Shown here: positions 1 through 40,188 of the stretch, piece by piece
Position numbering within the stretch: the stretch's first letter is position 1
Layout of the letters: each line of letters starts with the position of its first letter
DNA from: Alistipes sp.
Lineage (GTDB): Bacteria; Bacteroidota; Bacteroidia; Bacteroidales; Rikenellaceae
DNA length: 40,188 nucleotides
Assembly (NCBI GenBank): GCA_017403125.1
Contig: JAFQOR010000011.1
Coordinates: 1-40,188, forward strand
Direction of reading: 5' to 3'
Position numbers and translations under genes: made by a program
The notes under the pieces: generated by a model
What the model was told of the DNA's origin: nothing
The model's database searches: none
The model's input: the letters and a program-made list of their open reading frames with translations, nothing else

Positions 1-39
1 GCGACGATGATGGTTGAAAAAGATGGCATATCTCGCTAA
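1..39 (+). CDS. Possible 3' end of a truncated gene
   Basis: Frame 1 is open from the window edge to a TAA at 37-39 and would encode a short tail ending VEKDGISR. The fragment is too short to identify and could be chance. The next gene has its own promoter at 128-159, so a gene ending here is plausible. Confidence 0.2.
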   Translation, partial: ATMMVEKDGISR

Positions 40-127
40 TGAGCACTATCTTGCGTGAGAGAATCAAGTCTATTTTGACCAATAAGCCTCTATTTTTTAT
101 CTTTCAATACGATTTTTAGGTAGAAAA

Positions 128-159
128 TTTGGAGGGGGGGGGGATTTTTTTTATCTTTG
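128..159 (+). promoter_or_regulatory. Bacteroidota promoter with a G10 tract in the spacer
   Basis: TTTG at 128-131 and TATCTTTG at 152-159 match the -33 (TTTG) and -7 (TAnnTTTG) elements of Bacteroidota housekeeping promoters, 20 bp apart. The spacer contains ten G at 134-143, one A, then eight T at 145-152. A change in the length of either run would alter the spacing. The downstream gene starts at 212, leaving a leader of about 45 nt. Confidence 0.65.
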
Positions 160-211
160 TTTGACACAAGGCTTTTTAAGCCAAATATTAACACTAATAA
201 CTATTACGATT

Positions 212-532
212 ATGAAGAAAATTTTACTCGTGTTTGCTGCGTGTGCATTGTTTATGGCATGTGGCGAAGATAACAAACCTAAAACTTCGGAGGAGAGATG
301 TCTTGATTATGCGAAGAGTCGTCAAGAGTTGGCAATAGCCGCCGCAGAGCGAATTGACGCAGTGGATAATTATCGTGCTGATGCCGAGTATATCAAACTT
401 AAAGAGCAGTTTGATAACCTCAATGATGAGTTTGAGGCGTGGCTCGATTCTCTCTCTCCAGAGGAGAAATCGAGGGCTATTGATCTTTTGCAGGATGCTT
501 ATGACTTGTATCCAAAGAATTTCCCCTTGTAA
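212..532 (+). CDS. Small predicted lipoprotein, unknown function
   Basis: The protein has 106 residues. It starts with a lipoprotein signal, MKKILLVFAACALFMAC, with lipobox FMAC and the acylated Cys at residue 17, so it should be anchored in the inner or outer membrane facing the periplasm. The rest is charged and mostly helical (Lys, Glu, Asp, Ala rich), with no cysteine pair and no catalytic motif I recognise. The frame is open further upstream to a TTG at 161, but the ATG at 212 sits directly before the signal peptide, so I chose it. It is a single-gene unit: its own promoter lies at 128-159 and a perfect inverted repeat follows at 554-585. I do not recognise the family. Confidence 0.75.
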   Translation: MKKILLVFAACALFMACGEDNKPKTSEERCLDYAKSRQELAIAAAERIDAVDNYRADAEYIKLKEQFDNLNDEFEAWLDSLSPEEKSRAIDLLQDAYDLYPKNFPL

Positions 533-553
533 TAGATTTGAATACGCATAATA

Positions 554-585
554 ATATAGGTCGCTCCATTATGGGCGACCTATAT
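554..585. terminator. Bidirectional terminator between convergent genes
   Basis: ATATAGGTCGC at 554-564 pairs perfectly with GCGACCTATAT at 575-585 around a 10-nt loop. AT-rich sequence lies on both sides. It sits between the lipoprotein ending at 532 and the minus-strand transporter gene ending at 610, so it can serve both. Confidence 0.7.
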
Positions 586-609
586 TTATTATATGGTATG
601 CAGAGAGCT

Positions 610-2070
610 TTACTGCACTGTGGTAGGAACCACCTCTTCTGCCTCTCCTGCAAATTGTGTGTAGTCCTCGATATTGAGGTCATGCTCCGTAGCTGCGGGA
701 GCCGTGGGGAGCATTTCGCCCTCGCTCTCGGCTACTACGACCTCATTCTCTACTGCCACAACATTCTCGGTTGCAGCCTCCTTCTTGTCGGGCCATACGG
801 CGGGCTTAACGACACCGAACATGAGCCATGCGATAAGGCATGTGACAATGATGTTGAAGGTCTGTGCGCCAAGGAACGACTTCAGGACATTGCGATTCTC
901 CTTTGAGATGATATCCTTCAAGCGTGTATCCATACCTATACATACGAACGACAGCGAGAAGAAGAACGTTGAGAAGGTCTTTGCCATAGATGTCTCGATA
1001 ATCTTACCCTTTGAGTTTAGCGTGAGCATATCCTCTGCTTGGAGAATGCTGAATAGCGCAGATGCCACAACGAAGCCAAGGATAAACTTGGGGAACTTCT
1101 CCCAAACGATACCCAACGAAGGAGCACCCTTCTTACCCTCGCCGCGCGATGAGAGGTACAACGCGATGAAGAATGCTACAACGCCGATAAGCACGTTCTG
1201 TGTTGCCTTAACGACGATTGCTGTCTTCTGTGCAGCCTCACCCGCCATCTCCGACGAAGCACCTACACCCGACGTAGTGTCGATGGTACCTCCAATCCAT
1301 GCACCTGTAATCTCGCTCTGGATAGTTGGGTCGTCGGTAAGCAGGGGCACGATAAGCTCTGCAAGGAAGGGCATAAGGTAGATCATCGGAACAACGATGA
1401 TGAGTACGAGCGATGTGATATACGACAGCGACTTCTTGTCGGTGCCGGCAACACCTGCTGCGGTGATACATGCCGAGACGCCACAAATAGAGCAACCGCT
1501 CGCCATGGTCATTGCCGAGGCGCGCTCAACCTTGTTGCGACGTGCCAACCAGTAGGCAAAGAACCAGACGATGGTTACGACAAGCACAGCCTGAATAAGA
1601 CCCGCAGCACCCGACTTCATTACGTCCGAGAAGAGAACCGTAGCACCGAGGCATACGACACCAATCTTAATGAAGAACTCTCCCTGAATGGCGGGCTTCA
1701 ACCACTCGGGGATGTGGAAGACGTTGCGTATGATAAGTCCGAACAACACCGAGAAGAACACAGCCTCGAAGCCGTAGTACTTAATCTGGGGAATTGTTGC
1801 TATCCACTGTGCGAGCACGGCGATAACAAAGATAAACGTGAACGACGGTAGCAAGCCGCGCAGAGGTCGTTTGAGCCACTTGTTGCCGACGAAGAGTAGC
1901 ACGAGAGCGATGATAAAGAAGGCGCCGATATTCATCCACGCGTCGCCATTGTCAAGCGTTGTGGGAATCTTGAAGCCGTTGTTGGGCAGCTCCGTAGCGA
2001 AGAATGCGAGGATAAGGAGGGGAATACTCAAAAACGTTACTACCCAATCCTCGGTTGCAAATTTTTTCAT
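610..2070 (-). CDS. YeiH-family putative sulfate/anion exporter, membrane protein
   Basis: The 486-residue protein is very hydrophobic, with about ten membrane helices spread over residues 10-430. Segments such as GFEAVFFSVLFGLIIRNVF, GLIQAVLVVTIVWFF and the glycine-rich block ASGCSICGVSACITAAGVAG match the conserved core of the UPF0324/YeiH family, often annotated as a putative sulfate exporter. The substrate of this family is poorly established. The last 60 or so residues form an acidic, Ala/Glu/Val-rich tail that typical YeiH proteins (about 340 residues) lack. It lies 38 bp downstream of the porin gene on the same strand, suggesting an outer-membrane plus inner-membrane anion pair. The ATG at 2070 is followed by a short Lys-containing N-terminus and the first helix. 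Confidence 0.85.
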   Translation of the reverse strand: MKKFATEDWVVTFLSIPLLILAFFATELPNNGFKIPTTLDNGDAWMNIGAFFIIALVLLFVGNKWLKRPLRGLLPSFTFIFVIAVLAQWIATIPQIKYYGFEAVFFSVLFGLIIRNVFHIPEWLKPAIQGEFFIKIGVVCLGATVLFSDVMKSGAAGLIQAVLVVTIVWFFAYWLARRNKVERASAMTMASGCSICGVSACITAAGVAGTDKKSLSYITSLVLIIVVPMIYLMPFLAELIVPLLTDDPTIQSEITGAWIGGTIDTTSGVGASSEMAGEAAQKTAIVVKATQNVLIGVVAFFIALYLSSRGEGKKGAPSLGIVWEKFPKFILGFVVASALFSILQAEDMLTLNSKGKIIETSMAKTFSTFFFSLSFVCIGMDTRLKDIISKENRNVLKSFLGAQTFNIIVTCLIAWLMFGVVKPAVWPDKKEAATENVVAVENEVVVAESEGEMLPTAPAATEHDLNIEDYTQFAGEAEEVVPTTVQ

Positions 2071-2108
2071 ATCTCTATATCTCTAATTTTACTGTTAGAT
2101 GATGGTGG

Positions 2109-3164
2109 TTAGAATATCATGCTTACCATGAGGTTTGCACCAAGAGAGCTGGGATTTGACACCTCTGGCAGTTTCAGATCCTCGTACATGGTATAGGACA
2201 TGTTTAGTTGCAGACGCAAGAACTTAAAGGGCTTGTACACAGCACCAAGCGTTATACGCTCCTGATTGGGGATGGTTATCGTATCATCATTCAGAAACTC
2301 GTAGCGAGCAACAACCGACCACGGCTTCTCGAAGTGGTAGCCAGCCAATGCGTAGAAGGCATCGATCTTGCGCTCGTCGAACTTCGCAGAGGCAAACTCG
2401 GCGCGAGCAATCCAGTGGCGCACGTCGTAGATGGCACCTACTGCCCAGCGGGGGCTCTTCATGTAGCGGTTGCCGTCGTAGTTTGTCTCGCCATACATAT
2501 ACGACCCCGATAACGAGAGTCCCTTGATAGGCTTAATGATGAGGCGTGCGATAAAGTCTTTTGAGCTGTTGTTGTCCTTTGAGTTTATGCCCGAACCATT
2601 GAATACACCGACGTTGTAGTTGATGATGTTGTAGCCATCGCGCTTGATAAAGCCGCCATATAGCTGCAAACCTATGTCGCGGCCCGTTGCCTTGATGCCG
2701 TCGTACATGCCGTCGTTACGAACAAGATAGGTTGTCAGGTATGAGTACTCGATAAACTCGAACTTCGTGGGGCCATACAACTCGTTCTCCAACGAGAAGG
2801 GGAGCTTGAACTGACCGAGCTGCACGTTTATACCATTCAAAGGTTTGTAGCGAAGGTAGAGGTCGCAAATCTTGGGACCTCCGGCAAAATCCACCTGCAA
2901 GCGATAGTCGAACTTCTCCTTGGCAAAGTCGCCCGAGAGGCTTACACGCGCACGGCGCAAGTAGAAGGTAGTAGTGGGGTCGCCCTGCTCGTCCCACGAG
3001 AAGCCACCTTGCAAATATCCCGATAGACGCAAGTGCTTGTCGGCAAACTCCTTGATAGCCTCCTTCTTCAAACCCTTTTCGCTCTCTGCTGCCTCTTGCT
3101 GTGCCGAGGCGGTGTATCCGGCAGTCATTAGAACGATGGTAAATAGTAGATGTCTTAATTTCAT
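2109..3164 (-). CDS. Outer-membrane porin, phosphate-selective OprO/OprP-like
   Basis: The 351-residue protein has a Sec signal peptide (MKLRHLLFTIVLMTAGYTASA, cleavage near residue 22). After a short charged helical stretch it shows alternating beta strands, including LRLSGYLQGGFSWDE, FYLRRARVSLSGDF and FDYRLQVDFAG, and ends in a C-terminal Phe (SMIF), the usual beta-barrel insertion signal. The strand pattern and the phrase VQLGQFKLPFSLE are typical of the porin O/P family, trimeric barrels that favour phosphate or other anions. It is the first gene of a likely two-gene unit with the YeiH-type exporter. A TAnnTTTG element lies upstream at 3191-3198 on the same strand. Confidence 0.85.
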   Translation of the reverse strand: MKLRHLLFTIVLMTAGYTASAQQEAAESEKGLKKEAIKEFADKHLRLSGYLQGGFSWDEQGDPTTTFYLRRARVSLSGDFAKEKFDYRLQVDFAGGPKICDLYLRYKPLNGINVQLGQFKLPFSLENELYGPTKFEFIEYSYLTTYLVRNDGMYDGIKATGRDIGLQLYGGFIKRDGYNIINYNVGVFNGSGINSKDNNSSKDFIARLIIKPIKGLSLSGSYMYGETNYDGNRYMKSPRWAVGAIYDVRHWIARAEFASAKFDERKIDAFYALAGYHFEKPWSVVARYEFLNDDTITIPNQERITLGAVYKPFKFLRLQLNMSYTMYEDLKLPEVSNPSSLGANLMVSMIF

Positions 3165-3190
3165 AGTCTCCTCATTTTAACAATTTGGTG

Positions 3191-3198
3191 CAAAAGTA
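3191..3198 (-). promoter_or_regulatory. -7 element for the porin/exporter unit
   Basis: Read on the minus strand the bases give TACTTTTG, fitting TAnnTTTG, 27 nt before the porin start at 3164. No clear -33 TTTG is visible at the right distance. Confidence 0.5.
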
Positions 3199-3410
3199 CA
3201 TAAATTTTATCTTAATATAGGTAGTATAAATACCTATTAGTCGCCGTGTGGTCATATTGACGTGCCGCGAGCCTATTTCATAAATGTCTAATAAGGTGCA
3301 ATTTAGGGCGCTCTATGGCTGTTGGCATGGAGCTACGAATGCTCCTCGGAGCTGTTATTTGACCACTCATCCGCCATATAGTGCAGTCTGTCAAAATATG
3401 CCTTGACGAT

Positions 3411-3441
3411 TTCGGTAAATGAAAAAAAAACTATAACTTTG
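3411..3441 (+). promoter_or_regulatory. Promoter of the GH13 lipoprotein gene
   Basis: TAACTTTG at 3434-3441 matches the -7 consensus. TTCG at 3411-3414 is a weak -33 candidate 19 bp upstream. The start codon is at 3496, giving a leader of roughly 45 nt. The rest of the 331-base gap 3165-3495 shows only a short GGAGC/GCTCC hairpin near 3330 and nothing else I can support. Confidence 0.5.
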
Positions 3442-3495
3442 CACATATTGTGTACTTTTATGTTTTGGAAAACTAAACTAACAAAACAAGTAGAT

Positions 3496-6042
3496 ATGAA
3501 AAAGTTTCGCTTTTTGATGTTGTCGCTTATTGCGGTGGCTACGTTGGTGGGCTGTGGCCAGGATCAGGGTCTCTATCTCCCGCCCAACCCTAAACCTCAA
3601 CCCACTCCCGGTGAGGGGGAGTATCCTTTGATCTCGACCAAACCTGCGTTTGTTACGGAGGATATGACCGAGAACGTTATTGTTACGCTGAACACGGCAG
3701 GTACCTCAATGGCAGGTTTTACCGGTCAACTCTATGCTCATACCGGTGTGCTTACGGACCAGAGTGCAACGACCGGCGATTGGAAGTATGTCAAGGCAGA
3801 TTGGGATGAGAACATTCCTGCATGCTGTCTGGAAAATATCGACAGCGACCTTTGGGAGTTGGTGATCACGGGTGGCCCGCGTGCCTTCTATGGTGTGCCC
3901 GAAGGTGAGACAATCACCCACTTGGCATTCGTATTCCGCTCTGCCGATGGCAAGCAGGAGCTCAAAGATAAGGGAAATGACATCTTTATCGAGTTGGCGT
4001 CGGAGGGAATGTCGGTACGCATCATCTCGCCCTCGCATGGCGATATTCTTAAACTCAATGAGGAGTGCACCGTGCAGGTAAACCAGAAGGATGCTACGAA
4101 CGTTAAGCTCTACAAGAACGACGAGATGGTATCGGAGAGCGGTAGTGCAACTCTTACCTATAAGTTCACCCCCACCGAGCCCGAGGATATAACATTCAAG
4201 GCTGTTGCTACGAACGGCAGCGAGACTCTCGAGGACAGCGTCAGCGTTGCAGTGTTGGGCGAGACTGTCGATGAGGCGATGCCCGGTGGTGTTATCGATG
4301 GTGTGAATATCAATGGCAACGAGGCTACCTTCGTGCTCTTCGCCCCCGGCAAGAAGTCGGTTGTCCTGTTGGCAGACTTCAACGAGTATGCACCCAAGAA
4401 CGCATATATGATGAAGCGCTCGGGCGACTACTTCTGGATTACTGTTCCCAACTTGGAGGAGGGCGTCGAGTATGGCTATCAGTATCTTGTAGATGGCTCC
4501 ATAAAGATTGGTGACCCCTATGCCACGAAGATTCTCGATCCGTGGAACGATAAGTGGATCGACCCCGTTATTTATCCTAACCTCAAACCCTATCCTTCGG
4601 AGTTTACGTCGGATATTGTTTCGGTCTTTGAGCTAAATCCCGAGGAGTATGCTTGGACAGCTACGGGCTATGAGCGTCCTGCCGAGAACTCGTTGGCAGT
4701 ATATGAGTTGCTTATCCGCGACTTTACCGACGAGGGTTCTATCGATGCCGTAACAGCGAAGCTCGACTACTTGCAGACGTTGGGCGTGAATGCTATCGAG
4801 CTTATGCCTATCCAGGAGTTCGATGGTAACGACTCATGGGGTTACAACCCCTGCTTCTACTTCGCAGCGGACAAGGCCTATGGTACCGAGGAGGCATACA
4901 AGCGCTTCATTGACGAGTGTCACAAGCGTGGTATCGCCGTAATCCTCGATGTGGTGTTCAACCACGCTACGGGTCAGTTCCCCTATGCGAAGATGTGGTG
5001 GAATGCCGAGAGCAACTGCACTGCATCGGACAACCCCTTCTTCAACGTTAAGGCAACACACAATTTCAGCGTATTCCACGACTTCCGCCACCTCTACGAT
5101 GGTACCGAGAAGTACTTCGACCGCGTGTTGAAGTTCTGGTTGGAGGAGTACAAAGTCGATGGCTTCCGTTTCGACCTTACCAAGGGTCTTGTTCAGAACC
5201 CCGGTAGCTACGATGCAGGCGGTTACTCTGCGGAGCGTATCGGCATCCTTACGGGCTATGCCAACGCTATCCGCGAGGTTGACGAGGATGCTTACGTTAT
5301 CTTCGAGCACTTCTGCGACCAGCGCGAGGAGACCGAACTCTACGATACGGTAGGAGCTCTCTGCTGGAACAACGCAGCTATGAACGGATATATGGAGTCG
5401 GTTATGGGTTGGACAGGTAACAACAAGAGCAGCTTCTCTAACTTTATGAGAGGTCGTATGAACAACATCGAGACCCACGACGAGGAGCGCATCGGCTACA
5501 AGGCTATCACCTATGGTGATAGCTACGTCAAGGGCGATTGGGCAGTTATCTCGAAGCGTATGCAGGCGGTATATGCCTTCCACTTCCTCACTCCCTATCC
5601 CAAGATGATGTGGCAGTTTGGCGAGCTTGGCTACGACTTCTCGATTAACATGAATGAGGATGGTCAGATGGGTGTCAATGATGAGTATCGTACACACCGC
5701 AAGCCTATCCGTTGGGATTATGCAAACGATGCAAACCGCAAGGCTGTTTACGATGCTATCTCGAAGGTGTTGGAGTTCCGCAACGACAACGAGGAGTACT
5801 ATGCACAGGACAACCTCTCCGTGCATACATGGAGCGTAGGTGACACTAACATGGGTGGCAAGATTTTGGTTATGGATCGCGTAATCATGGTTGCAAACTT
5901 CACCAATGGCGAGGTTTCGACCACGGTTAATGTTCCCCAGACGGGCGAGTGGACCAACCTTATGACCGGCGAGAGCGTATCGCTTGGCTCGACTCACACC
6001 GTGACACTTGGCGGTAGTGACTACGTGATACTTGTGAAGTAG
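3496..6042 (+). CDS. GH13 alpha-amylase-family surface lipoprotein
   Basis: The 848-residue protein starts at the ATG before MKKFRFLMLSLIAVATLVGC; Cys20 is the lipidation site. An upstream in-frame ATG at 3403 lacks a signal peptide. Residues about 45-170 form an N-terminal beta domain seen in Bacteroides amylases (DUF4961-like, from memory). Then come an Ig-like segment (about 172-255) and a CBM48-like E-set domain (about 265-345). The GH13 barrel begins near 400. The four conserved regions are visible: DVVFNH (485-490), GFRFDL with nucleophile Asp560, FEHF with acid/base Glu604, and THDEER with the third acidic residue near 662. It should cleave alpha-glucans at the cell surface or in the periplasm. 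Exact specificity (amylase, pullulanase or branching type) cannot be read. No SusC/SusD pair is adjacent. Confidence 0.9.
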   Translation: MKKFRFLMLSLIAVATLVGCGQDQGLYLPPNPKPQPTPGEGEYPLISTKPAFVTEDMTENVIVTLNTAGTSMAGFTGQLYAHTGVLTDQSATTGDWKYVKADWDENIPACCLENIDSDLWELVITGGPRAFYGVPEGETITHLAFVFRSADGKQELKDKGNDIFIELASEGMSVRIISPSHGDILKLNEECTVQVNQKDATNVKLYKNDEMVSESGSATLTYKFTPTEPEDITFKAVATNGSETLEDSVSVAVLGETVDEAMPGGVIDGVNINGNEATFVLFAPGKKSVVLLADFNEYAPKNAYMMKRSGDYFWITVPNLEEGVEYGYQYLVDGSIKIGDPYATKILDPWNDKWIDPVIYPNLKPYPSEFTSDIVSVFELNPEEYAWTATGYERPAENSLAVYELLIRDFTDEGSIDAVTAKLDYLQTLGVNAIELMPIQEFDGNDSWGYNPCFYFAADKAYGTEEAYKRFIDECHKRGIAVILDVVFNHATGQFPYAKMWWNAESNCTASDNPFFNVKATHNFSVFHDFRHLYDGTEKYFDRVLKFWLEEYKVDGFRFDLTKGLVQNPGSYDAGGYSAERIGILTGYANAIREVDEDAYVIFEHFCDQREETELYDTVGALCWNNAAMNGYMESVMGWTGNNKSSFSNFMRGRMNNIETHDEERIGYKAITYGDSYVKGDWAVISKRMQAVYAFHFLTPYPKMMWQFGELGYDFSINMNEDGQMGVNDEYRTHRKPIRWDYANDANRKAVYDAISKVLEFRNDNEEYYAQDNLSVHTWSVGDTNMGGKILVMDRVIMVANFTNGEVSTTVNVPQTGEWTNLMTGESVSLGSTHTVTLGGSDYVILVK

Positions 6043-6088
6043 TATAGTAATACAAGTATAGATTAGTTTTTAGCCACTCAATGTGGTG

Positions 6089-6126
6089 GGTGCTGACCGA
6101 AAGATGTTCGGTCAGCACCTTTTTTT
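6089..6126 (+). terminator. Strong intrinsic terminator after the GH13 gene
   Basis: GGTGCTGACCGAA (6089-6101) pairs perfectly over 13 bp with TTCGGTCAGCACC (6107-6119) around a 5-nt loop, followed by seven T at 6120-6126. It ends the GH13 transcript before the EamA-type gene. Confidence 0.92.
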
Positions 6127-6190
6127 GTGAATCCTATGTTTTGGGTCGCAAGCTCTGTTTCGGGTCTGCTATTTGCATGTGACCTCTATT

Positions 6191-7093
6191 ATGCGGCTGC
6201 GTTACAATGAAGATTTGATTGTTGCCAACGTGTTGTTCGGTTGCAACTTCCCTGTGTTGGTGTCACTTACGCAGGGTGTTATGGACTATCGTATGCTCTT
6301 CGTAATGGAGGTTATGGTAGTTGCCTTGTGCTTTATTCCGCACCTAATCTTCGATGCATCGGCGTGGCACCTTGCATGGCACGATGTGCGCAACATTATT
6401 GTTGTAACGCTGTTTGTAGTCTATGGATGGCTCTATATGTTGCTGTGGGGTGCATCTTCGACCAACGCCTTCGATGCCTCGACGTTGGCGACACTCGGCC
6501 CGGTTATTACGCTTGTAGCTTCGCGAATAGCTACGCACCGCCGTATGCGTCTGCCACGTATCGTGGGCGTCGTTGTTGCGCTGTTCGGAGCGGGACTTCT
6601 ACTCTTCGACCAAGGAGAGAGGATGTGGGATGTAGGCAGTGAGGTCTTTGGCAATGCACTGGTGTTGGTCGCTGTGGTCGCCATAGCCATAAATACGGTT
6701 ATCATCAAGCCGCAGCTCGAACGCCTTGGTACGCGCACAGTGTTGGCGTGGTGCTCGGTTTTCGCTTTGCCCATTACGTTGCCCCTCTTTTGGCACTACT
6801 TTCGTGTCGAGGAGCTGGCGATGTTCTCGCCGATTGATGGTGGCGAGCTTGCCTATGCGTTGCTGCTTGGCACTGCATTGCCGTTGTTATTGCTCTATCG
6901 TGGCGCCGAGAAGCTCTCGGCAGTGCATACGGCGCTCTATCGCTATATTCAACCCACGATTGCATGGAGCGTAGCCATCGTGCGTCATAGGGTACTGCCC
7001 GACAAGGAGTGTATCATAGCCATGGCGCTTATCGCCCTCGGCGTGTTGTTCGTTGTTGCCGAGTATAACATAAATATAAGGAGCCGGACATGA
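6191..7093 (+). CDS. EamA-type (DMT superfamily) transporter
   Basis: The 300-residue protein is almost wholly membrane-embedded, with about ten hydrophobic helices arranged as two five-helix repeats, the pattern of the drug/metabolite transporter superfamily. Characteristic pieces are VANVLFGCNFPVLVSL in the first helix, ATLGPVITLVASRIA followed by MRLPRIVGVVVALFGAGLLL at the end of the first repeat, and the late segment AEKLSAVHTALYRYIQPTIAW, which matches the second EamA repeat. The substrate is unknown. The frame is open to TTG 6173 and GTG 6179, but the ATG at 6191 fits the start of the first helix. The stop codon lies in the loop of a terminator hairpin. Confidence 0.82.
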   Translation: MRLRYNEDLIVANVLFGCNFPVLVSLTQGVMDYRMLFVMEVMVVALCFIPHLIFDASAWHLAWHDVRNIIVVTLFVVYGWLYMLLWGASSTNAFDASTLATLGPVITLVASRIATHRRMRLPRIVGVVVALFGAGLLLFDQGERMWDVGSEVFGNALVLVAVVAIAINTVIIKPQLERLGTRTVLAWCSVFALPITLPLFWHYFRVEELAMFSPIDGGELAYALLLGTALPLLLLYRGAEKLSAVHTALYRYIQPTIAWSVAIVRHRVLPDKECIIAMALIALGVLFVVAEYNINIRSRT

Positions 7094-7106
7094 TCCCGGC
7101 TCTTTT
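7078..7106 (+). terminator. Terminator overlapping the end of the EamA gene
   Basis: GAGCCGG (7081-7087) pairs with CCGGCTC (7096-7102), extended by AAG against TTT, and four T follow (7103-7106). The TGA stop at 7091-7093 is inside the 8-nt loop. Confidence 0.75.
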
Positions 7107-7224
7107 GAAAATCAATAGAATGATAATCTCGCATAATTACACCCAATTCAGTGTCTAATTTATAAAAAAATAATATTTTTATAATATTGGTAATACTCGG
7201 AGTGCTACAATCAAAATATTTTTG

Positions 7225-7233
7225 TATATTTGC
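7225..7233 (+). promoter_or_regulatory. -7 element upstream of the structured RNA and accessory operon
   Basis: TATATTTGC matches TAnnTTTG. A transcript starting near 7240 would contain the rod-shaped RNA at 7302-7452 and could run into the operon at 7647. I see no convincing -33 TTTG at 19-21 bp, so support comes from the -7 box alone. Confidence 0.4.
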
Positions 7234-7239
7234 ATATCC

Positions 7240-7480
7240 TTGGTATTACAAGGAGATTACATATTTTGATGAAAGTGATTAACTTTTATCCTTGACAGAG
7301 AATCTGACAGTTCAAAAAAGCACAAGGATTAAGTAGCACTCGCATCATCTGTTCGATTTTTGGTGGTATTTCTTTTCACATCAATATCGTTCAGGTGTGG
7401 GGTATTACCATGTTTATTTGTGCTTGGGTTTTGTCAGAACCATCTGTCAGATAAACGAAAGTGACTCCACACTTTCTGTT
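7240..7480 (+). ncRNA. Candidate rod-shaped structured RNA (6S-like, or leader of the accessory operon)
   Basis: Four collinear nested stems are visible by eye. 7302-7310 (ATCTGACAG) pairs with 7444-7452. 7318-7325 (AAGCACAA) pairs with 7418-7425. 7346-7351 (CATCTG) pairs with 7392-7397, with one G-U. 7354-7357 (CGAT) pairs with 7386-7389, separated from the previous stem by a symmetric TT/TT loop. Unpaired stretches of about 20 nt face each other at 7326-7345 and 7398-7417, giving a long rod with a central bubble, the general form of 6S RNA. A local hairpin GAAAGTG/CACTTTC (7457-7463 with 7470-7476) follows; an identical GAAAGTG at 7271-7277 could compete for CACTTTC. ATCCTTG (7288-7294) could also pair with CAAGGAT (7323-7329) and break the second stem. 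The ends are estimates, and a 6S or Bacteroidales-1 identity is inferred from shape only. Confidence 0.45.
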
Positions 7481-7560
7481 ACTGAATCAATTGGATGAGT
7501 GTATTATTAGTTGTACATGGGTGCTATGTGCGTGTTTATTTAATGTAGTTGAATTGGATA

Positions 7561-7580
7561 TTAGGCTTTGTTTTAGGCTT
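7561..7580 (+). repeat. Short direct repeat upstream of the accessory operon
   Basis: TTAGGCTT occurs at 7561-7568 and again at 7573-7580, a 12-bp period close to one helical turn, about 67 bp before the first operon gene. It could be an operator half-site pair. In the 553-base gap 7094-7646 the other contents are the terminator at 7078-7106 and the structured RNA. Confidence 0.3.
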
Positions 7581-7646
7581 AGCAATTCACGTAATTCTGA
7601 AATAAGAATAATTGACAAACTAATATTAACCTAAAAAACAACAACA

Positions 7647-8708
7647 ATGAGAAACTACTCTTTTCTTAAAATTTTTTCGGCAGTAGCATTTCTAATTTTT
7701 GCCGGTTGGAGTTGTTGGGCGACAGCTCAATCGTTATTTTTAACCCTAGAAGATGGAACTATTCCAATATGGCTATTACTTTCGGGCGTTATTGGGTTAT
7801 TTGTCTTGACATCTTATTGTACGAAGCTGATAGTGGATAGTATTATCCTTAAATATTGTGAGCATCGTACTATGAAATTCGTTCTGGGTATGATAGGAAT
7901 GGCATTTACATGGCTGTTATTCAGTATGCCAACCAATACACATTACTTTATGTATAATAAGATTGCAAAGGATGCAGCAAAGAGTGAGCTATCATATATA
8001 CGTGATAATATCAATATTGAAGCAGACATTAGATGTATTGAGGTTGAGTGTATCGATGAATACAATAAAATTCGTCAAGATTATAATAGTGCCATGGTGA
8101 CACTAAAGACTGAGGTCGAAAAGGCTGGTGACCCAGGGTTTGGTGATAATGCAGAGCGTAAGTTAGGTGATGCTATCTCAATATTGTACCAAGTTGTGAG
8201 TGATGAAAAGAAGAGTGAGTTGATAGAAAATATAATTATTCTCTCGCAGGATTATAATTTGACAGTAAAGAGAGAAAGAAATAATTTCTTTGATAGATGC
8301 GATAATATCCTCAAACCTTATATAGAAGAATTAGAAGAGGTGTGTATGCGCAGATATTATGTAGCCAAGCAAGACAATGAGCAAAGGGCTGTAAATGCAA
8401 ATGAGATAATTGATGATTGTAAACAAGCACTTGCCGTTATAGATACAACGGAAAATATGGATGACATATTAAAGGAGGCTCGTCGTATAATTACAAATGC
8501 GTATAGTTTATCGCCAGAACTTGAAGCGAATTATATAGGTTATCCATTGAAACGAACAACAAATGTTGTTGAGGTCTGGAGTGACTTCTTTGGCGGAGTA
8601 TTCAAGGATAAAAATTATGGTTTGGGGTATTGGATTCTACTCTCCATAATCATTGATATTGCTGCCTTTGCGTTCTTTACATTAGCGTTGAGAGAGGAGG
8701 ATGAGTAA
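7647..8708 (+). CDS. Four-TM membrane protein with a large soluble loop, accessory system gene A
   Basis: The 353-residue protein has membrane helices at about 8-31, 39-68, 77-97 and 328-348. Between the third and fourth lies a soluble, largely helical domain of about 230 residues (98-327) rich in Glu, Asp, Lys and Ile, with coiled-coil character around 125-160 and 195-285 and five cysteines. Positive charges before helix 1 and between helices 2 and 3 (LKYCEHR) put the N-terminus inside and the big loop in the periplasm, and the C-terminus REEDE inside. I do not recognise the family. It is first in a four-gene AT-rich operon and ends 43 bp before the GTPase-like gene. A sensor or scaffold role is inferred from topology and neighbours only. 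The ATG at 7647 follows an A-rich leader. Confidence 0.8.
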   Translation: MRNYSFLKIFSAVAFLIFAGWSCWATAQSLFLTLEDGTIPIWLLLSGVIGLFVLTSYCTKLIVDSIILKYCEHRTMKFVLGMIGMAFTWLLFSMPTNTHYFMYNKIAKDAAKSELSYIRDNINIEADIRCIEVECIDEYNKIRQDYNSAMVTLKTEVEKAGDPGFGDNAERKLGDAISILYQVVSDEKKSELIENIIILSQDYNLTVKRERNNFFDRCDNILKPYIEELEEVCMRRYYVAKQDNEQRAVNANEIIDDCKQALAVIDTTENMDDILKEARRIITNAYSLSPELEANYIGYPLKRTTNVVEVWSDFFGGVFKDKNYGLGYWILLSIIIDIAAFAFFTLALREEDE

Positions 8709-8751
8709 CACATCGAGTTATGAAATATACTAACTTTAAAAAAATATAGTT

Positions 8752-9678
8752 ATGGCAATTTTTGATGTTGACAACGAATTGAACGAGCAGGATGTTCCTA
8801 TATCAAATTTATCAAATGATAATATGGTAGATTCCGAGGGAAGTATGGATATTCCGAAAGCGGAGGATGATAATGTATATGGATTGTCTGAAGCTGAAAA
8901 ATCGGATCCTACCTTGATACAAACTGTAATATCTGACAAGAAGACACCCATTGTCGTTTTGTTTGGACCTCCCGCGTGTGGTAAAACAATGTTGATGATT
9001 CGTATCGCGAGATATCTTAAACAACTTGGTTATGAGGTTAAACCTAAGGGCGATTTTAGACCACAGTATGACTCAAATTATGAGTCAATATGTAATAATT
9101 TTAACACACTTCTGAATTCAAATTTTGCCGCAGAATCAACTAATAGAATTAGTTTTATGCTTCTTGAAGTTCTTGATGAACATAAAAACCGTGTGTGCCA
9201 GATATTGGAGGCTCCAGGTGAGCATTATCACAATCCCAATAATCTCGGAAAGGGTTTTTTGCCCTATATTGAAAATATTATCAATAGCCCAAACAGGAAG
9301 ATTTGGGCTATCATGGCAGAATTAAATTGGAATAAAAATGTAACGGATTATATAGATAGAATTGCAGAGCTACGCAAAAGTATCGAGAAGAAGGATTCTA
9401 TACTTTTCATCTGCAATAAAGTAGACCTTACTCCATTTGTGCGTGGTAAGTGCGATGTGAACATCAAGCAGTTGAAACAAGATTTCTGCGATGAATATAT
9501 TGGGCTTTTTAATATGTTTACATACAGAACTCTTTTTGGGAAAAAACATGCATATAAGTTTGTCCCATTTCAAACGGGGTCATATACACGAAGTGGTAGT
9601 GGTAGAGTAGTATTTTCACAAGGAGATGATTATTACCCAAAAATGTTGTGGAATACGATAAGAAGTTTTGGAATATAA
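8752..9678 (+). CDS. GTPase-like P-loop protein (TRAFAC-type), accessory system gene B
   Basis: The 308-residue soluble protein opens with about 60 acidic, probably disordered residues. The G1/Walker A motif is GPPACGKT (72-79), preceded by the strand PIVVLF. A G3-like motif EAPGE lies at 153-157, where the usual first Asp of DxxG is Glu. G4 is NKVD (222-225) after the strand SILFI. These make it a GTP-binding P-loop protein; the xAPGE form resembles GTPases of predicted bacterial conflict systems (DO-GTPase or GTPase-associated systems as I recall the Aravind group's descriptions). No membrane helix or effector domain is present, so it probably works as a switch for the membrane proteins around it. 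It starts 43 bp after gene A and ends 16 bp before gene C. Confidence 0.85.
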   Translation: MAIFDVDNELNEQDVPISNLSNDNMVDSEGSMDIPKAEDDNVYGLSEAEKSDPTLIQTVISDKKTPIVVLFGPPACGKTMLMIRIARYLKQLGYEVKPKGDFRPQYDSNYESICNNFNTLLNSNFAAESTNRISFMLLEVLDEHKNRVCQILEAPGEHYHNPNNLGKGFLPYIENIINSPNRKIWAIMAELNWNKNVTDYIDRIAELRKSIEKKDSILFICNKVDLTPFVRGKCDVNIKQLKQDFCDEYIGLFNMFTYRTLFGKKHAYKFVPFQTGSYTRSGSGRVVFSQGDDYYPKMLWNTIRSFGI

Positions 9679-9694
9679 TTAATAATACGTAAAT

Positions 9695-10804
9695 ATGTCG
9701 AATAAAATAGAATGTCATGTCTTTTTACATGGTGTCCCAGATGGTCATGACTGGTGTGGTACAGATAATAAGAATGATTTATACGTAGATAACTTATATG
9801 GAGGCATATCAAAAGATATGTCTGCATATATGATTGTTGAGATGTGTAATAATTATTCTTATTACACACTGGTTAGATCAAAGGGTTATACAGACTTTAC
9901 GGGTCGTTCAGGCTCATTCTTCGGCATAACTATGCGTGTAAAACAGCATTGTTATCTTGTCCAAAGTGATATTTATAATGTATTTTCTGATATATACAAT
10001 ACACTAATACTGAATAATATAATATCCCCTAATAAAAGTGGTGGACAGTATTTGGTTAGAAGTTTTCAAAGCAACCCCGATATTATAAAGAAGGTTTGTA
10101 AGAAGATAGATGATGCCTTAAACATAAACTACTTTATCCCAGTACAGGTGGGTAAAAAGTTACACGAACAACCTAATATTGTAAGATGTAGTATTGAAGA
10201 TGCGGATAAGGTATCATTATGCCAGCAAATACAGCGTGGTGCAAAAATACTAATCAGCGAGGAATTGCCATCGTTAGATCAGCGAATTCAAGAATCCGTA
10301 GGCTATATAAAGACTGTTAACGAGTCTCTAAAAATGCAGCAGGATGAGAATAAGTCTCTTCAAGAGTTGTACAATGAACAGAAAGAGTCCATAACAAAGC
10401 TGCAAAAATCCTACGATGACAATGTTAAAATTCTTGAAGACAAGATAAAATCTTTAGATGCAGAGTTAGCAAAGAAACAAAGCGAATTGGATTTGTATGC
10501 TGATAACGTAAAGTTATTAAATGAGTTTAAGCATATCATATCTGCATACAATAGAGCGAAAACTAATGATGTTGCAGTAGGAGAAACTAAAAATATTTCC
10601 AATCCTCCTGGCAAAGATATGTGGAGCAGACTAAATATTAAGTTGGTACTTGTTATAGGGTTTATTATCATTATCCTTGTCAGCTACCTAACTACACAAT
10701 GTTCAAATCAAGAGCCACAGAGTAATGTAAGTGGCAAAAGCGCCATGACATCGAAAGAAGGTTATGGTATAAGGGATATAAATATGTCCAAAGGTAATGA
10801 TTAA
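9695..10804 (+). CDS. Coiled-coil, C-terminally membrane-anchored protein, accessory system gene C
   Basis: The 369-residue protein has three parts. Residues 1-150 are a globular domain with HVFLHGVPDG near the start, then YYTLVRS, TGRSGSFFGITMRV (69-82) and a helix ending in NNII (107-110). Residues about 191-285 form a long coiled coil. Residues 315-333 (KLVLVIGFIIIILVSYL) form one membrane helix, followed by a short polar tail. There is no signal peptide, so the N-domain and coil should be cytoplasmic. The N-domain appears to be shared with gene D and recalls the GAP1-N type domain of GTPase-associated systems, from memory. It follows the GTPase gene by 16 bp and is probably translated with it. 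The exact function is unknown. Confidence 0.82.
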   Translation: MSNKIECHVFLHGVPDGHDWCGTDNKNDLYVDNLYGGISKDMSAYMIVEMCNNYSYYTLVRSKGYTDFTGRSGSFFGITMRVKQHCYLVQSDIYNVFSDIYNTLILNNIISPNKSGGQYLVRSFQSNPDIIKKVCKKIDDALNINYFIPVQVGKKLHEQPNIVRCSIEDADKVSLCQQIQRGAKILISEELPSLDQRIQESVGYIKTVNESLKMQQDENKSLQELYNEQKESITKLQKSYDDNVKILEDKIKSLDAELAKKQSELDLYADNVKLLNEFKHIISAYNRAKTNDVAVGETKNISNPPGKDMWSRLNIKLVLVIGFIIIILVSYLTTQCSNQEPQSNVSGKSAMTSKEGYGIRDINMSKGND

Positions 10805-10814
10805 CTCTATAGCG

Positions 10815-10852
10815 GAGCCTGTCAAGCAGAACATGTTAGATAGGCTCTCTTT
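10815..10852 (+). terminator. Weak hairpin (attenuator?) between genes C and D
   Basis: GAGCCTGTC (10815-10823) can pair with GATAGGCTC (10839-10847), 9 bp with one G-U pair, followed by TCTTTG. The T run is poor, so partial termination or RNA processing is as likely as a full stop. Confidence 0.4.
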
Positions 10853-10899
10853 GTATATTGCAGTTCTTTTGTTGAGATATTAATAGAGATGATAATAGT

Positions 10900-11751
10900 A
10901 TGAATTGTACTATTTATATATGGGGGAATCCTAATGACAAGTATTCGCAGGTCCCTAATGATTATGTGCGTGGCATATTTGAAAAACTCGCAGCTAAACG
11001 TTGTGATGACTGTCCGAATATGATGATGATACATAGAGACAATAACTCGATGTATTATATAGGTATGTTACAGATTGATACTCAGCATTATTTAGGTATT
11101 ACTATTTTAATGAGTAATGTAATTATATATGATGTTGACACGATGTTTAAGTTAATGAAATGGACATTTGAGGAGTTGGCGAAACAAAATATAATACTAT
11201 GCTATGACCGAAAAGGGCAGATTATAATTTTTCGCTCACATATAGATGATTTGACTAGACATAACGAAGAGTTGGATACTGCCATAGAAATAGTTGAGCG
11301 AATGTTCTCTGATATTGATGAATTATGTAAACCGTTACCTCCGTTAGACTATTCTCGGTCCAATACAGAATTTACAACAATATTTGCTACGACCACACCT
11401 GCAAATGAAGAAGTAATTAAGTCATATACTACTATTTATGTTATAAGTGATGTTAAGCAGGGAAAGGTGCAGCGAGCATTTTCAATAGCTTCGACAATTT
11501 ACATTGATTTCAAAGATTGTGTTAATGTTTCGGTTCGTTGGGTAAGTAGCTCGAAAGATACATTCGCTAGCTTATCAGTATTTCGGAAGTTGATGGCCAT
11601 GCTGCTTTTAATTACTTTAATCACACCATTTGCAATACTTTGGGATTTACTTGTTATACTATTGTTTATGGTCGTTGTATGCATCGTTTGGGGTTTAGTA
11701 GCTGCAGTCGGTGCAGGTGTGATATGGGCGTGTTTTGAGGTATTAAAGTAA
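10900..11751 (+). CDS. Membrane protein with N-domain like gene C, accessory system gene D
   Basis: The 283-residue protein begins CTIYIWGNPND, like the CHVFLHGVPDG of gene C, and continues with YYIGML, HYLGITILM (63-71) and QNIIL (96-100). These line up with YYTLVR, FFGITMRV and NNII of gene C in the same order and spacing. Residues 105-225 are a mixed region without a recognised motif. The C-terminus has two long hydrophobic stretches (about 229-249 and 250-279), probably a membrane hairpin, and no coiled coil. It is separated from gene C by 95 bp that include a hairpin, so its dose may differ. Codon use is AT-rich like A to C. The function is unknown; a second membrane partner of the GTPase is my inference. 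Confidence 0.78.
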   Translation: MNCTIYIWGNPNDKYSQVPNDYVRGIFEKLAAKRCDDCPNMMMIHRDNNSMYYIGMLQIDTQHYLGITILMSNVIIYDVDTMFKLMKWTFEELAKQNIILCYDRKGQIIIFRSHIDDLTRHNEELDTAIEIVERMFSDIDELCKPLPPLDYSRSNTEFTTIFATTTPANEEVIKSYTTIYVISDVKQGKVQRAFSIASTIYIDFKDCVNVSVRWVSSSKDTFASLSVFRKLMAMLLLITLITPFAILWDLLVILLFMVVVCIVWGLVAAVGAGVIWACFEVLK

Positions 11752-11859
11752 AAAGCGATAACAGAACAAGGATGATAATAATACAACATCCCTAATATCA
11801 GCCGATGTAAAAGTAATGCTATAAATGCCCATCTGTATATCATTAGCCCTATATGCGGA

Positions 11860-11884
11860 GGGAGCAACAAAAATGTTGCCCCCC
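11860..11884. terminator. Possible terminator between convergent genes
   Basis: GCAACA (11864-11869) pairs with TGTTGC (11874-11879) across an AAAA loop, and GGG can pair with CCC outside one mismatch. There is no T run. It lies between gene D and the acyl-CoA synthetase gene, which converge. Confidence 0.35.
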
Positions 11885-11919
11885 CTTGCTCATTATATCT
11901 ATGTTATATATTTAGTCCT

Positions 11920-13833
11920 CTACCCGAGTAGCTTGCGCATGGCCTCGATGTTGCGGCTATTCTCCGTCGCCTTGCCCTCGGGGGTATAGGCGTGGGATAT
12001 GGCATCGGCAAAGTGCTTCTCGACCTTGTTGCGCACAACCTTCATGGTGCTGTTTACCAAGCCGTTCTGCTCGGTGAAAGGCTCGTCGGCAATGGCGATG
12101 ACGGCGGGAACCCATCTGTCGGGGAACTCGTCGCTATATGCGCCTCCCGAACGATACTTTGCTACCTCCTGTGCTACAAGGCGTACACCCTCCTTCGAGC
12201 GCTCCTCGCCCTTTATGCCACGTTCGTCGAGCACGCGGTTAAGATTCTCCTTCGATGCCACGACCAGAGCTATGGTGTAGGGGTTCTGGTTGTTGTAAAT
12301 CATGATTTGGTCGATGAGTGGCGACTTATCGACCATCGCCTCCTCCATGCCTTCGGGGCTATACTTCTCGCCGTCGGATGATATCAGAAGGCTCTTGAAG
12401 CGTCCGAGAACGTAGAGGAAGTTATCCTTCGACATATATCCCATATCGCCCGTATAGAGCCAGCCATCGCGTACGGTATCGGCTGTCGATTCCGGATTCT
12501 TCCAGTATCCTGCCATGACATTCTCGCCGCGGATAACAATCTCGCCCTTCTCGCCTGTGGGGAGCTCTCTGCCCTCCTCGTCCATGATGCGTATGTCGAG
12601 CGGCTGCACCAATCTGCCCGACGAGCCAAAGCGGTGGTTGCCCTTCGAAGGGGCATTGGTCGAGATTACGGGAGTGGCCTCCGAGAGACCATAGCCTTGG
12701 AACATGGGGATGCCTATGGCGTAGAAGAAGCGCTGTAACTCGCTGTCGAGTAGTGCACCACCACCGATGAAGAACTGCAATTCGCCACCAAACGCTACGC
12801 GCACCTTGCTGTAAATAATCTTGTCGAAGAGTGCTACGGTGGGTTTGAGCAGCATGCGCCAGCCCTTACCCTTCGAAAAGCCATCGGCCTGATAGGCGTA
12901 TGAGGTCTTCAATGCCAAGTGGAACATGCGCTCGGTCATCTTGCCCTTCTTGCGTATGGTCGTCTCGATGCTCTTGCGGAAGTTTTTTGCCAAGGCGGGT
13001 ACCGAGAGCAGGAAGTGGGGACGTACCTCGCGAATGTTGAGAGGAATGTTTTTCAGCGTCTCCATGGGTGTGCGTCCGACCTCGGTTGTTGCTACCGAAG
13101 CTCCACAAGCAATCATGATGTAGAAGCCTACAACATGAGCAAAGCAGTGGTCCAGCGGCAGAATGATGAGCGTTCGCCATGTTGAAGGAATGGATACTAC
13201 CGACAGTGCTTGCTCGACGTTTGCCGTGTAGTTGCGGTGTGTGAGTACAACACCCTTGGGGTCGGCAGTTGTTCCCGATGTGTAGGTGATGGTTGCCAAG
13301 TCGTCGTTTTTCAGCGAGCGACCTATTGCCAAGAACTCCTCGCGGTGCTCCTTCAAGAACTGCTCACCACGCTCAACGACGCTCTGCAACGTCATCTCGC
13401 CCTCTTTTAATCCACTCTCATCCTCGCCCCATACGATGATGTGCTGCAAGTCCGATAGCTCGCCTGCGATACGGCGTATCTTTGGAAGCTGATACTTCGA
13501 TACAAAGATAACCTTGACGTCTGCATGACGCAGACGGAATAGCAGGTCGTTAGCCTCCTCCAATTTTATCGATAGGGGCACGCTCACGGCGCCGGCATAG
13601 AGCAGTCCGAGCTCCGAGATAATCCAGTTGTTGCAACCCTCGGCAAGTATCGACACTCTGTCGCCCTCTGCAACGCCTATGGCGCGAAGACCTGCGCCTA
13701 TGTTGAGCGCTTGGTTATAGGTCTCGGCATAGGTCGTAGGCTCGAACTTGCCGTTGTGCTTCTCCAACAAGAACTCCTTGTTGGCATATTTGGCTACCGA
13801 CTCTTCAAAAAGGTCAATAATAGTTCTCTTCAT
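11920..13833 (-). CDS. Long-chain fatty acid--CoA ligase (AMP-binding)
   Basis: The 637-residue protein belongs to the adenylate-forming family that activates long-chain fatty acids to acyl-CoA through an acyl-AMP intermediate. Visible motifs are YTSGTTADPKG (184-194, ATP-binding loop), YGLSEATP (381-388), YTGDMG (460-465) and the hinge region LGRFKSLLISSDGEKYSP (476-493) with the lysine-containing end of the core. The size matches FadD15-like bacterial enzymes. The frame is open upstream to 13974, but those residues are basic and without family features; the ATG at 13833 gives MKRTIIDLFEESV, the normal N-terminus. It lies 67 bp downstream of dapD on the same strand. Confidence 0.92.
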   Translation of the reverse strand: MKRTIIDLFEESVAKYANKEFLLEKHNGKFEPTTYAETYNQALNIGAGLRAIGVAEGDRVSILAEGCNNWIISELGLLYAGAVSVPLSIKLEEANDLLFRLRHADVKVIFVSKYQLPKIRRIAGELSDLQHIIVWGEDESGLKEGEMTLQSVVERGEQFLKEHREEFLAIGRSLKNDDLATITYTSGTTADPKGVVLTHRNYTANVEQALSVVSIPSTWRTLIILPLDHCFAHVVGFYIMIACGASVATTEVGRTPMETLKNIPLNIREVRPHFLLSVPALAKNFRKSIETTIRKKGKMTERMFHLALKTSYAYQADGFSKGKGWRMLLKPTVALFDKIIYSKVRVAFGGELQFFIGGGALLDSELQRFFYAIGIPMFQGYGLSEATPVISTNAPSKGNHRFGSSGRLVQPLDIRIMDEEGRELPTGEKGEIVIRGENVMAGYWKNPESTADTVRDGWLYTGDMGYMSKDNFLYVLGRFKSLLISSDGEKYSPEGMEEAMVDKSPLIDQIMIYNNQNPYTIALVVASKENLNRVLDERGIKGEERSKEGVRLVAQEVAKYRSGGAYSDEFPDRWVPAVIAIADEPFTEQNGLVNSTMKVVRNKVEKHFADAISHAYTPEGKATENSRNIEAMRKLLG

Positions 13834-13900
13834 GTGTATTGTTTTTGGGAATGGTCTAAAAATTAGTGGGCAAGTTGTTGGTTGCCCTGTTGCGGAAGTG

Positions 13901-14725
13901 TTACGATATTGCGAAGTCGCGCAGTGCGTCGTTGAGTGATGTCTTCTTGTCGGTAGATTCCTTGCGATGACCAATTATTAGTGCGCACTGCACACCGTAA
14001 TCGCCCGCAGGGAAGTGCTTGGTGTAGGTGCCCGATATAACTACCGAGCGAGGTGGCACATAACCCTTGTACTCTTTGGGTTCCGGGCCTGTTACGTCGA
14101 TGATATGCGTCGAACCCGTGATAACCGTATTTGAGCCTAATACTGCTTCGCGGCATATATGTGCGCCTTCAACCACAATCGAACGTGAGCCTATGAAGCA
14201 GTTATCCTCGATGATGACGGGCGATGCCTGCACGGGCTCCAACACGCCACCAATGCCTACGCCACCACTCAAATGTACGTTCTTGCCAATCTGTGCGCAT
14301 GAACCTACCGTAGCCCACGTATCTACCATTGTGCCACTATCGACATAGGCTCCAATATTTACGTACGAGGGCATGAGTATTGCTCCCGGAGCTATGTATG
14401 CACCATAGCGAGCTATGGCGTGGGGCACAACTCTTACCCCCAACTCCTCGTAGCCGTGTTTCAGCTCCATCTTGTCGTACCACTCCAACTCGCCCGCCTG
14501 CATGGTGCGCATGGGTTGTATGGGGAAGTACATGATAATAGCCTTCTTCACCCACTCGTTTACCTGCCAGAGGCTCTTTTCGGTGTCGATAGGCTCGGCG
14601 CAACGCAACGCGCCCTTATCCACAGCCTCCACAACGCGACGTATAACCTCGCGCACCTCCTCGCGCTGCAACTCTTCGCGGTTGAGCCACGCGCTCTCGA
14701 TAACTATCTTTTCGTTCTCAAACAT
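13901..14725 (-). CDS. dapD: Tetrahydrodipicolinate N-succinyltransferase
   Basis: The 274-residue enzyme transfers succinyl from succinyl-CoA to tetrahydrodipicolinate in the succinylase branch of diaminopimelate and lysine synthesis, feeding peptidoglycan. The N-terminal helical domain holds WYDKMELKHGYEELGVRVVP. The middle is a left-handed beta helix of hexapeptide repeats (VNIGAYVDSGTMVDTWATVG, then SCAQIGKNVHLSGGVGIGGV). The length equals that of the family (about 274). It sits between rlmD (61 bp) and the acyl-CoA ligase gene (67 bp), all on the minus strand, with no metabolic link apparent to either. Confidence 0.95.
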   Translation of the reverse strand: MFENEKIVIESAWLNREELQREEVREVIRRVVEAVDKGALRCAEPIDTEKSLWQVNEWVKKAIIMYFPIQPMRTMQAGELEWYDKMELKHGYEELGVRVVPHAIARYGAYIAPGAILMPSYVNIGAYVDSGTMVDTWATVGSCAQIGKNVHLSGGVGIGGVLEPVQASPVIIEDNCFIGSRSIVVEGAHICREAVLGSNTVITGSTHIIDVTGPEPKEYKGYVPPRSVVISGTYTKHFPAGDYGVQCALIIGHRKESTDKKTSLNDALRDFAIS

Positions 14726-14786
14726 CTTCTATATATATTGTTTATTTCGTTTCTGTCAATCATCTACATCCCGCACAGCCAGATGT

Positions 14787-16199
14787 CTAATGGCGTTTGC
14801 GTAGCTTCACTACGTTCTCTACATGGTGGGTATGCGGGAACATATCTACGGGCTGCACTGCCAAAATCTCGTACATGTCGTCGAGCAACGCTAAGTCGCG
14901 CGCCTGCGTCGAGGGGTTGCAGCTGACATATACCATGCGCTTGGGTGCGGCACGCTTTATGACATCGAGGACACGCTCATCGACACCTGCGCGAGGCGGG
15001 TCAAGGATGATGACGTCGGGGCGGCCGTTGCGCTTGACAAACTCGTCGCTCAAAACATCTTTCATGTCACCTGCATAGAATACCGTATTATCGATGCCAT
15101 TTATTGCGGAGTTGATGCGGGCATCCTCAATAGCCTCGGGCACATACTCAACGCCTACGACCTTCGCTGCGCTACGTGCACAGAAGTTGGCTATGGTGCC
15201 CGTACCCGTGTATAGGTCGTAGAGAGTGTCATCTGCCTGAATCTCGGCAAAGTCGCGTGTAACCTTATAGAGCTCGTATGCCTGTTCCGAATTTGTTTGG
15301 TAGAATGACTTGGGTCCCACCTTGAACTTCAAGCCCTCCATCTCCTCGATGATATGGTCCTTGCCGGCATAGCAGTGTGGTTTGCGGTCGCCCAACGAGT
15401 CGTTCCACTTGTCATTAACCATGTAAATGAGTGATGTAATCTCCTTAAACTCGGTTTTGAGGTACTCCATGAGTGCCGTTATGCGCTCCTTGTCATCCTC
15501 GTTGAATACGACGATAACCATGATTTCGCCTGTCGAGGCTGTGCGTATGACCATCGTGCGCATCAAACCCTCGTGTGCACGGGCGTTGTGGAACGTGTAG
15601 CCATGCTCGATACAGAAGCTCTTCGTGGCTAATCTGATGCGGTTCGATATATCTACTTGCAGGTGGCAGCGGTTGATGTCGAGCACCTTATCGAAGCATC
15701 CCGGGATGTGGAAACCCACGGCAGGCGTAGCCTCAATAGCATCGCCTGCGGCAATCTCCTCGTAGGTAAGCCACCTCTTGTCGGCAAACGTAAACTCCAA
15801 CTTGTTGCGGTACTCGCGCGTATGTTTCGAGCCAAGGCAGGGGCGTACCTCGGGCAGGGTGAGGTGTCCGATACGCACCAATTGGTCTTCAACCTGCTTG
15901 GTCTTCTGTTTCAATTGCTCCTCGTATGGCAGATTCTGCCACTTGCAGCCACCGCATATACCAAAGTGTTCGCAGAAGTGCTCCACACGCAGTGGCGACT
16001 GCTTCACGAAGCGCACAACAACGCCCTCCATATAGCGACGATGATGCTTGCGTATCTGCACATCGACAACGTCGCCGGGGACAGTCATCGGCACAAAGAC
16101 CACCTGGTTGTCGTGTTTGCCCATAGCCTTACCCTCGGCTGCGAGAGTGGTTATCTCCAACCCCTCGATTAAGGGGTAATCCTTTCTTCTCTTTCCCAT
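14787..16199 (-). CDS. rlmD: 23S rRNA (uracil-5-)-methyltransferase, RlmD/RumA type
   Basis: The 470-residue SAM-dependent enzyme methylates C5 of a uracil in 23S rRNA (U1939 in E. coli numbering for RlmD). The N-terminal TRAM domain covers about 1-65. A cysteine cluster CEHFGICGGC (about 77-86), with a later Cys, fits the [4Fe-4S] site. The methyltransferase core has LYTGTGTIANFCA (SAM loop), the DPPRAGVD motif and the catalytic cysteine in VYVSCNPSTQARD near the C-terminus. The frame starts at a TTG at 16205, but ATG 16199 (MGKRRKDYPL) is preferred. TrmFO and RlmCD relatives share the fold, so the exact target uridine is inferred. Confidence 0.92.
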   Translation of the reverse strand: MGKRRKDYPLIEGLEITTLAAEGKAMGKHDNQVVFVPMTVPGDVVDVQIRKHHRRYMEGVVVRFVKQSPLRVEHFCEHFGICGGCKWQNLPYEEQLKQKTKQVEDQLVRIGHLTLPEVRPCLGSKHTREYRNKLEFTFADKRWLTYEEIAAGDAIEATPAVGFHIPGCFDKVLDINRCHLQVDISNRIRLATKSFCIEHGYTFHNARAHEGLMRTMVIRTASTGEIMVIVVFNEDDKERITALMEYLKTEFKEITSLIYMVNDKWNDSLGDRKPHCYAGKDHIIEEMEGLKFKVGPKSFYQTNSEQAYELYKVTRDFAEIQADDTLYDLYTGTGTIANFCARSAAKVVGVEYVPEAIEDARINSAINGIDNTVFYAGDMKDVLSDEFVKRNGRPDVIILDPPRAGVDERVLDVIKRAAPKRMVYVSCNPSTQARDLALLDDMYEILAVQPVDMFPHTHHVENVVKLRKRH

Positions 16200-16318
16200 T
16201 TGCAAACTTTAAGGAGTAAAAAGTTAAATATTCGCAGGATGTTTGTGTTTCGGTCATCTTGTACCTATGTCAGAGTCAGCCCAAAATCGCTACACTCCGA
16301 TTTGCCAATCCCATCTAA

Positions 16319-17071
16319 TTAAAATGCCTTTGTTCTATTGCTCTCGGCATCCTTCTCCAACACGTCGTCCCCCTCCCACTCGAAGTGGCAGAAGCTGTCG
16401 CATCCCGTGAGGCGGAAGCGAGTGTAGGTGATGGGAAGACCCATTGCCACGAACTTTGTCTCGTAGGCAGTCTTTACCGACAGCACCTCGTCGGCATAGC
16501 CCGAGCCGTAGATGTCGGCGTTCTGCACCTCGGCATCTAATCCCAGGCGCTCGATGACAGCGGCGGTGTAGGCATAGAGGTGCTGCGAGTCGGTTTTTAG
16601 GTTTATGACGCCGTCGTCGGTAAGCATCTGCTTGTACTCGGCAAGGAACAGAGGCGAGGTGAGGCGCTTCTTTGCGCGTCGGCTTTTGAGTTGTGGGTCG
16701 GGGAAGGTAATCCATATCTCCGACACCTCGCCCGTGGCAAAGAACGAGCGTATGAACTCGATACGTGTACGCACAAAACCCACATTCGGCATCTTGCGCT
16801 CGGTGGCAGTCTTGGCTCCACGCCACATTCTGGCACCCTTGATGTCGATGCCGATGTAGTTCCTATCGGGATTGCGCTCGGCGAGAGCCACGGTATATTC
16901 GCCGCGCCCACAGCCGAGCTCCAGAACTATCGGGTTGTCGTTGTGAAAGAAATCCCTATGCCAATGCCCTTTCAGGGGGTGGTCCTTGTGGAATATATCT
17001 TCAAATTCGGGTTGCACAAGACACTCAAAGGTGAGGTTCTCGGCAAATTTGCGTAGTTTATCTTTTCCCAT
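16319..17071 (-). CDS. trmB: tRNA (guanine-N7)-methyltransferase
   Basis: The 250-residue SAM-dependent enzyme makes m7G46 in the variable loop of tRNA. Motifs are VLELGCGRGEYTVALA (SAM loop), YIGIDIKGARMWRGAK, and the signature ITFPDPQLKSRRAKKRLTS (a TrmB hallmark, usually F.DPWpK.rh.KrR). Substitution of Trp-Pro-Lys by Gln-Leu-Lys is common in Bacteroidota, as I recall. It lies 34 bp after gldH and 119 bp before rlmD, so RNA modification genes cluster here. Confidence 0.93.
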   Translation of the reverse strand: MGKDKLRKFAENLTFECLVQPEFEDIFHKDHPLKGHWHRDFFHNDNPIVLELGCGRGEYTVALAERNPDRNYIGIDIKGARMWRGAKTATERKMPNVGFVRTRIEFIRSFFATGEVSEIWITFPDPQLKSRRAKKRLTSPLFLAEYKQMLTDDGVINLKTDSQHLYAYTAAVIERLGLDAEVQNADIYGSGYADEVLSVKTAYETKFVAMGLPITYTRFRLTGCDSFCHFEWEGDDVLEKDAESNRTKAF

Positions 17072-17105
17072 TTGCTTAACCTTGTTTCATCGTTATTGGA
17101 GGGGA

Positions 17106-17543
17106 CTACTCCTCGGAGCTTATTATGATGCCCACCGACGATATGCCTTCGACGGGGTAGTGGGGCGTGAGGCGGAACATATATCGCCCCTCCTCCATGA
17201 GCATGACGTTGCGTCGGTAGCTGAACGTCTGCTCATCGGGTCGCATGTTCGATAGGTGGGGAATGTGTAGCGTAAAGGGCTCCTCGTAGAGTAGGTTGCT
17301 TGGCGACAGAGTGAGTATATTCATCGTTACCGAGTCGGCAACATAACTCTTGTCGTAGCGCAAGCATATAGCTATCTCGCGCAACGATAGGGTGTCACTA
17401 TTGTCGTAGTAGAACTCCTCGACCGAATCCCACACGTCGCCCTCGGTGATGTGCATCTCTACCGTGCGCTTATCGCTGCTACATGCTACGACGCATGTCG
17501 ATAGTAGCGCCCCTAACAGAAAGTGTCTGACTCTCGATACCAT
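17106..17543 (-). CDS. gldH: GldH-like gliding motility lipoprotein
   Basis: The 145-residue protein has a lipoprotein signal with lipobox VVAC (Cys21). The body GDVWDSVEEFYYDNSDTLSL followed by IAICLRYDKSYVADSVTMNI has the W...F...dt and LRyd..Y patterns of GldH, a lipoprotein needed for gliding in Flavobacterium that is kept in many non-gliding Bacteroidota. Position directly after the ricT-like gene (12 bp) is the usual arrangement of GldH in this phylum and supports the call. Its role in a gut commensal is unclear. The ATG is at 17543. Confidence 0.8.
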   Translation of the reverse strand: MVSRVRHFLLGALLSTCVVACSSDKRTVEMHITEGDVWDSVEEFYYDNSDTLSLREIAICLRYDKSYVADSVTMNILTLSPSNLLYEEPFTLHIPHLSNMRPDEQTFSYRRNVMLMEEGRYMFRLTPHYPVEGISSVGIIISSEE

Positions 17544-17555
17544 GCCGGCTACCTC

Positions 17556-19052
17556 TTATTCTGCTTTATCTTTCGGTTCGCGGTTATCTCTTGGCTCACG
17601 GCGCTGGTCAAAGTTGCGTCTTCCGCGCTGGTTGCGACCACGGCGCTCTCTGCGCTCCTGTCCCTCGTCACTCGTCCCTTCGGCTACGGCTTGGGTCTGC
17701 TGTGCCTGTTGCTCGCTCTCTGCGCTTTTGGCAGTTCGCTGTTCGTGTGCTCCACGCTGGCGGTCGGTGCGACCACGGCGCTGCTCACGGCTCTGGCGCG
17801 GAGCTCGTGCCTCGCCACCCTCGGCCGACGGTTGCTCCTTTATCTCCGGCGCGCCCTCTTTGGTCGAGGTGTCGCCTTGTGACTCTCTCTTCGCCTCTCC
17901 ATCTCGCTGTTCGTTGCGCTGCTCCTTATTGCCGCGACGCTTATTACGCTTGTTGCGCTTCGACTGTTTGTCGAAACGGGTGATGCTATCCTCCTCGTTA
18001 CGATATGTCGGCTCTACGGGAGTGTTCTCCTCCTCGTCGCCAAGCAGCGTCTCCGCCTTCTGTCCTGCGCGGTTGAGCGCCAATATCTCCTTAACGCGCG
18101 ATATAGACAGCGTTGTGAGGTTGGTAAGCATGCCCTTGCTTGTGCTGAACGACATTGTCTGTGCCAAAGGATCGACCTTGACGAGGAAGTATTCGCCATC
18201 GAGCGTCTGCAACGGCTCGCGCAGGCGAGGTATGGTGCGTCGTGCGTCGGCATAGACGTCGTACTCATACATCAGACAGCACTTCAACTTCGAACACTGT
18301 CCTGCAAGCTTCTGCGGATTGAGCGATATCTCCTGCATGCGGGCTGCATTTGTAGTGACACTCGAAAAGCTCGATATCCACGATGCACAGCACAACTCTC
18401 TACCACAAGCGCCGATGCCGCCAATGCGTCCCGCCTCCTGGCGTGCGCCAATCTGCTTCATCTCTATACGTATGTGAAAGCGCTCGGCAAAGACCTTGAT
18501 AAGCTCGCGGAAATCGACGCGCTCATCGGCGATATAGTAGAATATCGCCTTAATCTTGTCGCCCTGATACTCCACGTCGCCAATCTTCATGTTAAGACCC
18601 ATGTCGGCGGCAATCTGTCGCGATGCAATCATTGTCTCATGCTCCAAGGCTATTGCCTCCTGCCACCTCTCGATATCGTAGGGGCGCGCCTTGCGATATA
18701 TCTTCTTGAACTCGCCATTGTAGGGGTTGAAGCCTACTCTGCGCATCTGCTTTGCTACCATGTCGCCCGTAAGCGATACGATGCCTATGTCGTGACCCGG
18801 CGATGCCTCCACGGCAACAATGTCACCGCGTTTGAGGTCCAAGTTATTGACATTCTGATAGTAGGAACGTCGGGTGTTCTTGAAGCGCACCTCGAATATA
18901 TCTGTCGGTATGTTGTTGGGATACTTCTCCAACCAATCTGTTTCGTGCAGTTTGTAGCAACCCTCTACGGGCTGTGCCTCCGGCTCGTCGCCACAGTTGC
19001 AGAAGCAGCAGCCGCGACCCATCTCCGGTTTATGATATTTGTTACAACTCAT
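17556..19052 (-). CDS. ricT: PSP1-domain (RicT/YaaT-like) protein with an Arg/Glu/Gln-rich tail
   Basis: The 498-residue protein has an N-terminal Cys-rich stretch (MSCNKY, then GCCFCNCG), then the PSP1 domain (about 40-330) with DLKRGDIVAVEASPGHDIG, FRELIKVFAERFHIRIEMKQ, GRELCCASW and GQCSKLKCCLMYEYD. These are signatures of RicT/YaaT, part of an Fe-S containing complex that in Bacillus controls RNA processing by RNase Y. The cysteines fit cluster binding. From about residue 375 the sequence turns into a low-complexity basic and acidic tail of some 120 residues (RNKRNKRRGNKEQRNEQR and similar), unusual for RicT of Firmicutes but common in Bacteroidota homologues by memory. It begins the ricT-gldH-trmB cluster; the ATG is at 19052. 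Confidence 0.88.
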   Translation of the reverse strand: MSCNKYHKPEMGRGCCFCNCGDEPEAQPVEGCYKLHETDWLEKYPNNIPTDIFEVRFKNTRRSYYQNVNNLDLKRGDIVAVEASPGHDIGIVSLTGDMVAKQMRRVGFNPYNGEFKKIYRKARPYDIERWQEAIALEHETMIASRQIAADMGLNMKIGDVEYQGDKIKAIFYYIADERVDFRELIKVFAERFHIRIEMKQIGARQEAGRIGGIGACGRELCCASWISSFSSVTTNAARMQEISLNPQKLAGQCSKLKCCLMYEYDVYADARRTIPRLREPLQTLDGEYFLVKVDPLAQTMSFSTSKGMLTNLTTLSISRVKEILALNRAGQKAETLLGDEEENTPVEPTYRNEEDSITRFDKQSKRNKRNKRRGNKEQRNEQRDGEAKRESQGDTSTKEGAPEIKEQPSAEGGEARAPRQSREQRRGRTDRQRGAHEQRTAKSAESEQQAQQTQAVAEGTSDEGQERRERRGRNQRGRRNFDQRREPRDNREPKDKAE

Positions 19053-19083
19053 TTTATACTATTACTATATATACATTTGGGCG

Positions 19084-19091
19084 TAAAGATA
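19084..19091 (-). promoter_or_regulatory. Possible -7 element for ricT
   Basis: On the minus strand the bases read TATCTTTA, one base off TAnnTTTG, about 32 nt before the ricT start. It is a weak match and no clear -33 element is visible. Confidence 0.3.
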
Positions 19092-19138
19092 GCAAAAAAA
19101 AATGAGAAATCATAATTCATGGAAACATTACAATGAGT

Positions 19139-19180
19139 CGAGCCACCGCAGCACCCTCGGTGTGGTGTTGCGGGGGCTCG
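19139..19180 (-). terminator. Long hairpin after the S41 peptidase gene
   Basis: The arms 19139-19155 and 19164-19180 form a 17-position stem with one mismatch and one G-U pair around an 8-nt loop. It lies 35 bp past the S41 stop and before the ricT promoter. There is no immediate T run, so it may mark the end of the uvrD-GT2-nth-S41 transcript or protect its 3' end. Confidence 0.6.
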
Positions 19181-19215
19181 ATAATTCCCCTTTGTGCGGC
19201 ACTGCCGGATGGTGC

Positions 19216-20652
19216 CTACTCCTCCACGAGGAGCGTTGTTCCTATATATGGTCGGGCGAGGGTGTCGTAGGGCTCGACCCCCGATGAAGCTGCGCCGCGT
19301 GTCGATGTAGCGTTCGCAGGCAGAGAGCCCGTGATATTTGCTATGGCAACGCGCAGTGCGGCGTCGTTCGTGTAGTCACCCCAGCCGCAGCGTGGCAGGG
19401 GATAGTACTCGTCGATTACTCCCCAGCTGTTGTCCGCAACCATATCAAGGTCGGGGACTATACCTTCACCATAGTCGCCAAAGCCCTTGGCGTTGAAACA
19501 CATAAACGTAATAGGCGCATACTCTATGTACTTACCGCTGATGGTGCGACGTGTGACATCCATACCACAATTTTTGCCCTCGGTTGTTGTACCTATGAGT
19601 GTAACGGGAACGTCCAACCCTCGCAATCCCTCGATGACAAGCTCCGATGCCGATGCCGTATTCTCCGAACAGATGATAGTTATACTCTTGGCGCCAAGTC
19701 CAAAGCCTAAATCCTCCAAGCTGCACTTCGATATGGTCTCGGATGATGTGTTAAGAGGGTTACGTCTCAACTCGCATAGTGTCTTGCCTGCATACTCGCT
19801 GCCAAGCATTGCCGACACGAGCTTCGTGGCAGCCGTTACAGCACCTCCGCCGTTGGTGCGCAGGTCGAGAATAAAGTGGTCTATGTCGTTCGAAGCAAGC
19901 TCTTGAAGCATAACTACAAGTTCGCTATTATGCTCCGACTTAAACTGCGTATATGCCATGTATCCAATGCGTTCGTCGCAGCTCTCGACCCTCAATACGT
20001 GACATGAAGCAATAGGCGTGGTCTCGTACGTCCCCTTGTCGAGCGAGAGTGTCATTACCTCGCTTTCGCCCTCCAATGGACATTGACGGAAGATGCCAAT
20101 TTCGAGTGTTGCGGCGGTGTTGTTTTGGATGGCATTGAACGTTGAGACGTAGTTGTTCATGTCAATCTGTGAGCCATTTCTGGTTGTGATGATGTCGCCA
20201 CGCCTTACACCCGCTTTGGCCGCAGGCGAGCCCTCGTAAACATGCTCTACGACCAAGCCAAGGCGCTCGTCGCCAACGCCTATTATGGTGTAGTGCAGCT
20301 GTATGCCAAAGCCCGTAGTTGAGGTAGCTCGGGTGTCGCTGTCTATTTCACGCACATAGGAGTAGAATACGCGCTGCCCCTTGCTGTTGATGTATCCATC
20401 ATCCTCGTTCGTGTCGAGCATGAGGAGCGCATCGTCCAGATACTCCTCCCAATTGGTGCGGCGATTGAAGTAGTCGCTGCGTTCTAACACCTCGTCGAGC
20501 CAAAAGTACTCCTTTTCGAGGCGTATGTCGATGTAATCTATGATAGCCATATCCTCCTGCGAAGTGGGCGTTGAGGGGCGGTCAATCGCGGGAAACGATG
20601 GCGATGTGCATGCCACAGCAAGTGATGCAATGATAAATATTAACCTCTTCAT
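19216..20652 (-). CDS. S41-family peptidase lipoprotein with a PDZ domain
   Basis: The 478-residue protein begins with a lipoprotein signal (Cys15 after SLAVA). A helical N-domain (about 35-110) precedes a PDZ domain (about 115-190, with GSPAAKAGVRRGDIITTRNG). The peptidase fold follows: YMAYTQF, FILDLRTNGGG (260-270) and SENTASASELVIEGL with the probable catalytic Ser334, and Lys360 in GTTTEGK. These are the Ser-Lys dyad residues of carboxyl-terminal processing proteases. It should act in the periplasm or at the surface on protein tails; targets are unknown. It starts 3 bp after nth and looks like the last gene of the uvrD operon. Confidence 0.9.
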   Translation of the reverse strand: MKRLIFIIASLAVACTSPSFPAIDRPSTPTSQEDMAIIDYIDIRLEKEYFWLDEVLERSDYFNRRTNWEEYLDDALLMLDTNEDDGYINSKGQRVFYSYVREIDSDTRATSTTGFGIQLHYTIIGVGDERLGLVVEHVYEGSPAAKAGVRRGDIITTRNGSQIDMNNYVSTFNAIQNNTAATLEIGIFRQCPLEGESEVMTLSLDKGTYETTPIASCHVLRVESCDERIGYMAYTQFKSEHNSELVVMLQELASNDIDHFILDLRTNGGGAVTAATKLVSAMLGSEYAGKTLCELRRNPLNTSSETISKCSLEDLGFGLGAKSITIICSENTASASELVIEGLRGLDVPVTLIGTTTEGKNCGMDVTRRTISGKYIEYAPITFMCFNAKGFGDYGEGIVPDLDMVADNSWGVIDEYYPLPRCGWGDYTNDAALRVAIANITGSLPANATSTRGAASSGVEPYDTLARPYIGTTLLVEE

Positions 20653-20655
20653 AGT

Positions 20656-21312
20656 CTATTCTTTACGCGAAATCTTTTGCTCCGCAATATAGTGTTTGCA
20701 TAGGTGGGTGATGCCGCACGTTTCGCACTTGGGCTTGCGTGCTGTGCAGGTGTATCGTCCGTGAAGTATTAACCAGTGGTGTGCCAACGGTAGCAACTCC
20801 TTCGGAAAGCCGGCTTCGAGTTGTCGTTCGGTGGCGAGCGGTGTGCGGGCATTGCGGCTTAACCCTATGCGTGCTGCAACGCGGAAGACATGGGTATCTA
20901 CGGGCATTACCTCGCGCCCCCAGAGCACTGCACCCACAACATTTGCCGTCTTGCGACCCACGCCAGGTAGCGACTGCAAGTCGTCGGGGTCGCTCGGTAC
21001 TTCACCCCCATACTGCTCGACGATGCGACGCGAGAGTGCCACAAGGTGTCGAGCCTTGTTGTTGGGATAGGAGATGCTGCGAATGTAACTAAATATTTCG
21101 GATTCGGTAGCCTTTGCCATCTCCGTAGCCGTGGGGTAGGCGGCAAAGAGTGCAGGCGTAGTGAGGTTTACGCGCTTATCGGTACACTGCGCCGAGAGCA
21201 CCACGGCAACGAGTAGCTCAAAGGGGTTGGTGAAGTTGAGTTCGCTCTCTGCCGAGGGCATCGTACGCGAGAAGTACTCTACGACTCCATCGTATCGCTG
21301 TTTTGTAGTCAT
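20656..21312 (-). CDS. nth: Endonuclease III
   Basis: The 218-residue enzyme is a DNA glycosylase/AP lyase that removes oxidised pyrimidines in base excision repair. It shows the helix-hairpin-helix LPGVGRKTANVVGAVLWG with the catalytic Lys, the conserved catalytic Asp in VDTHVFRVAARIGL, and the [4Fe-4S] cluster loop CTARKPKCETCGITHLC (Cys-x6-Cys-x2-Cys-x5-Cys). The frame extends to a TTG at 21351, overlapping the glycosyltransferase gene; the ATG at 21312 gives MTTKQRYDGVVEYF, the normal length. It begins 11 bp after the GT2 gene. Confidence 0.95.
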   Translation of the reverse strand: MTTKQRYDGVVEYFSRTMPSAESELNFTNPFELLVAVVLSAQCTDKRVNLTTPALFAAYPTATEMAKATESEIFSYIRSISYPNNKARHLVALSRRIVEQYGGEVPSDPDDLQSLPGVGRKTANVVGAVLWGREVMPVDTHVFRVAARIGLSRNARTPLATERQLEAGFPKELLPLAHHWLILHGRYTCTARKPKCETCGITHLCKHYIAEQKISRKE

Positions 21313-21323
21313 ACTCTTGTTAT

Positions 21324-22262
21324 CTATCTGTTTCTGCGCCACATGCGCCAACCTATCTTCTTCGCAAACAGCCCATACGCAGCTATGTTAAGCAGCAGCG
21401 CAGGTGACTGCTTAATGTCGTGCCACCATCGTGCAACGTACTCTCCTATACCACCATTGTAGGACAATACCCAAAGTGCCGTATTTTGCTTCGAGCGTTG
21501 TAACTCGTGTCGCAACCGACATTTGTTATACTCGCTGTCGTACCACAGGCTAATGTCGGACAGAGAGTCGCAAAAGGCTATTTTACGCCGATAGTCGGGG
21601 TTGTGACTCACGCTATATGTCAGAACGCGGTGTACGGCAACAACGCGATCAAGGGCTATGTATCGGCTTCTGGCTGCAAACCACAGCCACATCGGCAGGT
21701 CATCCGTAAGCCACTCCGGATGCAGCTCGGGGCACACCTCACGGTAGTACTCCTCGACAAGGTTGCGTCGTGCTACCACGGTGCAGTTTTCGGCGGGGTT
21801 GCGTCGCAACATGGCCTCGAATGTTGTACTACACTCGCCTTCGGGGTATCGTGTGGCATTACCATTTTCGTCGATACGTTGGCTTCGCGCATAGCACATA
21901 CCTACGTCCGGCGCCCCCTCCAACGCCTCGACCTGCATCTGTAACTTCTCGTCGTCGGTAAAGTAGTCGTCGCCATCGAGTAGTGCTATGTAGCGTCCCC
22001 GTGCGGCAGCTATCGTACGACGATAGTTAGCGCGTACGCCCACATTCTTCTCCGATGTTACGACGCGTATCGTGTCGGGGTAGCGCTGCTCGTATTGGCG
22101 TGCTATGTGTAGCGTGTTGTCTGTGCTGCAATCCTCGCCTATGACAATCTCCATCGGAAAGCTAACACGTTGGTGCAGAGCACTCTCTATCGCTGCGCCG
22201 AGGTAGTGTTCGTGGTTGTAGGTGGTGACAATCACCGAGAGCATAACGTCGCACTGCTCCAT
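21324..22262 (-). CDS. Family 2 glycosyltransferase
   Basis: The 312-residue protein has the GT-A fold start LSVIVTTYNHEHYLGAAIES, the acidic motif IGEDCSTDNT and the metal-binding LLDGDDYFTDD (residues about 92-102). GT2 enzymes move a sugar from a nucleotide donor to cell-wall, capsule or O-antigen acceptors, usually at the cytoplasmic face. The acceptor is unknown. The C-terminal 60 residues are basic (KKIGWRMWRRNR) and may contact the membrane. It begins 1 bp after uvrD and ends 11 bp before nth, an odd companion for two repair genes. Confidence 0.88.
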   Translation of the reverse strand: MEQCDVMLSVIVTTYNHEHYLGAAIESALHQRVSFPMEIVIGEDCSTDNTLHIARQYEQRYPDTIRVVTSEKNVGVRANYRRTIAAARGRYIALLDGDDYFTDDEKLQMQVEALEGAPDVGMCYARSQRIDENGNATRYPEGECSTTFEAMLRRNPAENCTVVARRNLVEEYYREVCPELHPEWLTDDLPMWLWFAARSRYIALDRVVAVHRVLTYSVSHNPDYRRKIAFCDSLSDISLWYDSEYNKCRLRHELQRSKQNTALWVLSYNGGIGEYVARWWHDIKQSPALLLNIAAYGLFAKKIGWRMWRRNR

Positions 22263-22263
22263 A

Positions 22264-24690
22264 CTATATGCGGGTTAGTTTTGCATAGTTTGCAAGCAGC
22301 GTCTTTGACCCATAGCCTTCGAAGACGATGACGAGTTTATGGTCTGTTGCCAAGGGCTCTATGCGCTCGATGGTGCCCACCCCAAACTTCGGGTGCTCCA
22401 CACGCTCACCTATGCTGTATGCGCAGTCTCCAAGCTCCGTTGGTTGGCTCTCGAAGCTGCGTACCGCCACCTTGCGCATGCCCTGGCGAGCGGGGTCGAG
22501 GGGCTGGGGTGTGGCGATAATCTCGGGTCGCGGGCGCTGCTGTTGCTGCGTTGAGAAGTTGGGTGAGGTGTTACGCCTCTGGCCATTGTAGCCATCCCCG
22601 ATGCTGCGGCGTTCGTTGTCGTAGCGGCTGCGGTAGGCGCCACGGTCACTATTGTTGTCAAGGTTGGACAAAGCACGCTCCCAGCGACTGCGACCATGTA
22701 GCTCTTCGATGTCGAAGTTGGCATCGAGATACTCCTTGTCTATATCCTTCAAGAAGCGGCTGGGGATGGTATTCTCGGTCTTGCCCCACACGCGGCGCAT
22801 CTCGGCATAGGAGAGCATGGCTGCCCTCTTGGCGCGTGTCAGGGCTACGTACATCAGGCGGCGCTCCTCCTCCAAGTCGGCGAGCGACTCGGTGCTGCGC
22901 TTCGAGGGAAAGAGTCCCTCCTCCATGCCTACGATATATACATAGTCGTACTCCAAGCCTTTGGCAGAGTGTACGGTCATGAGCGTCACCTTGTTGCCAT
23001 CGTCGTCGTTGTCTTGGTCGGTCTGCAACATCACGCTCTGCATCCACTCATCTATCGAGGGCTCGGTGTCGCGCAGTCCATCTTCGAGGTCGTTGTGACA
23101 CTCCTCCTCGAATGTATCTATCATCGCCAGAAGCTGCTCTAAATAGTCTTTGGCGGTGTCGTTCTCGGGCTTGTGCTCCAACTCCAAGGCGTGAAGTATG
23201 CCTGTCGAGGTCATCACCTCCTTCACAAAGTCGCATGCTCCCATCTCCACACGCAGTGTCGATAGTCGCTGTATGAGTTGCACAAAGTCATTAACTTTGC
23301 GTATGATGCTCTTCTCGACTCCTGCTGCTGCCGGTGTTGCCGTTAGCTCGGCTACGGTATGCCACATCGACTTGCCGCGCTCCTGCGAGAGCTGCTCTAT
23401 GCGGCTTATGGTCGTATCGCCAATGCCTCGTGCCGGATAGTTTACAACGCGCTTGAACGACTCATCGTCGTTGGGGTTGAGTATAAGGCTTATGTATGCC
23501 AATACGTTACGCACATCCTTGTGCTCGAGGAGCGACAGCCCCTTATAGACGCGATAGGGGATGTTGCGTCGAGCCAATGCCGACTCGAATAGGCCATGCT
23601 GTTTGTTTGTGCGATAGAGTATGGCGAAGTCGCGCCATTCGGCACCATTGCGCGCTCTATCCTTTATGTCCATGGCAACCTCTACTGCTTCGTAGCTATC
23701 CTCCATGACGCGCACCAAGCGAATCTTCTCGCCTTGCTCCGCCTCGGAGAAGCAGCGCTTCTCCAAGCGACGTGAGTTGTGCTTGATGAGCGAGTTTGCG
23801 GCATCGACGATTGTCTGTGTCGAGCGATAGTTTTGTTCAAGCTTATAGACCTTGGTTGTGGGGTAGTCTCTTTGGAACGAGAGTATGTTCTCGATTTTTG
23901 CGCCACGGAAGGCGTAGATGCTCTGCGCATCGTCGCCCACGACGCAGACGTTTGAGTGCTTCAATGCCAAGCGGCGCACGATGATGTATTGCGCCATGTT
24001 GGTATCCTGATACTCATCCACAAGGATGTAGCGAAAGCGCTCCTGATAGCCGTTGAGAACCTCTGCTTCGTCGCGTAGCAGAATGTTGGTCTGCAACAGC
24101 AAATCGTCGAAGTCCATAGCGCCATTGCGCTTGCACCGGCGGCAATATTCTGCATATATGTTGCCTATTTCGGGCATCTTTGCCTCGCTATCTTCGGCAG
24201 CAAGTGTGGCATTGGCGAGGTAGGCTGCGGGTGTTATAAGGCAGTTTTTTGCCATCGATATGCGAGCTGCAACACTCTGTGGCTTATACTTCTCGTCCGA
24301 GAGGTTAAGCTCCTTTATAATGCTCTTTATCAGGTTTTTTGCATCGTTCGACTCGTAAATCGTGTAGCTGTCGGGAAACCCTATCTTCGAGGCGTTTTCG
24401 CGCAACAGACGGGCAAATACGGAGTGGAAGGTGCCCATGCGTATGAATCGAGCGCGGCTACCCACCATCTTCTCGATACGTTCGCGCATCTCGCGTGCCG
24501 CCTTGTTCGTAAACGTGAGGGCGAGTATCGATTGTGGCTCGACGCCTTGCGATAGCATGTAGGCTATGCGCGAGGTAAGTACGCGGGTCTTACCCGAGCC
24601 TGCGCCGGCGATGATTAGCGACGGTCCGTCGTAGTTAATAACAGCTTCACGTTGAGCAGGGTTAAGCCCTGCGAGTATCTCTTCGGTCAT
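22264..24690 (-). CDS. UvrD/PcrA-type DNA helicase
   Basis: The 808-residue SF1A helicase unwinds DNA 3'-5' in nucleotide excision and mismatch repair and removes RecA or stalled complexes. The Q motif NPAQREAV, Walker A GAGSGKT (29-35), motif Ia LALTFTNKAAREM, motif II VDEYQDT (224-230), motif III GDDAQSIYAFRGA, motif IV LEQNYRST, motif V VTLMTVHSAKGLEYD and motif VI RRLMYVALTRAK are all present. The C-terminal segment IGERVEHPKFGVGTIERIE is the Tudor-like domain of PcrA/UvrD that binds RNA polymerase. The promoter is at 24711-24740. It leads a near-overlapping unit with GT2, nth and S41. Confidence 0.95.
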   Translation of the reverse strand: MTEEILAGLNPAQREAVINYDGPSLIIAGAGSGKTRVLTSRIAYMLSQGVEPQSILALTFTNKAAREMRERIEKMVGSRARFIRMGTFHSVFARLLRENASKIGFPDSYTIYESNDAKNLIKSIIKELNLSDEKYKPQSVAARISMAKNCLITPAAYLANATLAAEDSEAKMPEIGNIYAEYCRRCKRNGAMDFDDLLLQTNILLRDEAEVLNGYQERFRYILVDEYQDTNMAQYIIVRRLALKHSNVCVVGDDAQSIYAFRGAKIENILSFQRDYPTTKVYKLEQNYRSTQTIVDAANSLIKHNSRRLEKRCFSEAEQGEKIRLVRVMEDSYEAVEVAMDIKDRARNGAEWRDFAILYRTNKQHGLFESALARRNIPYRVYKGLSLLEHKDVRNVLAYISLILNPNDDESFKRVVNYPARGIGDTTISRIEQLSQERGKSMWHTVAELTATPAAAGVEKSIIRKVNDFVQLIQRLSTLRVEMGACDFVKEVMTSTGILHALELEHKPENDTAKDYLEQLLAMIDTFEEECHNDLEDGLRDTEPSIDEWMQSVMLQTDQDNDDDGNKVTLMTVHSAKGLEYDYVYIVGMEEGLFPSKRSTESLADLEEERRLMYVALTRAKRAAMLSYAEMRRVWGKTENTIPSRFLKDIDKEYLDANFDIEELHGRSRWERALSNLDNNSDRGAYRSRYDNERRSIGDGYNGQRRNTSPNFSTQQQQRPRPEIIATPQPLDPARQGMRKVAVRSFESQPTELGDCAYSIGERVEHPKFGVGTIERIEPLATDHKLVIVFEGYGSKTLLANYAKLTRI

Positions 24691-24710
24691 TCTTATCTAT
24701 CTTTATGGAG

Positions 24711-24740
24711 CAAAGTTACGAAGATTTCACTTAAAGCAAA
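24711..24740 (-). promoter_or_regulatory. uvrD operon promoter
   Basis: On the minus strand TTTG (24740-24737) is followed after 18 bp by TAACTTTG (24718-24711), both elements of the Bacteroidota promoter. The transcript would have a leader of about 15 nt. Confidence 0.6.
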
Positions 24741-24761
24741 CTTCGATTACCATTTTTTTCA

Positions 24762-24769
24762 TATCTTTG
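24762..24769 (+). promoter_or_regulatory. -7 element of the GH20 gene
   Basis: TATCTTTG lies 20 bp before the start codon at 24790, back to back with the uvrD promoter. No clear -33 TTTG is seen at standard spacing. Confidence 0.5.
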
Positions 24770-24789
24770 TAGAAAATAGAGATGCAATT

Positions 24790-26847
24790 ATGAGAATATT
24801 GAGAAACCTGAAATTAACGCTACTTTGTTTGTTTGGCTCCTCTGCGCTCTATGCGCAGCAGACAAATATCACCCCCGTGCCCGTGGATGTAGTCTATGTA
24901 GATGCCGATGCGCTTGATATCGATTGCGCATTGAAGTTGTATGTGGATAGAGCTCTGTCGAGCGACGATGCCGAGCATCTTGTGGCGGCATTGGAGCGTG
25001 GCGATATAGACTTTAAGGTGGTTAAACGTCCCGCATCGAGGATGTATCTTAATTTGTTGATTGATAATGAGGTGAGCGCCAACGAGGGGTACAGACTTGT
25101 GGTTGCGAGTGAGGGTGTGACCATTGCTGCCTCGACACCCGCAGGCCTCTTCTACGGCATACAGAGTCTTAACCAGATGGCAGCTGGCGCGGAGACATTG
25201 CCATGTGTCGAGATTGAGGACTATCCACGCTTCTCGTATCGCGGTGTTCTAATCGACATATCGCGCCATTTCCGCACCAAGGAGTTTATTATGCGTCAGA
25301 TAGATATGATGGCGCAGATGAAGATGAATCGCCTGCATCTGCATCTGACCGATGCTGCGGGCTGGCGCATCGAGATTGATACCTATCCTGCGCTTTGTTC
25401 CTATGCAGCGTGGCGTACGCCTGCAACGTGGAAGGAGTGGTGGTATGGCGACCGCAAGTATGTCGAGGAGGGCAGCGAGGGTGCCTACGGAGGCTATCTG
25501 ACCAAGGAGGAGGCTCGCGAGCTTGTCGAATATGCAAGCGAGCGTTATGTCACCATCATCCCCGAAATCGAGATGCCGGGACACTCCGACGAGGTGTTGG
25601 CTGCATACCCCCATTTGAAGTGTACGACGATGCCCGAGCATCAGGGCGACCTTTGCGTAGGCAAGGAGGCGACATTTCATATGATGCAGGCCATTCTCGA
25701 TGAGATTATCGAGATATTCCCCTCGGAGTATATACATATAGGTGGCGACGAGGCGGGCAAGTCGTCATGGTCGGAGTGCCTTGATTGCCAACGTCGCATG
25801 CGGCAGGAGGGCTTGACCGATGTCGATGAGTTGCAGAGCTACATGATACACCGCATCGAGGAGTATCTGAACTCGAAGGGGCGTCAGATTATTGGCTGGG
25901 ATGAGATTTTGCAGGGTGGTCTTGCACCTAACGCTACGGTTATGTCGTGGCGTGGCGAGGAGGGTGGACGTGAAGCGGCTGCCATGGGTCACAATGTGGT
26001 GATGTCGCCTCACGGCTACTGCTACATCGATGCTCCGCAGGATGCTCCGCAGACGCAGCCCGAGTCGATAGGTGGCTACCTGCCCTTGCGTAAGGTATAT
26101 TCCTACGAGCCTATACCCGAAACCATGAGTGAGGATGTAGCGCGCTACATTCTGGGTGTGCAGGCAAACCTATGGGCTGAGTTCATCTTCGAGGACGACC
26201 ACTACGAGATGATGCTGTGGCCGCGTGCCATTGCCGTAGCCGAGATTGGCTGGTCGCAACCCGAGGATAGATGCTACGACGAGTTCCATCGTCGTGCGTT
26301 GATAGTTGTGGAGCGTATGCAGCAGGCCGGTTATAAGCCCTTTGACCTTAAAAACGAGATTGGCGATCGCCCAGAGTCGTTGCAGCCTGTCGAGCATCTT
26401 GCCGTAGGCAAGAGTGTGAGCTACATAGCGCCATCATTCTACTATGCTCCGAAATATGCAGCTGCGGGTGATGCCACGCTTACCGATGGCTTGCGTGGAA
26501 CGTGGACCTATGCCGATAGCCGTTGGCAGGGCTTCTTGGGTCGCGGAGGTGTCGATGTCATCATCGACATGGGTGAGGTGACGCCCATACGGAGCATTGC
26601 TGCCGACTTTATGCAGATTTGTGGGCCGGGTGTTTTCATGCCTTGCTTGGTCGAGATTAGCGCCTCGACCGATGGCGAGAACTACGAGATGCTTGCAACA
26701 ATCGAGCACGAGGTCGTCTGGGACGAACTACCGTCATACAAGAGTTTCGGCTGGGCGGGTGATGCTGAGGCGCGATACATTCGTTATAAGGCGTATCGCA
26801 GTAGTTTCAGCGGATTTCTATTCGTTGATGAGATTATCGTAAGGTAG
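24790..26847 (+). CDS. Secreted GH20 beta-N-acetylhexosaminidase
   Basis: The 685-residue protein has a signal peptide (MRILRNLKLTLLCLFGSSALYA, residues 1-22). Residues about 28-145 form the GH20b non-catalytic domain. The barrel begins at RFSYRGVLIDISRHF (148-162) and holds HLHLTDAAGWRIEIDTYP and the catalytic pair Asp320-Glu321 in IHIGGDEAGKSSW, with Glu as acid/base in substrate-assisted catalysis. The last 130 residues (VSYIAPSFYYAPKY onward, ending in a beta-rich part) look like a discoidin/CBM32-type carbohydrate-binding domain. It releases terminal GlcNAc or GalNAc, useful on mucin or N-glycans. The open frame reaches back to 24652, but the start before the signal peptide is chosen. 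Confidence 0.92.
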   Translation: MRILRNLKLTLLCLFGSSALYAQQTNITPVPVDVVYVDADALDIDCALKLYVDRALSSDDAEHLVAALERGDIDFKVVKRPASRMYLNLLIDNEVSANEGYRLVVASEGVTIAASTPAGLFYGIQSLNQMAAGAETLPCVEIEDYPRFSYRGVLIDISRHFRTKEFIMRQIDMMAQMKMNRLHLHLTDAAGWRIEIDTYPALCSYAAWRTPATWKEWWYGDRKYVEEGSEGAYGGYLTKEEARELVEYASERYVTIIPEIEMPGHSDEVLAAYPHLKCTTMPEHQGDLCVGKEATFHMMQAILDEIIEIFPSEYIHIGGDEAGKSSWSECLDCQRRMRQEGLTDVDELQSYMIHRIEEYLNSKGRQIIGWDEILQGGLAPNATVMSWRGEEGGREAAAMGHNVVMSPHGYCYIDAPQDAPQTQPESIGGYLPLRKVYSYEPIPETMSEDVARYILGVQANLWAEFIFEDDHYEMMLWPRAIAVAEIGWSQPEDRCYDEFHRRALIVVERMQQAGYKPFDLKNEIGDRPESLQPVEHLAVGKSVSYIAPSFYYAPKYAAAGDATLTDGLRGTWTYADSRWQGFLGRGGVDVIIDMGEVTPIRSIAADFMQICGPGVFMPCLVEISASTDGENYEMLATIEHEVVWDELPSYKSFGWAGDAEARYIRYKAYRSSFSGFLFVDEIIVR

Positions 26848-26907
26848 TTGATACCCACCCCTCTACTCTTGCACATAGCCCCACACCTTGTTGGTTGGGG
26901 TGTATAT

Positions 26908-26947
26908 AAAATAAATATAGGAGGTCGCAACCCCCTATATTTATTTT
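26908..26947. terminator. Strong bidirectional terminator
   Basis: The arms 26908-26921 and 26934-26947 pair perfectly over 14 bp, extended inwards by two more G-C pairs past one mismatch. T-rich sequence follows on both strands. It lies between the converging GH20 and Omp28-like genes. Confidence 0.88.
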
Positions 26948-26968
26948 TTATAATATATGGTGTGTTAA

Positions 26969-28108
26969 TTATTCGACTACCATATATTCGTAATCAACAG
27001 ACTCGCCTATGGGGCAGAGAACCGTGTTTACAATTTCGTAGTGACCACCATATTCGGCGTTAGGTGCTGTGATAAGTACCAACACTTTGAGGTTTTCACT
27101 GTTCCAGCTACCATCAATATCAATGTTAAACTGCTTGGTTGCAGTACCCTTAACGTCGATATCGCCGAGGTCGTCGCCCGAGAGATCCATCGAGCTACGC
27201 TTACCGGCCTGTACGCTGCGCACGCAGTTGTTGTGGTAGTCCATCCATCCCTCGTCTGACTGGCGACCGCTCTGGTATGCATAGATGTTGTCCTCCAATA
27301 CCCATGCTGCTACGCGGTACTTCTGTGCTACGTTTGCCATAACCTCTATATCGACGGTGATAGAGCCACCGCTAACCTCCGATACCGTAACCTTGGCACC
27401 GGCATCGGCGCCCAGGGGCTTCCAAAGCTTGTCAATCTCGCCCTGAATACGCTTTGCTGTGGTCTGATCCCACGATGTTGCGCTGGTAACTGTGGGGTAG
27501 TGAAGGTTGTAAGTGAGGTTGGGATAACCTGTTACACCGGGGTAGAGGTCGGTCACAAGATTTGCGTCACTGCAATATGCGGGGTCCGAACTTGTATAGG
27601 TGTGTGACTCAACCTCGTGGTAGCGCGAGTGGTACTCGGTCTCGGCAAGTAACTTCAATCCGCGTATCATCTTCGGGCAGTTGGGGCACTGATTTCCGGT
27701 GTGATCAACCAAAAGCACATGGTGTTGGAATGCATCAGGTGCGGGTTTGGGTTCTGCTGCAACGATAGTTACCTTAATTGTACTTGACTGAATATCGTTG
27801 TACTTGGCGTAGAAGTGCATTTCGCCCTCTGATTCTGCGGTGTAGGGGTTGCTAACCTCGGTGTTGCTATCGGCGTTATAGATAACAGCATTAGCTGTCA
27901 CATCCTCCTCGTCGATAGTCGCCGTGAAGCTTATCTCTTGACCCACCTCATAGCTATCCTTTGCTGCGTTGAGCACCAACGTTCCCTTTTCAGGCTCGGG
28001 ATTAGGCTGGGGATTAGGATTAGGGTTAGGAGCTGGATCCTCGTTGCTCTCGCAGGCTGCAAACGAGAGTGTTGCAAGTGCAAATGCAAGAAACTTTGTA
28101 ATTCTCAT
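26969..28108 (-). CDS. Omp28-like lipoprotein A with CXXC thioredoxin-like domain
   Basis: The 379-residue protein has a lipoprotein signal (SFAAC, Cys19), then an Asn/Pro-rich linker (residues 24-40, repeats of PNPNP). An Ig-like domain spans about 42-116. From residue 128 a thioredoxin-like fold starts with VLLVDHTGNQCPNCPKM, active-site-type Cys141-x2-Cys144. The fold pairs this with LVTDLYPGVTGYPNLTYN, a cis-Pro type loop. The Omp28 family of Porphyromonas and Bacteroides contains such proteins; they are surface or periplasmic. It is the last gene of the four-gene minus-strand cluster and is clearly a paralogue of the gene before it. Confidence 0.82.
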   Translation of the reverse strand: MRITKFLAFALATLSFAACESNEDPAPNPNPNPQPNPEPEKGTLVLNAAKDSYEVGQEISFTATIDEEDVTANAVIYNADSNTEVSNPYTAESEGEMHFYAKYNDIQSSTIKVTIVAAEPKPAPDAFQHHVLLVDHTGNQCPNCPKMIRGLKLLAETEYHSRYHEVESHTYTSSDPAYCSDANLVTDLYPGVTGYPNLTYNLHYPTVTSATSWDQTTAKRIQGEIDKLWKPLGADAGAKVTVSEVSGGSITVDIEVMANVAQKYRVAAWVLEDNIYAYQSGRQSDEGWMDYHNNCVRSVQAGKRSSMDLSGDDLGDIDVKGTATKQFNIDIDGSWNSENLKVLVLITAPNAEYGGHYEIVNTVLCPIGESVDYEYMVVE

Positions 28109-28161
28109 TGTCGTAATTTGTGCTTATTTAATATGAATTTTATGTGTGATATAAACCCGAA

Positions 28162-28212
28162 AATGTCCGATAGAGACACACTCCCATTTGGCATTGCTCT
28201 CCACCGGACATT
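28162..28212 (-). other. Inverted repeat between the two Omp28-like genes
   Basis: AATGTCCG (28162-28169) is complementary to CGGACATT (28205-28212), enclosing 35 nt with an inner AGAG/CTCT pair. It may be an RNA hairpin that sets relative expression or stability. Confidence 0.35.
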
Positions 28213-28223
28213 ATCAATTTATA

Positions 28224-29354
28224 CTACAAGTACTCGTACTCGACGGTGCCACCTACGGGGCACAAAGCTGTATTAACAACCTCGAACTTGCCATTGAATT
28301 TTTCGCTCGGCGCCGAAACGATTACCAAGACGTCCATATTCTCGGGAACCCAAGACGTGCTGATGATTGCCAAATCGGCAGTGCCCGGTGCTGTCTCGCC
28401 AACGGCAATAGTGCCGATAGAGTCACCCGAGAGGTCGTTGGGACCTACATAGCCGGTAATGTTGCGGATAGCATGCTGTGCATAGTGTTGCCAATCAGCC
28501 GAAGCACCAGATTGATTTGAGTAGATGTCGCTCTCCAACAACCATACCGATACGCGGTACTCCTGCTCCTTCGCAGATTTAACCTTGTAGTTTACAGTAA
28601 CCTTGTTAGCTCCCAAGGTCGCAGCTGCAGTAATACCTGCCTCTGCGCCATCCTTGTTCCACAATTTGTCAACCTCTCTTTTGACAATGTTTAAGTTACG
28701 GTCATAAATGGCTGTTCGCTCGAGGAAGTTGTAGGTAACTGCAGGGAAGCCTTCAACATACGCACCAATATTGCCGCCAACAATTGCTGCTGCGTCTGAT
28801 TTAGCATTGTCGTAAGTAGCCAAGCTACCATAATGCGCACTTACCTCATTGTACTTTGTCTTGTAATTATCGTCCTCTGACAACTGGCGTAGTACTGTCA
28901 TCATTTGGGGGCAATATCCGCAGCCAGAACCGGTGTGGTCAATCAGCAGAATACGGTGATTGAACGTGGTGTTTTCGGGCTGAGGATCGTCGGGAATATT
29001 TTCCATTACAGGCAATACCTCAACAACGGCGTGTTTATCGGTTACGAGTGAGCCATACATTGCATAGAACTCATGCTTGCCAAGTTCAGTGGGCTTATAG
29101 GGGTTGCTTACGACAGTGTAGTTCTTTGTCTCGTAGATTTCGAGTGTCTCGGCTGCGGTAACATCCACACCATCCAGAGTTACGGTAAACGAAACCTCGT
29201 CACCAATGGTAATACGCTCCCTATTAACCTTGATTTCGAGTGTCGTGGGGGTGGGCTCGGGTTCAGGCTTGGGCTCTTCGTTAGTGGTGGTCTCGCAACC
29301 AGCCGCAAATGCTGCTGTTGCACAGAGAAGTGCAAAAAATTTAGTGATTTTCAT
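28224..29354 (-). CDS. Omp28-like lipoprotein B with CXXC thioredoxin-like domain
   Basis: The 376-residue protein has a lipoprotein signal (FAAGC, Cys20), a Glu/Pro-rich linker (about 26-38), an Ig-like domain (about 39-115) and a thioredoxin-like domain from about 132, with HRILLIDHTGSGCGYCPQM (Cys145-x2-Cys148). Domain order, the phrase VSNPY before the linker to the fold, and the C-terminal NTALCPVGGTVEYEYL match lipoprotein A (NTVLCPIGESVDYEYM), so the pair arose by duplication. The CxxC dipeptide differs (GY against PN), implying different redox potentials. It lies 65 bp after the barrel gene. Confidence 0.82.
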   Translation of the reverse strand: MKITKFFALLCATAAFAAGCETTTNEEPKPEPEPTPTTLEIKVNRERITIGDEVSFTVTLDGVDVTAAETLEIYETKNYTVVSNPYKPTELGKHEFYAMYGSLVTDKHAVVEVLPVMENIPDDPQPENTTFNHRILLIDHTGSGCGYCPQMMTVLRQLSEDDNYKTKYNEVSAHYGSLATYDNAKSDAAAIVGGNIGAYVEGFPAVTYNFLERTAIYDRNLNIVKREVDKLWNKDGAEAGITAAATLGANKVTVNYKVKSAKEQEYRVSVWLLESDIYSNQSGASADWQHYAQHAIRNITGYVGPNDLSGDSIGTIAVGETAPGTADLAIISTSWVPENMDVLVIVSAPSEKFNGKFEVVNTALCPVGGTVEYEYL

Positions 29355-29419
29355 TGTTCGTAAAAATGTTTTAAGTTATTTGTTTATCTCTTCTGTTTTC
29401 GGATTATGAGTCTCATTGT

Positions 29420-31111
29420 TTAGAACGAAGTGGTAAGAGCAAGGTTTACACCGGTATAGGCGGGCTGCGGACGACATACACCACCCGAGCAAACTACACC
29501 CTCGCGGTTACGACCATAAGAGAGCTGGATGCGGGTACGACCATGTGTGAAGCTGGCGCCTACCTGATAGTAGTGAATCAAGTAGTTCTTTTGATTTGCG
29601 AAATTCAATTCAGCCTTCTCGCAGTTCCACATATCGCTTACGTAGAAGCTGAACTTGGGAGCGAAGTTATACTCCGCAAGGAGTGCTACCCAGTCGCCCT
29701 GCTTGTTGTCGAAGTCGGCAAGATACTGTGCCTCGACATGCAACGAGTGCTTCTTGTTGAACTTGTAGGTCATATCTGCAACAAAGATGTGTGATTTGAG
29801 GTATTGTGGCGCGCCCAGACCATGGCTTTTGTCATACTCCTGATATGCGTAGAGGAACGTAGTCTTTATCTTGCGGTTCCACTGACGCTCGGCATCGACG
29901 TTTATCTCCAACCACGTCTTCTTGCCCTCTGACACGGGTGCACCGGGGTATTCTACGTAATCCAAATTCTGGAATGTCGAGAAGTTGGCGTGGAAGTTCC
30001 AATACTTGGTGCGGTTACTCTTGTTGCGCAACGAGTAGTAGAGGTCGATCTGACCACCAATCTCTCCGCCGGTTGATGTGGGCTGATAGGGGTTGAGGTT
30101 GGTGAGCAGGTAGGTGTGTTGGCGTGTAAGTACCGGAATGTAGTTGATAACGTTGCAACCTCCCTGACCGCCAAGCATAAGCAGTGTATTCATATTCTCC
30201 TGACGACGGAATGTAGCAGAAGCCGAGAAACGCTTGTAGCTATATCCCAAGTCGATATGGATTGCGTTACCCTTGCGACCCTCATGCACGCCCTCATTCA
30301 TATCAACGTCGTTGTTGAGCTTTGTGACATACTCTCCACGAAGGGTGAAACCGGCAACCTCGAAGTTAAGGCGTCCCGATACCATGTTAAGAGTTTTTGA
30401 ATCGAGCCCAGTGATACCCCTATATTCTGCATAGGCCAATACATCGTTTTGATGGCGACCAACGTAGCTACCCTCGATAGCGACTAAACCGTTGTTCCAG
30501 CCCACGATATCCGACAACGAGAGTGAGAGGTCGGCACCCCATACCCAGTTGGTATTACGCTTATCGTAGTAGCGGGGCATACCTGCCAACGCCTTAATCG
30601 TGAAGTAGTTGTTGAGATTGTAGTGTACTCGGGCGCCTGCGATAGCGTTGTTGAAGCCCAAGGCGCGGTCCTCGTAGGTGCGGAAGATAAGACCATTACC
30701 AAACTGGTCATAAATATCGCCCAAGCGAACACCCCAATTGGTATCCTCCCACTGCACATACTTCGTGAAGAAGCCCGTAAGCATGCTGCTACCATCTATT
30801 CTGTTCGCCTTCTTCTTCAATGAGTAGATGTCGAAACCATACATCGGAGGGAGGTAACCATCGATCTGGATACCGGCAGAGAAGCGACCGAGTGTGTAGT
30901 CGAGTTTGAGGTAGTCGTGCGAGCCAAAGACCTTGTCGGGACGCTTCATAAAGCCGCTCTCCTGCATTATGTTATCCTTGTCGTAGTAGATATTGTTACT
31001 CTCCAACGAACCCGAAAGCTGTCCCTTGCCCACCTTTACCTGTGCATAAGCGCTCTCTGTAACAAAGGTTGCGGCAAGCGCAACACCCAAGATAAGTAAA
31101 AATTTCTTCAT
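29420..31111 (-). CDS. Predicted outer-membrane beta-barrel (DUF6029-like)
   Basis: The 563-residue protein has a Sec signal (cleavage after ESAYA, residue 23) and then almost continuous amphipathic beta strands ending in Phe (NLALTTSF), as in integral outer-membrane barrels. DUF6029 is my recollection for such barrels found beside Omp28 genes. The only notable cysteines near the end form Cys-x4-Cys (VVCSGGVCRPQ, residues about 541-551), and a Cys lies in GGQGGCNVINY. No transport motif or TonB box is seen. It stands between the thioredoxin gene and the CXXC lipoproteins, and may supply the pore or anchor for them. Confidence 0.72.
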   Translation of the reverse strand: MKKFLLILGVALAATFVTESAYAQVKVGKGQLSGSLESNNIYYDKDNIMQESGFMKRPDKVFGSHDYLKLDYTLGRFSAGIQIDGYLPPMYGFDIYSLKKKANRIDGSSMLTGFFTKYVQWEDTNWGVRLGDIYDQFGNGLIFRTYEDRALGFNNAIAGARVHYNLNNYFTIKALAGMPRYYDKRNTNWVWGADLSLSLSDIVGWNNGLVAIEGSYVGRHQNDVLAYAEYRGITGLDSKTLNMVSGRLNFEVAGFTLRGEYVTKLNNDVDMNEGVHEGRKGNAIHIDLGYSYKRFSASATFRRQENMNTLLMLGGQGGCNVINYIPVLTRQHTYLLTNLNPYQPTSTGGEIGGQIDLYYSLRNKSNRTKYWNFHANFSTFQNLDYVEYPGAPVSEGKKTWLEINVDAERQWNRKIKTTFLYAYQEYDKSHGLGAPQYLKSHIFVADMTYKFNKKHSLHVEAQYLADFDNKQGDWVALLAEYNFAPKFSFYVSDMWNCEKAELNFANQKNYLIHYYQVGASFTHGRTRIQLSYGRNREGVVCSGGVCRPQPAYTGVNLALTTSF

Positions 31112-31126
31112 TTCCTAAACTTTAAT

Positions 31127-31179
31127 TTGTTGGCGGAGGTGTTCTCAAAGCCAAGCCTCTTGCCCTTCCCCGCCAACAA
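31127..31179 (-). other. Intercistronic hairpin between the TlpA-like and barrel genes
   Basis: TTGTTGGCGG (31127-31136) and CCGCCAACAA (31170-31179) form a perfect 10-bp stem around 33 nt, filling most of the 84-bp gap. It has no T run, so it looks more like a processing or stability element than a terminator. Confidence 0.5.
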
Positions 31180-31195
31180 TATAATTCTCTAAAAA

Positions 31196-31678
31196 CTATT
31201 GCAACTCCATGATTTTGTCGAAGAGCTCCTGCTCGCTACCCGGCGTGTAGCCCGAGTGCGAATAGACGATGTTGCCCTCGCCATCTACGATGAAGGTGTG
31301 GGGCGTGAGGCTCACGTTCATGGCGCGCTTGAAGTCCTGATTCTTGTCATAAAGACACTCGAAGTCGTCCCATCCCTGACCCTGGGTCATGGCACGAGCG
31401 CGGCTGATAGTACGGCTGTCATCAACCGATACGGCAACTACCTTGAAGTTGGCTACGTCCAACCACTCGTAGAGCGAGTCGTTAATGGCGTTGAGCTCCA
31501 TGATACATGGCTTGCAGGTGGTTGACCAGAATGAGATAATCATGGGGGTGCCATCCACAACGTCGAGCGTAGAGATAGTCTTGCCCTCCTGATTCTCCAA
31601 CTTAACATCGGGCATAGTCTGTGCCGATGCATTAAAGCCCACAAACATAGCGAGCATCAAAAACAGAATCTTTTTCAT
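31196..31678 (-). CDS. TlpA-like periplasmic thioredoxin
   Basis: The 160-residue protein has a signal peptide (MKKILFLMLAMFVGFNASA, 1-19) and a thioredoxin fold of the TlpA/ResA class with the active site FWSTTCKPC (Cys55 and Cys58) and the cis-Pro segment SLTPHTFIVDGEG. It should reduce disulfides in the periplasm. As the first gene of the cluster it could feed electrons to the CXXC lipoproteins downstream. The 298-bp gap to rpoN (31679-31976) contains a CTTACC/GGTAAG hairpin at 31791-31805 and a poor TATCTTG box at 31844-31838, but no certain promoter. Confidence 0.88.
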   Translation of the reverse strand: MKKILFLMLAMFVGFNASAQTMPDVKLENQEGKTISTLDVVDGTPMIISFWSTTCKPCIMELNAINDSLYEWLDVANFKVVAVSVDDSRTISRARAMTQGQGWDDFECLYDKNQDFKRAMNVSLTPHTFIVDGEGNIVYSHSGYTPGSEQELFDKIMELQ

Positions 31679-31976
31679 AATCCTAAATAGTGAAGTTTTA
31701 AGTTAATAATTACATGTTTACGCTGACTACGATGCAACACCAATCCGCCAAATACGCCCATTAACCAAATTGTTCGTATCCGAGTAGGAGCTTACCTTTG
31801 GTAAGTGTACAACGATACTAACACTCGTAATCGTGCGCAAGATAGTGATAAAATCGCAATTTCTTGCAATTTTTCGCTAAAAAAAGTGTGAAACGGATGA
31901 AATTAGGGGTGAAGTGGCGGGAGCGGCGGTGGAGTGTGGGGACACAACATGTACCCCCTACCAAGATGAAATGTGC

Positions 31977-33404
31977 CTAAATCTGCTTGCGCATGCGGGC
32001 TACGGGGATGTCGAGCATCTCGCGATACTTGGCTACGGTGCGGCGTGCTATGCGATAGCCTTTGTCGTTGAGAATGTCCATGAGATTCTCATCGGTGAGC
32101 GGATGACGCTTATCTTCGTTATCGATGCAGTCCTGCAAAATCTTCTTTATCTCGTGGCTCGATACCTCCTCTCCCGATGAGGTCTGCATGCCTTCGGAGA
32201 AGAGCGATTTTAGGAGTATGATGCCAAAGGGTGTCTGTATGTACTTGCTGTTTACGACACGCGAGATGGTCGATACATCGAGCCCCGTGAGGTCGGCTAT
32301 ATCCTTCAAAATCATGGGACGCAGGCGACTCTTGTCGCCATCGACAAAGTATTCGCGCTGGAAGTCGAGTATGGTCTGCATGGTGCGCATCAACGTGTCG
32401 TGACGCTGCTTGATGGCCGATATGAACCACTTTGCCGAGTCTATCTTGCTCTTTACGAACTGCAATGCCTCTCTGTCTTCGGCCTTGACCGTGCCATCGG
32501 GTGCAACCATGTCGCGAATCATGTCGCGATAGCGACGCGAGATGCGAACATCGGGAACGCCCGCCGAGTTCAGCGTAAGGCGCATAGTGCCATCGGATGT
32601 GTCGAGCAGGAAGTCGGGAACGATATATGGCGTGGCGTCAATGCCCCCCTCGGAGTAGAGGTTGCCCGGCTTGGGCGAGAGGCTGCGGATATGCTCTATG
32701 GCGGCACGGAAGCTCTCCTCGTCGATGCCGAGGCGCGCCATGAGTTTCTCGTAGTGCTTCTTGGTGAAGGGCTCGAAATAGCTGTTCAGAATCTTGTAGG
32801 CAAGACGTTTCGTGGGGCTGTCGATGGGCTCGCGGCGCATCTGCAACAGCAGACACTCCTGCAATGAGCGGGCACCAATGCCCGCGGGCTCCAAGCTATG
32901 GATGATGGCGAGTATGCGCTCCAACTCAACAGTCGTGACCTCCATGCCACGTGTGAAGGCGAGGTCGTCCGACAACGATTGCAAGTCGCGACGCAGGTAG
33001 CCATCATCGTCGATGCTGCCGACGATGTAGGCGGCGACTATAAACTCCTCGTCGGTGAGCGACCGGAAGCGTAGCTGCTCGATAAGCGATTCGCCGAGCG
33101 AGCGCCCCTCGGTGATATATACCGGGCGCTGTTTGTCGTCCTTCGAGAAGTTGTTTATGCGTGCCTTGTACGACGGTGTGTCGTCCTCCTTGCCGATGTA
33201 GTCATCGACCGATATCTTCTCCTGCTGATTGTCGCCATCTTGTTGAGCCTCAACATCCTCCTCCAATACAATGTTATCCTCGATTTCGCGCTTGATACGC
33301 TCCTCGAGCTGCACTGTGGGCAGCTCCAAGAGCTTTATCATCTGTATCTGCTGCGGCGAAATCTTGGTTTGCAGCGCAATGGTCTGTTGGAGTTTGTTTG
33401 CCAT
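31977..33404 (-). CDS. rpoN: RNA polymerase sigma-54 factor
   Basis: The 475-residue protein starts MANKLQQTIALQTKISPQQIQMIKLLELP, the activator-interacting region I; an in-frame ATG two codons earlier (33410) is an equal option. An acidic region II (about 45-75) follows, then the core-binding domain and, near the C-terminus, the RpoN box ARRTVAKYRE that reads the -24 promoter element. The length matches the family. Sigma-54 needs AAA+ activators; none is encoded here. asnS lies 83 bp upstream on the same strand, and tlpA is the next gene downstream. Confidence 0.94.
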   Translation of the reverse strand: MANKLQQTIALQTKISPQQIQMIKLLELPTVQLEERIKREIEDNIVLEEDVEAQQDGDNQQEKISVDDYIGKEDDTPSYKARINNFSKDDKQRPVYITEGRSLGESLIEQLRFRSLTDEEFIVAAYIVGSIDDDGYLRRDLQSLSDDLAFTRGMEVTTVELERILAIIHSLEPAGIGARSLQECLLLQMRREPIDSPTKRLAYKILNSYFEPFTKKHYEKLMARLGIDEESFRAAIEHIRSLSPKPGNLYSEGGIDATPYIVPDFLLDTSDGTMRLTLNSAGVPDVRISRRYRDMIRDMVAPDGTVKAEDREALQFVKSKIDSAKWFISAIKQRHDTLMRTMQTILDFQREYFVDGDKSRLRPMILKDIADLTGLDVSTISRVVNSKYIQTPFGIILLKSLFSEGMQTSSGEEVSSHEIKKILQDCIDNEDKRHPLTDENLMDILNDKGYRIARRTVAKYREMLDIPVARMRKQI

Positions 33405-33487
33405 AATCATCTACCTCGGTTAAAAGTTATGCGAACGGTGGCATGCAACCTGCCGTTCGCATAGGCTTTTGTGGGCTCGCAAGTAGC

Positions 33488-34876
33488 TTAAAACTCGGCG
33501 TTCTTCGGTGTGCGCGGGAAGGGAATCACGTCGCGGATGTTTGTCATGCCCGTAACAAAGAGCAACAATCTTTCGAAGCCGAGACCAAAGCCCGAGTGAG
33601 GTGCCGAACCCCAACGACGTGTGTCGAGATACCACCACAACTCCTTACGGCTCATGCCTAACTCATCGACTCTTGCACAAAGCTTGCCAAAGTCGGCCTC
33701 ACGCTCCGAACCACCGATAATTTCGCCAATCTGCGGGAAGAGAACGTCCATGGCGCGAACCGTCTTGCCGTCATCGTTCTGCTTCATATAGAACGCCTTA
33801 ATCTCCTTGGGATAGTTGATAAGGATAACCGGACGCTTGAAGTGCTCCTCGACCAAGTAGCGCTCGTGCTCGGATTGAAGGTCGCAGCCCCACTCGCAGG
33901 GGAACTCGAACTTCTTGCCCGAAGCCTTCAAAATCTCGATACCCTCGGTGTAGTCCAAGCGTACGAAGTCGTTGTCCAGAACGAACTGCAAGCGCTCCAA
34001 CAACCCCTTGTCCCACATCTTATTCATAAATTCGAGATCCTCGCGGCAGTTCTCCAAGGCGTAGCGGATAAGGTATTTGAGGAACTCCTCTGCCAAGTCC
34101 ATATCGTCCTGCAACTCGTAGAATGCCATCTCGGGCTCAATCATCCAGAACTCGGCAAGGTGACGCGGCGTATTTGAGTTCTCGGCGCGGAATGTAGGAC
34201 CAAATGTGTAAATCTGTCCCAAAGCCAAAGCTCCAAGCTCACCTTCGAGCTGTCCCGATACCGTAAGGCTGCAAGGCTTGCCAAAGAAGTCCTGGGTGTA
34301 GTCTACCGTGCCATCCTCGTTGCGCGGAGGATTCTGCATGTCGAGAGTAGATACGTTGAACATTGCACCTGCACCCTCGCAGTCCGAAGCGGTAATCAGC
34401 GGAGTGTGCAAGTAGTAGAAGCCCTTGTCGTTGAAATACTTGTGAATAGCATATGCCATGGCGTGGCGGATGCGCAACACAGCACCAAAGGTGTTGGTGC
34501 GAGGACGCAGATAGGCGATGTCGCGCAGGAACTCCAACGAGTGACCCTTCTTCTGCAAGGGGTAGCTCTCGGGGTCTGCCGTGCCGTAGATCTCGATGCG
34601 CTCGGCCTGGACCTCGACGCCCTGACCGCTGCCCAACGAGGCTACGAGCTTGCCATCGACGCGCAGACATGCGCCCGTGGTAACGTTCTTCAACTCCGCC
34701 TCGTTGATCTTTGACAAATCAACGACAACCTGAATGTTCGATACGCACGATCCGTCGTTCAATGCAATGAAGGCAACATTCTTATTGCCACGCTTGGTTC
34801 TCACCCAGCCCTTGACGGTAACATCGCGACCGTCACCCTCCATTTGGAGCATCTGGGCTATTCTCGTAAGTTTCAT
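33488..34876 (-). CDS. asnS: Asparagine--tRNA ligase
   Basis: The 462-residue class IIb synthetase charges tRNA-Asn. The N-terminal OB-fold contains [25 protein letters not shown]. Class II motif 2 is [22 protein letters not shown] and motif 3 is [15 protein letters not shown]. The AsnRS rather than AspRS identity is supported by length and by [18 protein letters not shown] TAnnTTTG element (34928-34935, minus) lies 51 bp upstream. Confidence 0.96.
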
Positions 34877-34927
34877 AAGCAGTATATTATTTTATTCGTT
34901 CGTTACGTTAGCATGCATAGTATCGGG

Positions 34928-34935
34928 CAAAATTA
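34928..34935 (-). promoter_or_regulatory. -7 element of asnS
   Basis: The minus strand reads TAATTTTG, fitting TAnnTTTG, with a leader of about 45 nt. It is divergent from the promoter at 34955-34984. A -33 element is not clear. Confidence 0.45.
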
Positions 34936-34954
34936 CTAAAAATTTCGTAAACGA

Positions 34955-34984
34955 TTGCACTCTTACCACTTTTTTGTACCTTTG
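34955..34984 (+). promoter_or_regulatory. Promoter of the GH2-like gene
   Basis: TTG at 34955-34957 and TACCTTTG at 34977-34984 are 19 bp apart, near the expected spacing. The gene starts 22 bp after the -7 element. Confidence 0.6.
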
Positions 34985-35006
34985 CCAATAATATTTTTAG
35001 GTAATT

Positions 35007-36335
35007 ATGTGTAATATACTTCGTCATAGCCTCGTGTTGCTCGGCATAACGCTCCTTGGCGTGGGCGGTGCAGAGGCGCAGTCAGTTGTTCACCGTTCGG
35101 AGTTTATATGCTACGACAGGCGCGAAGATGCCCGTAACGATGAGCGTACAAATATCGATAAATATATAGCGTTGCGTCCCACGCTGCAATTCGAGAGCGA
35201 GGGCATGATACGTGCCGTATATGAGCAGAGCATCGATGTGCCCGCGGCATGGAACGACTACAATGCCTATATGCATGTCGAGAACGTAGGTGCAGATTTT
35301 GTGGTATTCATCAATGGTGTGCAGATTACCGAGCCGTATGACGAGTTTACGCCCATCGACATCTTCATCTCTCCCTATCTGGACCAGGGCGAAAATGTTG
35401 TGGCGGTAGCCGTTGTCGATGAGCCCTACATGACGCTACTGGACGAGGGCTTGGAGCAGCCTCGACGAGAGCAGTTCGAGAATTGCTACATCTTTGCGCA
35501 GCGACGTCTTGCCGTCTATGACTTCAACGTGCGTATGTTGCCCGACTCGCTTGACCGCTTTGCGCAGTTGAGGCTCGATGTTGTTGTCGATAACTCGTTC
35601 TCGACGCCCGAGACTATCGAGGTGGGCTACGATATCTACTCCCCCGAGGGCAAGCTTATGGAGTATAGCGTCAATGGTCTTGCCATGGAGGGTTTTACGC
35701 GCGATACGTTGCGCTTTACACCATACATATATCACTCGAACCCAAATCGTTGGTCGGCGGCAAATCCCAAGCTATACGACCTTATGCTCTATATCAAACG
35801 AAGCGGCATCCCATGGGAGTATATCCCGTTGAAGGTGGGCTTTGCCGAGTATGGCTACAACGACAAGGGTGAGATTACGCTCTTTGGTGAGCCACTGAAT
35901 ATCGTGGCAAAGAGCTATAATGCCGCAGTGGACAAGAAGAGTACCGAGAGCGAAATCCGTGCTCTCAAAAAGCAGGGCATAAATACGCTACGCCCCGACT
36001 ATCCGCAACCCAAATGGTTCTACGACCTATGCGATAGGGTGGGTATGTATGTCATCGATTGTGCCGCTATATCCTCGCCTTCGACCGCCCTCGATCGTTC
36101 GGTGGAGGGGTCGCCGGCAAATGCTCCGGAGTTGCTTGATACCTATCTTGCGCGTGTCGAGGCAATGTATTGGCGTGCGCAGAATCATGTCTGCATCATA
36201 GCCTTTGCCTTGGCTGGCGACGAGTCGGGAAATGGCTACAACCTCTACAAGGCCTACGAGTTATTGAAGTCGTTTGGCGATGCGCGCGCAATAATATACT
36301 ATGGTGCGCAGGGCGAATGGAATAGTGACCTTTAA
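35007..36335 (+). CDS. Truncated GH2-like (beta-galactosidase-related) secreted protein
   Basis: The 442-residue protein has a signal peptide ending around residue 25 (GVGGAEA). Residues about 40-190 are the GH2 N-terminal jelly roll (VPAAWNDYNAYMHVENVGADFVVFINGVQI). Residues about 175-285 are the immunoglobulin-like GH2 domain. Then a partial TIM barrel follows: GEPLNIVAKSYN, GINTLRPDYPQPKWFYDLCDRVGMYVID and a stretch parallel to the acid/base motif (NHVCIIAFALAGDESGNGYN; usual form WSLGNESG, so the acid/base Glu is kept and its preceding Asn is Asp). The protein stops about 30 residues later, so the strand carrying the catalytic nucleophile is missing. It is probably not an active hydrolase; binding or structural use is possible. 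Frame and codon use are regular, so it is not an obvious fresh pseudogene. Confidence 0.78.
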   Translation: MCNILRHSLVLLGITLLGVGGAEAQSVVHRSEFICYDRREDARNDERTNIDKYIALRPTLQFESEGMIRAVYEQSIDVPAAWNDYNAYMHVENVGADFVVFINGVQITEPYDEFTPIDIFISPYLDQGENVVAVAVVDEPYMTLLDEGLEQPRREQFENCYIFAQRRLAVYDFNVRMLPDSLDRFAQLRLDVVVDNSFSTPETIEVGYDIYSPEGKLMEYSVNGLAMEGFTRDTLRFTPYIYHSNPNRWSAANPKLYDLMLYIKRSGIPWEYIPLKVGFAEYGYNDKGEITLFGEPLNIVAKSYNAAVDKKSTESEIRALKKQGINTLRPDYPQPKWFYDLCDRVGMYVIDCAAISSPSTALDRSVEGSPANAPELLDTYLARVEAMYWRAQNHVCIIAFALAGDESGNGYNLYKAYELLKSFGDARAIIYYGAQGEWNSDL

Positions 36336-36353
36336 CGATGGAGGAGTGCGGAG

Positions 36354-36827
36354 ATGAACGTCGAGCTGATTGTTGTGGGAAAGACCGATATGAAGGAGGT
36401 TGAGGCGTTGGTTGCGATGTATAGCAAGCGCCTGAACCACTATGTGCGTTTTGCTATTACGACCATAGCCGATATTCGCAACACCAAGAAGTTGTCGGAG
36501 GCAGAGCAGCGCCGCTTGGAGGGCGAGGCGATACTTCGTCTTATAAACGAGTCGGACCATGTTATGCTCCTCGACGAGCATGGCGTCGAGTTGCGCTCTA
36601 TCGAGTTTGCGGATATGATGCAACGCCGCATGTCGGCGGGAACACGCCGCTTGGTATTTGTCATAGGCGGCCCCTATGGCTTCTCGGAGGCGGTCTATGG
36701 CAGAGCAAACAGCAAGCTTTCACTCTCGAAGATGACCTTCTCGCACCAGATCGTAAGGGCAATATTTGCAGAACAGCTCTATCGAGCCTTTACAATCCTG
36801 AAAAACGAACCATACCACCACGAGTAG
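36354..36827 (+). CDS. rlmH: 23S rRNA (pseudouridine1915-N3)-methyltransferase
   Basis: The 157-residue SPOUT-class enzyme methylates pseudouridine 1915 in helix 69 of 23S rRNA. It shows the knot sequence FVIGGPYGFSEAVY (about 101-114) and the C-terminal MTFSHQIVRAIFAEQLYRAFTILKNEPYHHE, both close to the family. Length is normal. It begins 18 bp after the GH2-like gene and likely shares its transcript. Confidence 0.95.
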   Translation: MNVELIVVGKTDMKEVEALVAMYSKRLNHYVRFAITTIADIRNTKKLSEAEQRRLEGEAILRLINESDHVMLLDEHGVELRSIEFADMMQRRMSAGTRRLVFVIGGPYGFSEAVYGRANSKLSLSKMTFSHQIVRAIFAEQLYRAFTILKNEPYHHE

Positions 36828-36858
36828 TTACGGGTGGGCGCATAAGTGTAGTAAACCT

Positions 36859-36888
36859 CTCCCGAATGGCGGTGTTGGGAGCTGTTTT
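36859..36888 (+). terminator. Possible weak terminator after rlmH
   Basis: CTCCC (36859-36863) plus AA can pair with TTGGGAG (36875-36881) around an 8-nt loop with a bulged G, then CTGTTTT follows. It is short and is offered only as a candidate. Confidence 0.3.
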
Positions 36889-36953
36889 GGCTTCGACATC
36901 TGTTTCGTCGCCATCTTTTGTCTTTACTTTTTTTCTTTCCCCCAATTTTTTTG

Positions 36954-36961
36954 TAACTTTG
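36954..36961 (+). promoter_or_regulatory. -7 element of lysS
   Basis: TAACTTTG lies 38 bp before the lysS start. Upstream is T-rich; no exact TTTG stands at the normal spacing. Confidence 0.45.
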
Positions 36962-36999
36962 CCCCAAATTTGATTTAACCGAAAAACATATATATAGCT

Positions 37000-38730
37000 A
37001 TGATTGAACTCAGTGAACAAGAACAGTTGCGCAGACAGTCGCTTGCTGCGCTTCGCGAGCTTGGTATCAATCCCTATCCGGCAGCGCGCTTCGAGGTGAA
37101 TGCTACGGCAAAGGAGATTGCCCAGAACTACGACGCCGAGAAGGGCAACTATGCGGAGGTATCTATCGCAGGTCGCATCATGAGCCGTCGTATCATGGGC
37201 TCGGCATCATTCTTCGAGTTGCAGGACTCTACGGGACGTATTCAGGTCTATATTCGTCGTGACGACATCTGCCCCGAGGGCGATCCCACGCTCTACAATA
37301 CGGTATTTAAGAAGTTGCTCGATATTGGCGATTTCATTGGTGTTGAGGGTTTTGCATTTCTCACCAATACCGGCGAGTTGTCGGTACACTGTAAGCGCTT
37401 CACCGTTCTTTCGAAGTCGGTGCGCCCGCTGCCCGTCGTTAAGCAGAAGGATGGTCAGACCTTCGATGCACTGACCGACCCCGAGGTGCGCTATCGACAG
37501 CGCTATCTCGACCTTGTGGTTAATCCCCACGTCAAGGAGACCTTTGTAAAGCGCGCCAAGATTGTGCAGACCATGCGCGACTTCTTCAACGAGAGGGGTT
37601 ATTTGGAGGTTGAGACACCTATTCTTCAACCCATCCCCGGAGGTGCTGCTGCGCGCCCCTTTATCACGCACCACAATGCGCTGGATATCGACTTCTATAT
37701 GCGAATAGCCACCGAGCTCTATCTCAAACGTCTTATTGTCGGAGGTTTTGACGGTGTATATGAGTTTGGCAAGAACTTCCGCAACGAGGGTATGGACCGC
37801 ACGCACAATCCGGAGTTTACGTGTATGGAGATTTATGTCGCCTACAAGGATTATATCTGGATGCAGGAGTTCACCGAGCAGATGTTGGAGCGCGTGGCGT
37901 TGGCGGTTAATGGCACTACCGATGTCGTTCTTGATGGCCACACCATATCGTTCAAGGCGCCGTTCAAGCGCGTGACTATGACCGATGCCATTCGCGAGAA
38001 GACGGGTTACGACATTACGGGACAGAGCGAGGAGCAGCTGCGCGAGGCTTGCAAGCGCCTGAATGTCGAGATTGATGATACGATGGGCAAGGGTAAGCTT
38101 ATCGATGCTATCTTTGGCCAGTATTGCGAGGAGCACCTCGTTCAGCCCACCTTTGTTACGGATTATCCTATCGAGATGTCGCCTCTGTGCAAGCGTCACC
38201 GCGACAACGAGGAGCTCACCGAGCGCTTCGAGCTCTTTGTCAATGGTAAGGAGCTCTGCAATGCCTACTCCGAGCTTAACGACCCCATCGACCAGTTGGA
38301 GCGCTTCCAGGAGCAGATGCGCCTTTCGGAGAAGGGCGACGACGAGGCTATGACCATCAATATGGACTTCGTGCGCGCCTTGGAGTATGGCATGCCCTCA
38401 TGCTCGGGTATGGGTATTGGTATCGACCGCCTCACGATGTTCATGACGGGCGAGACCTCGATTCAGGATGTACTCTTCTTCCCCACGATGCGTCCCGAGA
38501 AGAAGGTCGTGGCAGATGCCGAGGAGGTATATACCGAGGCAGGCATTCCTCAGGAGTGGGTCGCAGTTGTGCAGAAGATGGGTTATATCACCCTCGAAGC
38601 CTTCAAAAATACGGCTACAACGGGTGGCATGAAGCTCTTCAATGACCTCTGTGGCTTCAACAAGAAGAACAAGCTTGGTCTTGCAACAGCCGAGATTAAG
38701 GCATGGATCGAGGCACAGAAGGAGGCATAG
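37000..38730 (+). CDS. lysS: Lysine--tRNA ligase (class II)
   Basis: The 576-residue enzyme charges tRNA-Lys. It has an N-terminal OB-fold ([20 protein letters not shown], about 50-69), class II motif 2 [20 protein letters not shown] and motif 3 [16 protein letters not shown]. The core matches bacterial LysS (about 500 residues). The last 70 or so residues ([20 protein letters not shown] onward, ending EAQKEA) form an extra helical tail found in Bacteroidota LysRS from memory. tpiA follows 30 bp downstream. Confidence 0.96.
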
Positions 38731-38760
38731 TTTAGGAACATTTTAATGATTTAAGATATT

Positions 38761-39513
38761 ATGAGAAGAAAGATTGTAGCAGGCAACTGGAAGATGAATA
38801 CGCTTCCTGCCGAGGGTATCGAGCTCGCATGTGGCGTGGCTAAGGGCAAGGGCGAGGTTTGCGACTGTGTAAACCTTATCGTGTGTCCCCCCTTCACGCA
38901 TCTGTATAGCGTCATAGATCGACTCCGAGATACGGATATTGCTGTTGGTGCGCAGGATTGTGCTACCGAGGTTAAGGGCGCTTACACCGGCGAGGTGTCG
39001 GCACAGATGCTTGCTGCCCTTGGCTGCGAGTATGTGATTCTTGGTCACTCGGAGCGTCGTCAGTACTATGGCGAGACTTCCGAGACACTCAATAAGAAGA
39101 TGGCTCGTGCCTACGAGAGTCACCTCACCCCCATCTATTGCGTTGGCGAGAATCTCGAAGAGAGAGAGTCTAACCGTCATTTCGAGGTTGTCAAGGCGCA
39201 GATCGAGGAGGTGGTGTTCAACCTCACCGACTTGCAGTTTAGCAAACTCGTTATCGCCTACGAGCCCGTCTGGGCTATCGGCACGGGTAAGACAGCTACG
39301 GCAGAGCAGGCACAGGAGATTCACGCCTACATACGTGAGGTGTTGCGTTCGAAGTTTGGCGCTGCTGCCGAGCAGTGTCCCATCCTCTATGGTGGCTCAT
39401 GCAAGCCCTCTAATGCTGCCGAGATATTCTCGCAGGAGGATGTCGATGGTGGTCTTATCGGCGGTGCTGCGCTCAAAGCGGAGGATTTTATTGCGATAGG
39501 TAAGGCGTTCTAA
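38761..39513 (+). CDS. tpiA: Triosephosphate isomerase
   Basis: The 250-residue TIM-barrel enzyme interconverts dihydroxyacetone phosphate and glyceraldehyde 3-phosphate in glycolysis. Motifs are GNWKMN (Lys13 binds phosphate), GHSERRQYYGE (catalytic His) and AYEPVWAIGTGKTAT (catalytic Glu), with the phosphate loop GGLIGGAAL at the end. It sits 30 bp after lysS. Confidence 0.97.
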   Translation: MRRKIVAGNWKMNTLPAEGIELACGVAKGKGEVCDCVNLIVCPPFTHLYSVIDRLRDTDIAVGAQDCATEVKGAYTGEVSAQMLAALGCEYVILGHSERRQYYGETSETLNKKMARAYESHLTPIYCVGENLEERESNRHFEVVKAQIEEVVFNLTDLQFSKLVIAYEPVWAIGTGKTATAEQAQEIHAYIREVLRSKFGAAAEQCPILYGGSCKPSNAAEIFSQEDVDGGLIGGAALKAEDFIAIGKAF

Positions 39514-39532
39514 ATCTTCTACGAACGATTAT

Positions 39533-39800
39533 AAAGGCGAATTGCTGCGTTACGCTCGTTTGCAAAATGCTCACATACGCAAAAGTATGCTGCGCTTTTG
39601 CAAACTTCGCAAGCCTTGCATTTCATTCTTTATAATCGTTCGTTGGCTTTCGCACAAAGGCGAATTGCTGCGTTACGCTTGTTTTCGAAATCCTCATTTA
39701 CGCCAAGTAAACTGCGGTTTCTCAAACTTCGCAAGCCTTGCACTTCATTCTTTATAATCGTTCGTTGGCTTTCGCACAAAGGCGAATTGCTGCGTTACGC
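39533..39800 (+). repeat. Tandem repeat, about 122-123 bp, two and a fifth units, with internal hairpins
   Basis: Units start at 39533, 39656 and 39778 (the last is cut short near 39800). Each begins AAAGGCGAATTGCTGCGTTACGC and has a conserved end running AAACTTCGCAAGCCTTGCA to TATAATCGTTCGTTGGC. Between lies a variable core. In unit 1 the core folds as GTTTGCAAAA against TTTTGCAAAC; in unit 2 the equivalent arms are GTTTTCGAAA against GTTTCTCAAAC, so the pairing is kept with different bases. The 13-base end TATAATCGTTCGT also occurs inverted just before unit 1 (39521-39533). No open frame here is convincing. Confidence 0.85.
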
Positions 39801-39828
39801 ATCTTATTTATAGATCTTAATGAGTATA

Positions 39829-39889
39829 GGGAGATTAGGGAATTTAGTGAAAAAACTCACTGTCCCTAACCTCCCTAACTTCTTTTTTT
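39829..39889 (+). terminator. Strong terminator after the tandem repeat
   Basis: GGGAG, ATTAGGGA and AGTGA on the left (39829-39850) pair with TCACT, TCCCTAA and CTCCC on the right (39857-39875), a long stem with small internal loops, and seven T follow at 39883-39889. Confidence 0.85.
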
Positions 39890-39950
39890 AATCTCTTTAA
39901 CCTCATTAAATCCCCACACTCTCTAATATCCCTCCCCCTCCGGCATTGTG

Positions 39951-40129
39951 CGGGTATTATTTTTAATACCCGTGCAGTTGCGGGGTGCGCATGTTGCAGT
40001 GTGGTGTAAAGATGCGTGGTAAGCATGCTTTCGTTGTGGGTTTACTTTTTTCTACCCGCATCGGAGTGGGTGTTTGTGGCGTGGGAAGTGGCGTCTTCCC
40101 CTTTTCGCGGGTAGATTTTTTTCTACCCG
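39951..40129 (+). repeat. Three related CGGGTA palindromes with T-rich loops
   Basis: CGGGTATTA/TAATACCCG (39951-39959 with 39964-39972), a degenerate GGGTTTA against CTACCC (40038-40044 with 40052-40057) and CGGGTAGA/TCTACCCG (40108-40115 with 40122-40129) share CGGGT arms around a run of T. The 300 bases from 39890 to the window end hold no gene; they contain only these palindromes. They could be stem-loops of a dispersed repeat, or terminators of an unseen neighbour. Confidence 0.6.
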
Positions 40130-40188
40130 TGTCATGGGTGGGGTAGTGGCGCTTGGTGAGGACATGATTAAGGAATTTAGAGAGGTTA

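Follow-up and report, generated by a model that had tools for sequence, protein, structure and literature searches.

Organization of the locus

The window (the whole 40,188-nucleotide stretch of DNA that was analysed, from a gut-type bacterium) contains four adjacent genes, A to D, on one strand (Table 1), separated by gaps of 43 bp (A/B), 16 bp (B/C), and 95 bp (C/D), exactly as an earlier note on this DNA had described. The difference in composition from both flanks claimed in that note is also evident, since the GC content in 1-kb windows is 0.34-0.36 within the block versus 0.49-0.55 in the neighbouring kilobases (0.348 for the operon versus 0.515 for the remainder of the window). Likewise, the claimed lack of a housekeeping assignment agrees with the database searches, in which none of the four proteins scored above the curated Pfam or NCBIfam cut-offs; weak or partial matches in Pfam/NCBIfam and PADLOC came from the P-loop in B and from the coiled coil in C. 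A 21-nt inverted repeat (90% complementary; 7064-7084 and 11888-11908) marks the edges of the low-GC block almost exactly, and may be either a chance occurrence in AT-rich DNA or the trace of an insertion. The ~550 bp upstream of A (7094-7646) are AT-rich and without an obvious gene, and hold several short inverted repeats and terminator-like sites. No tRNA genes or Rfam matches at gathering scores were found within the window. When 12 other genomes were compared for an empty site, the gene upstream of the block had a match in 6/12 (E <=1e-20; 26-48% identical), and the downstream gene had none at E <=1e-60.

Table 1. Features of the four-gene block, with positions in the window
Feature	Position	Strand	Details
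Gene A	7647-8708	+	353 aa; inner-membrane protein (predicted); hydrophobic segments near residues 5-23, 37-55, 76-94, 330-348
A, predicted periplasmic domain (candidate sensor part)	7929-8633	+	residues ~95-329, between TM3 and TM4
Gene B	8752-9678	+	308 aa; soluble TRAFAC-type GTPase, from G motifs, fold of model, and DO-GTPase2 profile
B, G1/Walker A (GPPACGKT)	8965-8988	+	residues 72-79; G....GK[ST] in 63/63
B, Walker B/G3 (EAPGE)	9208-9222	+	residues 153-157; ExPGE in 63/63
B, G4 (NKVD)	9415-9426	+	residues 222-225; NKxD in 63/63
Gene C	9695-10804	+	369 aa; N-terminal longin-like domain (modelled), coiled coil, one TM helix, short tail
C, longin-like domain	9695-10255	+	residues ~1-187
C, predicted TM helix	10637-10693	+	residues 315-333
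Hairpin in C-D gap, where relatives hold P	10814-10848	+	106-nt stretch: z -2.51; 3/200 shuffles fold equally well
Gene D	10900-11751	+	283 aa; second longin-family N-domain (by homology to C), hydrophobic C-terminal anchor
D, domain homologous to C longin-like domain	10900-11349	+	residues ~1-150; profile-profile E 2.5e-16
D, strongest predicted TM helix	11647-11703	+	residues 250-268

Recurrence and co-inheritance of the operon

A clear relative of B is present in 4/393 genomes of the order, including its own; 38 of the 393 genomes match B, 34 of them only over a short stretch, mostly the P-loop and mostly in longer proteins. Scanning 84,980 species genomes with an alignment of B from the four genomes yielded 171 loci, and among the best 80 of these 171, 67 (L038-L104) are clear relatives and 13 (L105-L117) match over a short stretch. 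All but a few of the clear relatives are recorded as Bacteroidales. Four metagenome-bin records under other labels (L083, Opitutales; L095, Bacilli; L096, Clostridia; L104, Roseburia) are short contigs carrying near-typical Bacteroidales versions, and may be mis-binned. Window B was also compared with phages, plasmids, and IMG/VR by tblastn or pattern scan, and had no match there.

Gene order was read with HMMs for A, B, C, D, and a fifth gene, P, over 68 loci (window included). The order A-B-C-P-D was found at 35/68 loci and A-B-C-D at 13/68; overall, A, B, C, and D occur in this order at 55/68, with contig ends cutting most of the others. The neighbourhood survey proposed in the earlier note thus finds the four genes together at dozens of loci, and the two objections raised there, that the genes might not co-occur elsewhere or that one might belong to a known housekeeping family, both fall away, the latter for matches above a curated cut-off. 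Pairwise distances between the proteins are correlated (A-B 0.69, A-C 0.62, A-D 0.49, B-C 0.76, B-D 0.67, C-D 0.58; 50 loci with all four genes), whereas 500 permutations for each pair reached 0.305 at most. These correlations show common inheritance, as expected of linked genes anyway, and not contact. Among the 64 loci flanked by 3 kb or more, operon GC lies below that of the flanks in 58 (median difference 6.8 points), and this AT-richness, together with the patchy occurrence within the order, bears out the idea of an accessory block.

Components of the operon

The product of gene A has four hydrophobic segments, and a positive-inside reading of its sequence suggests that the large domain between the third and fourth faces the periplasm, in line with its earlier description as a membrane protein with a periplasmic domain. 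Four TM helices are predicted in 50/62 members of the A family, whose alignment comprises 53 rows.

B has no hydrophobic segment or predicted TM helix, and its G motifs are complete throughout the 63 family members longer than 280 aa (7 shorter matches were left out of the counts). Both the motifs and the fold of the structure model (pLDDT 87.1; compared by VIA-align rescoring of the Foldseek top 1000) place B among predicted TRAFAC-type GTPases. The same evidence favours the earlier reading of B as a soluble GTPase-like protein and of the system as a membrane-coupled GTPase switch. Second B paralogues were observed at three loci (L041:10454-11263, L047:1075-1881, L101:8806-9627), and in two of them the Walker B region is degenerate (DMPGD, EVPWL); those may possibly serve as pseudo-GTPase partners.

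The similar cytoplasmic domain that had been claimed for C and D is borne out by an HMM of the C family, which recovers window D at E 3e-6, and by alignment of the two profiles (214 columns, probability 98.7, E 2.5e-16). The N-domain of C is predicted to adopt a longin-like fold, of the type by which eukaryotes control small GTPases; the homologous domain of D probably shares it, the fold having been modelled for C alone. Because neither protein matches any Pfam longin family at E <=10, they are referred to here as longin-like, not as longin members. C adjoins B at most loci. A single TM helix is predicted in 63/66 C and 48/54 D family proteins, and the hydrophobic C-terminus of window D (near residues 218-283) was scored as one segment. 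The earlier suggestion that C or D disrupts membranes through its anchor is rejected, since the anchors are mostly single and the modelled domain has a longin-type rather than a pore-like fold.

The C-D gap and the protease gene of relatives

At the loci of relatives, P usually sits between C and D. It belongs to the retropepsin-like (clan AA) proteases by its active-site motif and Pfam match, the three proteins scanned all scoring above the Pfam cut-off for gag-asp_proteas/Asp_protease_2. A DTG-type motif is present in 47/48 P proteins, a count that is partly by construction because the seeds were picked by such a motif. A cysteine near the N-terminus forms an invariant column in 46 aligned rows, as in lipoproteins; a simple lipobox pattern is found in just 29/48. 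Retropepsin domains also occur within long proteins (680 and 694 aa) encoded behind D at two loci (L039:12235-14277, L084:13216-15300).

P is present in 46/56 loci that have both C and D, a count in which three loci first scored as lacking it, where P is hidden beneath a longer ORF, are treated as P-bearing. The ten without P are the window, where the C-D gap holds a hairpin instead, and L043, L045, L055, L059, L077, L079, L081, L087, and L099; L088, which a coordinate filter places outside the 56-locus count, also shows no P. A single origin of the P-less loci was rejected, as the B tree requires 9 changes to account for these 11 loci, and well-supported branches force 4 or more of the changes (101/500 shuffles were as low). 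The P-less loci are scattered on the tree, which indicates that P was lost or gained repeatedly.

Relation to DO-GTPase systems

According to Kaur et al. (2020; PMC7159879), DO-GTPase systems combine a TRAFAC GTPase having a conserved Walker B glutamate with a GAP1 partner and with GASH or FNIII proteins, and include TM-rich GAP1-N2 systems. Profile comparison with these families, which the earlier note had recommended, relates B to DO-GTPase2, whereas C and D showed no significant similarity to GAP1-N1 and A did not match two GASH proteins. Window B itself has no Pfam DO-GTPase match at E <=10, and 1/59 B proteins matches DO-GTPase2 at E <=0.01 (E 0.0053). A profile of 12 DO-GTPase2-type proteins (4 above the Pfam cut-off, 8 plasmid proteins chosen by operon position) aligns to B over 197 columns, from G1 to NKxD, with probability 95 and E 2.8e-8. 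In the reverse search with an HMM of this set, B proteins fill the first 18 of 126 places, with window B at E 0.0015, and the GE of the Walker B motif, conserved in every B protein counted (Table 1), is invariant in the 12 DO-GTPase2-type rows. The hhalign ranking has a biased background, in which proteins that we take to be Lon-type were included on the basis of their Walker A. Nine of these, as well as one AAA protein, outscore the DO-GTPases in alignments of 29-92 columns, and alignments of 103-114 columns were also obtained with two P-loop proteins that are not GTPases (L077, L088). The link to DO-GTPases consequently rests on the profile match, the HMM search, and the common motifs, not on rank.

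GAP1-N1 membership of C and D is not supported, with no significant similarity by profile (C: E 0.03 over 16 columns; D: E 0.69) or by HMM, where window C reaches E 9.2 and the best member of the C/D families E 8. A GAP1-N2 represented by a single sequence (L127) ranks 63 of 627 against the C profile. Two GASH proteins, ranking 542 and 581 of 627, are likewise not supported as relatives of A. A sister-like operon was observed in another Bacteroidota genome (L126; G550:C4:31000-42500), comprising a subtilase-like TM protein, a TM protein, a GTPase, a C-like TM protein, and two further proteins. Its GTPase scores above the Pfam DO-GTPase2 cut-off, aligns to B over 119 columns (E 2.4e-5), and has no second copy in 395 genomes at E <=1e-8. 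Its C-like protein aligns to the C profile over 99 columns, N-terminus to N-terminus, and ranks narrowly first of 627 (E 0.0051 versus 0.0086 for the next). The TM protein, at rank 53 of 627, is not supported as a relative of A.

The operon thus shares with DO-GTPase/GAP1 (GASH) systems a TRAFAC GTPase with the Walker B glutamate beside a partner protein, TM components, and sometimes two GTPases. It differs in that two longin-like membrane paralogues stand where those systems have one GAP1, in the retropepsin P of most relatives, and in the lack of a recurrent effector. Unlike in DO-GTPase systems, the first 60 residues of window B contain no cysteine and hence no zinc ribbon. Given the GE motif and profile similarity of B and the lack of GAP1-N1 similarity in C and D, the operon is best placed beside the DO-GTPase systems, not inside them.

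Genes downstream of D

The 52 genes behind D that were compared lie within 1.5 kb, with no more than two from any locus, except that two retropepsin-domain proteins were added to the set. They differ between loci, and some are likely to be ordinary neighbours. Among the best 25 of 57 Pfam families matched, BACON is the most frequent (5/52), followed by TPR (3/52), PNP_UDP_1 (2), and retropepsin (2, both added), and most others are single, including one Endonuclease_NS and one AAA-ATPase-like; no effector family recurs in the 52 genes. One LRR protein is present, and many of the proteins appear by eye to be of secreted or envelope type, with signal-peptide or lipoprotein-like starts. A phmmer search for the PNP domain of canonical GAP1 gave no match. 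PADLOC models of 115 families were matched by these genes, and among the best 25 of the 115 none has more than two members. Single genes strongly match the candidate models HEC-01A (6.4e-131), PDC-S72 (1.2e-120), and PDC-S02 (5.1e-112), as well as HEC-01B and PD_DExK, and two genes match the PN-superfamily 'Effector' model. Against A-D themselves, PADLOC gave no full-length match, the best of the weak partial ones being mad8 to B (4.4e-5) and LmuB to C (5.6e-5).

A putative trans-envelope switch and alternative explanations

The conserved operon, with its complete G motifs and hydrophobic anchors, is read here as a trans-envelope GTPase signalling switch, an interpretation that we hold to be slightly on the probable side of even. 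In the arrangement that we infer (membrane topology, C-D dimer, contact with B, direction of signalling, target of P, and output), A would lie in the inner membrane and receive signals through its large periplasmic domain. The membrane-anchored C and D would bring their cytoplasmic longin-like domains together, in the simplest case as a C-D heterodimer, to form a platform where B is bound and its nucleotide state or membrane location is set. In relatives, the variable tails of C and D might also bring in signals, and in most of them a periplasmic, retropepsin-like P would cut one part to start or reset the signal; the version in the window would operate without P. The operon as a whole is probably an envelope-spanning signalling device.

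Three other explanations were weighed, two of which overlap with this switch, as it may serve either defence or envelope upkeep, so that the probabilities of the readings need not add up to one. The first, a divergent DO-GTPase/GAP1-like conflict (defence) system, is compatible with the switch mechanism and concerns purpose and kinship. In such a system B would be a cousin of the DO-GTPases, C and D would act as coordinators in the manner of GAP1, A would replace GASH or a TM component, and sensors or effectors would be encoded by the variable genes behind D. The Walker B glutamate and the TM-rich systems described by Kaur et al. (PMC7159879) favour it, as do the similarity of B to the DO-GTPase2-type set in both search directions, the pairing of a DO-GTPase2 GTPase with the top-ranked C-like protein at L126, the GTPase pairs at L041, L047, and L101, the AT-rich, patchy block, and the strong PADLOC and 'Effector' matches of individual genes behind D. 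However, C and D lack significant similarity to GAP1-N1, A does not match GASH, just 1/59 B proteins matches DO-GTPase2 at E <=0.01, and behind D, where some genes look like ordinary neighbours, no effector family recurs; defence is accordingly judged rather unlikely.

Alternatively, instead of signalling or defence, the GTPase device might serve to maintain the envelope or be linked to secretion, for example by controlling surface or lipoprotein export. The BACON, TPR, and LRR proteins and the signal-peptide or lipoprotein-like starts behind D point in this direction, along with DUF805 in 3/56 D proteins and the appearance of TagF, a secretion-control protein of type VI secretion, as a structural neighbour of the modelled C domain; SR-beta, together with the longin domain of SR-alpha, also acts in protein targeting. 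Nevertheless, the genes behind D vary by locus, and the rarity of clear B relatives within the order is unlike core envelope machinery, making this explanation quite improbable. The low GC content and the lack of family assignments would also fit a chance cluster of unrelated orphan genes, but a gene order shared by dozens of loci, along with the correlated distances, refutes this, leaving it a vanishingly small likelihood.

Comparison with known GTPase-longin systems

Returning to the signalling switch, a bolder proposal, which we put forward tentatively and rate slightly below an even chance, is that Bacteroidales carry a complete GTPase-longin switch as in eukaryotes and Asgard archaea, with a Rag/Arf/SR-beta-like B under a C-D longin heterodimer that is connected across the inner membrane to A as the periplasmic sensor and, at most related loci, also to P as a periplasmic retropepsin. 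If true, the DO-GTPase systems would be distant cousins, and a longin fold might turn up in their GAP1-N domains as well. The operon offers a guess at the structure of the GAP1 proteins, so far uncharacterised, that partner the GTPases of these conflict systems. It also provides a small genetic system for asking how Rag/Arf/SR-beta-like GTPase and longin switches arose, and a possible route from periplasmic proteolysis to the setting of a cytoplasmic GTPase.

No account of the operon or of Bacteroidales longin proteins was found among the matches listed in a PMC literature search, subscription-only papers being outside its scope. PMC10933270 presents roadblock/longin GTPase platforms as thought to be archaeal in origin, bacterial roadblock proteins as sporadic, and MglA/MglB of Myxococcus as a bacterial small GTPase with a roadblock partner of a fold class related to longin. 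In contrast to roadblock-type MglB, the GTPase partners in the operon are longin-like proteins anchored in the membrane, and relatives also carry a protease gene. The fold of the B GTPase domain, the fold of the C N-domain, and the presence of two different longin-type partners resemble Rag/Gtr and its longin regulators (Lst4-Lst7, FLCN-FNIP, GATOR1); however, the operon is bacterial and TM-anchored, has parts beyond the membrane and a single GTPase at most loci, and no sequence-level relation was found. In the SRP receptor, the small GTPase SR-beta partners with the longin domain of SR-alpha, and SRPRB weakly matches window B (E 0.012) and 3/59 B members (best 0.00044), but B has no predicted TM helix, there are two longin-like proteins, and the operon is different. 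At one locus, four D-family ORFs lie close together (L050:10620-16841), which suggests an expansion of the second longin-like protein.
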